A stretch of 52,716 nucleotides of DNA from the NCBI GenBank assembly GCA_012523545.1, contig JAAYIH010000002.1, positions 1 to 52,716 on the forward strand. Reading direction: 5' to 3'. The translations under genes and the position numbers were made by a program. Origin of the DNA: Bacillota bacterium. GTDB taxonomy: Bacteria; Bacillota; Proteinivoracia; UBA4975. The notes under the pieces are model-generated. The model searched no databases, was not told the DNA's origin, and saw nothing but the letters and a program-made list of their open reading frames with translations. This document shows positions 1 through 52,716 of this stretch, in pieces (the stretch's first letter is position 1; every line of letters starts with the position of its first letter).

Positions 1-174
1 ATTATAAGGTTGATTAGGGGGTAGGGATCACCCCCGCGCATGCGGGGAGCATGTACGCTGGATTATAAGGTTGATTAGGGGGTAGGGATCACCCCCGCGC
101 ATGCGGGGAGCATTGTCTGTTGCTATATAACCAAACCAGGCTTTAGGGATCACCCCCGCGCATGCGGGGAGCAT
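1..174 (-). CRISPR. Type I-E CRISPR array, leader-proximal end, cut by the window edge
   Basis: Three identical 29-nt repeats lie at 24-52, 85-113 and 146-174, with two complete 32-nt spacers (53-84 and 114-145) and a partial one at 1-23. The 61-nt period and the repeat core CCCCGCGCATGCGGGG, which folds into a short hairpin, are typical of type I-E. Read on the minus strand, the repeat ends in GTGATCCC, where the 8-nt crRNA 5' handle of I-E systems comes from. The minus strand also places the array directly downstream of cas2, so repeat 146-174 is leader-proximal and the array continues leftwards out of the window. The visible 23 nt of the third spacer equal the matching end of the second spacer exactly, so one repeat-spacer unit appears duplicated. 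Confidence 0.97.
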
Positions 175-203
175 ACTAAATTTTTCCCTAAACACTGGGC
201 TTT
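175..203 (-). promoter_or_regulatory. Very short CRISPR leader region
   Basis: Only 29 AT-rich bases separate the stop codon of cas2 from the first repeat. A I-E leader carries the array promoter and the integration signal next to the first repeat. Here any leader longer than this must lie inside the 3' end of cas2, or the array may be transcribed by read-through from the cas operon. No convincing -35/-10 pair was seen in the gap. Confidence 0.5.
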
Positions 204-1016
204 TTATTTTGTTGCCTTCTCGAATTCAATGAGTTTGTCATAAAGTAACTTGATTGCCATGCTTTCCTCGAGTTCACTGGCGTCAATCTTGAAATATTCC
301 AACAGAGTATCCAGGCGGTAATTGTCGACATCGTCCAACAGGCGACGAGCTAATGCCAGGATATTGATGCACTGGTTTGAGAATAGCGGCAGGCCGCAGC
401 GAGCGCATGCAGCACGCAAGAAGCCATAAATATGCTCTTCATTATGAGAAACAATAGGGGTTTTGCCAACAAACTCGAGGAATTCCGGAAGGACGTCCCT
501 GATGGAACTGTGTGAACTAATCTGGCTGGAAAATCGGTTCTGTATTTCACCGTTGCGGATTTTAATAACGCTGATTTTGCGCAATTCATGCTCGGCAGGA
601 GATGGTCCGGTTGTTTCTATATCAATTATGGCATATGTTGCAGGGTGCAGATAGCTTCTCTTGCGTGTCATTTGCAGGGCTTTGCGCCTGCGGGCAGCTT
701 TACTGTAACCCATGCGCACTTCCGACAATTTCTTTATTCGTGCTGGACTGGGGCGCAAGATGAGTTTTAGACCGTCAAAGTCGATAGGTTCCCATGCAGT
801 GTTGTGAATGCGAAAGTCCATATGCTGTTCATTGTTTGTACTGTATACCATTGTCGCACTGCCGGACTTGGCGCTTTCCTGAATTCGTTCCCAGAGTTTT
901 TCTCTTACTCTGGCGCTGACACGTCCTACGTAGACACCAGTATTTATTTCTTGCAGCCACCTTGTCAAATCACCGCGGAGAGCCGGCGGACAAGCTGTTA
1001 AGGTGATAACGACCAT
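204..1016 (-). CDS. cas2: Cas2 fused to a DnaQ-like DEDDh domain, type I-E
   Basis: 270 residues. Residues 1 to about 95 are a Cas2 of the I-E type (starts MVVITLTACPP, then GVYVGRVSARVREKLW), the partner of Cas1 in spacer integration. After a basic linker, residues from about 135 on form a DnaQ-like 3'-5' exonuclease fold (YAIIDIETTG). Such Cas2-DnaQ fusions are known, for example in Streptococcus thermophilus, where the domain trims prespacers. The ExoI residues Asp and Glu (DIET) are present. The ExoII Asp appears replaced (HNEEHIYGFL where HNxxFDxxFL is usual) and the ExoIII His and Asp are not in place (DASELEESMA). The exonuclease is therefore probably inactive or altered. ATG start with GGAGG seven bases upstream, inside the end of cas1. 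Confidence 0.95.
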   Translation of the reverse strand: MVVITLTACPPALRGDLTRWLQEINTGVYVGRVSARVREKLWERIQESAKSGSATMVYSTNNEQHMDFRIHNTAWEPIDFDGLKLILRPSPARIKKLSEVRMGYSKAARRRKALQMTRKRSYLHPATYAIIDIETTGPSPAEHELRKISVIKIRNGEIQNRFSSQISSHSSIRDVLPEFLEFVGKTPIVSHNEEHIYGFLRAACARCGLPLFSNQCINILALARRLLDDVDNYRLDTLLEYFKIDASELEESMAIKLLYDKLIEFEKATK

Positions 1017-1018
1017 AT

Positions 1019-2670
<1,652 letters not shown>

Positions 2671-2672
2671 AA

Positions 2673-3362
2673 CTATTCTTCCTCCAGTTCTAACATGGGA
2701 TCGTGCTGAGTTTGGATTTCTGTCGGTGGAAGTTGGTATTCCAGCATAGATTCACTTACGCGGCGAAAACCAAACTTGCGGTGAGCTTGGGAAAAGGAGA
2801 TGGGTACATCGCGTTGATAGTAGTAGTGGGTGCTGTCCGGTTCTGCGTCCATAACAATGCGTAGAACGATTTCTTGCATGCCTCTGCGCGGAGGAACATA
2901 ATGGACAAGCCAGGGTTCTTCCTGCAAGGCCTGGAGCAGGCTTTTGTTGCGAATACCCAATGATATTCTGCCTTCCGGTGGGCAGGAGCGCCGGCCTAAA
3001 AAGAGCGGGAAGGCCGGGTGGCGTAATGCGTGCTCGATTTTTGTCAATAAGTCGAGATCCCCTTCCAACCCGGCCAGAAAGACTGCATCTGCCAGGTAGT
3101 ATCGTTGAGTGACATAGGCGGATTTTTTGCTTCGGGCTGTATGATAATCCCGGAGCAACACGCCTTCTTTGTCCACACGTACTCCAAAGCGTAGAGCCAA
3201 CAGGTCATCCACGCTGTCGGTGCGGCGTCTGCCCAGTGCAGCGGCAACCAGACCGATTACTGCGCTTTTGGAAGGAACGCGCTCTGTACCGCGCCGGTCA
3301 AACTTGGCATCAACACCCCACGACTGCAGAGGGGCCGCCAGACGCAGCAACAAGGTGCTCAT
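2673..3362 (-). CDS. cas5e: Cas5e, Cascade subunit binding the crRNA 5' handle
   Basis: 229 residues of the CasD/Cas5e family, a RAMP protein that caps the 5' end of the crRNA in Cascade. The N-terminus LLLRLAAPLQSWG is the family hallmark, followed by the PSKSAVIGLVAAALGRRR helix. The ATG overlaps the stop of cas7e (ATGA), and only two bases separate its stop from the cas6e start, which shows a translationally coupled operon. Confidence 0.96.
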   Translation of the reverse strand: MSTLLLRLAAPLQSWGVDAKFDRRGTERVPSKSAVIGLVAAALGRRRTDSVDDLLALRFGVRVDKEGVLLRDYHTARSKKSAYVTQRYYLADAVFLAGLEGDLDLLTKIEHALRHPAFPLFLGRRSCPPEGRISLGIRNKSLLQALQEEPWLVHYVPPRRGMQEIVLRIVMDAEPDSTHYYYQRDVPISFSQAHRKFGFRRVSESMLEYQLPPTEIQTQHDPMLELEEE

Positions 3363-4465
3363 TGGTCATCCCCTAACCATTGCACAATTTCTTTTTCCAG
3401 TTTGGCCAGTAGATCCATAAAAGGTTGCTTTTCCCCAAGCTCGGAGAGCAAATCGCCGGTAATTAGGGATACATCCGGTTCACCCAACCAGTTTTCGTAG
3501 GTTTTGAGAGCGTGTTCGACAAGAGCCCTGGCGGATGCCATTACAAATCCTTCTTCGTTGTTTTTACCCGCCTGGACCGGTCGTTCAAAAGCACCGACCA
3601 AATTGATGGGTTGATCCTTTCTAATTGTGACCATAACGGCATCGGGCAGGGTGCGGTTGGCAAAGGTATTTTGTTTGCCTGTTGGCATGGAGCACACGAA
3701 GGCTTGTACAAATCCTGTTACCGCTTTGGCTGTGTCAGGTCCGAGGTACTTGTGGAGGTCGTGGACGGCTACAGTTGCATAGCGGTAAAGGGTAGAGGAA
3801 TTGAATTCGACAGTTCCGATATGTCCGGCGCCGGCAGTATCCTCGGGAGAAAGGTCGTCAACAGCAGTGAAATAATCATATTCATTGCTGACTTTATGTG
3901 TAGAAATACTGTGGGCCACTTGGGCACAGGCATCGACATTCAGAGCCGGCTCATCCGCAACCATCCGTCCGAAGAGGGCGATATCTACGCCCGGCGATTG
4001 CTGGAGTGCCTGCTGTGCCTTGGCTTTGGCTTCCTTAGAGGGCTTGTCCTGAATGGTTTCGGGGTCTTCCACGGCAAGCTTTGCCAAAGCTTTGGCCTGT
4101 GCGACACTCATGAAGAAAAGTGCATCGGTGCCTTTTTCGGCAGACTTGATTTTCAAGCCGGCAGTTTCGAGTATTTTTTGGGCCATGGTTTCAGGGTCCC
4201 CAGAGCCGCCCAGGTTTCTAATTTCTTCGGCTACTAGGCTGACTATGCGCTTGGTGCGTATGCCCAAATTTTGCTCGGGAAATATTTCTTTGAACATGTC
4301 GCGCACTGCTTTTTTCCAGCATTGGGAAGAAACCCGGGCCCGGGTAGCTCCGCCGTAAACCGCAGTTTTGGGGCTGCCGGTATCATCCCGGTTAACACAG
4401 CTGGGAGGAACAGTCTGCAGAATGTGAACGTCCACATACAACCGTGCTTCTCTGGTAGTGGTCAT
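3359..4465 (-). CDS. cas7e: Cas7e, Cascade backbone subunit
   Basis: 368 residues from the inner ATG (MTTTREARLYVDVHILQ), which has AAAGGA eight bases upstream; an ATG three codons earlier lies directly on the ribosome site and is unlikely. Cas7e (CasC/Cse4) forms the six-copy filament along the crRNA spacer. The N-terminal segment PPSCVNRDDTGSPKTAVYGG and RARVSSQCWKKAVR are characteristic of this family. The gene overlaps cas5e by four bases. Confidence 0.96.
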   Translation of the reverse strand: MTTTREARLYVDVHILQTVPPSCVNRDDTGSPKTAVYGGATRARVSSQCWKKAVRDMFKEIFPEQNLGIRTKRIVSLVAEEIRNLGGSGDPETMAQKILETAGLKIKSAEKGTDALFFMSVAQAKALAKLAVEDPETIQDKPSKEAKAKAQQALQQSPGVDIALFGRMVADEPALNVDACAQVAHSISTHKVSNEYDYFTAVDDLSPEDTAGAGHIGTVEFNSSTLYRYATVAVHDLHKYLGPDTAKAVTGFVQAFVCSMPTGKQNTFANRTLPDAVMVTIRKDQPINLVGAFERPVQAGKNNEEGFVMASARALVEHALKTYENWLGEPDVSLITGDLLSELGEKQPFMDLLAKLEKEIVQWLGDDQ

Positions 4466-4480
4466 CAAAATCATCCTTTC

Positions 4481-5065
4481 TTAATTATTCTCATTTTCTT
4501 CATTGCTTCGCGGACGGTAAAAATCCCGTCCCCAGCGGAGGCGAACAGAATCTCTGGCGCTGGGGAATTGAAACCAGTACAGATCTTCAGCGAGCGCCGG
4601 GTAATCCAGAGGGATTGATTTTGCCTTCAGGAGCTGAATCAGTCCGCGCAGGTGATGAGCGAATTCTTCCATGCTGTTGGAGGTCGATGCGGCGTCAAAA
4701 CGTCGTTTAATGCGTTTTTCTTCTTCATCATCAGAGACCAGCTTGCGCAGTGCTTTCCCCAAGGATTCGCCATCTTTGTTCATGCATTGGAGTTGAAGAT
4801 CTTTGCCTTGCTGGTGCAATGCGTACAGGGTCAGGGCAGTATGCACCGCCCATTCAGCGCTGGAGGGTTCCTCGCCAGTGCCCATCAATTCGGGGGGCAT
4901 ATCCTGGAAAGTTGCTTCCCACAGTTCCGGTGAACTGCCGGGCTTTTTCCCTATGCCTCGGCGCAGTTTGGCTAAGGTTGCCCTGGATACTGATTCGCTT
5001 TCACTGCCTGCTAACCAGGCGATTTTCCGGCGGACAAAAGCTCCAGTCATTTTTGCCTTTTCCAT
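4481..5065 (-). CDS. cse2: Cse2 (Cas11), small subunit of Cascade
   Basis: 194 residues, helical and basic, with the Cse2-type central region WAVHTALTLYALHQQ and the C-terminal Asp-Leu-Tyr-Trp-Phe motif (LAEDLYWFQ). Two copies form the belly of Cascade and stabilise the displaced DNA strand. ATG start with AGGAGG about ten bases upstream. It is assigned from sequence features and its fixed position between cas8e and cas7e. Confidence 0.93.
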   Translation of the reverse strand: MEKAKMTGAFVRRKIAWLAGSESESVSRATLAKLRRGIGKKPGSSPELWEATFQDMPPELMGTGEEPSSAEWAVHTALTLYALHQQGKDLQLQCMNKDGESLGKALRKLVSDDEEEKRIKRRFDAASTSNSMEEFAHHLRGLIQLLKAKSIPLDYPALAEDLYWFQFPSARDSVRLRWGRDFYRPRSNEENENN

Positions 5066-5082
5066 ATTTCATCTACCTCCTT

Positions 5083-6708
5083 TCAGTTGAATGGTTTTGA
5101 TATCCTATACAGGAAGCGATTAAAGGCCTTAGGGGCAGTATACAGGTTTTCGACATCCTTTCCTTTGATTTTCTCCTTGATATACCGCCCCACGATGGCC
5201 TGGGGTCCTGATTGGGCGACCAGCTCTTCACCAATTCCCCGAACAATTTTTCTCGCCTGCTCCAGCCATTGGTCGCATGAATTTTGCATGCTGTCCTGGC
5301 TGGGGTCTATTTTTTCCAGCCACCTGCGAAAAGGAGTATCCAGGCGGAAATAGGCCTGTTCTTTAGCTGCCGTTTTTTCTCTGCTGCCGTCGGTGTTGCC
5401 GGTTGCCTTGGCAAGGTTTTGTGCCAGTTCTCCCAGTTGGTCTACTAATTTTTCTGTTGCGGCTATCAACTCGATAATCCTGTTAATCCAGCTTTCGCCG
5501 ATGGAAGTGAGTATGTTTAAATTTACCCTTATGCTGTCGGTAAACACATCTGCAATTGTTGTGTTTTGCTTATATTTGACGCCGGCGGCGGCAAGTTGTA
5601 TCAACGGCAGTTGTAAGAAGTCATGTCTTTTTAGCAAGTCAAGCCACGCAACGACTCCGGGACGGTGGTGGTCATCAGACACAGCGAACAAGGCAGCAAA
5701 GTCGCGCCACAATTGGCGGGCTTCATCGTGTAATTTGGGTGTATAGGTGTCTTTGTTAATTTTGCGCCAGAGCGTCATTGTTTCTAGAAATGCGTTTTCG
5801 GTATTTAAAGCCTGACCCGACCACAACCTGTATCCCAAAACGCATTTCCGTGTATTGCACCGGATGAGTTGCATGCGGCGAAATTGCATGGTTAACAGTC
5901 CGCATGGCTCCTTGGGGAATGCAGGCTCGGTTTCCAGTAATTCATCAGGGCTGGTGGTACCTTTGCGTTCCCAAATGATTTCAGGTTCTCCCCAGGTTTC
6001 CTTTTGCGTGGCAAGAACAAAGTTTAACATTAGAGTTTCAAATAAATTAGCGCCAATGGCCCACACCAGCCCTAACTGACTGAGCCACGATAAGCCATAA
6101 CCCTTAATGGTTATTCCTGCACTGGAAGGTCTGCCGCCGGGAGCCGCGTCGAAGGAATTGGTGTATAACAGCCATCTTGCAGCTTCGGCGTAGGAGATGC
6201 AGTCTTTTTGTGTGCGGAAGGAAAACAAACGGGTTTTATTTTCACTCTCCGCAATATCTCCGATTAATACACTTGCCTCAAAGGTAGTGGGGATGATTTT
6301 TGTCCCTGTAGCGGTTAGAACTGGTTCCTCCAGGGCTACCTGGTAAAACGGGTATTTGGGATGGAAGAGCCAAAAGCGTTCTTCAAAATGCAGGAGGTAC
6401 TCTTCGATGATGCCCATGGGAAAAGCGCCTCTGTCCCAAAGGGATTTCCACCGTTCCAGTGCCATGCTGGGAGAGGTTATTGGGTTGAACTTTCCTTCCG
6501 GATCATACCGGCGGAACACAGCATGCAATATAGCCAGGAGAAGCCGCAGGATTGCAACATCCTGAGTTGGCAACTCTCCGGCCAGCCCCTGATATTCATG
6601 GGCATGGCGGAACAGGTTCAAAAGAGATACTTCTTCGGTGCTGCCGTCAGACTTCCTGACAAGAAGCCAGTTTTCATGCAACAAGTTAAACTCTTTTTGC
6701 TCAGCCAT
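5083..6708 (-). CDS. cas8e: Cas8e (Cse1), large subunit of Cascade
   Basis: 541 residues from the ATG encoding MAEQKEFNLLHENWLLV, which has AAGGAGG nine bases upstream; a start seven codons earlier would sit on that site. Cas8e recognises the PAM and recruits Cas3. Family features are the N-terminal FNLLHENWLLV, LLRLLLAILHAVFRR and the loop LYTNSFDAAPGGRPSS. The start overlaps the 3' end of cas3 by eight bases, so translation is probably coupled. Confidence 0.96.
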   Translation of the reverse strand: MAEQKEFNLLHENWLLVRKSDGSTEEVSLLNLFRHAHEYQGLAGELPTQDVAILRLLLAILHAVFRRYDPEGKFNPITSPSMALERWKSLWDRGAFPMGIIEEYLLHFEERFWLFHPKYPFYQVALEEPVLTATGTKIIPTTFEASVLIGDIAESENKTRLFSFRTQKDCISYAEAARWLLYTNSFDAAPGGRPSSAGITIKGYGLSWLSQLGLVWAIGANLFETLMLNFVLATQKETWGEPEIIWERKGTTSPDELLETEPAFPKEPCGLLTMQFRRMQLIRCNTRKCVLGYRLWSGQALNTENAFLETMTLWRKINKDTYTPKLHDEARQLWRDFAALFAVSDDHHRPGVVAWLDLLKRHDFLQLPLIQLAAAGVKYKQNTTIADVFTDSIRVNLNILTSIGESWINRIIELIAATEKLVDQLGELAQNLAKATGNTDGSREKTAAKEQAYFRLDTPFRRWLEKIDPSQDSMQNSCDQWLEQARKIVRGIGEELVAQSGPQAIVGRYIKEKIKGKDVENLYTAPKAFNRFLYRISKPFN

Positions 6709-9484
6709 CAGTCTCAACCTCCTTTTCAAAAGTTAATCCGTCGTCTTTATCATAGGTCAGCTTGTAACCGCAAAGGCTGGCAGTGGAATTTTCGTCGAGG
6801 ATTAGAAACAGTTCCCCTCTGAGCCAAGGAGACTTCTGCCATGCCTGCAGCCTTTCACCGGTAATGCGCTCCAATTCGGCAATGGTTTGATCAATAATCC
6901 AGTGAGCACAGAGGGCGTTAGGCAAACGAATTCTCTGCCGGGCTATCGTTTGCGCCACTTCCGGGTCCGGAGCGCTGTGTTCCACAAGCGGGAAGCCGTC
7001 AGGCTCATCAAGCATATGCAAGTAACCGTTTATTTCCTGAAGCAACAGGACTTCGATGGATTCATCGGCATCGCGAACAGCAGCATCGCCGTGGTGATCG
7101 GAAACATCTTTGTCCAGCCAGCCGGCGATGTTGTATATGGGGTCTGGCCATGGAGGACATATGCGGAATGCCCCGGCGCGGTACTCCTTGTCATGCAACA
7201 GCTTGTCCCAATCTTTCTTGGCTTCCCGGTATCCCGGCGGTTCAGAAGGAAGGGGGAAAGAATCATCATAGACATTCTGAACCAAATTCGGTATGTCCTG
7301 GGGCAGGGTAAGCCGGGGGGGCAAAAGTGCCCTTGTGCGCATGAGCAAGTAAGCGCCGTAAATGTGTTGTGCCCCCGGCTCAAATTCGTCCCCTTCCATT
7401 CCCATTACCAGGCAACAGGCGTGCTTAAGTTTATCTGGCCTGGAACGTGCATGTCTGTGCAGGCGCCCGATTCTTTGCAACAATAAATCCATGGGACATA
7501 AATCGGTGACTAAGACGTCAAAATCAATGTCCAGGGATTGTTCGAGAACCTGGGTGCCGACCAGGATACGCTTTGACGGGCGACGAGTATCTGGTCCCGG
7601 TTTGCCGAGCTCTGCAAGGATTTCCCTTTCTTTTTCGCTGCGATGAGGTGCCAGAAAGCGGGAGTGCAAGAGCCGGACGGTACTATGGCCAAAGTGCCCG
7701 CGCAAATTATTTGCAATTGCCTGGGCTCTTTGCACAGTGTTGGCTATTACTCCAGCACAACCGCCGTCGGAGAGCAATTCGTCCAGTTTTTCTGTGAGCT
7801 GGTCTTCTGCCAATGGTAATATCGAAATGGTGCGGGATACTTCACAGTCAACGGGTACCGCGGTTTGCTTGACCTTATCACCGTCAGAATAGGTAATTAA
7901 TGGATAACTGCGGTTGTCAGCCCAGTCGGGTTTCTGGACGGCTGCAGGGACGGATTTGCTCAGGGGATCTGTGAATGGTTGGGCGGCTGAATCCTGATTT
8001 AAGTATGCGTCAATAATTGCGCGGCGCTTTTGAGCCGGCAACGTTGCCGAGAGGACAATTACGGGCACTTTGTACCTGCCGAGCCACCGCAAGGCCATAT
8101 CCAGATAACGGCCCATGTATGCGTCATAGGCGTGACATTCGTCAATGATTACTACCTTATTGGCCAGGCCCAGATGGCGCAACATTACATGTTTCTGTTT
8201 CAATGCCGCCAATAGCAACTGGTCAATGGTTCCCACCACAAAATCAGCCAGCAAAGATTTTTTCTGCCCTTCAAACCAGTGGTGAACGATAACAGTATCG
8301 CTCTCATCTTCACCGATGCTGGCTACCCCGTCCAGAAATTTCAGGCCCTGGAAGTCTTTGTTGAACTGGGCTTTTCCGTGGGCAAGCATAATTGTATGCT
8401 CGGAATCCGTTTCCAAATGTTTGACCCACTCGAGCATGCGGGGAAATATTGCGTCTGAGGTGGCTTGAGTTGGCAGGGCGAAAAATACTCCCGAGCGCTG
8501 GGTAATATTGGCGAATGCTTCTGCTGCTACCAAGGCAGCTTCAGTCTTCCCGACGCCCATGGGCGCCTCTAAGACCATGATTCCCGGCTCAAGGATATTT
8601 CTTATCGTTTCAGTTACATAGGCCTGCACCGTATTGGGGGCAACAAAGTTGAAGCGGCGTTGATACAGGTCGGCATTCATCCAGGTGTTGTCTGCTTCCC
8701 AAGGAGGGGTAAGGCCAAATTGTTCCCAGGCAGCTGTGCCCCTGCTTTTTGCCTGCAAGGGATCCGGCGAATCCTCCAGGCGGATATGAGGGAAAAAGCG
8801 GGCATTGCTGGCAATCCAGTCTGTCATAATTAGCAGGCCGCTCAAAAGTACCTGGCCTGGCAGATTGGGGCGGGGAACCTGAGTCAGTGACGTAAACCCA
8901 GCCAAATCCGCAGCATAGGCTATAAGTTCCTGTTGCACAGTTGTCCAGGCTTCTTTACCTTCCTGCTCCAGGTGGTAATTGAAGCCAAAGGAATCGATGC
9001 CACAAGAAGCCAGCATGGCATTGCTGGGCGGTTTGCCGTGGTGGGCGCCCAGGATTACAGCTGCGTTTTTATTGCAGCCGGCCTCTTCCAATAAGACCTG
9101 GGTCGCCAGGGCGTGGGGGGTTTTCTTTCGTTCTGTAAAGGCGGAGTAAGGCTTCATGGGCAAACCGGCCATGGATAAACCTTCTTCTATGCGGCAGTCC
9201 AGTTCCGGACAAGGAGGTTGAGCAGGCTTGGCTTGAAAAACGGGGGTCGCCTTGCCTAGGTCATGGGCTGCAGCCAGAAAGATGAACAGTCGTTCTGCCA
9301 GGTCCTCATTCATTGTACTTCCTGCTATGGCTTTTTTAACACCCCGGGGCAGCCAACGACTCCAAAGCATTCGGGCCGCTGCGGCGGAATCGGACATGTG
9401 CATCCACAAGGGAAGCCAGAGCATACTGCCGTCATTTGCTTTCTTTGCCCAGAGGCATTGCGCAGCACGGGAAAGAGCAATCAT
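6701..9484 (-). CDS. cas3: Cas3, HD nuclease-helicase of type I-E
   Basis: 927 residues, full length. The N-terminal HD nuclease has His29, the HDLGK motif at 74-78 and a HHG motif at 148-150. The SF2 helicase follows, with Walker A (MGVGKT, about 309-314), a DECH Walker B at 448-451, the SAT motif in VLSATLPAQ and motif VI QRIGRLHRH. Cas3 is recruited by Cascade at a target and unwinds and degrades the DNA. ATG start with AGGAGG upstream. It is the first gene of the cas operon, so the promoter in front of it should drive the whole system. All key motifs are intact, so interference looks functional. Confidence 0.97.
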   Translation of the reverse strand: MIALSRAAQCLWAKKANDGSMLWLPLWMHMSDSAAAARMLWSRWLPRGVKKAIAGSTMNEDLAERLFIFLAAAHDLGKATPVFQAKPAQPPCPELDCRIEEGLSMAGLPMKPYSAFTERKKTPHALATQVLLEEAGCNKNAAVILGAHHGKPPSNAMLASCGIDSFGFNYHLEQEGKEAWTTVQQELIAYAADLAGFTSLTQVPRPNLPGQVLLSGLLIMTDWIASNARFFPHIRLEDSPDPLQAKSRGTAAWEQFGLTPPWEADNTWMNADLYQRRFNFVAPNTVQAYVTETIRNILEPGIMVLEAPMGVGKTEAALVAAEAFANITQRSGVFFALPTQATSDAIFPRMLEWVKHLETDSEHTIMLAHGKAQFNKDFQGLKFLDGVASIGEDESDTVIVHHWFEGQKKSLLADFVVGTIDQLLLAALKQKHVMLRHLGLANKVVIIDECHAYDAYMGRYLDMALRWLGRYKVPVIVLSATLPAQKRRAIIDAYLNQDSAAQPFTDPLSKSVPAAVQKPDWADNRSYPLITYSDGDKVKQTAVPVDCEVSRTISILPLAEDQLTEKLDELLSDGGCAGVIANTVQRAQAIANNLRGHFGHSTVRLLHSRFLAPHRSEKEREILAELGKPGPDTRRPSKRILVGTQVLEQSLDIDFDVLVTDLCPMDLLLQRIGRLHRHARSRPDKLKHACCLVMGMEGDEFEPGAQHIYGAYLLMRTRALLPPRLTLPQDIPNLVQNVYDDSFPLPSEPPGYREAKKDWDKLLHDKEYRAGAFRICPPWPDPIYNIAGWLDKDVSDHHGDAAVRDADESIEVLLLQEINGYLHMLDEPDGFPLVEHSAPDPEVAQTIARQRIRLPNALCAHWIIDQTIAELERITGERLQAWQKSPWLRGELFLILDENSTASLCGYKLTYDKDDGLTFEKEVETDG

Positions 9485-9551
9485 TTTTTCACCTCCTATT
9501 GTGTAGTCCCGAGAAGGCTCAGTCCGTCAGTGTATATTTTTTGTTTAACAT

Positions 9552-9583
9552 ATTTTACCATGCTATTGTGACATCCTGTGACA
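9552..9583 (-). promoter_or_regulatory. Putative cas operon promoter with a 10-bp-phased direct repeat
   Basis: On the minus strand a -10-like TAAAAT (9552-9557) lies about 70 bases before cas3. No good -35 box precedes it. In its place stand two copies of TGTGACA (plus-strand reading) at 9567-9573 and 9577-9583, spaced exactly one helical turn. A direct repeat replacing a weak -35 is the usual geometry of a site for an activator such as a response regulator. Promoter position and regulator are inference. Confidence 0.45.
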
Positions 9584-9690
9584 CCACGAAATATTTATTT
9601 AATTTTTCCTGTAAGGGTAAAATTGTCCCAGTTTCAGCAGCAGTCGAAGAAAAGCTCAAACTTTCGGGCAAGAGGAAAGAAAAAGTTATC

Positions 9691-9734
9691 GTAAAAAGAA
9701 GAATGATCCCCCCGGCATATTGCTGAAGGGATCA
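9691..9734 (-). terminator. Probable terminator of speE
   Basis: Inverted repeat TGATCCC (9704-9710) and GGGATCA (9728-9734). On the minus strand it is followed by a pyrimidine-rich, T-rich tract (plus strand 9691-9703). The 17-nt loop makes it a moderate candidate. Confidence 0.5.
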
Positions 9735-9791
9735 ATGTCTTGAGTGCTTGGAAAGATAAGCTAAGAAAAAGTATCGCCGGGGACAAAGGCC

Positions 9792-10661
9792 TTATTTCCA
9801 TTCCGGCTCAATGGCAGCTTGTTCCAGCATCTCCCGGACATAGGTGGGCAGGGCGAAGGAGCCCACGTGGATGTCGGAATTGTAATACCTGGTTTTGAGG
9901 CCCAGGCGTTCCCATTCCTCGCGCTTGTGGTCCTTGATGGGGTGGAAGTGCTTGCTGGAAAAGCCGAAGAGCCAGTGGCCCGAGGCGTAGGTGGGCATGT
10001 GGAACTGGTAGACCATGCAGATTTCAAACACTTCCTTGAGTTTGGCATGGGCTTTGACCATTTGCACGGCATCGATTTCGTAGAAGGGGCTTTCGTGCTG
10101 GTTGATGAGGATGCCCTTGCTGTTCAGGGCCTTGTAGCAGTCCCGGTAGAAATCCACGGTAAACAGGCCCGCGCCCGGACCGATGGGATCGGTGGAGTCG
10201 ATGATGATCAGGTCATAGTAGTCGGTGCGCTGCTTGACAAACTGGACGCCGTCCTCGAAGAAGAGCCTGACGCGGGGGTCGTCCAATTTGCCGGCGGTGA
10301 CGGGCAGGTACTGCTGGCACAGGCGCACCACCCGCTCGTCGATTTCCGCCATGTGGATTTCTTCAATGCCCGGATACCGGGTCAGTTCCCGCACCGTGCC
10401 GCCGTCGCCGCCGCCGATGACCAGGACTTTCTTGACGTCGGGGTTGACGGCCATGGGCACGTGGACAATCATGTCGTGGTACATGAACTCGTCCCTTTCG
10501 GTGACCATCATGTACCCGTCCAGGGTGAAAAAGATTCCGAACTCCTCAGAGTCAAAGAAGTCTATGCGCTGAAAGGGCGTCTGTTCGGAATGGAGATGCC
10601 TTTTTACGGCGATGTCAAACTTACAGGTATCAGAGTAGAACTCAGAAAACCAAATGGTCAT
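9792..10661 (-). CDS. speE: Spermidine synthase (polyamine aminopropyltransferase)
   Basis: 289 residues from the ATG encoding MTIWFSEFYSD, which has AAGGAGG eight bases upstream. The enzyme transfers an aminopropyl group from decarboxylated S-adenosylmethionine to putrescine, giving spermidine and 5'-methylthioadenosine. Visible features are the Rossmann glycine loop VIGGGDGGTVREL, the acidic AEIDERVV that binds the nucleoside, IIIDSTDPIGPG with the catalytic Asp, and the conserved LFTVDFYRDC. No speD is in the window. The by-product methylthioadenosine is the substrate of the salvage operon at 26.7-30.4 kb. A perfect 14-bp palindrome (GCCTGCCGGCAGGC, 10722-10735) lies between it and the upstream lipoprotein gene. 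Confidence 0.95.
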   Translation of the reverse strand: MTIWFSEFYSDTCKFDIAVKRHLHSEQTPFQRIDFFDSEEFGIFFTLDGYMMVTERDEFMYHDMIVHVPMAVNPDVKKVLVIGGGDGGTVRELTRYPGIEEIHMAEIDERVVRLCQQYLPVTAGKLDDPRVRLFFEDGVQFVKQRTDYYDLIIIDSTDPIGPGAGLFTVDFYRDCYKALNSKGILINQHESPFYEIDAVQMVKAHAKLKEVFEICMVYQFHMPTYASGHWLFGFSSKHFHPIKDHKREEWERLGLKTRYYNSDIHVGSFALPTYVREMLEQAAIEPEWK

Positions 10662-10754
10662 TAATCCTGCCTCCTTAATGGCCATAGTTTTCATCCGGTC
10701 ACGAGCTTCGGCAACAGCCAGGCCTGCCGGCAGGCAGGCGCCGGGGGCAGTTTG

Positions 10755-11573
10755 CTAGAATTTGGGGAAGTCCAGCTCGGTGCCAACAGCCAGGTACTGA
10801 ATATTAATGAGGTAACTAAAGGTCATGGTTTCCGTTTCTTCCTCGACGGGGACGGACATTTCTATGCCCATATCCATTTCCAGGCTATGGAAGTAAGCGG
10901 TCTTGTTGTTGACCACCAGGACGGCGTCCATGGTTACCTTCAGGCTGTCCAGCATTGCCTGGAGTATATCCAGCACTTCTTCCCGCTCTTCCTCGGTGAG
11001 CTCTTCAAGGTCAATGGGGAAGAACTCTTCCACGCTCAGGGTTTCGGAAAACATCTCCGTCAGTTTATCGTTGCTAAGGTTAAACGAGTAAGTGGTGTAC
11101 TCGTCGCCAAGACCTTCGGGATTTTCGATTACCTCGAATTCGGCGGTTTCTTCCAGCTCCAGGAACATGTTTTCAAATTCCTGGGGGTTTTCCAGTTCGG
11201 CCGCCAGCATTTCCTCTATCATTTCCCTGTATTCGGCATCCAGGGAATCGAGGAATTGGGAACGGAATTTAATCTCGTCGCCGATGACGAGCATTTCAAA
11301 GGGTTCTGTTTGGCCTGTCCCAAAAATGTCCAGGTCCATTTTGAGGTAAGTTTTATCCGGTTTCTGGGCCATGATTTCGTATTCCATGTCGCCCAGGGCC
11401 GTTCCCATCATGGCAATGGATATAGTTGCGTTGAGATGGACGGAGTCCGCTTTCTCCATCTTGGCGTACGCCTGCGCCAGCAATTCCCCTTCGCTGATTT
11501 TTCCCGGGGACTTGCAGGCTGCCAGTGAAGCCAGCATGGCGACGCTCAAGATGAAGGCCAGAAATCTTTTCAC
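10755..11573 (-). CDS. Lipoprotein of DUF6612/LolA-like type
   Basis: 272 residues with a lipoprotein signal peptide (hydrophobic stretch, then lipobox LAAC with the Cys at residue 20). The mature part is acidic and reads as a beta-rich LolA/LppX-like fold (HLNATISIAMMG, KTYLKMDLDIFGTG, ending SYLINIQYLAVGTELDFP). Similar lipoproteins of Gram-positive bacteria have no firm function. GTG start with AAGGAGGG seven bases upstream. It lies 93 bases upstream of speE on the same strand and may be co-transcribed with it. Family name is from memory of the pattern. Confidence 0.75.
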   Translation of the reverse strand: MKRFLAFILSVAMLASLAACKSPGKISEGELLAQAYAKMEKADSVHLNATISIAMMGTALGDMEYEIMAQKPDKTYLKMDLDIFGTGQTEPFEMLVIGDEIKFRSQFLDSLDAEYREMIEEMLAAELENPQEFENMFLELEETAEFEVIENPEGLGDEYTTYSFNLSNDKLTEMFSETLSVEEFFPIDLEELTEEEREEVLDILQAMLDSLKVTMDAVLVVNNKTAYFHSLEMDMGIEMSVPVEEETETMTFSYLINIQYLAVGTELDFPKF

Positions 11574-11669
11574 ATTTTATCCCTCCTTACCCCCTAGCAT
11601 ATACTGTAAAGCCGGGAAAGTAAATAGAATAGTATAATTTTCAGCATTTACCGCTTTGCCGGATGCCAG

Positions 11670-11698
11670 TTGCCCTTGGGAGATATTTTGGCAATAAT
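11670..11698 (+). promoter_or_regulatory. Probable sigma-A promoter of msrAB
   Basis: TTGCCC (11670-11675), a 17-bp spacer, then AATAAT (11693-11698). The expected transcript start is about ten bases before the ribosome site of msrAB. Confidence 0.55.
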
Positions 11699-11728
11699 AT
11701 TAGGGAGAGCAGAAGAGGAGTGATGCCT

Positions 11729-12706
11729 GTGGCAGAATATGAAGTGGCAACCTTTGCCGGGGGCTGTTTCTGGTGCATGGTGGCCCCCTTTGACGAATTC
11801 CCCGGGGTTATCAAGGTGGTGTCCGGTTACACCGGCGGCCATGTGCCCAACCCCACCTACGAGCAGGTATGCCGGGGAGATACCGGCCACGTGGAGGCGG
11901 TGCAGATCACCTACGACCCCAAGGTGCTGCCCTACGAGCTGCTGCTGGAGATGTTCTGGCGGCAAATCGACCCCACCGACGCCGGCGGCCAGTTTTGCGA
12001 CCAGGGCAGTTCCTACCGCACCGCCATCTTTTACCACACCCCGGAACAAAAAGCGGCGGCCGAAGCCTCCAAAAAGGCCCTGGCCGAAAGCGGCCGTTTT
12101 GACAAGCCCATTGTCACCCCCATCCTGCCGGCACGGGAATTTTGGCCGGCCGAGGACTACCACCAGCACTTTTACAAGAAGAACCCCGCCCATTATAAGC
12201 GCTACCGCAGCGCCTCGGGCCGGGATGAGTTTATCCGCAAGCACTGGTCCCGCCAGGAGTCGCCGGAGTCCCTCAAGAAAAGGCTGACGGAGATGCAGTA
12301 CTACGTCACCCAGCAAAACGGCACCGAGCCCCCCTTCCAAAACGAATACTGGAACGAGACGCGGGAGGGCATCTACGTCGATGTTGTCAGCGGCGAGCCG
12401 CTGTTCTCTTCACTGGACAAGTACGACGCCGGCTGCGGCTGGCCCAGCTTTACCAGGCCCCTGGCCAAAGACCTGCTGGAAGAGAGGGTGGACACCAGCC
12501 ACGGCATGATCCGCACCGAGGTGCGCAGCAAGCTGTCAGATTCCCACCTGGGCCACGTCTTTGACGACGGTCCCAGGGAGGCGGGGGGCCGGCGCTACTG
12601 CATCAATTCCGCCGCCCTGCGCTTTATCCCCAAGGAGGACTTGGAAAAGGAAGGCTACGGCCAGTACCTGGGCTTGTTTACCAAAGAAAAAGGCCCCGAC
12701 AAGTAG
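11729..12706 (+). CDS. msrAB: Bifunctional peptide methionine sulfoxide reductase MsrA/MsrB
   Basis: 325 residues from GTG (reading [12 protein letters not shown]). This start has GAGGAG eight bases upstream; the ATG two codons earlier is only two bases from that site. The enzyme reduces both S and R epimers of methionine sulfoxide in proteins. The MsrA half has the catalytic [27 protein letters not shown] and the ending AEDYHQHF. The MsrB half has CGWPSF, the [13 protein letters not shown] block and the catalytic Cys in [10 protein letters not shown]. No signal peptide, so it is cytoplasmic. Single gene behind its own promoter and in front of a strong terminator. Confidence 0.96.
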
Positions 12707-12717
12707 GGGCCTTTTTT
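12691..12717. terminator. Bidirectional terminator between msrAB and the M14 peptidase gene
   Basis: AGGCCCC and GGGGCCT arms around an eight-base loop, with six T after it on the plus strand and an A-rich stretch before it. It overlaps the stop codon of msrAB and can also end the convergent gene. Confidence 0.85.
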
Positions 12718-12735
12718 GTTGCCTGGTAACCGGGG

Positions 12736-14703
12736 CTAGTAGCCCGGCAAATTCATGATGGCAATGAGGGGCAGGTACTTGACCCGGGCGAAGATGCCGG
12801 GGACGTGGCCCATGCCCAGCAGGTGCGGAGGCTGGTCTCCCAGTTCCACGGTGACGCTGGGGATGCCGAATTCGTTTGAGCCCCAGTACGTCGAGGTGGC
12901 GGAAAAATCGGTGTTGCCGTGTTCCGGTTCCATCCTGTACCCCGTATACCTGCGCATGGCCTGGACAATTTTCCGGTCTCTGGCCAGGTTTTTTTGTTTG
13001 TACCACCAGAAAAGGTAATCTCCATAAGAATGATAGTCCAGGAGCATAACGGGGTTGTTGTTGCGCACCCAGTTGACCACCGCTTTGGTCTCGGGTTCGG
13101 ATTCGGCATAAGGGCCGGGGTATCCGGCGTACCTGGGTTCGGGCACTGTTTCACTCCCCGGTTGCTTGTCCCAATCTTTGACAGGGAAATTGCGGTTGAG
13201 ATCCACGCCGCGGATGTTGGCCTTCCAGCGGGAGAAATCGTTTCCGTAATCAGTTTCTGCGCCGGTTTCCGGATCTTTATACTTATTAAGGGCCAGCAGT
13301 TCTTCCGCCCGCCCGGGATAGGCGCCGGCGCCCTCCTGCACCAGTTTAACCCCGTCGGGGTTGACCATGGGGATGAAGGTGATGGAGTACCTGTCCAGGA
13401 TGTCCTTGACCAGCTCCCCCTGGACGGAGAGCTCCTGGGTGTAATCCCAGAGCAGCGTCTCGATGGTGCGCATGAGCACAGGGGTTGTTATCCACTCAGA
13501 GGCGTGGACGGAACCCAGGATGAGGACATGCTCGCTGCCGGTGCCGATGGTAATGGACCAGATGTTGTTGCCTTCCACCGACTTCCCTACCACCGCCGTC
13601 CTGGCCAGACCCGGGTAGTGGGAGGCCAGTTTCTGCAAATGCTGGCCAAGCTTATCGTACGTGTAATACTTGCCTTCAAACTTCAAGCTCACAGTATTCC
13701 AAAGCTCGTTCAACTTCTTTTGCGCGTCGTTTATCATACCTTTTATGACTGACAGCCGCTTTTTCAGGGCGTCCCTGACTTCGCCGCTGTGCAGTTTGTT
13801 GACCAGAGTGCTGGCGGATATATAGGCGCTGTTGGCGGAGTTGACGGCCCCCTGGGTGGAGAGGTTGTCCAGTTTGGCTTCGGCCTTTTCCACAGCTTCG
13901 GTGGCGGCGGCCTCGGCTTTGCGGTACAGTTCTTGCTGGGCGGCGTCGATGGCCGCCAGGATTTGCTCCAGCTGCTCCAACAGTTCGCTTTTGGCTGTGC
14001 TGTCGGGCAGGGCTTCCGTCAGTTCCAGGGCCACATCATAAGCGGCTCTGGCCTTGTCCACCAGCTTTTGGGTGGATAGGTCAGCCAGCAGGCTTTCAGC
14101 TTCTTCCGTTGCCACCCTGGCCCCGGCCTCGGCGGAAAACAGTTCCTGGGCTTTTTCCAACAGTCCCTGCAGATGGGCGAGGCGCTGGAGCAGGTCTTCT
14201 TTGACCGGGCCGCCATGCAGTTCGGCCACCACTGCCGACGCCTTTTGGAATTCGGCGAAAGCAGCGTCGATCAGTTCCTGGGTGCTGAGGTTGGTCAATG
14301 CCCTTTGCGCGGCGTCGACGGCGCCGGCGGCGGCCGCTTCGGCAGCCTGCCGGGCCTGGGCAATGTTGACGGCTTTCTGGCCGTCGTCGATTCGCCGGCG
14401 GATTTGCTCCAGGCGGCGGGAGAGTTCATCCCGGGCGTCGCCTTCCTTTAAGCCGGCAACCAGTTCTGCCGCTTTGTCCCAGGCTTCCCGGGCGGCATCG
14501 ATATGTTCCTGGGTTGACAGGTCCCCGGCCAGTTGCGCCGCCCTGTCCACGGCGGCAACGGCGTTTTCTTCAGCCAGGTAGGCCAGCACCAGGTTGCTGC
14601 CGGTGCCCAGCACCAATGCCAAGACGGCGATTATACCGGTAAGGCAAAGCAGCCTTTTTTTCTTCCTGGTGCGTGCTCGCGTCATGGGTGCAGAATTTGG
14701 CAA
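12736..14703 (-). CDS. Membrane-anchored M14 zinc carboxypeptidase with four helical repeats
   Basis: 655 residues. A basic N-terminus and one transmembrane segment (about 17-38) act as an uncleaved anchor. Then come four imperfect repeats of about 70-80 residues, each beginning (D/N)LSTQ, with Ala/Glu-rich helices resembling FIVAR cell-wall modules. The C-terminal half (from about 345) is an M14 metallocarboxypeptidase: zinc ligands His and Glu in GSVHASEW and His in LDYHSYG, substrate Arg in GVDLNRNFP, catalytic Glu in TVELGD. It likely acts on peptidoglycan peptides outside the cell. The frame opens at TTG, 14 bases after GGAGGAGGG; an in-frame ATT lies at better spacing and an ATG six codons downstream, so the exact start is unsure. 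Confidence 0.88.
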   Translation of the reverse strand: MPNSAPMTRARTRKKKRLLCLTGIIAVLALVLGTGSNLVLAYLAEENAVAAVDRAAQLAGDLSTQEHIDAAREAWDKAAELVAGLKEGDARDELSRRLEQIRRRIDDGQKAVNIAQARQAAEAAAAGAVDAAQRALTNLSTQELIDAAFAEFQKASAVVAELHGGPVKEDLLQRLAHLQGLLEKAQELFSAEAGARVATEEAESLLADLSTQKLVDKARAAYDVALELTEALPDSTAKSELLEQLEQILAAIDAAQQELYRKAEAAATEAVEKAEAKLDNLSTQGAVNSANSAYISASTLVNKLHSGEVRDALKKRLSVIKGMINDAQKKLNELWNTVSLKFEGKYYTYDKLGQHLQKLASHYPGLARTAVVGKSVEGNNIWSITIGTGSEHVLILGSVHASEWITTPVLMRTIETLLWDYTQELSVQGELVKDILDRYSITFIPMVNPDGVKLVQEGAGAYPGRAEELLALNKYKDPETGAETDYGNDFSRWKANIRGVDLNRNFPVKDWDKQPGSETVPEPRYAGYPGPYAESEPETKAVVNWVRNNNPVMLLDYHSYGDYLFWWYKQKNLARDRKIVQAMRRYTGYRMEPEHGNTDFSATSTYWGSNEFGIPSVTVELGDQPPHLLGMGHVPGIFARVKYLPLIAIMNLPGY

Positions 14704-14891
14704 AGAAATGCTTCTGTCCCTCCTCCCGTTGCTAGGTCATTACTACTTATTCTGTTTGCAAGGTTGAAAATCCTTTTCAATTGCCCTTAATTTTTTGCCA
14801 TATTTTTACAGGGGTAACGGAGGGGCGAAGGAATTTTTTTTCCCGGCATTGAAATAGGTATTAGGGAAATCAGTGCAGGCGGAGGCAGGAC

Positions 14892-16184
14892 ATGAAAAGA
14901 ATCTGTGCAATTTTGGTTATTGCAGCTGTGCTTCTCGTGCCCGGCAGGGCCGCCGGGCAGGCGTCGCCGGCCAACGGCAACCGGCCGGCGCTGACGGCCG
15001 ATGCCGCCCTCCTGATCGACCTGAGCACCGGCAAGGTGCTGTATGAACTCAATGCCGATGAGCTTCGCTATCCGGCCAGCACCACCAAGATCATCACGGC
15101 GATGCTGTTGCTGGAGCATGCCCAGCTCAATGAAGTGATAGTGGTGGGGGAGGAGATTAAGCGCATCGGTCCCGACAGCAGTACCGCCAAACTGCGGGTG
15201 GGGGACCGCCTCACGGTGCTGGATATGCTGCACGCCCTTTTACTGGCCTCGGGCAACGATGCCGCCTATGCCACTGCGGTGTATGTGGCCAGGAAGGCCA
15301 GCGGTTTTGAGCGCATGGACACCGACATGGCCCTGCGGGTCTTTTGTGACCTCATGAACGAAAAGGCCTGGCAGTTGGGGGCGAAAAACACCCGTTTCAC
15401 CGGGCCCGACGGCTACCACGATGACGGCCATTACACCACCGCCCGGGATTTGGCTCTCATTGCCCGGGCCGCCCTGGAGTACGACGTCCTGCGCCAGGTG
15501 GCGGCCACGACGGAGTACCACTGGCAGGGGCGACGCTGGCGGAATACCAACCGCCTGCTGCACCGGGACTTTCCGGAGGAATATTACCCGTGGGCCACGG
15601 GATTTAAGACGGGGTACACTCCCGAAGCCGGTTGCTGCCTGGTCTCCACTGCCCGAGGCGGCAAGCGGGAATTGTTGGGCATTGTGCTCAACTCCACCCG
15701 CGCCGAGGTGTGGAAGGACACCCGCAATTTGCTGGAATACGGCTTTAACTCCTGGAAGCAGTACGCCATGGTGGTGGAGGGCAGGCAACTCCTTACCGTC
15801 CCTGTCCGGGGGCAGGGGCTGGGCCAGCCCAGCATGGTCAGGATCATGGCGGGGGGAACTTACTCCGACCTGCTCAACGTGGAAGACATCGCCCGGTTGA
15901 AGCTGGACTTTGTCTGGGCTGAGGGCGTCCGCAAGGAAGATGAAGCGGGCCTGGTGTTGCAGGCGCCCATTCGGGAAGGGCAGGTCCTGGGCCAGGCCCT
16001 GGTCACCCTGGAGGGAGAAGTGCTGGCGGAAATCGAGATGATAGCCGCTTACGGGATCAAGGGCGGCGGCTGGCTTTCCGCGGGCAAATTGTTGCTGGCC
16101 CTGGCGCTGTTTGCGGCGGTGCTGTTTGCAATCCTGCTCCGGGCATTCCGCACCGCGGGGGACAGCGCAGCGGTCAGGAAATAA
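14892..16184 (+). CDS. dacF: D-alanyl-D-alanine carboxypeptidase, DacF type
   Basis: 430 residues with a signal peptide (about 1-22) and a C-terminal transmembrane anchor (about 395-418). It is a low-molecular-mass penicillin-binding protein (S11 family) that trims the terminal D-Ala of peptidoglycan stem peptides. The three active-site motifs are visible: STTK, SGND and KTGYT. The N-terminal segment AALLIDLSTGKVLYELNADE is typical. The C-terminal beta domain and membrane tail match DacF/DacB of spore formers. It is divergent from the M14 peptidase gene, another wall enzyme. Confidence 0.94.
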   Translation: MKRICAILVIAAVLLVPGRAAGQASPANGNRPALTADAALLIDLSTGKVLYELNADELRYPASTTKIITAMLLLEHAQLNEVIVVGEEIKRIGPDSSTAKLRVGDRLTVLDMLHALLLASGNDAAYATAVYVARKASGFERMDTDMALRVFCDLMNEKAWQLGAKNTRFTGPDGYHDDGHYTTARDLALIARAALEYDVLRQVAATTEYHWQGRRWRNTNRLLHRDFPEEYYPWATGFKTGYTPEAGCCLVSTARGGKRELLGIVLNSTRAEVWKDTRNLLEYGFNSWKQYAMVVEGRQLLTVPVRGQGLGQPSMVRIMAGGTYSDLLNVEDIARLKLDFVWAEGVRKEDEAGLVLQAPIREGQVLGQALVTLEGEVLAEIEMIAAYGIKGGGWLSAGKLLLALALFAAVLFAILLRAFRTAGDSAAVRK

Positions 16185-16200
16185 ACTGGCAATACAGTAA

Positions 16201-16229
16201 AGAGCCGCCGGTTGGCGGCTCTTGCTTTT
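16201..16229. terminator. Terminator hairpin between dacF and the DUF937 gene
   Basis: Nine-base arms AGAGCCGCC (16201-16209) and GGCGGCTCT (16214-16222) with a four-base loop, followed by TGCTTTT on the plus strand. The two genes converge on it. Confidence 0.75.
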
Positions 16230-16899
16230 ACTTTTTCTTCTTGCTGGTTGTCTTCTTCTTGTTGCCGGATTTTTTCGTCTTGGCGTCGCTCCCCAGCAGC
16301 GAACCGAGGATGCCGCCCAGGGCGCCGCCCTGCCCCTTGCCGTCGGTGAGCAGGGAGCTGAGGCCGTCGGCCAGGACATCGCCCAGGTCACCGCCGCCTT
16401 TTTTGGCGCTGCTGCCTTTCTTGGGGGCGCCCCCGCTCAGCAGCGAGCCGGCCAGGGAGGTCAGGAGTCCGCCCAGGTCAGCTTTGTCCGCTTCCTTTTT
16501 TTTGCCCAGCAAGCTCAGCAGCAGCGGGGCGGCGGCGGCCAGTATCGTGCTGGTTTGGTCGGTGCTGAGGCCCGCCTTTTTGGCCAGGTCGGACACCACG
16601 GTTTTTTGCTTGTCGCCCAGGATGTGGGCCAGAATTTTGGCGCCGTCTGCCAGGTCTGCATTGCCCAGGAAAGCGCTGACATCGCTGGTGTTGTCCCTGG
16701 CGTGGTCGGACAGCGCCTTGGCCAGAGAAGCTGCGCCGGACTTGGTCGAGGCGTTCTTTTGCATGTTCCGGATCAGGGTGGGCAACCCGTTGATGAGGAC
16801 CTGTTGAACTTGTTTTTTATTGGCTCCCGAAGACTTGCTCAGCGCGCTGATGCTTTGGTCGCCCAGGAGGGTATCTGCAAGCACTTTCGTTAAATCCAT
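16228..16899 (-). CDS. DUF937 family protein
   Basis: 223 residues. Residues 1-135 are the DUF937 helical domain (LSKSSGANKKQVQQVLINGLPTL, broken helices and ILAHILGDKQ). The remainder is a Gly/Leu-rich region (GGLLTSLAGSLLSGG, GGALGGILGSLLGS), and the last 20 residues are almost only Lys, Thr and Ser. DUF937/YidB-like proteins are widespread with no assigned biochemical role. ATG with GGAGG eight bases upstream. The Lys tail suggests binding to nucleic acid or another polyanion, which is inference. Confidence 0.85.
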   Translation of the reverse strand: MDLTKVLADTLLGDQSISALSKSSGANKKQVQQVLINGLPTLIRNMQKNASTKSGAASLAKALSDHARDNTSDVSAFLGNADLADGAKILAHILGDKQKTVVSDLAKKAGLSTDQTSTILAAAAPLLLSLLGKKKEADKADLGGLLTSLAGSLLSGGAPKKGSSAKKGGGDLGDVLADGLSSLLTDGKGQGGALGGILGSLLGSDAKTKKSGNKKKTTSKKKK

Positions 16900-16940
16900 T
16901 CTGCTGCCTCCGATAAAAGTATTTCAGCCGGACAGCCGGC

Positions 16941-16981
16941 AAAAAAAGCAAACACCTCCTGTTACGCCGGGTAACAGGAGG
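16941..16981 (-). terminator. Strong terminator of the following minus-strand gene
   Basis: Eleven-base perfect arms CCTCCTGTTAC (16955-16965) and GTAACAGGAGG (16971-16981) with a five-base loop. On the minus strand it is followed by a T-rich tract ending in seven T (plus strand A at 16941-16947). Confidence 0.9.
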
Positions 16982-16993
16982 GATGGCAGGAAA

Positions 16994-17674
16994 TTACTGT
17001 TCGGCTTCGGCCCTGCGTGCGCAGTAGTAGCACGGGTCGTGGCGGTTGGCTTCGACGGCCTCTTCAATGGTGCCGTAGTAAACCGTTGCCGACTTGGTGA
17101 TGGTGTGGCAATCGGGGTCGAGGTGGTAGACGCGGCCCCACCGGGTCCAGTAGACGGTGTCGTCGCCCACTTCGGCCTTGAGTTCAGCAAGTTCTTCCTG
17201 GGAAATTGGGTTGTAATCGATGGACAGTGCAGCTGCGACGAGCAGCGCGATGGCTGCCACAACAGAGACGATTTTCTTGGTCTTGGGATCCAGGTTTTTG
17301 TTGCGCAGCAGGATGATGACCAACGGCAGGAAAGCGATGACGGCGGCGATTACGCCCATGTTGTTCCACAGGAAAAATTTGACCTTGTTTTTCGCCGACG
17401 CCGGATCAATGCGGTTAGCCCTCTTCCACAACAGTGAACCGATGATTACGCAGACAAGATCAAGACCAATGCAGATAATAAGCAACATCGTTTGGTCGTA
17501 CGGTAAGTAAAGTACGCCGTTGAGCAAAGCGATTGCCAGCGCCTGAAAAGCAAAGGCGGCCAGCCACAGAACAAATGCGATGATGCGCAGCCCGGTGGCC
17601 CTGCCCTTGGGAGTCTTCCCGGCGTCCTTTTCGGAAGGTCTGCCAGCCGACACAAACTTGCGTTCTTTTGCCAA
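16994..17674 (-). CDS. Four-helix membrane protein with a C-terminal Cys-rich motif
   Basis: 226 residues from a TTG start (LAKERKFVSAG) with AAGGAG ten bases upstream. The in-frame ATG eleven codons earlier would lie almost at the transcript start and has no ribosome site. Four transmembrane segments cover roughly residues 30-165. The tail reads VYWTRWGRVYHLDPDCHTI, then TIEEAVEANRHDPCYYC. This pattern (aromatic beta strands, a lone Cys, then CxxC after an EA helix) resembles the small metal-binding module YH-x-C...eA...pCxxC found at the ends of many bacterial surface or nuclease proteins. No function can be given. Confidence 0.7.
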   Translation of the reverse strand: MAKERKFVSAGRPSEKDAGKTPKGRATGLRIIAFVLWLAAFAFQALAIALLNGVLYLPYDQTMLLIICIGLDLVCVIIGSLLWKRANRIDPASAKNKVKFFLWNNMGVIAAVIAFLPLVIILLRNKNLDPKTKKIVSVVAAIALLVAAALSIDYNPISQEELAELKAEVGDDTVYWTRWGRVYHLDPDCHTITKSATVYYGTIEEAVEANRHDPCYYCARRAEAEQ

Positions 17675-17707
17675 TTTCCCCAAACTCCTTCCATATAGTG
17701 TTACCAT

Positions 17708-17736
17708 ATTGTAGCATATCTGTAATTTTATAACAA
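17708..17736 (-). promoter_or_regulatory. Sigma-A type promoter of the four-helix membrane protein gene
   Basis: On the minus strand TTGTTA (17731-17736), a 17-bp spacer, and TACAAT (17708-17713). The predicted transcript start near 17701 supports the downstream TTG start at 17674. Confidence 0.7.
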
Positions 17737-17763
17737 TCCTTCTTGTTGGCAGGCGTGCGGAAG

Positions 17764-17789
17764 CAAAAGAAAACCCCGGCCCGGGGTTT
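17764..17789 (-). terminator. Terminator of the duplicated-domain protein gene
   Basis: AAACCCC and GGGGTTT arms (17771-17789), followed on the minus strand by TTTTCTTTT (plus strand A-rich tract from 17764). Confidence 0.75.
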
Positions 17790-17833
17790 GTGCACGGGGC
17801 AAGCGCAGGACCTCAGGGTCGGGGTATGTACAA

Positions 17834-18724
17834 TTATTTGAAACTTGAATACGTGCTGCCCAGATAATCGCCTGTTTCGGCATCGTACAGGGAAACCAGC
17901 GTCACATCCCGCATGACCCGCGGCTCCGAAGGAGGCCTGCATTCTGGTGCATGCATTGTTACTACCCACACCATCCTGTCCGGGTGCAGGTTCAAAGGCT
18001 TTTTATACCAGCGCGCCAGTGTACAGTACTCCTGAAAGGTCATCAGTTCAGTCTTGGTAATTGTAATGTTCCTGGCGGCGAGCTCCCTGAAGTCCAAAAG
18101 CGCATCGATATCCGTAAGCTGCACGGGGCTGAGGTGAGAATTGGCCGGTCGCTGCTCAGTAAGAGGGGGAAAATCGCTAACGGTTATGTACACACCCGAG
18201 TCTATAGGTCTGTTTCTTTTCAAAATCGGGGTGATGACTTTCTCCATCGGATTGGGGAGGTCGATTACCTGCTTGCCTTTATAAGTGCGGCCCCAATGCA
18301 GGCCTGTCTCGGCATCGTACAGCGCCAGGATGGTGACGTCCTCTATGGTCCCCAGCTGCGGAAGGGGATACTGCAGGGCGTGCATTTTCACCACCCATAC
18401 CAGCCGGCGGGGATCCACGGGCAACCGGGAATACTCCTGGGGCTTGGACAAGAGGGCGCAGAACTCCTGGAAAAGCATCAGCCGGGTTTCCTGGACGGCA
18501 AGATTGTTGTAGACTATGTCCCGGTAATCCAGGAGCTCGTTGACGTCCGTCAGCTGGTCGGAGTTGAGGTCGGCGTTGGCGGGGAAAACTACTCCCGGAT
18601 TGCCCGCCGGCGGTTGCCACTCCAGCTTGGTGAACTCCACCGGGCGCGGTTGGGCAAGGGTAACGTAGTAGAGGTAAAAGAGGAAGAGCGTGGCCAGGGC
18701 GGCCAGCGCAACTTTTTTCCACAT
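17834..18724 (-). CDS. Secreted or anchored protein with a tandem internal duplication
   Basis: 296 residues from the ATG encoding MWKKVALAALA, which has GGAGG upstream. An N-terminal hydrophobic segment (about 4-22) is a signal peptide or anchor. The rest is two copies of a domain of about 125 residues. Copy one has LTDVNELLDYRDIVYNN, LMLFQEFCALL, RLVWVVKMHA and VTILALYDAETGLHWGRTY. Copy two has LTDIDALLDFRELAARN, LMTFQEYCTLA, RMVWVVTMHA and VTLVSLYDAETGDYLGSTY. I do not recognise the family. The repeated DAETG followed by G-x-TY looks like a beta-hairpin element. It acts outside the membrane if the signal is real. Confidence 0.75.
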   Translation of the reverse strand: MWKKVALAALATLFLFYLYYVTLAQPRPVEFTKLEWQPPAGNPGVVFPANADLNSDQLTDVNELLDYRDIVYNNLAVQETRLMLFQEFCALLSKPQEYSRLPVDPRRLVWVVKMHALQYPLPQLGTIEDVTILALYDAETGLHWGRTYKGKQVIDLPNPMEKVITPILKRNRPIDSGVYITVSDFPPLTEQRPANSHLSPVQLTDIDALLDFRELAARNITITKTELMTFQEYCTLARWYKKPLNLHPDRMVWVVTMHAPECRPPSEPRVMRDVTLVSLYDAETGDYLGSTYSSFK

Positions 18725-18915
18725 GACTGCGCCTCCCTTCCCGTGTTTAAGTGCCTCAATACTGTTCAATTATTAGTTTATTCTATAATATCGGGAAAAG
18801 GGCCTTCCGTCAATTGGAATCGCTCCCGGCATGTGTTGCCCCGAACGGAAAGTTTTGGGAAAATGTTACTGAACAGAAACACAGCTGCAGCAACCAGCGG
18901 AAAGGATGTGAGGGG

Positions 18916-20553
18916 ATGGCAAGGGTCTACATTTTAGACGGTTACCTGGATGAGCCTTCCTGCCTGGGGGTGCCGCCGTACATAGCGCCCCATGTCCGCT
19001 ACACTTACGGCGCCCTCCGGGACGCAGGCCTGAGGTCTGAGGACATCGCGTACGGCATCATCGACGACCTGCGCAGGCACCCCGAAAAAGCCGAGGAGAT
19101 GCAGGGGGCGGAAATGGTCATCATAATTGCCGGCACCACTGTGCCCGGCAAGTACTTGGGGGGCAAGCCCATTTCCCTGCAGGAAATCCGCCGGCTGGCC
19201 GCTCAATTGCGCCGGCCCCGGGTCATCCTCAGCGGGCCCATCATCCATTGCAATCTGGACGTCGGCCCGGTGGACCATATTGCCGGGGAAATCCCCGGCC
19301 TGACGGCCTACCAGCTGCTGACGGGGGAAGATTTGACCCAAAAGCTTTCGCCGGCGGAAATCGTCGACCGCTGGGCGCAACTGGGGGCAGAGGTGACCCT
19401 CAGGCATCCCCGCTTTCCCTACCTGGTCTGCGAGGTGGAGACCTTTCGGGGCTGTCCCCGGCGCAGCCACTGTAGCTTCTGCAGCGAGCGCTTTAAAAAA
19501 GTGGTCTACCAGCGCAGCGTCGCCGGCATCATCGCCGAGGTGCGGGCTCTGGCCGACCTGGGCAACGCCTACTTTCGCCTGGGGGCCCAGACCGACCTGC
19601 TCCTCTACCAGGCCCGGCGGGATGGAGAGCGGCTGGTTCCCAACCCCGAGGCCCTGGAAGCGCTCTATGCCGGCATCCGGGAGGCGGCGCCGCAGCTCAA
19701 GGTGCTGCACATGGACAACATCAACCCGGCCACCATCGCCGATTACCCCGCCGAAGCGGAGCGGGCCCTGCGGGCGATTGCCCGCTACAATACGCCGGGG
19801 GATACCGCCGCCTTTGGCCTGGAATCTGCCGACCCCGCCGTGCTGGCGGCCAATAACATCGGGACAGATACCGAAAAGACCTTCCGGGCCATCGAGATCA
19901 TGAACGCGGCGGGAGGAGAGCGGGAGGACGGCATTCCCAAACTGCTGCCGGGTCTGAACTTCCTCCACGGACTGCAGGGGGAAAGCAGGCAGACCATGGA
20001 ACTCAACCTGGAGTTTTTGCGCCGGGTCCGGGATGCGGGGTTGCTGCTGCGGCGCATCAACATTCGCCAGGTCAACCCCCTGGGCCAATACCGGCGCACC
20101 CGGCCCGCCACCGCGTACCAGTTCCAGCAGTACAAGGACGCGGTGAACCGGGAGATAAACAAGCCCATGCTGCAAAAGGTGTTTCCGCTGGGAACCACAC
20201 TTAAGGAGGTAATCGTCGAAGAGTCCGAGGGCCTCGTCGCCTACGGGCGGCAACTGGGGACCTATCCCATTCTGGTGGGCATCCCCGGCAAGTTTGCTCT
20301 GGGCAGCCAGTTGCATGTCAAGATTGTCGACCACGGGTACCGCTCCATCACCGGCCTGCCCTGGCCGCTGGACATCAACCGGGCTTCCCTGGAGCAGCTG
20401 GAGGCCCTGCCGGGCATAGGCAAAAACAGGGCCAGGAAGATCTTCCTGGCCGGTGAGTTGAAGGACATGGCCGATTTACAGGCCCTGTTGCCCGACGCCG
20501 ACTTGTCGGGCTTGGAGCAACTTGGACCCGGACTGTTCCCGCCCCGGGAGTGA
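18916..20553 (+). CDS. Radical SAM protein with C-terminal helix-hairpin-helix domain (COG1031-like)
   Basis: 545 residues from the ATG encoding MARVYILDGYLDEP, with AAAGGA nine bases upstream. The N-terminal part (1-190) resembles a B12-binding-type Rossmann region. The radical SAM core begins at ETFRGCPRRSHCSFC, a CX5CX2C arrangement rather than the canonical CX3CX2C, and contains MDNINPATI and a TPGDTAAFGLESADP segment. Residues from about 495 form a ComEA-like helix-hairpin-helix (DINRASLEQLEALPGIGKNRARKI), which usually binds DNA or RNA. The architecture matches COG1031, known mainly from archaea and of unknown reaction. It is monocistronic, with no helpful neighbour. Confidence 0.88.
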   Translation: MARVYILDGYLDEPSCLGVPPYIAPHVRYTYGALRDAGLRSEDIAYGIIDDLRRHPEKAEEMQGAEMVIIIAGTTVPGKYLGGKPISLQEIRRLAAQLRRPRVILSGPIIHCNLDVGPVDHIAGEIPGLTAYQLLTGEDLTQKLSPAEIVDRWAQLGAEVTLRHPRFPYLVCEVETFRGCPRRSHCSFCSERFKKVVYQRSVAGIIAEVRALADLGNAYFRLGAQTDLLLYQARRDGERLVPNPEALEALYAGIREAAPQLKVLHMDNINPATIADYPAEAERALRAIARYNTPGDTAAFGLESADPAVLAANNIGTDTEKTFRAIEIMNAAGGEREDGIPKLLPGLNFLHGLQGESRQTMELNLEFLRRVRDAGLLLRRINIRQVNPLGQYRRTRPATAYQFQQYKDAVNREINKPMLQKVFPLGTTLKEVIVEESEGLVAYGRQLGTYPILVGIPGKFALGSQLHVKIVDHGYRSITGLPWPLDINRASLEQLEALPGIGKNRARKIFLAGELKDMADLQALLPDADLSGLEQLGPGLFPPRE

Positions 20554-20556
20554 GGC

Positions 20557-21261
20557 CTATAGTTCCTTGAGGCGGTCTATGTACGGCAGCAACAGCTTGT
20601 AGTGGTGGATCTCGTGCCAGATCATGCGCCGCAGGACCTTGCGTCCCGTCCAGGTTTCGCCGTTCTTAACGAACTGCCGGGCGCGCCGGGACGGGTGCAG
20701 CCGGGCCATTTCATCAAGAAAAAGCTGCACGTCGGCGCGGATGGCGGCCAGTTTGGCTGCCGGGTCCCGGGGATATTCCCGCCAGTCTTCCCTGAGGGGG
20801 TTGGGGATGTCAATGCGCCAGGTGTACCACCATTCGGCCACGGCGATGTGGTCCGCCACTTCGGCCACGGTGCGCTTGCCGGCATCGAGGCGCACGTCCC
20901 ATTTGCCCCGGGGCAGCGTCTCCAGCAGGGCCATGAGGTCGGCCCGGGACCAGGAGATGATCTGCCTGGTCTGTTCCACTTCCCGGTCGGTATAGGCCCG
21001 GGCGTCCCAACGGAAGAAACCTTCGGTGTCGTAGTGGGAAGCCGTGCCCATGGCCGGTACCGTCTCGACGACCCGCAGGGGACCCCCGGCTGCCAAGGCC
21101 AGACCGTGGCTGTTCAGCCAGCGGGCTTTCCACCGGATATCTTCGGCCAGCACCGCCAGGGCTGTCTGGCGGTCGGGGCCCCAGCCGTAGGCCCCGGGTA
21201 TGTCCGGGGCGAAGGCCATCGTGTGTCCCGTCCGGGCTGTTTCAAGGCAGACATCGGGCAT
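20557..21261 (-). CDS. HicB-like domain fused to a DinB-like four-helix protein
   Basis: 234 residues from the ATG encoding MPDVCLETARTGHTMAFAPD, with GGAGG upstream; this start also clears the divergent gene. Residues 1-45 look like a HicB/UPF0150 fold (MAFAPDIPGAYGWGPDRQTALAVLAEDI). Residues 100-234 look like a DinB/YfiT four-helix bundle, with candidate metal ligands His in VADHIAVAEWWY and His residues in IWHEIHHYKLLLPY. DinB-like proteins are metal-dependent enzymes, often thiol-linked transferases, but most members are uncharacterised. It converges with the radical SAM gene, with three bases between stops. Confidence 0.8.
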   Translation of the reverse strand: MPDVCLETARTGHTMAFAPDIPGAYGWGPDRQTALAVLAEDIRWKARWLNSHGLALAAGGPLRVVETVPAMGTASHYDTEGFFRWDARAYTDREVEQTRQIISWSRADLMALLETLPRGKWDVRLDAGKRTVAEVADHIAVAEWWYTWRIDIPNPLREDWREYPRDPAAKLAAIRADVQLFLDEMARLHPSRRARQFVKNGETWTGRKVLRRMIWHEIHHYKLLLPYIDRLKEL

Positions 21262-21331
21262 CCTTTTTCCCTCCCTTGTACCATAAGCATACAGCCGGCC
21301 CGGGAATTTATCAATCTTAGGAGGTTGTGCC

Positions 21332-22666
21332 ATGGGCAAGAAACTGCTGCTGGTTGTTGCAGCGTTGCTGGTTGCCGCCTTTGTCCTTTGGATTGCTGGG
21401 GTAAAAGTTACCCCCGACCCGGAGCCGGTGCAGGTGGCGGCCAGCTACCGGCATCCCGTCCTCCGCCTGGAGGTAACTCCCGCCGCGGCAGCGGAAAATC
21501 TGGAGATCCAGATCCGGCCGCAGCGGCCGGGGGCGGGTGTTGCGCCGCCCCGCTGGCAGGAGCAGCGGACAGCGGGCTGCATTGTCATCACCCTGGAGGA
21601 GTGGCAGGGCGAACAGGATTATCTGCTTACCGCCGTTATGCCGGCGCATCCCGCCTTTGCCATGGCCGAGCCCTTTGCCTGGGCGTTTCAGGCGCCGCCG
21701 GATTATGCCTTTGATCTGGTGGCGGTGGGGGATGTGATGCTGGGCCGGCTAATGGCCGCCATGGTCCCGGACTACGACGTCGGCTATCCCCTGGCCCGCA
21801 TCAGGGAGGTTCTCGAAGCGGGGGACCTGGTCTTTGCCAACCTGGAATGCCCCATTTCCGACCGGGGGGAACCGGCGGCCAAGAAGTACGTGTTTCGCGC
21901 CCGTCCCGAGGCGGCCGCGGTTCTGGCCCTGGGCGGATTTAACCTGGTCTCCCTGGCCAACAACCACGTCCTGGACTACGGTCCCCTGGCCCTGCTGGAC
22001 ACCATGGCGGCGCTGGAAGAGCTGGGCATCGCCTGGGCCGGCGCCGGCGCCGATGAAGCCCAGGCCCGGCAGGGTGCTCTGCTGACGGTCAAAGGCGTGC
22101 GGGTTGGCGTCCTGGCCTATACCCTGCCCGCCCCCGGCCGGCTATACCCCGCCTGGGCGGCGGGGGAAGGCAAAGCGGGGACGCTGTATTACCGGGACCA
22201 GGACAAGATGCTGGCGGATTTGGCCCGCATGCGGGCGCAAGCCGATGTGGTCATCGTCTCCATGCACTGGGGTTATGAGTACACCCATGGCGTCAACGCC
22301 GAACAGAAGAAACTGGGCCGCCTGCTGGTGGACAACGGAGCCGACCTGGTGCTGGGCCATCATCCCCACGCTCCCCAGGGCATTGAATTCTACCGCGGCA
22401 AGCCCATTGTCTACAGCCTGGGCAACTTTCTCTTTTACCCCTTTTCCATGGACATAACCGACGAAAGCTTTATCCTCAAAGCCCGGATCGGGCTGGAGGG
22501 GGTGGAGGAAATGCGCCTGCTGCCCGTCCTCCTGGGCGACAGCCAGCCCTTTGTCCCTGAAGGAGCTGAGCTGGAGAGGCTGCAGGGGGTGCTGGGCAAA
22601 CTGCTGGACCAGTTTGGCACCGGGTATGCAGTTGAGGGGGCTGAACTGGTCTTAAGCATGCCGTGA
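21332..22666 (+). CDS. CapA-like metallophosphatase-fold protein
   Basis: 444 residues with an N-terminal membrane anchor (5-23), a variable region to about 128, then a CapA/PgsA domain (PGA_cap): DLVAVGDVMLGR, VFANLECPIS, NLVSLANNHVLDYG, VVIVSMHWGYEYTHG, GADLVLGHHPHAPQG and VYSLGNFLF. The Asp, Asn and His residues form the two-metal site of the calcineurin-like fold. CapA relatives take part in poly-gamma-glutamate or capsule formation. No capB or capC is nearby, so that role is not supported here and a general extracytoplasmic hydrolase is equally possible. ATG with AGGAGG upstream. Confidence 0.88.
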   Translation: MGKKLLLVVAALLVAAFVLWIAGVKVTPDPEPVQVAASYRHPVLRLEVTPAAAAENLEIQIRPQRPGAGVAPPRWQEQRTAGCIVITLEEWQGEQDYLLTAVMPAHPAFAMAEPFAWAFQAPPDYAFDLVAVGDVMLGRLMAAMVPDYDVGYPLARIREVLEAGDLVFANLECPISDRGEPAAKKYVFRARPEAAAVLALGGFNLVSLANNHVLDYGPLALLDTMAALEELGIAWAGAGADEAQARQGALLTVKGVRVGVLAYTLPAPGRLYPAWAAGEGKAGTLYYRDQDKMLADLARMRAQADVVIVSMHWGYEYTHGVNAEQKKLGRLLVDNGADLVLGHHPHAPQGIEFYRGKPIVYSLGNFLFYPFSMDITDESFILKARIGLEGVEEMRLLPVLLGDSQPFVPEGAELERLQGVLGKLLDQFGTGYAVEGAELVLSMP

Positions 22667-22723
22667 CGGCCGCCCGGAGCTTTGCGATAAGAAATACTTA
22701 TCACTGGCGGCGCTGCCTGGCGA

Positions 22724-22729
22724 TATAAT
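22724..22729 (+). promoter_or_regulatory. Candidate -10 box of the tat operon
   Basis: A perfect TATAAT lies 37 bases before the first tat start codon. No good -35 was found at 16-18 bp. A small hairpin (GATAAG and CTTATC) precedes it at about 22686-22702. Confidence 0.4.
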
Positions 22730-22765
22730 GGACTTAGTGAAATACAGCACAATGGGGTGAAAGGC

Positions 22766-22975
22766 ATGCACGTCGGCTTCATCAGCAAGATTGGGTCCAC
22801 GGAGCTGCTCCTCATCCTGGTGGTGGCCTTGCTGGTCTTTGGGCCTTCCAAGCTTCCCCAAATCGGCAGCGCCATCGGCAAGGGGATCAGGGAACTGAAA
22901 AAGGCGTCCAGAGATATTACCGAGCAGATGGAAGCCGCTTTGGAGGACGAAAGCGGAGAGGAAAAAAAGAGCTGA
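22766..22975 (+). CDS. tatA: TatA/TatB-type twin-arginine translocase subunit
   Basis: 69 residues from the inner ATG (MHVGFISKIGSTELLLIL), with GGGGTGA seven bases upstream; a GTG three codons earlier is possible. A short transmembrane helix with the conserved polar Glu in STELLLIL is followed by the hinge VFGPSKLPQIGSAIGKG, an amphipathic helix and an acidic tail. This is the complete TatA/B signature. It is the first of three tat genes; the protein recruits substrates or forms the pore of the Tat pathway. Confidence 0.93.
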   Translation: MHVGFISKIGSTELLLILVVALLVFGPSKLPQIGSAIGKGIRELKKASRDITEQMEAALEDESGEEKKS

Positions 22976-22994
22976 GCCCGGGGAGGTTGTTGCC

Positions 22995-23156
22995 GTGGTA
23001 CTAGGTTTTGCCCGCATCGGCTGGACCGAATTCTTGCTCATTCTGGCCGTGTTGGTGTTGGTGTTCGGGGTAAACCGGTTTGTGCAGGTGAAGGACGCCG
23101 TTGTCAAGGCGGTCAGGAACCTTAAGGATGCGGCCAAAGGCGGCGCCGGGGACTAG
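22995..23156 (+). CDS. Second, minimal TatA-like protein of 53 residues
   Basis: A short gene with a GTG start and GGAGG eight bases upstream, translated MVLGFARIGWTEFLLILAVL and onward to a TAG at 23154. It has the TatA layout: a polar Glu in WTEFLLIL, one transmembrane helix, a FG hinge (VFGVNRF) and an amphipathic helix (VQVKDAVVKAVRNLKDAAKGG). The usual KLP after the hinge is missing and there is almost no tail. It lies 19 bases after the first tatA and 14 before tatC, so it is a true operon member, probably a TatA/TatE paralog. Confidence 0.85.
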   Translation: MVLGFARIGWTEFLLILAVLVLVFGVNRFVQVKDAVVKAVRNLKDAAKGGAGD

Positions 23157-23170
23157 GCGGAGGGTGCGCC

Positions 23171-23908
23171 TTGGCCAAGGCCGATAAAGCCATGTCCCTG
23201 CTGGACCACTTCAATGAGCTGCGCCGGCGGCTGCTGGTGTGCGTCCTGGTCTTTTGCGTAGCCTCCGTCATCTGTTTCATCTGGGCCGGGCCCGTGCTGG
23301 AGTACATCACCCGGGGCGTTACTTTGATTTACATCCGCCCGCCCGAGGCCATGCTGGCCCACCTCAGGGTGGCTTTCACTGCGGGGCTGGCCGTTTCCTG
23401 TCCCCTGCTCTTTTACCAGCTCATTGCCTTTTTGCTGCCGGCGCTGACGGAGCGGGAGAAGAAGGTCGTCGTGGCGGCGGCCTGCATGATGTTTCTCTTG
23501 TTTTGCGCCGGAGTGCTGTTTGCCTGGTTTGTGGCCTTTCCCTTTGCCGTTAACTTCTTTGCCGGCTTTGCCGGCCCGCGGCTGCTGCCCTATTACACCG
23601 TCGGCGATTACGTCGGTTTTGTCACCGGCTTTCTCCTGGGCTTTGGCCTGGTCTTTCAGTTGCCCCTCCTCTTTTGGATCCTGGGCGCCCTGGGGCTGGT
23701 TTCGGCCCGGTTTCTGCGCTCCAGCAGGAAGTACGCCCTCATCTTGATTCTGATTGTCGCCGCCGTCGTCACGCCGCCGGACGTGGTTTCCCAGGTGTTG
23801 ATGGCCATTCCCATGCTGGCCCTGTATGAACTGGGCATTATTCTGGTGGCCACGACGGAGCGCGCGCGAAGAAAGAGGATGCAGGAGGATGGAAAAGCGG
23901 CGCCGTGA
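23171..23908 (+). CDS. tatC: TatC, core receptor of the twin-arginine translocase
   Basis: 245 residues with six transmembrane helices. The start is TTG with GGAGGG six bases upstream. Conserved features are the N-terminal LLDHFNELRRRLL, where the Glu and Arg contact the twin-arginine signal, RPPEAMLAHLRVAF, LTEREKK, the periplasmic region before FVTGFLLGFGLVFQLPL, and VVTPPDVVSQVLMAIPM. TatC recognises Tat signal peptides. No obvious Tat substrate with an RR signal is encoded next to it. Confidence 0.96.
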   Translation: MAKADKAMSLLDHFNELRRRLLVCVLVFCVASVICFIWAGPVLEYITRGVTLIYIRPPEAMLAHLRVAFTAGLAVSCPLLFYQLIAFLLPALTEREKKVVVAAACMMFLLFCAGVLFAWFVAFPFAVNFFAGFAGPRLLPYYTVGDYVGFVTGFLLGFGLVFQLPLLFWILGALGLVSARFLRSSRKYALILILIVAAVVTPPDVVSQVLMAIPMLALYELGIILVATTERARRKRMQEDGKAAP

Positions 23909-23924
23909 GCGCCGCTTATTTTTT
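23897..23924 (+). terminator. Terminator of the tat operon
   Basis: Seven-base arms GCGGCGC and GCGCCGC with loop CGTGA, then TTATTTTTT. It overlaps the tatC stop codon. Confidence 0.9.
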
Positions 23925-23970
23925 GCGCAGTATGGCCGCACCTGGTTGGATAATTGTGCTTTTAAGAGCA

Positions 23971-24007
23971 ACGGGTCAGGCGGATGTTTCCGGCCTGACC
24001 CGTTTTT
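23971..24007 (+). terminator. Second terminator-like hairpin before the DUF2804 gene
   Basis: Eleven-base perfect arms ACGGGTCAGGC (23971-23981) and GCCTGACCCGT (23993-24003) with five T on the plus strand. It is a backup for the tat operon and lies just after the stop of the convergent gene. Confidence 0.8.
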
Positions 24008-24010
24008 GTC

Positions 24011-25021
24011 TTACCAGCGGGCGAAATGCTCCTCGGCCCAGCCGACGATATCCCGGAAGGTGTATTTCTGCCCTTTGCCGTCAACTACCGTTCCGCTGAA
24101 ACGGCCGATCATCTGGTGCACTTCCGAACGCAACACCCAGACATCGGTCTTGGCTGTGCGCTGGAAGAAGGGGACGAAGGTGATGTCCACCTGTCCGTCT
24201 TGGGTGTGCATCTTCCAGGGGGCCATGAGGTTCTTGCCGTCATAGGCAAAAACCACGTCTTCGTGGATCTTGGTAAGCACCCCGTCGATGCAGATGCCGT
24301 TTTCATTGAGACCGGTGCCGTCGGTCCAGCCGGCGCCAAAATTGAGGCCAATGGTGTGGCCGTTGCTGACTCCCGAAGCCGAGGCCCAGTTCCAGAAGCT
24401 GGAAAAGGGCCAGATTCCGCGGCCCAGGTCCAGGCAGGCAAAGCCGCCCCGGGCGTCGTATACGGCGTCGCCGAGTTGCACTGTGCCGGTGACGGGGAGG
24501 GTATTCTGCTTGGAGGTAAACTGGAATTGACGCCGGCTCCAGGGAATAACAACATTGAGGGTTTCATGGTCCCGGGGGCGGCTGACCTCCAGCCTTGCCG
24601 TGAGGACCTTGCCGTCAAAAGCGGGGATGTCGACGGAGATTTTCACTCCCTGGTCATGGTTGAGGAATGACGCCGTCAGCCCGGGACTGACAAATTCCAC
24701 ATCCCCGTCGGCGGTGGGGGGCAGGTCAAATCCTCTGCCCAGCAGGGTGCTCACCGTCTTTTCGTGAAAGTAGCCCGTCCTGAAATCCAGGAAGTACACA
24801 AAGGCCAGGCCCAGGTAGTCGATGTCGGAGACGGTGGCGGAAAAGAGGAAGTCCCGGGTGGTGATGCACCAATAATTCCACCGCTTTTTGCGGGGGAACC
24901 GGCCCCGCAGGTTGCAGGTATGCAGGGGGTGCCGGGACCAGCCGACGGCTTCGGGGTTCAGGGTTCCCTTCTCGGTGCACAGGTTGACGGGCGCGGTCAG
25001 TTCCCGTTCGGAGTAAGCCAT
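24011..25021 (-). CDS. DUF2804 family protein
   Basis: 336 residues from ATG (MAYSERELTAPVNLCTEKG) with AGGAGG eight bases upstream; a GTG three codons earlier overlaps that site. The protein is beta-rich and recalls the DUF2804 family: WNYWCITTRDFLFSATVSDIDYLG, a central FNWASASG-like block (WNWASASGVSNGHTIGLNFG) and DVWVLRSEVHQMIGRFSG. The Gly/Trp-rich layout resembles lipocalin-like or hydroxyneurosporene-synthase-like folds. Function unknown. It is monocistronic and opposite to the tat operon. Confidence 0.82.
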   Translation of the reverse strand: MAYSERELTAPVNLCTEKGTLNPEAVGWSRHPLHTCNLRGRFPRKKRWNYWCITTRDFLFSATVSDIDYLGLAFVYFLDFRTGYFHEKTVSTLLGRGFDLPPTADGDVEFVSPGLTASFLNHDQGVKISVDIPAFDGKVLTARLEVSRPRDHETLNVVIPWSRRQFQFTSKQNTLPVTGTVQLGDAVYDARGGFACLDLGRGIWPFSSFWNWASASGVSNGHTIGLNFGAGWTDGTGLNENGICIDGVLTKIHEDVVFAYDGKNLMAPWKMHTQDGQVDITFVPFFQRTAKTDVWVLRSEVHQMIGRFSGTVVDGKGQKYTFRDIVGWAEEHFARW

Positions 25022-25168
25022 GTCAAACACCTCCTGCTCTATATTTCTTGGCCGGCCCGGCTTTTCCTGCCTGCAGCAGGTTCCGGGGCCGGCACAGTGA
25101 TGGCCAGTTATGCCCGTGCAGTAATACCCGCAGAGCCGGCCGCGCTGGCGCCGCCCAATCCCGATACG

Positions 25169-25204
25169 GGGGGCTGTAACCAGAGACAGCCCCCTTTGTT
25201 TTTG
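25169..25204 (+). terminator. Orphan terminator upstream of the microprotein genes
   Basis: Nine-base arms GGGGGCTGT (25169-25177) and ACAGCCCCC (25186-25194), then TTTGTTTTT. No plus-strand gene ends here, so it may end a small RNA or act as insulation. Confidence 0.7.
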
Positions 25205-25267
25205 CCCCGGCCGGACACCTGCCCGCGTACATTGCCTGTCGAGATAATGCCTATTTCAGTTGCCAGT

Positions 25268-25285
25268 CCGTTGTCATATTTTGTA
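25268..25285 (+). promoter_or_regulatory. Sporulation-like promoter box of microprotein gene 1
   Basis: The 18-base block CCGTTGTCATATTTTGTA is repeated with one change upstream of the next gene (25469-25486). Its CATATTTT matches the CATAnnnT -10 pattern of mother-cell sigma factors (sigma-E/sigma-K). The box starts its CATA 39 bases before the ATG. The -35 match is unclear. Confidence 0.5.
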
Positions 25286-25313
25286 CCAAACAGCTGAAGG
25301 GAGGAATCAGGGT

Positions 25314-25406
25314 ATGACAACGGAGATCACCCGGAGACGCAACAACCAGATTATTTGGATAATCATTATAGCGTTAATGATACTGTTTCTGTTTGATTTT
25401 GACTAA
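25314..25406 (+). CDS. 30-residue membrane microprotein
   Basis: ATG with GGGAGG upstream, translated as MTTEITRRRNNQ, then a hydrophobic stretch IIWIIIIALMILFLF and the end DFD. A basic head, one short transmembrane helix and an acidic tail are the layout of small spore-former membrane peptides. The Shine-Dalgarno site, the promoter box shared with the next gene and clean stop support a real gene. No family could be named. Confidence 0.7.
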   Translation: MTTEITRRRNNQIIWIIIIALMILFLFDFD

Positions 25407-25468
25407 ACCTTCCGCGGAGAGAGCAGGGCAAAAGGTTGAATAGGTTTTAGTTCATGCCAGCGCAAGTG

Positions 25469-25486
25469 CCGTGGTCATATTTTGTA
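25469..25486 (+). promoter_or_regulatory. Sporulation-like promoter box of microprotein gene 2
   Basis: CCGTGGTCATATTTTGTA, identical in 17 of 18 bases to the box at 25268-25285. Its CATA lies 38 bases before the next ATG, almost the same distance as in the first copy. Confidence 0.5.
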
Positions 25487-25513
25487 GTACAGCACGGGAA
25501 AAGAGGAAAGTGA

Positions 25514-25615
25514 ATGTTCCGCGATTTTGATGATCTCTTCTTGCTGCTGATTATCATCATCATCCTGCTGTTCTTTTTTCTGTTTTGGCAGGAGGACTGC
25601 AAGAAGCGTGCCTAA
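25514..25615 (+). CDS. 33-residue membrane microprotein
   Basis: ATG with GAGG seven bases upstream. It starts MFRDFDDLFLLL, continues with IIIIILLFFFLFW and ends QEDCKKRA. The hydrophobic core is one transmembrane helix; the acidic head and basic, single-Cys tail are the reverse of the charge order in the 30-residue neighbour. It shares that neighbour's upstream box and direction, so both are probably made together, possibly during sporulation. The partnership is inference. Confidence 0.7.
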   Translation: MFRDFDDLFLLLIIIIILLFFFLFWQEDCKKRA

Positions 25616-25629
25616 GCAAATTGGGGGAG

Positions 25630-25660
25630 AAGCCCAGCTGTAGGAGCTGGGCTTAATATT
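25630..25660 (+). terminator. Terminator-like hairpin after the microprotein genes
   Basis: Perfect ten-base arms AAGCCCAGCT (25630-25639) and AGCTGGGCTT (25645-25654) with a five-base loop, followed by a weak AATATTTG tract. Confidence 0.6.
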
Positions 25661-25686
25661 TGCTGTGACCCGCCGGACCGTTTGTT

Positions 25687-25695
25687 CATAGACTA
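25687..25695 (+). promoter_or_regulatory. CATAnnnTA box before the 73-residue protein
   Basis: CATAGACTA matches the sigma-K -10 pattern CATAnnnTA, and an AC dinucleotide lies 17 bases upstream. The box is preceded by CCGTTTGTT, similar to the CCGTTGT in front of the two microprotein boxes, and starts 36 bases before the start codon. Confidence 0.45.
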
Positions 25696-25722
25696 ATCCA
25701 GGAAGCAAGGGGGGAAAAAAGC

Positions 25723-25944
25723 GTGACCGATAAACCCATCGACCTGGAGGCTATTCCCAAACCCATTCGGGACATCCTGGCCAAAATGGACCCGTCCGCC
25801 CTCAAGGCGCTGTTGGCGTCCCTGCCCAAAGATAAGGTGAGGCCGATGCTGGCGGAAGCCATGGGCTACGTCAAGAACATGCCCCAGAAAGAGAAGGAGG
25901 CCTTTAAACAACTGCTAAGCAATTTTATTCAGGGCAAAGACTGA
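25723..25944 (+). CDS. Small helical protein of unknown function, 73 residues
   Basis: GTG start behind a purine-rich GGGGGGAAAAAA site. The sequence (MTDKPIDLEAIPKPIRDILA, then DPSALKALLASLPKDKVRPM and a final KEAFKQLLSNFIQGKD) predicts three amphipathic helices with no signal or membrane part. I do not recognise the family. The CATA box in front of it suggests expression together with the two microproteins. Confidence 0.7.
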   Translation: MTDKPIDLEAIPKPIRDILAKMDPSALKALLASLPKDKVRPMLAEAMGYVKNMPQKEKEAFKQLLSNFIQGKD

Positions 25945-26006
25945 CAGCCCTTGGGAAAAGGCGTACTAATTGTCCGGAGTCCAGCCTAGTAAGGAGGTGT
26001 TGAACC

Positions 26007-26513
26007 GTGCCCGAGCAATCGGATAAGCTGGCCCGCCTGGAAAACCTCATGGAAAAGATCCACCAGATGGAAGAGAACGCCCCGCAGGACAACAGCGAGA
26101 CCGAGCGCATCGCCAACGCCCTGGAGCAGATCATGCTCAGGATTGAGGCCATCCACAACCAAAAGTTGAAGCAGCAGGAAGCCAACAGAAAGCTGGAGCA
26201 AATCCTCCAGCATCTGGAAAGCACCATCGGCGAAGGCGTCCTGCCCCAGGAAAAGGAAGGAAAGCGCCCGGTAGAGGAAACCATCAGGGAGTTTTTGAAA
26301 ACCGCCCAGGCTTCGGGAAAGGTCCTGGATTTGCTGGCCGGCAGCCTGATGATCGTCCTGGATGCCGCCGTCAAGGTCATCAAGTCCGGCGCTCCTTCGC
26401 CGCTGTCGGTGGCGGCCAGCCCTGCCAAAACCGCATCCCAGCCTGATTTCTCCCACATCCTGGCCGCCCTCACCAACTATGTCCAGAGCCTCAATTCCGA
26501 GGGAGCAAAGTAA
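26007..26513 (+). CDS. Coiled-coil protein of unknown function, 168 residues
   Basis: GTG start with AAGGAGG upstream. Residues 1-85 are a Glu/Gln/Leu-rich coiled coil (LARLENLMEKIHQMEENAP, then RIANALEQIMLRIEAIHNQK). A second helical part (about 95-125, REFLKTAQASGKVLDLLAG) contains a hydrophobic helix that could lie on a membrane, and a short C-terminal helix follows a Pro/Ala/Ser linker. No family recognised. It lies 62 bases after the 73-residue gene without a terminator between them, so both may be one transcript. Confidence 0.7.
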   Translation: MPEQSDKLARLENLMEKIHQMEENAPQDNSETERIANALEQIMLRIEAIHNQKLKQQEANRKLEQILQHLESTIGEGVLPQEKEGKRPVEETIREFLKTAQASGKVLDLLAGSLMIVLDAAVKVIKSGAPSPLSVAASPAKTASQPDFSHILAALTNYVQSLNSEGAK

Positions 26514-26533
26514 TGGCCGGGGACGGCACTGTA

Positions 26534-26572
26534 AACGACCGGCAACCCCGCGGTTGCTGCGGTCGTTTTTTT
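26534..26572 (+). terminator. Terminator before mtnA
   Basis: Long hairpin with outer arms AACGACC and GGTCGTT and inner arms GCAACC and GGTTGC, with small mismatches, followed by seven T. It separates the small-protein genes from the mtnA operon. Confidence 0.85.
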
Positions 26573-26641
26573 GTTGCCCGGGTGAAAAAAGGAGTTGGGG
26601 GCACGCTGTGGAAATTTCATATATATACCAGTTGCCTGCGG

Positions 26642-26647
26642 TATAAT
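26642..26647 (+). promoter_or_regulatory. Candidate -10 box of the mtnA operon
   Basis: A perfect TATAAT lies 31 bases before the mtnA start codon. The -35 region is AT-rich (about 26619-26624) without a clear TTGACA. Confidence 0.45.
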
Positions 26648-26678
26648 AGACAATAACTGGCGTTAAAGGAGGAAGAGT

Positions 26679-27716
26679 ATGCGCTATGAAACCCTGCGCT
26701 GGGACGGGCGCACTTTGCATATTCTCGATCAGCGCAAGCTTCCCGATGCGGTGGAATATTTCCAGGCCAGGACTTATAAGGACGCGGTGTTTGCCATCGC
26801 CGACATGGTTGTGCGGGGCGCGCCCGCCATCGGAGCCGCCGCTGCCTACGGAGTGTGCCTGGCGGCGCTGGAGTACGCCGGCCTGCCCAAAACTGAGTTT
26901 CTGGCCCGCCTCAGGGCGGCCGGCGAAGCCCTGGCCGCTTCCCGGCCCACTGCCGTCAACCTCCGCTGGGCCGTGCAGCGCATGGAAAAGGTAATCCACG
27001 GGCAGGAATCGGCTGAGGTCGGGGACATCGTCTCCGCCCTGCTGGAGGAAGCCGGGGCCATCGCCCGGGAAGACGTGGAGACCAACAAGGCCATGGCCCG
27101 TCACGGCAATACCCTGGTGCCCCAGGGCGCTTCCATCCTCACCCACTGCAATACCGGGGCCCTGGCCACCGTGGGCTGGGGCACCGCCCTGGGCGTAATC
27201 CGGGAGGCCCACTATTCCGGCAAGAACATACACGTCTACGCCAACGAGACCCGGCCCCGTCTCCAGGGGGCCAATCTCACCGCCTTTGAACTGGTGGAGG
27301 AGGGGATTCCCGCCACCCTCATTGTGGACAGCGCCGCCGCTACTCTCATCCGCGACGGCAAGGTCGACCTCATCCTGGTGGGAGCCGACCGCATCGCCGC
27401 CAACGGCGATACCGCCAACAAAATCGGCACGTACATGCTCTCGGAACTGGCGGCCCGGTTCCGGGTGCCCTTTTATGTGGTGGCGCCGGTTTCCACCATT
27501 GACTTCTCCATACCCGACGGCAGACACATTGTCATCGAAGAGAGGGCGCCCGAGGAGCTCACCCACATCCGGAGGGTGCGGGTGGCGCCCCCGGGCATTG
27601 CCGTCTACAACCCCGCCTTCGACGTAACGCCTCACGAAAATATAACTGCCATAATTACAGAAAAGGGCGTGCTCAGGCCGCCCTACGCCGAAAGCCTGCT
27701 GCAGGTCAGGGATTAG
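26679..27716 (+). CDS. mtnA: S-methyl-5-thioribose-1-phosphate isomerase
   Basis: 345 residues, the usual length. The enzyme isomerises methylthioribose-1-phosphate (and 5-deoxyribose-1-phosphate) to the ribulose form. Motifs are MVVRGAPAIGAAAAYG, the catalytic-Cys block THCNTGALATVG, the proton-relay Asp in GADRIAANGDTANKIGTY and the C-terminal NPAFDVTPHENITAIITEKG. ATG with GGAGG upstream. It is the first gene of an operon that also holds a nucleoside phosphorylase, an aldolase and a deaminase; no methylthioribose kinase or mtnBCD is present. Confidence 0.96.
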   Translation: MRYETLRWDGRTLHILDQRKLPDAVEYFQARTYKDAVFAIADMVVRGAPAIGAAAAYGVCLAALEYAGLPKTEFLARLRAAGEALAASRPTAVNLRWAVQRMEKVIHGQESAEVGDIVSALLEEAGAIAREDVETNKAMARHGNTLVPQGASILTHCNTGALATVGWGTALGVIREAHYSGKNIHVYANETRPRLQGANLTAFELVEEGIPATLIVDSAAATLIRDGKVDLILVGADRIAANGDTANKIGTYMLSELAARFRVPFYVVAPVSTIDFSIPDGRHIVIEERAPEELTHIRRVRVAPPGIAVYNPAFDVTPHENITAIITEKGVLRPPYAESLLQVRD

Positions 27717-27763
27717 CGCTGGGAAGCTGGCGGTTGGATTGAGATACTAAGGAGGTTACATGC

Positions 27764-28507
27764 ATGAGTGAACATCTGCCCATCATAAAGATTCCTCCCG
27801 ATTCCCTGCCCCCGGACGTGCTGGTGTGCGGGGACCCCTTCCGGGCGGAACTGATTGCCGGCATGCTGGACGAGGCTGAAGAGAGGGCATGGAATCGGGA
27901 GTACCGCATATTCACCGGCTCCAGCCGGGGCGTGCCCCTGGCGGTGTGCTCCCACGGCGTCGGCGCCGCGGGAGCGGCGGTGTGCTTTGAGCTGCTGATC
28001 CGGGCGGGGGCCCGGCGCCTCATCCGCGTCGGCACGGCGGGGTCCCTCAGCCGGGAGATCCGGGACGGGGCCCTGGTCATTGCCACCGGCGCCGTGCGGG
28101 AAGAAGGGGTGACCCGGCAATTGGTGCCCCTGTCCTATCCCGCCGTGGCGGACATGGGGGTGACCCGGGCCCTGCAAAAGGCGGCGGCGGAACAAAGGGA
28201 ATTTCCCGTCCAATCCGGCATCGTCCTCACCCTGGACGCCTTTTTCCCCGCTCTGTTGGACCTGCCCAACAACCTCATGGCCAAAGCCGGAGCGGTGGCT
28301 GTGGAAATGGAGTGCGCCGCCCTGCTGGTGGTGGCTTCCCTGCGCGGGGTGCAGGCCGGCGCCATCCTGGCCATCGACGGGATGGCCATCGATTTCGACG
28401 CCGACGCTTACAACCCCCACCGGGACCTGGTGGCCCGGGCCATTGAGGCCGAGGCCGGAATCGCCATCCGGGCGGTGGAAATCCTCAACGGCAGGGAGGG
28501 ATTGTGA
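27764..28507 (+). CDS. Purine/uridine nucleoside phosphorylase family protein
   Basis: 247 residues of the PNP/UDP family: phosphate-binding GDPFRAELIA and RVGTAGSL, the helix GVGAAGAAVCFELLI, and the ribose site VEMECAALLVVASLRG. In this operon the likely substrate is 5'-methylthioinosine or 5'-deoxyinosine made by the deaminase encoded downstream, giving hypoxanthine and the sugar-1-phosphate used by MtnA. Direct use of methylthioadenosine is the alternative. The usual Asp of purine-specific enzymes is replaced around IDGMAIDFDAD, so specificity is open. Its stop overlaps the start of the aldolase gene. Confidence 0.87.
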   Translation: MSEHLPIIKIPPDSLPPDVLVCGDPFRAELIAGMLDEAEERAWNREYRIFTGSSRGVPLAVCSHGVGAAGAAVCFELLIRAGARRLIRVGTAGSLSREIRDGALVIATGAVREEGVTRQLVPLSYPAVADMGVTRALQKAAAEQREFPVQSGIVLTLDAFFPALLDLPNNLMAKAGAVAVEMECAALLVVASLRGVQAGAILAIDGMAIDFDADAYNPHRDLVARAIEAEAGIAIRAVEILNGREGL

Positions 28508-29154
28508 TGCTGTTCCGAGAAGAGCGGGAGGCGGTGGCAGCTGCCGGTCGGGAGATGTGCGCTGCCGGCCTGGCCGTCGGCACCTGGGGCAACATCAGCT
28601 GCCGCCTGCCCCGGGAAAACTGGCTGGCCATAACCCCCAGCGGCATGGACTACCGCAGCATTGCCCCTGAAGACATCGTCATTTTGGACCTGGAGGGCAA
28701 TGTGGTCGACGGCCGGCGCAAGCCCTCCACCGAGCATCCCCTGCACAGGGCCATCTACGCCGCCCGGCCCGACGTCGGCGCCGTGGTGCACACCCACAGC
28801 GTCTACGCCACTGCCATGGCGGCAGCCCGGGCGGATATCCCCGGCATCGTCGAGGACCTGGTGCAAATTGTCGGCGGCTCCGTCCGCGTCGCCCGCTATG
28901 CCCTGCCGGGCACCGAGGAGCTGGGGCGCAACGCCGTGGAGGCGCTGGAGGGGCGCAACGGCGTGCTGCTGGCCAACCACGGCGCCGTGGGCGCAGCGCC
29001 CACCCTTGCCCAGGCCCTCACCGTCTGCCAGATTATCGAAAAGAGCGCCCACATTACCATAGCCGCCCGCGCTCTGGGCGGCGCAGTAGAGCTGCCCCAG
29101 GAAGACATTGACGTCATGCGCCAATATTTCCTCAACCATTACGGTCAGCGTTAG
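28507..29154 (+). CDS. Class II aldolase, probable 5-(methylthio)ribulose-1-phosphate / 5-deoxyribulose-1-phosphate aldolase
   Basis: 215 residues from ATG with GGAGG seven bases upstream. Fuculose-1-phosphate aldolase/AraD fold: GNISCRLP, ITPSGMDY, catalytic Glu in KPSTEHPLH, zinc ligands in VVHTHS and LLANHGAV. Family members cleave ketose-1-phosphates to DHAP and an aldehyde. Next to mtnA the best guess is the Ald2-type enzyme of the DHAP shunt, producing DHAP plus methylthioacetaldehyde or acetaldehyde. An MtnB dehydratase is less likely because mtnC and mtnD are absent here and the sequence looks aldolase-like. TGATG overlap with the preceding gene. Confidence 0.85.
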   Translation: MLFREEREAVAAAGREMCAAGLAVGTWGNISCRLPRENWLAITPSGMDYRSIAPEDIVILDLEGNVVDGRRKPSTEHPLHRAIYAARPDVGAVVHTHSVYATAMAAARADIPGIVEDLVQIVGGSVRVARYALPGTEELGRNAVEALEGRNGVLLANHGAVGAAPTLAQALTVCQIIEKSAHITIAARALGGAVELPQEDIDVMRQYFLNHYGQR

Positions 29155-29166
29155 GAGGTAGGAAAA

Positions 29167-30435
29167 ATGGAATCGGTGTTGTTTAAAGGCGCCTACGTGC
29201 CGGGACAGGGCAATGTCGACGTGGGCGTGCGCGGCGGCCGCATCGACCTGGTGGGCCGGGGCGAGGCCGGGAACTACGACCGGGTCATCGCCGCCGACAA
29301 CTGCGCTTTGCTGCCGGGCTTTGTCAACGCCCACGGCCATGCCGCCATGACCCTGCTGCGCTCGGCGGCCGACGACCTGCCGCTCCAGCAGTGGCTGGAA
29401 GAGAAAATCTGGCCGCTGGAGGCCAGGCTCAATTCCCGGCGGGTATACTGGGGAACCATGTTGGCCATTGCCGAGATGATCCGCAGCGGCACCACCACCT
29501 TCACCGACATGTACTTCTTTGAAGACGCAGTGGCCCAGGCGGCGGAGGAGACGGGCATCCGGGCGGTGTTGTCCCGGGGGCTGGTGGCGGTTGGCCCCGG
29601 CTTTGACCAGGCCATGGCCGAGACCCGGGAGTTTGTGCGCACCTGGCAGGGCCGGGGCGACGGGCGCATCACCACCCTGGTGGGTCCCCATGCTCCGTAC
29701 ACCTGTCCCCAGCCGTATTTGGAGGAAATCCTGGACCTGGCCCGGGAACTGGGGCGTCCCCTGCAAATTCACCTGGCCGAAACCCGCAGCGAAGTGGAAG
29801 AAAGCCGCAGGCAGTACGGCAAGAGCCCGGTGGCGGTGCTGGAGGAGGCGGGGATGTTTGCGCTGCCGGTGCTGGCCGCCCACTGCGTTCACCTCAGCCC
29901 CGAGGACATAGATATCCTGGCCCGTTATGACGTGCGGGTGGCCCACAATCCTACCAGCAACCTCAAACTGGGCAGCGGCATCGCCCCCGTTCCCGCTTTG
30001 CTGGCCAAAGGGGTGACCGTAGGCCTGGGCACCGACGGCGCCGCCAGCAACAACAACCTGGACATGATGGAGGAAATCCGGCTGGCCGCCCTCATCCACA
30101 AGGGCGCGCACCATGACCCTACCCTGATTTCTGCCCAACAGGCCCTGGCCATGGCCACCGCCATGGGGGCGCGGGCGGTATTCCTGGAAGAGGAGATCGG
30201 GGCAATCCGGGAGGGCTTCAAAGCCGACCTCATTCTCCTGGACCTGGACAAACCCCACCTCACCCCCCGGCACAACGTCGAGGCCCACATCGTGTATGCC
30301 GCTCAGGCTTCCGATATCTGCCTGGTCATGGTGGACGGCAAAATCCTGCTGGAGGACGGCCATCTCACCACCATCGATGAAGAGCGGGTGCTGTATGAAG
30401 CGGCCAGGGCGGCCAGGGAGTTGCTGGAGCAGTGA
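29167..30435 (+). CDS. mtaD: 5-methylthioadenosine / S-adenosylhomocysteine deaminase
   Basis: 422 residues of the amidohydrolase superfamily: metal-binding GFVNAHGHAAMTLLR (HxH), the ligands His in IHLAETRSE and AAHCVHL, the catalytic Asp in LGTDGAASNNNLD and the C-terminal beta domain ending VMVDGKILLEDG. It deaminates methylthioadenosine, S-adenosylhomocysteine or 5'-deoxyadenosine to the inosine forms. Placed in one operon with the phosphorylase, MtnA and the aldolase, it would be the first step of that pathway. ATG with AGGAGG upstream. Confidence 0.93.
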   Translation: MESVLFKGAYVPGQGNVDVGVRGGRIDLVGRGEAGNYDRVIAADNCALLPGFVNAHGHAAMTLLRSAADDLPLQQWLEEKIWPLEARLNSRRVYWGTMLAIAEMIRSGTTTFTDMYFFEDAVAQAAEETGIRAVLSRGLVAVGPGFDQAMAETREFVRTWQGRGDGRITTLVGPHAPYTCPQPYLEEILDLARELGRPLQIHLAETRSEVEESRRQYGKSPVAVLEEAGMFALPVLAAHCVHLSPEDIDILARYDVRVAHNPTSNLKLGSGIAPVPALLAKGVTVGLGTDGAASNNNLDMMEEIRLAALIHKGAHHDPTLISAQQALAMATAMGARAVFLEEEIGAIREGFKADLILLDLDKPHLTPRHNVEAHIVYAAQASDICLVMVDGKILLEDGHLTTIDEERVLYEAARAARELLEQ

Positions 30436-31619
30436 CGGCGGGCAGGCACTTTGAGACGCTGTCCATCCATGCCGGGGAGGAAGAGCCCAATCCCAAACGG
30501 GCTTTGAACTGTCCCATCTTCATGACTGCTGCTTTTTCCTTCGCATCCCTGGACCAGGCCGACGCCGCCTTTGCCTTTGAGACCGACGATTACGTATATT
30601 CCCGGGGCAATAATCCCACCCTTCGGTTGCTGGAGCGGCGCATGGCGGCGCTGGAGGGCGGCGCCGACGCCGTGGCCTTTGCCTCGGGGATGGCGGCCAT
30701 CAGTTCGGTGCTGCTTTCGCTGCTCAAGCCCGGGGATGAGGTAATAGCCCACCGCATGCTGTACGGCTCGGCCTGGAATTTTATCCGCAACATCCTGCCC
30801 CAGTACGGCATCGGCGCCCGGCTGGCTGACCTCACCGACCCGCGGGTCCTGGCCGCAGCCATAAGCGAGAAGACCCGGGTCGTTTACTTTGAGACCCCGG
30901 TCAATCCCAGCCTGGAAATCATCGACATTGCCGCCGTCAGCCGCATTGCCCGGGAGCGGGGGGCAAAAGTGGTGGTGGACAATACCTTTGCCACTCCCTA
31001 CTTCCAGCGCCCTCTGGAACTGGGCGCCGACGTGGCGGTGCACAGCGCCACCAAGTACATCAGCGGCCACGGCGACGTCATCGCCGGCCTGGCGGTGGCC
31101 AAAGACGCCGAGTACATCCAGCACCTGAAGTTCGGCTACCTGTGCGAGCTGGGCGGGGTGATGAGTCCCTTTACCGCCTGGCTGCTGCTCCGGGGCCTCA
31201 AGACCCTGGCCTTGCGCATGCGGGAACACGAGCGCAACGCGCGGCTGACAGCGGAGTTCCTGGCCCGGCATCCCCGGGTCAAAAAGGTGTACTACCCCGG
31301 CCTGGCCAGTTTCCCCGGCCATGCCGTCGCCGCCAGGCAGATGCGGGGCTTCGGGGCCATGGTCAGCTTTGACATCGACGGGACGGTGGAACAGTCCAAA
31401 GCGGTGGTCAACCGCCTTAAGCTGTTTAAACTGGCGGTGAGCCTGGGCGATTGCGAAAGCCTGGTCCAGCACCCCTTTGCCATGACTCACCGGGGTTATT
31501 CCGAGGAAGAGATTGCGGCGGCGGGGCTGAGTCCCAGCCTCATCCGCCTGTCCGTCGGCCTGGAGCACCCCGAAGACATCATTGCCGACTTGGAGCAGGC
31601 GCTGTCGGTTTTGAACTGA
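30432..31619 (+). CDS. PLP-dependent Cys/Met metabolism enzyme (cystathionine gamma-synthase / methionine gamma-lyase type)
   Basis: 395 residues starting at GTG, which overlaps the mtaD stop (GTGA). Features are YSRGNNPTLRLLERRMAALEGG, the FASGMAAISSVLL loop, the cofactor Asp in VVDNTFATPYFQRPLELGADV and the Schiff-base Lys in HSATKYISGHGDV. The length and the SLGDCESLVQHP end fit methionine gamma-lyase or cystathionine gamma-synthase/lyase rather than the longer O-acetylhomoserine sulfhydrylases. In this operon it may return sulfur (methanethiol) to methionine or release it. Substrate cannot be fixed from sequence. Confidence 0.88.
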   Translation: MTAGRHFETLSIHAGEEEPNPKRALNCPIFMTAAFSFASLDQADAAFAFETDDYVYSRGNNPTLRLLERRMAALEGGADAVAFASGMAAISSVLLSLLKPGDEVIAHRMLYGSAWNFIRNILPQYGIGARLADLTDPRVLAAAISEKTRVVYFETPVNPSLEIIDIAAVSRIARERGAKVVVDNTFATPYFQRPLELGADVAVHSATKYISGHGDVIAGLAVAKDAEYIQHLKFGYLCELGGVMSPFTAWLLLRGLKTLALRMREHERNARLTAEFLARHPRVKKVYYPGLASFPGHAVAARQMRGFGAMVSFDIDGTVEQSKAVVNRLKLFKLAVSLGDCESLVQHPFAMTHRGYSEEEIAAAGLSPSLIRLSVGLEHPEDIIADLEQALSVLN

Positions 31620-31726
31620 CGGGCGCGGCGACGAGGCTTTTATCGCCCCGGCCGGCAGGAAATTCCGGGGCGGGGATTGAAAAGATTTGCCGTAAAGGGC
31701 GGCAGCTGTGACAGGAGGGAACCGGC

Positions 31727-32107
31727 ATGAAAAAAGCCATTGCCCTGATTGCCCATGACAACCGCAAGGATGAGATGGTGGCGTGGTGCCAGGCCAACAG
31801 GGACGCGCTGTCCCGATACAGCCTTTGGGCCACCGGCACCACCGGCGACGTAATTGCCCGGAACACCGGCCTGGAGGTCAGCCGGGTGCTCAGCGGACCT
31901 CTGGGGGGAGACCTGCAAATCGGCAGCAAAATCGCGGCGGGAGAGATAGACATCCTCATCTTCTTTTGGGATCCCCTGACGGCGCAGCCCCACGATCCCG
32001 ACATCAAGGCTCTGTTGCGGGTGGCGGCCCTCAAGAACGTCCCCGTCGCCACCAATCCGGCTACGGCTGACTTTATCATCACTTCGCCGCTGCTGGACGG
32101 AGAATAG
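31727..32107 (+). CDS. mgsA: Methylglyoxal synthase
   Basis: 126 residues, full length. It converts DHAP to methylglyoxal and phosphate. Conserved motifs are [16 protein letters not shown], the phosphate loop [20 protein letters not shown] with the catalytic Asp, [21 protein letters not shown] and the final [16 protein letters not shown] with AGGAGG upstream. It follows the methylthioadenosine operon by about 110 bases; DHAP would be a product of that operon, so the placement may be functional. Confidence 0.96.
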
Positions 32108-32187
32108 CGGGCCGACCGGAGGTAAAAGCAGGAAATATTAAATCGGCCTAGAATAATGTTGTGGACACCACCAAAGGGGGATTTCGC

Positions 32188-32460
32188 ATGGACTTGCTTG
32201 TGCAGGAACTGAAAGACTTTCTGGATGCAGACAAGCGTCTTATAGCCTGGCCCAGCAGCCGCAAGTACCGGGATCTTGCCCTGGAATATATAGCATCCCT
32301 GTTTGAAACGGGGAGAAGCTATTCGGTTCAGGAAGTCAATTCCATTATCAACAGCATACACACCTTTGGTCAGACCACAATGCTGCGCAATCAGCTTTTT
32401 GAGAACGGTTTTCTGGATTGCACCTCCGACGGATCCGAGTACTGGAAGGTCGGTCCTTAG
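32188..32460 (+). CDS. DUF2087 family protein
   Basis: 90 residues from ATG (MDLLVQELKDFLDADKRLIAWPSS) with AAAGGGGG seven bases upstream; a GTG nine codons earlier has no site. The pattern RKYRDLALEYIASLFETGR, YSVQEVNSIINSIHTFGQ, TMLRNQLFENGFL and SEYWKV is a typical DUF2087 winged-helix-like domain, often attached to transcription regulators. Here it stands alone and may bind DNA; target unknown. Confidence 0.82.
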   Translation: MDLLVQELKDFLDADKRLIAWPSSRKYRDLALEYIASLFETGRSYSVQEVNSIINSIHTFGQTTMLRNQLFENGFLDCTSDGSEYWKVGP

Positions 32461-32573
32461 CAATTGGGGCGGGCGACGGGGCTGGGCCTGTGCCGCCCGC
32501 CGCGCGTCTGCCGCTGGCCCGGCCGGTTGCTGGCGGGCCGGGTCCCGGGTGAAAGAAATGGACAGGGTCGGAA

Positions 32574-32605
32574 AAACCGCCCCTGTTTTCTTTATGGGGC
32601 GGTTT
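32574..32605 (-). terminator. Hairpin in the gap before the ECF sigma gene
   Basis: Ten-base perfect arms AAACCGCCCC (32574-32583) and GGGGCGGTTT (32596-32605) with a 12-base loop. On the minus strand five T follow, on the plus strand AAACCC. The 239-base gap also holds a GC-rich inverted repeat near 32466-32505 and no gene. Confidence 0.5.
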
Positions 32606-32699
32606 AAACCCGTTGCTTGGCGCCGCGGCCTTGGGTTATGATAAAATGAACTAAAACTGTTTGGCCCGCTTCTTACTAACTACGCAGGGAGTGAACACT

Positions 32700-33218
32700 G
32701 TGGATGTCAGGAAACAGGTTGCCCTGGCCAAGGCAGGTGACAAAGAGGCGCTGCTGGACTTGGTGATGGCCCGGCAACAGGAGTTTTACGGTCTCAGTTA
32801 CGTATACATGCGCAACGAACAAGATGCCGCCGATGTGTTGCAGGACATGATGGTCATCCTGTTTACCCGCATTCATACCTTAAAAAAAGCGTCCGCTTTC
32901 TATTCCTGGGCCAAACAGATTCTGGTGCGCTGCTGCCTGTCCAGGTTGCGCACCAACAAGCGCTGGCAACCTATTCCCGAAGGATACGAGCAGACCACGC
33001 ATATGCGCGCCGACACCGGGCTCGACTTGCTCAATGCCGTGCACAGGCTGCCTGCGTCTCAGCGGGATGTGATCCTGCTCTATTACTACAGCGACAAGAC
33101 CTTTGAAGAAATCAGCGCGATTATGCAGTGTCCGGTGGGGACAGTGAAGTCCCGTCTGCACCAGGGCTTGAAAAAACTAAGAGGGTGGTTGGGCAATGAA
33201 TATCGAGGAGAGGCTTAG
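32700..33218 (+). CDS. ECF-type RNA polymerase sigma factor
   Basis: 172 residues from GTG (MDVRKQVALAKAGDKEALL) with AGGGAG eight bases upstream. Sigma region 2 covers about 20-85 (LSYVYMRNEQDAADVLQDMMVILFTRI, then AFYSWAKQILVRCCLSRLR). Region 4 covers about 110-165 (LPASQRDVILLYYYSDKTFEEISAIMQC, broken by PVGTVKSRLHQGLKKLR). It resembles SigV/SigW-type stress sigma factors of Bacillota. Its end overlaps the next gene, a membrane protein, by 23 bases, the normal arrangement with an anti-sigma factor. Confidence 0.93.
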   Translation: MDVRKQVALAKAGDKEALLDLVMARQQEFYGLSYVYMRNEQDAADVLQDMMVILFTRIHTLKKASAFYSWAKQILVRCCLSRLRTNKRWQPIPEGYEQTTHMRADTGLDLLNAVHRLPASQRDVILLYYYSDKTFEEISAIMQCPVGTVKSRLHQGLKKLRGWLGNEYRGEA

Positions 33219-33669
33219 GGAAGATGCGGCCAGATTTGCCAGCATGCCGGCGCCGGGATACCTGCGTCAGCATCTTAAAGCCGCTCTCGACGCCGTGCCC
33301 GTTCCGCACCGGAGCAGCCGGGCGGTGCGGCCGGTGCGGAAGTGGTTTGTCCCGGCCGTGGCGGTGCTGACCCTGGCCATGGCGGCGCTCATCCTGTCGG
33401 CGGGAGTGGATACCGGGCAGTATATGCCGCTCCTCACTTCCAGCCAGTCGCAGGACAGGGCGGTATATGCCCCCGAACAGAGCGAGGCTATGGTGCAGGG
33501 TTTGAGCTGGGATCACAACTGGAAAGCAGCGGCGATCTTCGGCGGACTGGCCGTCGCCGCCGGCGCCCTTTGCCTGGTGGAACTCAAGGGCCGCCCGCGC
33601 TTGCTGGTCCTGGCGCTGTCGGCGCTGGCGCTGCTGACGGCGTCGGGATTGCTGCTGCTCCTCCGCTGA
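33196..33669 (+). CDS. Probable membrane anti-sigma factor
   Basis: 157 residues. Residues 1-48 are a soluble cytoplasmic head (MNIEERLREDAARFASMPAP, then LRQHLKAALDAVPVP) as in RsiV/RsgI-like anti-sigma factors. Transmembrane segments lie at about 50-68, 109-126 and 133-156, with a short outer loop containing a YAPEQSEAM segment. No zinc-binding HxxxCxxC motif is present. The 23-base overlap with the sigma gene means coupled translation. Named from position and layout, not strong sequence similarity. Confidence 0.75.
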   Translation: MNIEERLREDAARFASMPAPGYLRQHLKAALDAVPVPHRSSRAVRPVRKWFVPAVAVLTLAMAALILSAGVDTGQYMPLLTSSQSQDRAVYAPEQSEAMVQGLSWDHNWKAAAIFGGLAVAAGALCLVELKGRPRLLVLALSALALLTASGLLLLLR

Positions 33670-33675
33670 CGCAAA

Positions 33676-33706
33676 AAGCCCCTGTCTGGCAGGGGCTTAT
33701 TTTTTA
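33676..33706. terminator. Bidirectional terminator between the anti-sigma gene and lysS
   Basis: Nine-base arms AAGCCCCTG (33676-33684) and CAGGGGCTT (33690-33698), loop TCTGG, T-run to the right and five A to the left. Confidence 0.9.
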
Positions 33707-35215
33707 TTGGGCCGATGCGCGGTGGCGGCGGATGATTTCGGCAATCCTTTCGGCGCCCATCTGGGCCACAAAGGTGCCGACGCGGGGCCCGCTGGGCTTG
33801 CCCAGCATGACCTGGTAGAGCAGGCGGAAGAAATCCCTGGGGGCGACGCCGGCTTCTTTGGCAATGGTATAGGTCTGGTTTTGTATGGCCTCGGCATCTT
33901 TTTCCCGGGCAATCATGGCCAGGAATTTGTCCACCAGTTCGTTTTCCTGCGCGGTGAGGACGGGAAAGCTGCGCTGGGGCAGGATAAAGTCGGTGTAGTA
34001 ATTGATTGCCTTTTCCAGCAGCTCCTGAACATAGTCCCAGTGCTTTTCAGTTTCGGGGCCGTAGACGTCGGTGATGAATTCCCTGAGTACCGGGATGTCC
34101 GTCACGTCCACCGCCGAGACGATGTTGATGAGATCGGAATAGACGATGGGCAGGGCGGGCCGGTCCCCGGCAAAGTAAATATACCTGTATTCGGGGTCGG
34201 CGGGGGTCATTTTCAGCACTTCATCCATGTATTGAATGACGGTGTCGGTGGAAAGCTTTTTCTGCTGGCGGGGGTTTTTGAACATCAGGTAGTGCAGGGA
34301 TTCCCTGGTCCCCCAGCGGGTGAAGTTTTCCACCGTCAGCCCCTTGCCCACCGATTTGGAGATTTTGCGTCCCGTTTCGTCCAGGAACATTTCGTAAAAC
34401 ATGTCCACCGGCGGGCGCCCGCCCAGCACCCGCACGATTTGCTTGGAGAGCTTGGCGGATTCAATGAGGTCCTTGCCGTACATTTCGTAATGGACGCCGA
34501 AGACTGCCCAGCGGGCGCCCCAGTCCGCCTTCCAGCCAAATTTGCTGTGTCCGTCACCCACCGGCTGGACGCCGCGGTGACCGCAGCCCACGGCTCCCTT
34601 GAGTTCTTCGGTGCAGCTGTATTCCACCGTCGCCGTTTCGGCGTCGTAGCTGAGTACCCGGGTGGTGTTGACCCGGCCGCACTGCGCGCACACCGGCATG
34701 ATGGGGAACCAGCCTTCCCGGTTTTCTTCGCGGAGGGTGGGCAGGATGATGTTGAGAATTTGCTCAATGCGCGCCAGGGCCAGGCGCAGCACCTCGTTGT
34801 AGGTGCCCTTTTTGTATTCTTCAGCGGCAGAAACAAAGCGGTAAGGGATGCCGGTGGCGTCCAGCATCTCGCACAGTTCTTTGTTCATATGGGCGGAAAA
34901 ACTTGCACAGCAGCCGTAGGGATCGGGGATGGCGGAAACGGGCTTGCCCAGGTGTTCCGTCAGCCAGGGGGTGTCGATGTTGACGGGCACCTTGCGGAGG
35001 CCGTCCATGTCGTCGGAGAAGACCTGGATAACGGACTTTTTGCCCAGTTCCGCCAGGGCCATGGCCACGAAGTGGGTGCGCACCACTTCGCCGACGGTGC
35101 CCATGTGAGGGTGTCCCGAGGGCCCGAAGCCGGTCTGGAGCAAGTATGTTTCAGCATCGGGGAAAGCCTGAATTATGCGTTCAGCCTGCTGTTGCGGCCA
35201 CAATTTTGCAGTCAT
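33704..35215 (-). CDS. lysS: Class I (archaeal-type) lysyl-tRNA synthetase
   Basis: 503 residues. It charges tRNA-Lys with lysine. The Rossmann signature is GFGPSGHPHMGTVGEVVRTH (HIGH equivalent) and the KMSKS equivalent is KISKSVGKG. A zinc-binding insert has CAQCGRVNTTRV and a later Cys pair around YSCTEELKGAVGCGH. This class, unrelated to the usual bacterial class II LysRS, is common in archaea and patchy in bacteria. No tRNA or class II lysS lies nearby. ATG with GGAGG upstream and a good promoter about 60 bases away. Confidence 0.96.
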   Translation of the reverse strand: MTAKLWPQQQAERIIQAFPDAETYLLQTGFGPSGHPHMGTVGEVVRTHFVAMALAELGKKSVIQVFSDDMDGLRKVPVNIDTPWLTEHLGKPVSAIPDPYGCCASFSAHMNKELCEMLDATGIPYRFVSAAEEYKKGTYNEVLRLALARIEQILNIILPTLREENREGWFPIMPVCAQCGRVNTTRVLSYDAETATVEYSCTEELKGAVGCGHRGVQPVGDGHSKFGWKADWGARWAVFGVHYEMYGKDLIESAKLSKQIVRVLGGRPPVDMFYEMFLDETGRKISKSVGKGLTVENFTRWGTRESLHYLMFKNPRQQKKLSTDTVIQYMDEVLKMTPADPEYRYIYFAGDRPALPIVYSDLINIVSAVDVTDIPVLREFITDVYGPETEKHWDYVQELLEKAINYYTDFILPQRSFPVLTAQENELVDKFLAMIAREKDAEAIQNQTYTIAKEAGVAPRDFFRLLYQVMLGKPSGPRVGTFVAQMGAERIAEIIRRHRASAQ

Positions 35216-35271
35216 GCTGTTCCTCCTTTAAGCAAACAGGCCTCGCCGGCCGTGTTGAAGTGTGTGTGTAA

Positions 35272-35300
35272 ATAATACCTTATTTGCCCTGTCCTCTCAA
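35272..35300 (-). promoter_or_regulatory. Sigma-A promoter of lysS
   Basis: On the minus strand TTGAGA (35295-35300), a 17-bp spacer and TATTAT (35272-35277). No T-box or other leader structure fits in the short 5' region. Confidence 0.75.
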
Positions 35301-35342
35301 GCGAAAATCTGGTAGTATTATGCTGGAAAAGGAGGGGTTGCC

Positions 35343-35654
35343 GTGTTGCCCGCCAATATGGAGTTGAATGAGCTCATCAAGTACGTGCGGGAGATGAAAA
35401 AACGCCGGGGTTTTGACGGCACCAGCATCGAGCAGGAGATGGTGCTCTTTACCGAAGAGGTGGGGGAACTGGCCCGGGAAGTGTGGGAAGTGGCCAGGGT
35501 CGGCGCCGTCAGTGCCGAGACCCGGCGCAACCTGGCTTTTGAAGTGGTGGATTGCCTGATCTACCTGCTGTCCATTGCCGGCATGGCCGGCATTGAAGAT
35601 ATCGAGCAGTACGTGGTGGAAAAAGAGCGCATCAATACCCGGCGGTTTGAATAG
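35343..35654 (+). CDS. MazG-like nucleotide pyrophosphohydrolase domain protein
   Basis: 103 residues from GTG with GGAGGGG upstream. Helical all-alpha NTP-PPase: the first metal motif is EEVGELAREVWE, the second EVVDCLIYLLSIAG (E-x2-D). Such proteins hydrolyse non-canonical or excess (d)NTPs. The single domain is close to the RS21-C6/MazG-like group. Divergent from lysS; a TATTAT at 35316-35321 may be its -10. Confidence 0.88.
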   Translation: MLPANMELNELIKYVREMKKRRGFDGTSIEQEMVLFTEEVGELAREVWEVARVGAVSAETRRNLAFEVVDCLIYLLSIAGMAGIEDIEQYVVEKERINTRRFE

Positions 35655-35769
35655 GCGGCGGTAAATTGCGGTAAAATTGTCCCGGCGGGACTCTGCAGGA
35701 TTTTATCGCTTTACAACGAATATACATACCATAAGAGGTTTTTTTCACATATTTTGGGGAGGGAGTATA

Positions 35770-36087
35770 TTGCAGCTTGAGAAACTGGAAGAAAGGCATA
35801 TAAAGCAACTGTTTCAATGCATACTTGCTTTGCGCGATATCGACGAGTGCTACCGGTTTTTTGAGGACCTGTGCACCGTCAACGAAGTCAAGTCGCTGGC
35901 GCAGCGTCTGGAAGTGGCCCGGATGTTGCGGCAAAAGGCCACCTACTATAAAATCGAGGAGGCCACCGGCGCCAGTACCGCCACCATCAGCCGGGTCAAA
36001 CGCTGCCTGGAGTACGGTGAAGGCGGCTACGATGAAATGCTCCAGCGCATTGAAGAAGCGCAAAAAAAGGAAGCAAACAAACAATAG
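35770..36087 (+). CDS. yerC: YerC/YecD-type TrpR-like DNA-binding protein
   Basis: 105 residues from TTG (reading LQLEKLEERHIKQLFQCIL) with GGGAGG seven bases upstream; the longer frame has no start with a site. The TrpR-superfamily helix-turn-helix is visible: LRDIDECYRFFEDLCTVNEV, SLAQRLEVARML, KATYYKIEEATGASTATISRVKR broken after the recognition helix, then CLEYGEGGYDEML. Close relatives of Bacillota (YerC) are small regulators of unknown operon. No ligand can be inferred. Confidence 0.92.
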   Translation: MQLEKLEERHIKQLFQCILALRDIDECYRFFEDLCTVNEVKSLAQRLEVARMLRQKATYYKIEEATGASTATISRVKRCLEYGEGGYDEMLQRIEEAQKKEANKQ

Positions 36088-36106
36088 GCCGGAGGGCCTA
36101 TTTTCT
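36083..36106 (+). terminator. Terminator of yerC
   Basis: AATAGGCC (36083-36090) and GGCCTATT (36095-36102) with a GGAG loop, then TTCTT. It overlaps the stop codon. Confidence 0.8.
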
Positions 36107-36129
36107 TATGCGGAACATAAATAATATGT

Positions 36130-36154
36130 TATAATAAATCGTGCTAGTACCTAT
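36130..36154 (+). promoter_or_regulatory. Promoter and candidate operator of the GntR gene
   Basis: TATAAT at 36130-36135, then GTGCTAGTACCTAT at 36141-36154, covering the expected transcript start. The motif recurs in the PTS/GH4 divergent region (41077-41090 and, inverted, 41154-41167), which suggests self-repression by the GntR protein and control of the PTS locus. Confidence 0.55.
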
Positions 36155-36173
36155 AACTGTGAAGGAGATTAAT

Positions 36174-36881
36174 ATGAGCACAAAATATAAGGTAATATCT
36201 GAGTCCATTGAAAACGACATCAAAAGCGGCAAATATCGCGAAACCGGAAAGCTGCCCACCGAGGACGAACTGATTCGCCAGTACAGGGTGAGCCGCAACA
36301 CCATCCGCAAGGCCGTAGACATTTTGGTCAAGCGGGGCATCATCATGCCCATTCAGGGCAGCGGCATGTTCCTGCGCAAGGCGCCCACCGACGGTTGCGT
36401 CAACCTGGAGGTTTTCCACGGCCTCACCGCCGGTTTCAGCGATCGCAAGGTGGAAGCGCAGGTGGTGGATTTCAAACTGCTGGAAGCCGATGCCCAGTTG
36501 GCGGAGGTTATGGAATGTGCGGTGGGAACGCCCGTTTACCATGTCCAGCGCCTGCGTCTGGTGGACGGCAAGCGCTTTGTCGTCGAGTATTCCTACTTCA
36601 ACAAGGACGTCATTCCCTACCTCAGCGTCGAGATTGCCAGGGGTTCAATTTACCGCTACATCACCGAAGACCTCAAGAAGCAAATCGGCTATGTGGACAG
36701 GGTCATCGAGGCCGGCCGGCTCAGCAAGCACGACGCCGAACTGCTGGGCCTGGAGGAGGGCGATCCCGCTCTGATATCCATCAACAGGGCCATGCTCAAA
36801 AGCGGCGTCATCTTCGATTACTCCATCGACATCCACAATTACAAGCACACCAAGTTCCTCAAGCTTTCCAACTTTGTCTGA
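36174..36881 (+). CDS. GntR/HutC-family regulator with UTRA domain
   Basis: 235 residues from ATG (MSTKYKVISESIENDI) with AAGGAG upstream. The winged helix (about 1-70) contains KLPTEDELIRQYRVSRNTIRKA broken before VDILVKRGII. The UTRA ligand-binding domain (about 75-235) has VGTPVYHVQRLRLVDGKRFVVEYSY in pieces and GDPALISINRAML. Such regulators sense phosphorylated sugars. The gene converges on the PTS gene cluster, and a motif at its own promoter is found at the cluster promoters, so it probably represses both until a sugar phosphate appears. Confidence 0.92.
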   Translation: MSTKYKVISESIENDIKSGKYRETGKLPTEDELIRQYRVSRNTIRKAVDILVKRGIIMPIQGSGMFLRKAPTDGCVNLEVFHGLTAGFSDRKVEAQVVDFKLLEADAQLAEVMECAVGTPVYHVQRLRLVDGKRFVVEYSYFNKDVIPYLSVEIARGSIYRYITEDLKKQIGYVDRVIEAGRLSKHDAELLGLEEGDPALISINRAMLKSGVIFDYSIDIHNYKHTKFLKLSNFV

Positions 36882-36884
36882 ACA

Positions 36885-36915
36885 AACAGGGCGCTTAGCG
36901 TGCGCCCTGTTTTTT
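36885..36915. terminator. Terminator between the GntR gene and the PTS IIA gene
   Basis: Ten-base arms AACAGGGCGC (36885-36894) and GCGCCCTGTT (36902-36911), seven-base loop, six T on the plus strand. It covers the stop codon of the convergent IIA gene. Confidence 0.85.
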
Positions 36916-37209
36916 GTACATTTCTATCAGTTCTGTGGCGATGATTTTGAGGGTTTCCGCCGACATCATCAAATCGGCGGCGTGGGTCAGAAGCAGGTTG
37001 ACGCCGACGTCCTTGCCGGCGGCCTCTTCCTGGATCAGGCGGGCATGGGCCTGGTGACCGGCAAGGAAATCTTCTTCGCCTTCCGCCATTTTTTTCTCCG
37101 CCAGGGCAAAATCACCGTTGCGGGCCGCCCTGATGGCTTCCACAAAGCTGGAGCGGGCGCTGCCGTGGCGGGAGATCATTTCAAAACTGACGAGCTCCAA
37201 ACCTTCCAT
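36895..37209 (-). CDS. PTS lactose/cellobiose-type EIIA component
   Basis: 104 residues from the second of two adjacent ATGs (MEGLELVSFEMISRHGSARS), behind GGTGGAG that lies inside the end of the GH1 gene. Helical EIIA of the Lac/Chb family; the phosphorylated His is in LLLTHAADLMMSAE. It passes phosphate from HPr to EIIB. Last gene of the minus-strand PTS operon, overlapping the stop of the GH1 gene. Confidence 0.92.
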   Translation of the reverse strand: MEGLELVSFEMISRHGSARSSFVEAIRAARNGDFALAEKKMAEGEEDFLAGHQAHARLIQEEAAGKDVGVNLLLTHAADLMMSAETLKIIATELIEMYKKQGAR

Positions 37210-38597
37210 CATTCTCCACCCCCATTGAGGCAATTGGCTCCGTTGCTGGCGATAACCTGACGGTACCAGTAAAAGGAGTCCTTTTTGCTCCGCTGCAGGG
37301 AGCCCGATTCAAAGTCGACGTGGACCAGGCCGTAGCGCTTGTCATAGCCGTTTAACCAGCTGAAGAGGTCGGTGAAGGACCAGGTGCAGTAGCCCAGGAG
37401 CTGGACGCCCTGGGTAATGGCCTGGTGACAGGCCCGGATGTGCCGGCGCAGGAAATCGATGCGGTAGTCGTCGTGAACGCCGTCTGCTTCCAGTTTATCA
37501 TAGGCCCCCAGCCCGTTTTCGCTGATCAGGACAGGCAGCTGGTAGCGCTGGTGCAGCTGGACCAGGCCGTAGCGCAGGCCGTCGGGGTCGATGGCCCAGT
37601 TCCAGTCGGTGTACCGAACGTTGGGGTTGGGCACCGTCCTGTACCAGCGCTGTTGTCCCTGGGCGCTGCTGTCGGCGCGGGCCACCATGGCAGTCTGGTA
37701 GTAGTTAATGCCGATGAAATCCGTCAGTCCTGCGCCCTGGGTCAGCAGCTCCCGGTCTTCTTCCGTTACCTCCGGCGCCGCCTGGGCCTGGGAATAGAGG
37801 AGCTGGCCCAGGTTGGGATAGGTCCCGCGATGGTAAATATCCATGAACCACCAGGGTCCCGTGGCGTAGTAAAGTTCAAGGGCCCGCAGGTCCCGGGGAT
37901 CTTCGCTGGCGGCATAGGCTGGAGTAAAGGCGATGGATGAGCCGATGCGCCCGGGGTAGCCGTTGTCCTTGAACATTTTTACCACGGCGGCATGGACCAG
38001 GGCGGTGTGGTGATAGGTTTGCAGGAAAGCCCTGAGGTCGCTTTTCCCCGGCGGATGCAGGGCTTCCAGGTAACCCAGCTGGGTGAAAATATTGGGTTCG
38101 TTGAGCACAATCCAGTACTGGACCTGGGGGCTGAAGGCGTCAAAGCAGGTCCTGGCGAAGGCCAGAAAATCGTCGATGATGCGGCGGGACTCCCAGCCGC
38201 CGTATTCGTCCTGCAGAGCCTGGGGAAGGTCCCAGTGGTACAGGGTTACCACCGGTTCAATGTCGTTTTCCTTGAGCAGGCGGATGAGATTTGTATAGAA
38301 TTCCAGGCCGGCCGGGTTGACTTCGCCGCGGCCGCGGGGAAACAGGCGGGTCCAGGCGACGGAAAACCGGTAGGCCTTGAGACCGGCTTCTTTCATCAGC
38401 TGGACGTCTTCACGGTAGCGGTGGTAGTGGTCGGCAGCGATGTTGCCGTTGGTGCCGTTGTAAGTTTTGCCGGGAATCTGCACCCACAGGTCCCAGATGG
38501 ACGGGCCTTTGCCATCGGCCTGGTAGGCGCCTTCAACCTGGTAGGCCGCCGAAGCGCTGCCCCAGAGGAAACCGGGAGGGAAGGCGGTCTTACTCAT
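37209..38597 (-). CDS. GH1 6-phospho-beta-glucosidase
   Basis: 462 residues from ATG (MSKTAFPPGFLWGSASAAYQ), which overlaps the stop of the upstream small gene by eight bases (ATGAGTAA). It hydrolyses phosphorylated beta-glucosides imported by the PTS. The acid/base Glu is in IVLNEPN and the nucleophile in LISENGLG. The C-terminal NGYDKRYGLVHVDFESG fits phospho-sugar specific members. No clear ribosome site precedes it, so translation is probably coupled to the gene in front. Confidence 0.93.
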   Translation of the reverse strand: MSKTAFPPGFLWGSASAAYQVEGAYQADGKGPSIWDLWVQIPGKTYNGTNGNIAADHYHRYREDVQLMKEAGLKAYRFSVAWTRLFPRGRGEVNPAGLEFYTNLIRLLKENDIEPVVTLYHWDLPQALQDEYGGWESRRIIDDFLAFARTCFDAFSPQVQYWIVLNEPNIFTQLGYLEALHPPGKSDLRAFLQTYHHTALVHAAVVKMFKDNGYPGRIGSSIAFTPAYAASEDPRDLRALELYYATGPWWFMDIYHRGTYPNLGQLLYSQAQAAPEVTEEDRELLTQGAGLTDFIGINYYQTAMVARADSSAQGQQRWYRTVPNPNVRYTDWNWAIDPDGLRYGLVQLHQRYQLPVLISENGLGAYDKLEADGVHDDYRIDFLRRHIRACHQAITQGVQLLGYCTWSFTDLFSWLNGYDKRYGLVHVDFESGSLQRSKKDSFYWYRQVIASNGANCLNGGGE

Positions 38598-38808
38598 GGG
38601 TAACCCGGAAAAACAGAGCAGGCCCGAACTCCGATTTTTTAATGGTTTCCTTGGCAACTTTGGCTGCCGTTTCCCCGTCGCCGCTGTGCTCGAAATACAT
38701 GTTCATGCCCTCCTGTTTAACCAGCTTGAAGGAGACGGACTGGATGGTGTTTCCGTCCAGGAGAGAGATGATGAAATCCCGTTTTAATGGCGACTGGACC
38801 ACGATCAT
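38590..38808 (-). CDS. Small unknown protein of the disaccharide PTS operon
   Basis: 72 residues (MIVVQSPLKRDFIISLLDGN, then SFKLVKQEGMNMYFEHSGDG and a final FGPALFFRVTHE). It reads as a small alpha/beta fold with a Lys-rich helix. Its ATG overlaps the stop of the DUF3284 gene (ATGA) and its stop overlaps the start of the GH1 gene, so it is translated as part of this operon. No family recognised. An accessory to the sugar system is the likely role. Confidence 0.75.
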   Translation of the reverse strand: MIVVQSPLKRDFIISLLDGNTIQSVSFKLVKQEGMNMYFEHSGDGETAAKVAKETIKKSEFGPALFFRVTHE

Positions 38809-39242
38809 GGGCCGTCGCCTCCGGCCAGGATGAATTCCTTGAGGCGCTGCAGCTGGATGGCCAGGCGCTTCCTGGCGCCGCTGCGAAACACCGGCAGGCT
38901 CATCACCCAGTAATTCCAGGTTTTCAGCTTGCTTTTCTCATTTCGGCCCTGCACCGAAAGGGTCACCCGGCAGCAATCGTCGGCCAGGGCTTCCAACCGG
39001 TAACGGCTGATCAGTACGTCGTCGCGGTTGACGGATTTGATGGCGATGGCTTCCCGCGGCGCGTATTCGATGACCTCCTGGCTGACGGTGATGGGGCTGC
39101 CGAAATAGCTTCTGGTTTTGATGGTGGTCCGCCGCCCCAGGAGCTCTTTGCCCTGGCATTTAAAGGCCTTGCGAAATTCCGCTTCGATTGTGTTCCACAC
39201 CGTCTCGATATCCCGGGGGATGGTGATGGAATTGGAAACCAT
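38805..39242 (-). CDS. DUF3284 family protein
   Basis: 146 residues from ATG (MVSNSITIPRDIETVWNTIE) with AAAGGGG upstream. DUF3284 proteins have a START/Bet-v1-like fold and occur mostly inside cellobiose/beta-glucoside PTS operons. The patterns YFGSPITVSQEVIEYAPREAI split around the middle, and ISRYRLEAL, fit. Role unknown. Located between the EIIC gene and the 72-residue gene, with an ATGA overlap downstream and a hairpin upstream. Confidence 0.85.
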   Translation of the reverse strand: MVSNSITIPRDIETVWNTIEAEFRKAFKCQGKELLGRRTTIKTRSYFGSPITVSQEVIEYAPREAIAIKSVNRDDVLISRYRLEALADDCCRVTLSVQGRNEKSKLKTWNYWVMSLPVFRSGARKRLAIQLQRLKEFILAGGDGP

Positions 39243-39263
39243 GCTGTTCACCCCTTTAGAAAG

Positions 39264-39295
39264 GATAGTCCCGATTGGAAGCAACCGGGACTATC
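39264..39295 (-). other. Intercistronic hairpin between the EIIC and DUF3284 genes
   Basis: Perfect ten-base arms GATAGTCCCG (39264-39273) and CGGGACTATC (39286-39295) with a 12-base loop and no T-run. It fits an mRNA processing or stability element, or weak attenuation, rather than a terminator. Confidence 0.65.
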
Positions 39296-39304
39296 TCCGC
39301 TTGG

Positions 39305-40648
39305 TTAGCTGGCCAGTTTGGCCTCTGCTTCATCTTCCTGCGCCCGCTGCCGGTTGGCGACCAGGACGAAGGGCAGGTAGATGATGAAGGCCAGGACCAG
39401 GTTGACTACTGAGACCAGAACAGCACCGATGGAGCCGTTGGTGGCCAGAAGGGCGTTGAGAATTGGCGGTGTCGTCCACGGTACTGCGTTGACGATGGGT
39501 CCTGCGATGCCCCATACGGTGGCGTAGTAAGCGACGATGGTGAGGACGGGCTGGACCAGCAGGAAGGGTATCAGGAAGATGGGGTTGAGGACGATGGGAA
39601 TGCCGAAGAGGATGGGCTCGTTAATCATGAAGATGCCCGGCGCAACGCCCAGTTTGGCGATTTCCTTGTGCTCCTTAACCTTGGAGAAGAGCAGGAAGGC
39701 CAGAATCAAGGGCAAAGTGGCGCCGGAACCGCCCATGAAGACATAGGCGTCCCAGGAACCCCGCACCCACACGGCCAGTTCGTTGGCGCCGGTGCCGACG
39801 GCGGTGATTCCCCTCTGGAAATACTGGATGTTCATCTGGGCCAAGGTCCCGTAAACAGGGTTCATCACAGCTTCCAGGATGTTGGCGCCGTGGAGGCCGA
39901 AGAACCAGAAGAGTGGAATCAGGAAGGAAATCAGCACGATTGACCCGATGTGCTGTCCCAGGGCCATCAGGGACTGGGAGAAGGTGTTTTCAAACCAGGC
40001 GAAGATGTTCGTCTCGGCGGCCATGTTGAAGATGTATGCCACAATGCTTGCGATCAATATGGTGATAAAGCCTGGAATGACTGCCATAAAGCCCCTGGTG
40101 ACGGCGGGAGGCACTTGCTCCGGCATCTTGATGACCCAGTTTCTTCTGACGAACAAGAAGTAAAACTCTGGAGCAATCAAGCCGACAAGCAGGGCGATGA
40201 AGATTCCCTGCGCGCCCAAATAGTTGGTGACCCAGCTGGCGACATCAGGATTGTTCCGGGACAGAGCGCCCAAAAGGATGAAGCATGCGACGTTGATAAG
40301 TCCGGTAGACAGGGCGTCCTGATCCTCGCCCCTGGCCCGGTTGTAGCCCAGGGAGAACACAAGGCCCAGGGCCAGAATTGCCAGGGTGCCGCTTTCCATC
40401 AGGCTGAAGAGAGGCGCAATATAGGTGTTTGTCCACTGGATAAATGCGCTTTCTTCTCCTATAAAGCCGGCTAAAAGGGACCAGGGAACAAAGAAGACGT
40501 TGTTGAGCAGGACAGCGAAGGCGCCCGCCATTACCAGCGGCATCAGACCGGCAAAGGCGTCCCGGATGGCAACCAGGTGCTTCTGACCGCCAATCTTGGC
40601 AGCAATGGGCACAAAGTGCTTTTCCAAAAAGGCGACAAGAGCAGACAT
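39305..40648 (-). CDS. PTS EIIC permease, cellobiose/chitobiose type
   Basis: 447 residues, with about ten transmembrane segments. Family features of CelB/ChbC are the N-terminal FLEKHFVPIAAKIGGQKHLVAIRDAF broken in the middle, LMPLVMAGAFAVLLNN, the substrate region GTGANELAVWVRGSW and FMINEPILFGIPIVLNP. It transports the disaccharide while it is phosphorylated through EIIB. ATG with GAGGAG upstream. Intercistronic hairpins flank the gene on both sides. Confidence 0.95.
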   Translation of the reverse strand: MSALVAFLEKHFVPIAAKIGGQKHLVAIRDAFAGLMPLVMAGAFAVLLNNVFFVPWSLLAGFIGEESAFIQWTNTYIAPLFSLMESGTLAILALGLVFSLGYNRARGEDQDALSTGLINVACFILLGALSRNNPDVASWVTNYLGAQGIFIALLVGLIAPEFYFLFVRRNWVIKMPEQVPPAVTRGFMAVIPGFITILIASIVAYIFNMAAETNIFAWFENTFSQSLMALGQHIGSIVLISFLIPLFWFFGLHGANILEAVMNPVYGTLAQMNIQYFQRGITAVGTGANELAVWVRGSWDAYVFMGGSGATLPLILAFLLFSKVKEHKEIAKLGVAPGIFMINEPILFGIPIVLNPIFLIPFLLVQPVLTIVAYYATVWGIAGPIVNAVPWTTPPILNALLATNGSIGAVLVSVVNLVLAFIIYLPFVLVANRQRAQEDEAEAKLAS

Positions 40649-40683
40649 TTTACTCCTCCTCTTTTAAAGATTTGGTATGTCCA

Positions 40684-40724
40684 TACCCGGGGCGCAACTG
40701 GATGCCGGCAGCTGCGCCCGGGTA
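40684..40724 (-). other. Intercistronic hairpin between the EIIB and EIIC genes
   Basis: Arms TACCCGGGGCGCA (40684-40696) and TGCGCCCGGGTA (40713-40724) pair over 12 bases with one bulged G. No T-run follows on the minus strand. Confidence 0.65.
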
Positions 40725-40731
40725 GTGGCGC

Positions 40732-41028
40732 CTAAGCCTGCAACTCCTTCAGGGCGTCCTCCAGGACTTTGGCTCCGTCCATGCGGCCGTAACTGCGCAT
40801 GTCGATGACCTGGACGGGGACGTTGACGGCTTTGGATACCTCATCTTTCAAAAAACGAACCTGGGGGCCGAGCAAGACCATGTCCACTTCGTCGTAAAAT
40901 CTCTTGGCGTCGCTGATACTGTGGGCAAGGATTTCCAGATCCAGGCCCCTTTCCTCGGCAGCTTTTTTCATCTTGGTGACCAATAAGCTGGTGGACATTC
41001 CCGCCGAACAAATGAGGAGAAACTTCAC
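40732..41028 (-). CDS. PTS lactose/cellobiose-type EIIB component
   Basis: 98 residues. The phosphorylated Cys8 is in the loop LLICSAGMSTSLLV. The remainder (AHSISDAKRFYDEVDMVLLG, then VQVIDMRSYGRMDG) fits the Chb-type EIIB. It moves phosphate from EIIA to the incoming sugar at EIIC. First gene of the minus-strand operon, divergent from the GH4 gene. Confidence 0.94.
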   Translation of the reverse strand: MKFLLICSAGMSTSLLVTKMKKAAEERGLDLEILAHSISDAKRFYDEVDMVLLGPQVRFLKDEVSKAVNVPVQVIDMRSYGRMDGAKVLEDALKELQA

Positions 41029-41076
41029 AACGCCTCAACACTCCTTTTAATAAATTGAGCTCCGCGGCATACTTAT

Positions 41077-41090
41077 TTGTTGGTACCTTT
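41077..41090. promoter_or_regulatory. Candidate GntR operator, PTS side
   Basis: TTGTTGGTACCTTT shares TG-T-GTACCT with the motif at the GntR promoter (36141-36154). It lies about 50 bases upstream of the EIIB start, where a minus-strand promoter is expected. Confidence 0.5.
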
Positions 41091-41153
41091 TTTATTTATT
41101 ATTATATCTTGGCCGGAAATATGGTAAAGGTTTTTTTGAAAAAAAAGCTAACA

Positions 41154-41178
41154 ATTTGTACCAACCATTTGATATAAT
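41154..41178 (+). promoter_or_regulatory. Promoter of the GH4 gene with candidate operator
   Basis: TATAAT at 41173-41178. Just upstream, ATTTGTACCAACCA (41154-41167) is an inverted copy of the GTTGGTAC core of the other two sites and lies between the -35 and -10 positions, where a bound repressor would block polymerase. Confidence 0.55.
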
Positions 41179-41209
41179 AGTAACAAATTTTAAGGACGGG
41201 GGAAGGAAA

Positions 41210-42553
41210 ATGCTTAAAGTTGCAGTCATTGGAGGAGGTTCCAGCTATACCCCGGAATTGGTCGAAGGCCTGCTTTTGCGCCACGAGCAATTCCCGGTGG
41301 CAGAGTTGTGGCTGATGGACATTCCCGCGGGCAGAGAAAAGCTGGAGATCATCGCCGCTCTGGCCCGGCGGATGGCGGCCAAAGCCGGCGTCGGCATGCA
41401 AATCCATTCCACCCTGGACCGGGAGGAAGCCCTGCGGGATGCCGACTTTGTCATTTTTCAGATGCGGGTGGGGCAGATTGAAGCGCGCATTCTGGATGAG
41501 ACCATTCCCGCCCGGCACGGCCTGCTGGGGCAGGAGACCATCGGAGCGGGGGGCCTTTTCAACGGCCTGCGCACCATTCCCGTGGTACTGGAACTGGTCG
41601 CCGATTGCCAGCGCCTGTGTCCCCAAGCGTGGATCATCAACTTTGCCAATCCCGCCGGCATGATTACCGAAGCGGTGCGGCGCTATACCCGGTGGGAGCG
41701 GTTTATCGGCCTGTGCAACGTGCCCATCGGCATGGAAATGGCCCTGGCCAGGATGCTGCAGGTGGAAAAGCGCCGGCTGCGCATAGATTTTGCCGGTCTC
41801 AACCACATGGTCTTTGGCCTGGATATTTTTCTGGACGGAGAAAGCATCCGCGACCGGGTGCTGGCCATGCTGGGCGAAGGGGCCGACGGCCTGACCATGC
41901 AGAACATCGAGGACATCCCCTGGTCCCGGGAGCTGTTGCGGGGTCTGGGAGCCATCCCCTGCCCCTATCACCGCTACTACCTGCAAAAGGACGAGATGCT
42001 GGCCCATGCCCTGGATGATTTCCGGCAGGGGCGCACCCGGGGTCAGGTGGTCAAGGAACTGGAAGCGGAGCTCTTCAGGAAGTACGCCGATCCCGCCCTG
42101 GACGTCAAGCCGCCGGAACTGGAAAAGCGGGGCGGCGCCTATTACAGCGACGCCGCCTGCAACCTCATGGCTTCCATCTATACCGACCGGGGCGACATCC
42201 AGCCCGTCAACACCGTCAACAACGGCGCCATCCTCGATTTGCCCGAGGATACGGTGGTGGAAGTGTCTTCGGTAATTACCCGGGAGGGCCCCCGGCCCCT
42301 GACCATGGGCCGGCTGCCCCACGCCTGCCGCGGGCTGGTGCAGCAGGTCAAGGCCTTTGAGCTGTTGGCCTGCCAGGCTGCCGTGTCCGGCAAGTACGAG
42401 GACGCCCTGGCCGCCATGGTCACCAACCCCCTGGTGCAGTGCGAAAAGAAGGGCAAGGCGGTTTTGGATGAAATGCTGCTGGCCCACGCCCCCTTCCTGC
42501 CCCAGTTCAAAGAAGCCATTGCCGAGGTGAAAAAGCATGCGTCTTATCGTTAA
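41210..42553 (+). CDS. GH4 6-phospho-beta-glucosidase
   Basis: 447 residues from ATG with GGAAGGA upstream. Glycoside hydrolase family 4 uses NAD and a divalent metal. The Rossmann loop is VAVIGGGSSYTPELVEG. The metal ligands are the Cys in GLCNVPIG and the His in GLNHMVFG; INFANPAGMITEA is also typical. It splits 6-phosphorylated beta-linked disaccharides (cellobiose-6-P or, as ChbF, chitobiose-6-P). The overlap with a ChbG-type deacetylase gene favours the chitobiose-like substrate. Confidence 0.94.
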   Translation: MLKVAVIGGGSSYTPELVEGLLLRHEQFPVAELWLMDIPAGREKLEIIAALARRMAAKAGVGMQIHSTLDREEALRDADFVIFQMRVGQIEARILDETIPARHGLLGQETIGAGGLFNGLRTIPVVLELVADCQRLCPQAWIINFANPAGMITEAVRRYTRWERFIGLCNVPIGMEMALARMLQVEKRRLRIDFAGLNHMVFGLDIFLDGESIRDRVLAMLGEGADGLTMQNIEDIPWSRELLRGLGAIPCPYHRYYLQKDEMLAHALDDFRQGRTRGQVVKELEAELFRKYADPALDVKPPELEKRGGAYYSDAACNLMASIYTDRGDIQPVNTVNNGAILDLPEDTVVEVSSVITREGPRPLTMGRLPHACRGLVQQVKAFELLACQAAVSGKYEDALAAMVTNPLVQCEKKGKAVLDEMLLAHAPFLPQFKEAIAEVKKHASYR

Positions 42554-43301
42554 TGCCGACGATTTCGGCTATTCTCCCGGGCAGAATTACGGCGTGATAG
42601 ATGCCTTTCAAAGGGGCATTGTGCGCTCGGCGTCGCTGATGGCCCAGGGAATTGCCGCCGGCCAGGCGGCGGAGCTGGCCCGGGCCAATCCCGGTCTGGG
42701 CGTAGGTGTGCACCTGGTCCTGGACTTTGGCCGTCCCGTTTCCCCTCCCGGGGACGTCCCCACCCTGGTGGACGATGAAGGGAAGTTCTTGCGCTTCGAC
42801 ATAAACCAGCCTTTGCGCCATGACCTGGCGGAGGTGGAGCGGGAGTGGCGGGCGCAAATCCGCCGCGTCCTGGACCTGGGCCTTGAGCCCACCCACCTGG
42901 ACGGTCACCACCATGTCCACATGCATCCCCAGCTCTGGCCCGTCACCAGGGCGCTGGCCCGGGAGTTTGACCTGCCCATCCGCGCCATGCCCCGGGGCTG
43001 GGAGGCCGGCGCCGCCTATGCCGGCCGGGCCGAAATAAGGCATCCCCAGGTCTGCCTGGTGGACTTTTACGGCGACGGCGTGCGGGAAGAGTTCTTCACC
43101 GAGTTCTTTGCCAATTACCCTGATTTGCGGGACAAAACGGTGGAAGTCATGAGCCATCCCGCCTATGTCGACGATTTTATCCTGGCCAACAGCAGCTACA
43201 ATTTCCCGCGGGTGCGGGAACTGCAGGTGCTCACTTCGCCCCGCGTCCTGGCGTGGGTGGAGCAAAACGGCGTCGAGCTCATCAATTACCGCCAGCTTTA
43301 G
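42537..43301 (+). CDS. ChbG/YdjC-type carbohydrate deacetylase
   Basis: 254 residues. Metal-binding and catalytic motifs are LIVNADDFGYSPGQN (Asp-Asp), GVGVHLVLDFGRPV (His) and HLDGHHHVHMHP. In E. coli, ChbG removes one acetyl group from diacetylchitobiose-6-phosphate so that ChbF can cleave it and ChbR can sense it. The ATG lies 17 bases inside the GH4 gene, so the two are translated together. This pair implies use of chitin disaccharide, though related YdjC proteins act on other sugars. Confidence 0.92.
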   Translation: MRLIVNADDFGYSPGQNYGVIDAFQRGIVRSASLMAQGIAAGQAAELARANPGLGVGVHLVLDFGRPVSPPGDVPTLVDDEGKFLRFDINQPLRHDLAEVEREWRAQIRRVLDLGLEPTHLDGHHHVHMHPQLWPVTRALAREFDLPIRAMPRGWEAGAAYAGRAEIRHPQVCLVDFYGDGVREEFFTEFFANYPDLRDKTVEVMSHPAYVDDFILANSSYNFPRVRELQVLTSPRVLAWVEQNGVELINYRQL

Positions 43302-43363
43302 ACTGACCGGCGGGTCTATTCAGGCCCGCCGGATAATAATATAGCACCGGAGGTGATTTTCCG

Positions 43364-43675
43364 GTGCTCGTCGGCATAATCATTTTGGGGTTGACAGCAG
43401 CCCTGGTGGTGCTCAGCGCCTGGCTGCGGGTGGGCAATGTCAAGAAAAGCCAGCGCCTGTCGGCCGACGCCCGCGAAACCTTTTTGTCCCGGGAAATAAA
43501 GAATGTCATTGCCAACGCCGGGGGGATCTATATCAGCCTGACCCTGGCCGCATCCTTTCTCAAACTGGATGTGGGGCAGCAATTCGCCCTGCTGGGGGTG
43601 GAATTTGACGCCCTGGCCGCCATTGCCCTGGTCATCGCCCTGGTGCAGCCCCTGATTTGGCCCAACAGCGGCTGA
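43364..43675 (+). CDS. Small membrane protein of unknown function
   Basis: 103 residues from GTG with GGAGG upstream. One transmembrane helix at the N-terminus (2-21), then a basic cytoplasmic part (VGNVKKSQRLSADARETFLS) and two further hydrophobic stretches (about 50-66 and 75-98). No family recognised. A GC-rich hairpin (43307-43332) separates it from the deacetylase gene, so it may be transcribed on its own. Confidence 0.65.
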   Translation: MLVGIIILGLTAALVVLSAWLRVGNVKKSQRLSADARETFLSREIKNVIANAGGIYISLTLAASFLKLDVGQQFALLGVEFDALAAIALVIALVQPLIWPNSG

Positions 43676-43747
43676 AAGACCCGGCCCGATGTTGCGGCAA
43701 CCCGGGAAGAAAAAGCATAAGATACTCTCGCCACGGCGGTTCCCTGG

Positions 43748-43781
43748 TGCTCTAGATTGCCAATCCGGAGCATTTTTTTTT
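43748..43781 (+). terminator. Terminator-like element before pcrA
   Basis: Outer arms TGCTC (43748-43752) and GAGCA (43768-43772) around GATTGCCAATC, followed by nine T. The rest of the 181-base gap shows no gene. Confidence 0.6.
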
Positions 43782-43856
43782 GCCCTTTCCCGGGCCTCTT
43801 CCGCTTATTGCGCCCGGTATGCAAATAACATATTATTAACCTGAGGGGGAGTAGAC

Positions 43857-45995
43857 ATGGAAAAATATGCAGCCCAGCTCAATCCGCAGCAATTGGAAGC
43901 AGTGCGCCACACCCAAGGCCCGGTGCTGATCATCGCCGGGGCCGGCAGCGGCAAAACCCGGGTGCTGACATACCGCATTGCCTATCTTCTGGACACGGGC
44001 CTGGCGGCGCCGGGGGAAATCCTGGCCATTACTTTTACCAACAAAGCGGCCCGGGAAATGCGGGAGCGGGTGGAGAAGCTGGTGGGAAACACCGACGGCA
44101 TGTGGATTTCCACTTTCCATTCCGCCTGCGTGCGCATTCTCCGCCGCCACGGGGCCCTGGTCAACTGCATGCCGGGGTTTACCATCTACGACGACCAGGA
44201 CCAGCTGCAGGTGATAAAAAACTGCTTGCGGGAGCTGGATTTGGACGACAGGAAATTCCATCCCCGGGCGGTGCTGGCCGCCATCAGCAATGCCAAGAAC
44301 CGGCTGCAGAGCCCGGAGGAAATGCGGCAGCAGGCCGCAGACTACTTTATGCGCCGGGCCGCTGATATCTACGCGCTGTACCAGCAAAAGCTGGCGGCCG
44401 GCAATGCCGTGGATTTTGACGACCTGCTGCTCAAAGCCGTGGAGCTCCTGGCCAATCACCCCGATGTGCTGGCTTACTATCAGCGGAAGTTTAAATACAT
44501 TCTGGTGGACGAGTACCAGGACACCAACCGCGTGCAGTACCGCCTCATCCAGCTCCTGGGCCAGGCCCACCGCAATGTCTGCGTGGTGGGCGACGACGAT
44601 CAGTCCATCTACCTGTTCCGGGGGGCCGATGTGCGCAACATCCTGGACTTCGAGCAGGACTATCCCGACGCCAGGATTATCAAGCTGGAGCAAAATTACC
44701 GTTCCACCGGCAACATCCTGGGCGCCGCCAACTCGGTGATTGCCCACAACCAGCGGCGCAAGGCCAAGGCGCTGTGGACGGCGGCCGGGGAGGGCTGCCT
44801 GGTCAACCTGTATACCGCCCAAAACGAGGCCGATGAAGCGGCCTTTGTGGTGCGGACGGTGCAGGCCGGGTCCCGCCCCCTGGGGGATTACGCCGTGCTC
44901 TTTCGCACCCGGGCCCAGTCCCGCGCCCTGGAAGACGCCATGCTCAGGGCCGGCATTCCCTACCAGCTCATCGGCGGCCAGCCCTTTTACGGGCGCAAGG
45001 AAATCAAGGACATGCTTGCTTACCTGCGGTTGCTGGTCAACCCCTGGGACACCGTCAGCCTGGCCAGGATAATCAACGAGCCCCGGCGGGGCATCGGCGA
45101 GCGCACCCTGGAAAAGCTGCTGGCCTATGCTCAGGCCAGAAACCTGGCGCCCATGTCCTGCCTGGAGGAGGCGGCCCGGGAGATCGGGGGCAGCGCCGGG
45201 GCCAGGCTCCTGGATTTTGCCCGGCTGATGGCCCACCTGGAAGCGGTGGCGGCGGAGTCGGCCGTGACCATAACCCTGCAGGAGGTCATGCACAAAACGG
45301 GTTATGCCGCCGCCCTGGCCGCCGAGCAGACCATCGAGGCCCAGAGCAGGATGGAGAACCTGCAGGAATTGCTGACGGTGACCGAGGAATACGACCGCCG
45401 GGTGGGCGGCGACCTGGGCCTTTTCCTGGAAGAGGTGGCCCTGGTGGCCGATGTGGACCAGCTGCAGCAAGGGAGCGACTGCCTCACCCTGATGACCCTG
45501 CACAGCGCCAAGGGCCTGGAATTTCCCGTGGTATTTATCGTCGGCCTGGAGGAAGGGCTGTTTCCCCACGCCCGTTCCCTGGAGGACGAAGAACAGCTGC
45601 ACGAGGAGCGGCGCCTGTGCTATGTAGGCATGACCCGGGCCCAGCAGGAGCTCTTCCTGATTTGGGCCCGCACCCGCCACCTCTTCGGGCGGGTGACGGC
45701 CTGCCGCCCGTCCCGGTTCCTCGCCGAAACCGATGCGCAATACCTGCACTTCATTAACGGTTCACCTTTCCAGCTCCGGATGTGGGCCGTCACGGACCAG
45801 CCCCAGCCCCGGGCGTCCGGCCCCAAAACCCAGTTCAGGGTGGGGATGACGGTAGCCCACGCCAAATGGGGCCGGGGCACGGTGGTGGAGACCGAAACCC
45901 TGGGAGACCAGCCCGTGGTTGTGGTGGAATTTGCCGGCGGCGACCGCCGTCGCCTCATGGCCGACTTTGCGCCGCTGACAGTGGTGGAAGAATAG
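43857..45995 (+). CDS. pcrA: ATP-dependent DNA helicase PcrA/UvrD
   Basis: 712 residues, SF1A helicase acting in repair and in clearing proteins from DNA. Motifs are the Q-motif LNPQQLEAVRHTQGP, Walker A GAGSGKT, motif Ia ITFTNKAAREM, Walker B VDEYQDTN, motif III VGDDDQSIYLFRGA, motif IV YRSTGNIL, motif V LMTLHSAKGLEFPVVF and motif VI YVGMTRAQ. The C-terminal VGMTVAHAKWGRGTVVE tail is the PcrA element that contacts RNA polymerase. ATG with GAGGGGG upstream; followed by ligA, the usual pcrA-ligA order in Bacillota. Confidence 0.97.
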   Translation: MEKYAAQLNPQQLEAVRHTQGPVLIIAGAGSGKTRVLTYRIAYLLDTGLAAPGEILAITFTNKAAREMRERVEKLVGNTDGMWISTFHSACVRILRRHGALVNCMPGFTIYDDQDQLQVIKNCLRELDLDDRKFHPRAVLAAISNAKNRLQSPEEMRQQAADYFMRRAADIYALYQQKLAAGNAVDFDDLLLKAVELLANHPDVLAYYQRKFKYILVDEYQDTNRVQYRLIQLLGQAHRNVCVVGDDDQSIYLFRGADVRNILDFEQDYPDARIIKLEQNYRSTGNILGAANSVIAHNQRRKAKALWTAAGEGCLVNLYTAQNEADEAAFVVRTVQAGSRPLGDYAVLFRTRAQSRALEDAMLRAGIPYQLIGGQPFYGRKEIKDMLAYLRLLVNPWDTVSLARIINEPRRGIGERTLEKLLAYAQARNLAPMSCLEEAAREIGGSAGARLLDFARLMAHLEAVAAESAVTITLQEVMHKTGYAAALAAEQTIEAQSRMENLQELLTVTEEYDRRVGGDLGLFLEEVALVADVDQLQQGSDCLTLMTLHSAKGLEFPVVFIVGLEEGLFPHARSLEDEEQLHEERRLCYVGMTRAQQELFLIWARTRHLFGRVTACRPSRFLAETDAQYLHFINGSPFQLRMWAVTDQPQPRASGPKTQFRVGMTVAHAKWGRGTVVETETLGDQPVVVVEFAGGDRRRLMADFAPLTVVEE

Positions 45996-46058
45996 CGTGG
46001 GCAATCCCGCCCGGCCATGTGCCGGAGCTGCACACAAAAACCCGGGCAGAACGGATAG

Positions 46059-48095
<2,037 letters not shown>

Positions 48096-48147
48096 AGGTT
48101 CTCATCGGCAGACGGGAACCAGTGCGGCGGGATGGGAGGTATGTGTA

Positions 48148-48711
48148 ATGGATGTTCGCGAGGCAATTGAAAGGCGGAGAGCGTACAGGTCCCTCAGCCC
48201 GGTGAAAATAACACCGGAACTCCTGGCCGACCTGGCGCTTGCCGCTTCGCTGGCGCCGTCGTGTTTCAACAAACAGCCCTGGCGGTTTGTCGCCGTATAC
48301 GACCGGGAAATCCTCAGCCGGCTCCACGGCGCCCTGGCCAGGGGCAACGAGTGGGCCCGGGATGCTTCCATGCTCATTGCCGTGTGCTCCCGCAAGGATT
48401 TGGATTGCGTCTTGGGCCAGCGGGAGTACTTCCTCTTCGATACCGGCATGGCGGTGGCATTTTTGCAGCTGCGGGCGACGGAACTGGACCTGGTCGCCCA
48501 TCCCTTCGCCGGGTTCAAACCCAAGGCGGTGGCGGAAATCCTCAACATTCCCGAGGATATGACGGTCATCGCCCTGGTGGCGGTGGGGAAGCGCAGTCCG
48601 GAACTCAGCCCCCGCCTGTCCGAGCACCAGGTCAGGGATGAAAAGGTGCGCCCTGAGCGGCTGGCGCCGGAAAAGTTCTTTTTTCACAACCGTTACCCCG
48701 ACGGCGTTTGA
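48148..48711 (+). CDS. Nitroreductase-family flavoprotein
   Basis: 187 residues. The N-terminal FMN-binding pattern is VREAIERRRAYRSLSP, then LAASLAPSCFNKQPWRFVAV. The rest (FDTGMAVAFLQLRATELDL, FAGFKPKAVAEIL, VIALVAVGKRS) follows the nitroreductase fold. Members reduce nitro compounds or quinones, or act as dehydrogenases; the substrate is not known here. ATG with GGAGG upstream, 52 bases after ligA. Confidence 0.9.
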   Translation: MDVREAIERRRAYRSLSPVKITPELLADLALAASLAPSCFNKQPWRFVAVYDREILSRLHGALARGNEWARDASMLIAVCSRKDLDCVLGQREYFLFDTGMAVAFLQLRATELDLVAHPFAGFKPKAVAEILNIPEDMTVIALVAVGKRSPELSPRLSEHQVRDEKVRPERLAPEKFFFHNRYPDGV

Positions 48712-48746
48712 AGACAAGGGACTGTAAGCGCAAGGGACATATGGGC

Positions 48747-48783
48747 AAAGGGCGTCGCCCTGCAGGGCGACAGCCCTTTTTTT
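48747..48783 (+). terminator. Terminator of the ligA-nitroreductase operon
   Basis: Long stem AAAGGGC plus GTCGCCC, loop TGCA, then GGGCGAC, one bulged A and GCCCTTT, followed by more T. Confidence 0.9.
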
Positions 48784-48812
48784 GCAGCCGTCCATTCGTT
48801 CCCCGCTGTTTC

Positions 48813-48824
48813 CTCATATACTGA
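48813..48824 (+). promoter_or_regulatory. CATA-type sporulation box before the first YheC/YheD gene
   Basis: CTCATATACTGA occurs here and, identically, at 50350-50361 before the second ATP-grasp gene. CATATACT fits the CATAnnnT -10 pattern of sigma-E/sigma-K. Confidence 0.5.
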
Positions 48825-48860
48825 ACCACGGCAAATCCTAAGCAAAGCGCGGTGAGAATA

Positions 48861-49895
48861 ATGGCACGAGTGCTTGTAGGAGTATTGAGGAGGCGGGCCA
48901 AAGAACTGCGGCTGGAAAAGGACGCAGACGCCCTGGGCATTGACGTGCTGGTGTTCAGCCCCCGGGATGTCCACTGGCCGGCCCGGCGGGCGGACGGTTA
49001 CCTCTACAGCCGGGGCAGGTGGACCAAAACCCGCTGCCCGCTGCCCGGGGCGGTGTACAACCGCATTTACACTGCCCGCGACCAAGCGGCGGCCAGGCTG
49101 GAAGAAGTCCTGGGCAGGAAAGCGGTGTTCAACAGGGTAACCTGGTTTGACAAATGGGAGGTTTATTCCATTCTCCGCGACAGCGGTGTCGCGCCGGCCT
49201 TGCCCGAGACCATGCCCTTCAGCCCCGCCTGCGCCGGGCAAATGCTGGCCAAACACGGCAAGGTGATTATCAAGCCCCGGCGCGGCCAGTTTGGCAAAGA
49301 TATCTGCCGCATCGAGGCGACGGACTCGGGGTACAGCCTCTTCAAGGACCTGAGCATCCCCAAGCTCACAGAACCCGATGCCAAAAAGCTGCTGGCCGCC
49401 GCAGGCCCCCTTTTTGCTGAAAAGCCCTTTATCCTCCAGCAGTTCATTCCCTTTGCCCGGCACACCGGGCGCATCTTTGACGTCCGCCTGTACGTGCAGA
49501 AAGACGCCCGGGGCAATTGGCAGGTCACCGGGGGATTTTGCCGGGTGGCGGTGGCAGGCTCCTATATCACCAACCAGAGCAGCGAGCTGGTCGGCATTGG
49601 GGAGATGCTGGCCCGCGGGGCAATTGAAGACCGCCAGCTGAAAGCAATGCAGAGACTGGGTTTGGCGGCGGCCGCCGCTCTGGAAAAGAGGCTGGGGCAT
49701 CTCGGTGAAGTGTGCGTTGATTTCTGCGTCGACACCGGCGGCTCGGTCTGGATTATCGAAGTCAACGGTCACACCCAAAAAAAGCTGCTCCTGAGGCTGG
49801 GCGATCCCCAACTGGAGCGGATACGGTACTACTTTCCCCTGCGGTATGCACAACATTTGGCTATTGCAAAGAATGCCTACCCCAAACAGGATTAA
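48861..49895 (+). CDS. YheC/YheD-type spore-coat ATP-grasp protein, copy 1
   Basis: 344 residues from ATG (MARVLVGVLRRRAKELRLEK) with GGTGAG five bases upstream. The YheC/YheD family features are VYNRIYTARDQ, FNRVTWFDKWEVYSIL, the ATP-grasp Lys in VIIKPRRGQFGKDI, QQFIPFARHTGRIFDVRLYVQ in pieces and the metal-binding EVCVDFCVDTGGSVWIIEVNG. Family members are linked to the endospore coat in Bacillus; the ligase substrate is unknown. It forms a set with the 88-residue gene and the second copy downstream. Confidence 0.9.
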   Translation: MARVLVGVLRRRAKELRLEKDADALGIDVLVFSPRDVHWPARRADGYLYSRGRWTKTRCPLPGAVYNRIYTARDQAAARLEEVLGRKAVFNRVTWFDKWEVYSILRDSGVAPALPETMPFSPACAGQMLAKHGKVIIKPRRGQFGKDICRIEATDSGYSLFKDLSIPKLTEPDAKKLLAAAGPLFAEKPFILQQFIPFARHTGRIFDVRLYVQKDARGNWQVTGGFCRVAVAGSYITNQSSELVGIGEMLARGAIEDRQLKAMQRLGLAAAAALEKRLGHLGEVCVDFCVDTGGSVWIIEVNGHTQKKLLLRLGDPQLERIRYYFPLRYAQHLAIAKNAYPKQD

Positions 49896-49958
49896 GGCAC
49901 AACACACTTCCAGTACTTTGTCAGTATAAATAACTATCAACAGGTAAAGGAGGTAGAA

Positions 49959-50225
49959 TTGTTGGGCGTAATAACTACTTGCCTTGTGACTCTCACTTTG
50001 GGCTCTCTGACCGTTCTTGACGGCGTGCCTATCCCCGTCGGGGTAGAGCTGCTGACCAACGTACCGTTTCCCAATATCGGCGGGAACGTAGAAATTGATC
50101 TGGAACCTTTACTTGGCGTCGACGAGACCTTAATTGTGCCTTGCCCCAGCGTCGATTTTGAAACGCAGGTAGCGCTTTCGCCAATTATTACCGCCAACCT
50201 GACCGTCCAAGTAGCAGAAGCATAA
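49959..50225 (+). CDS. 88-residue beta-rich protein between the two YheC/YheD genes
   Basis: TTG start with AAAGGAGGT upstream. The sequence is almost free of Lys and Arg and rich in Val, Leu, Thr, Pro and Gly (LTLGSLTVLDGVPIPVGVEL, then VEIDLEPLLGVDETLIVPCP and a final ITANLTVQVAEA). It predicts repeated beta strands and looks like a structural or surface protein. No family recognised. Lying between two spore-coat type ATP-grasp genes, it is a candidate coat protein or a substrate of these ligases; that is inference. Confidence 0.75.
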   Translation: MLGVITTCLVTLTLGSLTVLDGVPIPVGVELLTNVPFPNIGGNVEIDLEPLLGVDETLIVPCPSVDFETQVALSPIITANLTVQVAEA

Positions 50226-50257
50226 TCCAGCAGGTATTACCCTCCTTTCGCAATAAC

Positions 50258-50289
50258 AGGGCTATCACGCTCGGTGCATAGCCCTTTTT
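50258..50289 (+). terminator. Terminator of the 88-residue protein gene
   Basis: AGGGCTAT (50258-50265) and ATAGCCCT (50278-50285) with a 12-base loop, then five T. Confidence 0.85.
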
Positions 50290-50349
50290 ATACAGGCGTA
50301 CCGGACTGGTGGGCAGTTGGCCCCTTGCTGCACCGCGGGCAAATCTCCG

Positions 50350-50361
50350 CTCATATACTGA
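50350..50361 (+). promoter_or_regulatory. CATA-type sporulation box before the second YheC/YheD gene
   Basis: CTCATATACTGA, identical to 48813-48824. CATA begins 33 bases before the start codon chosen for the gene. Confidence 0.5.
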
Positions 50362-50384
50362 TTAACATAAGGGAGGCAGTTACA

Positions 50385-51536
50385 GTGAGGACATCTGAGG
50401 AAAGGATGCATCCGCCGCTCATCGGAGTGCTGGTCAGCGGCAGCACCATTGCAAATCTGCGCAACCAGAGGGCAGGCGTCCACATGAGGTTGATGCGCGA
50501 GGCCAACCAAAGGCTGAAAGCCCGCTTGTTTTTCTTTACAGTATCCTCCATCGACAACAGCGCCAACAGAATTGAAGGCACGTTTTGGGATGCCAAAGCC
50601 GGGCGCTGGAAACAGCAGTCCTTTCCCCTGCCCAACATCCTTTACGTTCGCGGCGGAGGCGACAGCCCGAGCGTCGAGGTCTTGGTAAACAAAGTAAAAA
50701 AGTGTGGCGTAGTCTTGAATTATCCTCCCTTTGACAAGTGGGAGGTTTACCAAAACCTCAGCCGCTTTGCGGACATCAAAGAGCACCTCCCCGACACCGC
50801 AGTCTACCGGTCGCCGGAAGATATCAGGGCCATGCTGGATGCCTACGGCGCGGTCTACCTCAAACCGGCGCGTGGACGCAAGGGGCGCAATGTAATCCGG
50901 ATCAGACAGGACGGCCAGGGATTTCAAGTGAGCTTTTTCATAGACAGAGGGGCCAGCCGGGGGCTCAAGCAATTCAGCCTCCCCAGCCTGGAATCGGTGG
51001 TCAACTATGCAACTGCGCTGTACGGCGGCGACGTGGTTCTGGTGCAGCAGCCCATAGACCTGATGACCTGGGAAGGCAAGCTGGTGGACTTGCGGGCGGA
51101 AATGGCCAGGAATCCCCGGGGTGAGGTGGAGATTGTCGCCATTGCCGCCCGGATTGGCGGCAACCAGTCTCCCATCACCACTCATGCCCAGGTGGCAACC
51201 CTGGACTGGTATTTGTCGGAGGTATGCGGGTACCCGCCGGCCATAATGCTGAAGGTCAAGGAAGACATCCGGCGGTTTTTAATGTCCGTCTACACCTGCA
51301 TAGAGGCGCCGTACGGCCGGTATGCAGAAATCGGCATAGATTTCGGCCTCGACAAACAGGGGAAAATATGGTTTATAGAATGCAATTCCCAGTCCGCCAA
51401 GGTCTCCCTGGCCAGGGCATACGGGACCCGGGCGGTGTACAGGTCCATCCTCACCGTCCTGAGCTACGGCGTCCACGCCTACCGCCAGCGGCAGCGGGTC
51501 AGGGCTTTCCGGCGCGCCGCCCAGGCGGCGGTGTAG
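50385..51536 (+). CDS. YheC/YheD-type spore-coat ATP-grasp protein, copy 2
   Basis: 383 residues from GTG (reading VRTSEERMHPPLIGVLVSGS) with GGGAGG eight bases upstream; the open frame runs 37 codons further back through the promoter and terminator, which cannot be coding. Features are YPPFDKWEVYQNL, the ATP-binding YLKPARGRKGRNVIRI, VDLRAEMARN and the metal site EIGIDFGLDKQGKIWFIECN. It is longer than copy 1 and only distantly similar. Followed by a strong terminator. Confidence 0.9.
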   Translation: MRTSEERMHPPLIGVLVSGSTIANLRNQRAGVHMRLMREANQRLKARLFFFTVSSIDNSANRIEGTFWDAKAGRWKQQSFPLPNILYVRGGGDSPSVEVLVNKVKKCGVVLNYPPFDKWEVYQNLSRFADIKEHLPDTAVYRSPEDIRAMLDAYGAVYLKPARGRKGRNVIRIRQDGQGFQVSFFIDRGASRGLKQFSLPSLESVVNYATALYGGDVVLVQQPIDLMTWEGKLVDLRAEMARNPRGEVEIVAIAARIGGNQSPITTHAQVATLDWYLSEVCGYPPAIMLKVKEDIRRFLMSVYTCIEAPYGRYAEIGIDFGLDKQGKIWFIECNSQSAKVSLARAYGTRAVYRSILTVLSYGVHAYRQRQRVRAFRRAAQAAV

Positions 51537-51553
51537 CTGCGAAAGGAATGGCG

Positions 51554-51584
51554 CGGCTTCCGGCAACGGCCGGAAGCCGTTTTT
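51554..51584 (+). terminator. Terminator of the second YheC/YheD gene
   Basis: Perfect eleven-base arms CGGCTTCCGGC (51554-51564) and GCCGGAAGCCG (51569-51579), loop of four, then five T. Confidence 0.9.
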
Positions 51585-51641
51585 GTTGCTGTTTGCCCGG
51601 GCAGGGAATTGCCCCGGCGGTGTCGAAATAATTTTCTGTCA

Positions 51642-51677
51642 GGAGCTGTGCCCGCCTGTTTCGGCGGGACGAGCTCA
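51642..51677 (+). other. Stem structure in the glpP leader
   Basis: CCCGCC and GGCGGG pair around TGTTTC, extended by GAGCT and AGCTC outside small internal loops. No T-run follows. It lies 60 bases before the glpP start and may be a leader structure of this mRNA. Confidence 0.45.
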
Positions 51678-51738
51678 GGTACTTGCCCGGCATGTTTGGC
51701 GCCGGCGGGGGAAACATACCGGGGGCGGGGGTGAGGGA

Positions 51739-52302
51739 ATGTCCGATTTTCACGCGCGCATCCAACAGAGCCCTGTGGTGGCAGCGGTCAGCGACCTCTC
51801 GCGCCTGTCTGCCGCCGTACAGTCTCCCTGCGAGATTATCTTCCTCCTCAAGGGAACCATTCTCACTGTGCCCGAGGCGGTGCAGGCAGTACACGCGGCG
51901 GGAAAGGCCGTCTACATCCACCTGGATTTGGTGGAGGGATTTTCCCGCGACTGGGCGGCCCTGGAGTACATACGGCAGGTAATCAGGCCCGACGGCATCA
52001 TCACCACCCGGGTCAACCTGGTCAAACATGCCGGCGAAATCGGGCTGGGGGCCATCCAGCGGGTTTTTATGCTGGATTCCCTGTCGGTGGAGACTGCCGT
52101 CAAATCGGTGTCTCACACCCGGCCCGCTGCCATCGAGCTGTTGCCGGGCATCATCCCCAGAATCATCAGGCGGGTCTGCACCGAAACCCGCTTGCCCGTC
52201 ATTGCCGGGGGGCTGATTGAGTCCAAGGAGGACATCATCGCCGCCCTGCAGGCCGGGGCGGTGGGGATTTCCACCAGCAAGGAAGAACTCTGGTACATGT
52301 AG
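51739..52302 (+). CDS. glpP: Glycerol-3-phosphate-responsive antiterminator GlpP
   Basis: 187 residues from ATG ([20 protein letters not shown]) with GTGAGGGA upstream. GlpP binds glp leader mRNA when glycerol-3-phosphate is present and allows read-through. Motifs are [21 protein letters not shown] in pieces, [66 protein letters not shown] and the end [12 protein letters not shown]. It is directly followed by glpK, as expected. Confidence 0.94.
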
Positions 52303-52316
52303 AGGGAGGGGACAAC

Positions 52317-52716
52317 GTGGAAAAGCGCTATATCCTGGCCCTGGATCAGGGGACAACCAGTTCCAGGGCAATCCTCTTCGACCGGGCAGGCTGCATCGTC
52401 GCCGCGGCACAGAAGGAGTTTACCCAAATTTACCCCCAGCCGGGCTGGGTGGAGCACGATGCCCTGGAAATCTGGGCTGCCCAGAGCCAGGTGGCCCGGG
52501 AAGCCGTCGCCAAAGCCGGCGCCGATCCCCGGGAGATTGCCGCCCTGGGCATCACCAACCAGCGGGAGACCACGGTGGTGTGGGACCGCCGCACCGGCCA
52601 GCCGGTGCATAACGCCATTGTCTGGCAATGCCGGCGCACCGCTGCCATCTGCGACGAACTCAAGGCTGTCCCCGGCATGGAGGAGTACATTCGGGAGAAC
52701 ACCGGCCTGGTCATTG
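52317..52716 (+). CDS. glpK: Glycerol kinase, 5' part, cut by the window edge
   Basis: The first 133 codons are present, from GTG with GGGAGGGG upstream, 14 bases after glpP. The sequence has the FGGY kinase start [18 protein letters not shown], then [34 protein letters not shown] and [13 protein letters not shown]. It phosphorylates glycerol to glycerol-3-phosphate, the signal for GlpP. Confidence 0.96.

Follow-up and report, generated by a model that had tools for sequence, protein, structure and literature searches.

A Cas2–DnaQ fusion with a probably inactive exonuclease site in a type I-E locus, and comparable losses among its relatives

The closest described systems are two type I-E Cas2–DnaQ fusions. 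In the Megasphaera NM10-related Cas1–Cas2/DEDDh complex (PDB 8fy9–8fyd), likewise a Cas2e–linker–DnaQ fusion and matched by the protein discussed here with E = 9e-38, the DEDDh site is active, and both trimming and PAM removal depend on it (catalytic mutant, D132A; PMC10284694). The same study, in which the fusion was a live one, proposes host exonucleases as enzymes able to do the trimming in trans. The DnaQ domain of Streptococcus thermophilus DGCC7710 type I-E Cas2–DnaQ (PDB 8h18, 8h2f, 8hi1), the top Foldseek match of our model, is reported, in a passage of PMC8616872 that cites the original work, to be an active exonuclease. We found no description of inactive Cas2–DEDDh fusions in the largely open-access literature searched. 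Here, we describe a fusion whose exonuclease site appears to be lost, and we survey its relatives.

The locus and its degenerate DnaQ-like domain

The stretch analyzed (hereafter, the window) is a 52,716-nucleotide contig (JAAYIH010000002.1; C14 in our numbering) of a 1.73-Mb draft genome of a Bacillota bacterium, approximately 96% complete. Its minus strand carries a complete type I-E operon that ends in cas2-dnaQ, with the CRISPR array adjoining (Table 1). The array begins about 30 nt past the cas2 stop, its TTTAGT leader–repeat junction is kept, and its distal end, with five repeats, lies on contig C41 (L039:1-270). Positions 1–23 duplicate part of the adjoining spacer (62–84), which points to either spacer duplication or an artefact of the contig end. 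Cas1 aligns nearly end to end with Cas1 of 8hi1 and 8fy9 (phmmer) and is predicted to be active, as it keeps the motifs common to both (22 residues), which we take to be the surroundings of the catalytic Glu, His, and Asp.

Table 1. Features of the type I-E locus and of the fusion protein in the window
Feature	Position	Strand	Basis or remark
CRISPR array, leader-end part	1..174	(-)	3 repeats, 61-nt period, to contig edge
cas2-dnaQ'	204..1016	(-)	270 aa; Cas2e plus a DnaQ-like (DEDDh) domain, predicted catalytically degenerate
DnaQ-like domain, residues 127-269	210..638	(-)	fold retained in model: AF2 mean pLDDT 92
ExoIII region D245-E251 (DASELEE)	264..284	(-)	His deleted, Asp -> E251
ExoII region H191-I196 (HNEEHI)	429..446	(-)	catalytic Asp -> I196, Phe before it -> H195
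Junction I172/R173	498..503	(-)	~22 residues missing; two helices with LTGI segment gone
ExoI D132-I-E134, kept	615..623	(-)	alignment to L010
Linker helices, residues 91-117, GYSKAARRRKA motif	666..746	(-)	AF2 helices 91-100, 106-117
Cas2e domain, residues 1-85	762..1016	(-)	PF09707 E=1e-34; 52% identity to Cas2 of PDB 8fyb/8fy9 (Foldseek)
cas1 (type I-E)	1019..2005	(-)	TIGR03638 E=6e-109
cas6	2670-2029	(-)	profile matches
cas5	3362-2673	(-)	profile matches
cas7	4474-3359	(-)	profile matches
cse2	5065-4481	(-)	profile matches
cas8e	6729-5083	(-)	profile matches
cas3	9484-6701	(-)	profile matches
cas6, cas5, cas7, cse2, cas8e, cas3	2029..9484	(-)	complete interference operon

A preliminary description, made from the sequence alone, had recognized a Cas2 domain joined to a DnaQ-like domain, and profiles (PF09707, PF00929), an AF2 model, and Foldseek all agree: Cas2e lies N-terminal to a DnaQ fold, which is the architecture of the trimmer-integrases. 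PF00929 matches the second domain above the cut-off (47.3 bits) in two broken stretches, and the best Foldseek match of the model is 8h2f (E = 4.8e-11, TM 0.75); the same entry matches the model of L010, an intact relative (genome G044), far better (TM 0.92, E = 2e-18). Retention of the DnaQ fold is well supported for the window. The domain has the fold and the profile of the DEDDh family (PF00929), and it lacks the full D-E-D-H-D catalytic set that belongs to the trimmer-integrases and to that family alike.

Residues were called against L010, which is 61% identical overall and carries the motifs DVETTG, HNANFD, and MHRSIED. The ExoI pair, described as kept (DIET), does align with that of L010 (D132 and E134), and the ExoII Asp is replaced by Ile (I196), as had been noted. 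At ExoIII, the reported Asp-to-Glu change holds (E251), whereas in our alignment the reported His-to-Ala change does not, the His of L010 falling opposite a 4-aa gap in the window protein. In addition to what had been described, about 22 residues are missing at I172/R173, where relatives carry IPxxIxxLTGI. This deletion removes both LTGI helices (176–182 and 186–192 in the L010 model), and the third strand of the window model runs straight into the next helix. In the IIEIG strand, E is changed to K and G to S. In DEDDh enzymes, the 3' end sits in a pocket lined by the LTGI segment. Because this segment is deleted here, the suggestion that the domain might serve only to bind the 3' end of the prespacer is disfavored.

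We compared conservation of the core and of the active site over the columns that are identical in three intact relatives. Aligned core columns were kept about as well in the window (40 of 54) as in the intact L044 (42/55) and L045 (45/55). Conversely, only 8 of the 28 active-site columns are kept in the window, with 10 changed and 10 deleted, versus 26 in L044 and 23 in L045. When deleted columns were left out, the contrast between core and site gave p = 0.04 for the window, and for the three other dead-domain fusions described below it gave p = 0.001 (G145), p = 0.03 (L065), and no significance (L054). Together with the modelled fold, this core conservation supports the earlier suggestion of a catalytically dead domain that remains structural, but it could reflect the time before the loss.

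Recurrence of the loss among relatives

A scan of GTDB genomes returned 80 relatives, giving 77 full-length fusions when the window and L010 are counted. All five DEDDh residues are kept in 74 of these, among which they are 100% conserved; the three without the full set are the window, L054 (bacterium ADurb.Bin157), and L065 (Ruminococcus sp.), the latter two from distant lineages. These three are also the only full-length fusions in which the stretch between ExoI and ExoII is shortened (61, 62, and 66 residues; median, 82). A second, Pfam-based survey covered 399 genomes of the phylum and yielded further fusions, some of them shared with the first set; among 12 of its translations read by eye, 11 were intact and one, G145 (L130/L154), was dead. 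G145 reads HVQT, SHSEDHV, and GQGRIGPC at ExoI, ExoII, and ExoIII, respectively, and its LTGI segment has kept its length and lost its motif. The ExoI D/E pair is not retained in G145, L054, or L065. Searches of viral contigs, phages, and plasmids found no close fusion.

With five positions invariant in 74 relatives, both deletions in frame, and comparable losses in three other genomes, we reject chance and consider a sequencing artefact unlikely. As judged from the alignments, the catalytic site of the window fusion is very probably dead. What is dependable here is that the catalytic set has been lost repeatedly, along with the LTGI segment in three of the four cases.

The trees bear on how often this occurred. 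In the operon tree, the window groups with the intact L043 (95/98) and G145 with the intact L010 (100/99), and a forced grouping of the window with G145 is rejected (p-AU 7e-6); a single loss shared by the two is rejected on this basis. L054 and L065 are placed elsewhere in the Cas1+Cas2 tree. A DnaQ-only tree does group the window with G145 (96/90), helped by the dead-site residues that they have in common (P140, E217, and H219 in L010 numbering). Without the active-site columns the two are no longer joined, but joining them is not rejected either, and a short recombined tract may be involved. We count three to four separate losses of the catalytic set.

Several other loci in the surveys are of separate interest. 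In Eubacteriales STD2_130 (L053:4001-4900), a TAG stop stands just after the ExoII Asp, and the remaining domain is intact in frame. In Bacillota HKB214 (L055:4001-4890), the frame breaks at an A6 run in the Cas2–DnaQ linker, DnaQ is intact in a different frame, and a single open frame spans Cas1 and Cas2; this is either an assembly error or a frameshift. A human-gut 'Bacteriophage sp.' record (MT835722.1, 12181-13551) encodes a Cas2–DnaQ fusion 39% identical to that of the window, followed by I-E array matches, and may be a bacterial contig. Cas2–Cas3 fusions are known from type I-F; at L207:8755-11856 (G349:C1:722000-737000), an apparent type I-E locus, Cas2e continues into Cas3 with no intervening stop, in a single 1034-aa frame directly after cas1 (PF09707 at residues 1–86, Cas3_HD at 116–329, then helicase and Cas3_C).

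Spacer length, trimming, and the role of the leftover domain

We investigated whether spacers beside dead or absent domains remain uniform. The window array holds few spacers, and the adaptation argument leans on G145, whose array has about 29 distinct spacers (at least 28), with 26 of the 28 counted at the modal length. Over all arrays, repeat intervals were off the mode in 5 of 64 cases where the neighboring domain is dead or absent and in 73 of 1519 where it is intact (p = 0.24; a small effect would be missed with 64 intervals); by locus, the counts were 1/6 in the window, 2/29 in G145, 0/8 in L054, 0/8 in L065, and 2/13 in L068. A live fused exonuclease therefore appears not to be needed for uniform spacers. 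These spacers record past acquisition, and only the extensive sequence change in G145 dates them against the loss. A search with the G145 array matched only two phage records, and the better one has a Cas2–DnaQ gene and repeat-like matches of its own.

The genome of the window encodes one other PF00929 protein, a stand-alone one with an intact site (G000:C43:2199-2663; DVETTG, HNVPFD, HHRAMAD). Intact stand-alone DEDDh genes also occur in the genomes of G145, L054, L065, and L068, so that each of the five genomes whose fused domain is dead or missing has one. Short stand-alone DEDDh genes were found in 5 of 14 intact-fusion genomes versus 5 of 5 dead or absent ones (one-sided Fisher p = 0.022), in a small post hoc comparison that ignores relatedness and uses a cut-off for 'short' (frame below 350 aa) set after the data were seen. 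The most telling case on who trims is L068 (G402, Coriobacteriia): its Cas2 keeps the conserved GYSKAARRRKA linker, stops just past the linker helix without a DnaQ domain, and an intact stand-alone DEDDh gene that matches the PADLOC DEDDh model (L204:520-1110) lies directly before cas3. These uniform spacers, the presence of stand-alone DEDDh genes in all five genomes, and the gene before cas3 lend circumstantial support to the earlier idea that trimming is left to another nuclease, and trimming is probably done in trans by another enzyme.

We lean towards the reading that a pseudo-exonuclease has been retained for a non-catalytic role, with trimming in trans, after three to four independent changes. 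The window fusion would still build the Cas1–Cas2 integrase, which would itself set spacer length, while 3' trimming and PAM removal would fall to another exonuclease, for which the stand-alone DEDDh on contig C43 is the simplest candidate. The leftover domain may shield or position prespacer or repeat DNA, or may stabilize the complex; in the window fusion, any such role would be non-catalytic. The repeat contact made by R142 in Megasphaera fails to explain retention, since this position is Glu in both the window and the intact L010 (phmmer). A stronger version, namely that Cas2-fused exonucleases were repeatedly turned into pseudo-exonucleases with a positive job in the integrase (3'-end gatekeeping or a grip on the repeat) while stand-alone DEDDh enzymes trim, is tentative and, in our judgment, rather doubtful.

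The domain might instead be a dead, functionless passenger that persists because the loss is recent or truncation is not selected, with L068 as its eventual fate. The outright absence in L068, which manages without any fused DnaQ, and the stop in L053 fit this explanation, as does the roughly doubled length of the DnaQ branch, relative to Cas1/Cas2, in the window and G145 compared with intact relatives. However, conservation of the core columns is close to that in active relatives, and four open frames persist, that of L065 despite near-total sequence change. In codon branch models, omega = 1 is also rejected for the window branch (2dlnL 32.8), although omega is only indicative here, as synonymous sites are saturated, branch times are at the bound, and part of the branch predates the loss. 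We regard decay without function as unlikely. Alternatively, catalysis might persist in a weak or altered form: three carboxylates remain at the ExoI and ExoIII positions of the window protein (D132, E134, and E251), these could hold one metal ion, and H195 or E194 might act as the base. The complete conservation of the ExoII Asp and ExoIII His in 74 relatives, the deletion of the LTGI segment, and the absence of the ExoI pair from G145, L054, and L065 make this very improbable.

It is also conceivable that this organism has an inactive adaptation module, the array and the fusion being relics. The window and C41 contain few assembled spacers, one of them partly repeated at the contig edge, and a protospacer search with the two leader-end spacers found no match among viral contigs. 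On the other hand, profile matches show Cas1, Cas2, and every interference gene to be intact, the leader–repeat junction is kept, and G145 maintains its many distinct spacers beside a dead domain; an inactive module is distinctly unlikely.

Comparison with known systems

If the stronger version above is true, it would amount to natural evidence that I-E adaptation can rely on trimming in trans. Lineages whose fused trimmer is dead or gone and whose spacers are still uniform are natural experiments on the proposal made in the Megasphaera study; they separate length setting (by Cas1–Cas2) from trimming (by any exonuclease) and name candidate trans enzymes. Compared with the Megasphaera trimmer-integrase, the window fusion lacks the ExoII Asp, the ExoIII His, and the LTGI helices. 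The CRISPR-associated stand-alone DEDDh of the PADLOC model lies beside cas3 in the Coriobacteriia relative, whereas that of the window genome sits on another contig. In E. coli type I-E, a fixed length is shielded by the Cas1–Cas2 integrase, with the trimming left to host nucleases acting in trans, and the window system likely works in this way too; however, E. coli Cas2 has no fused domain, whereas the window Cas2 keeps one.
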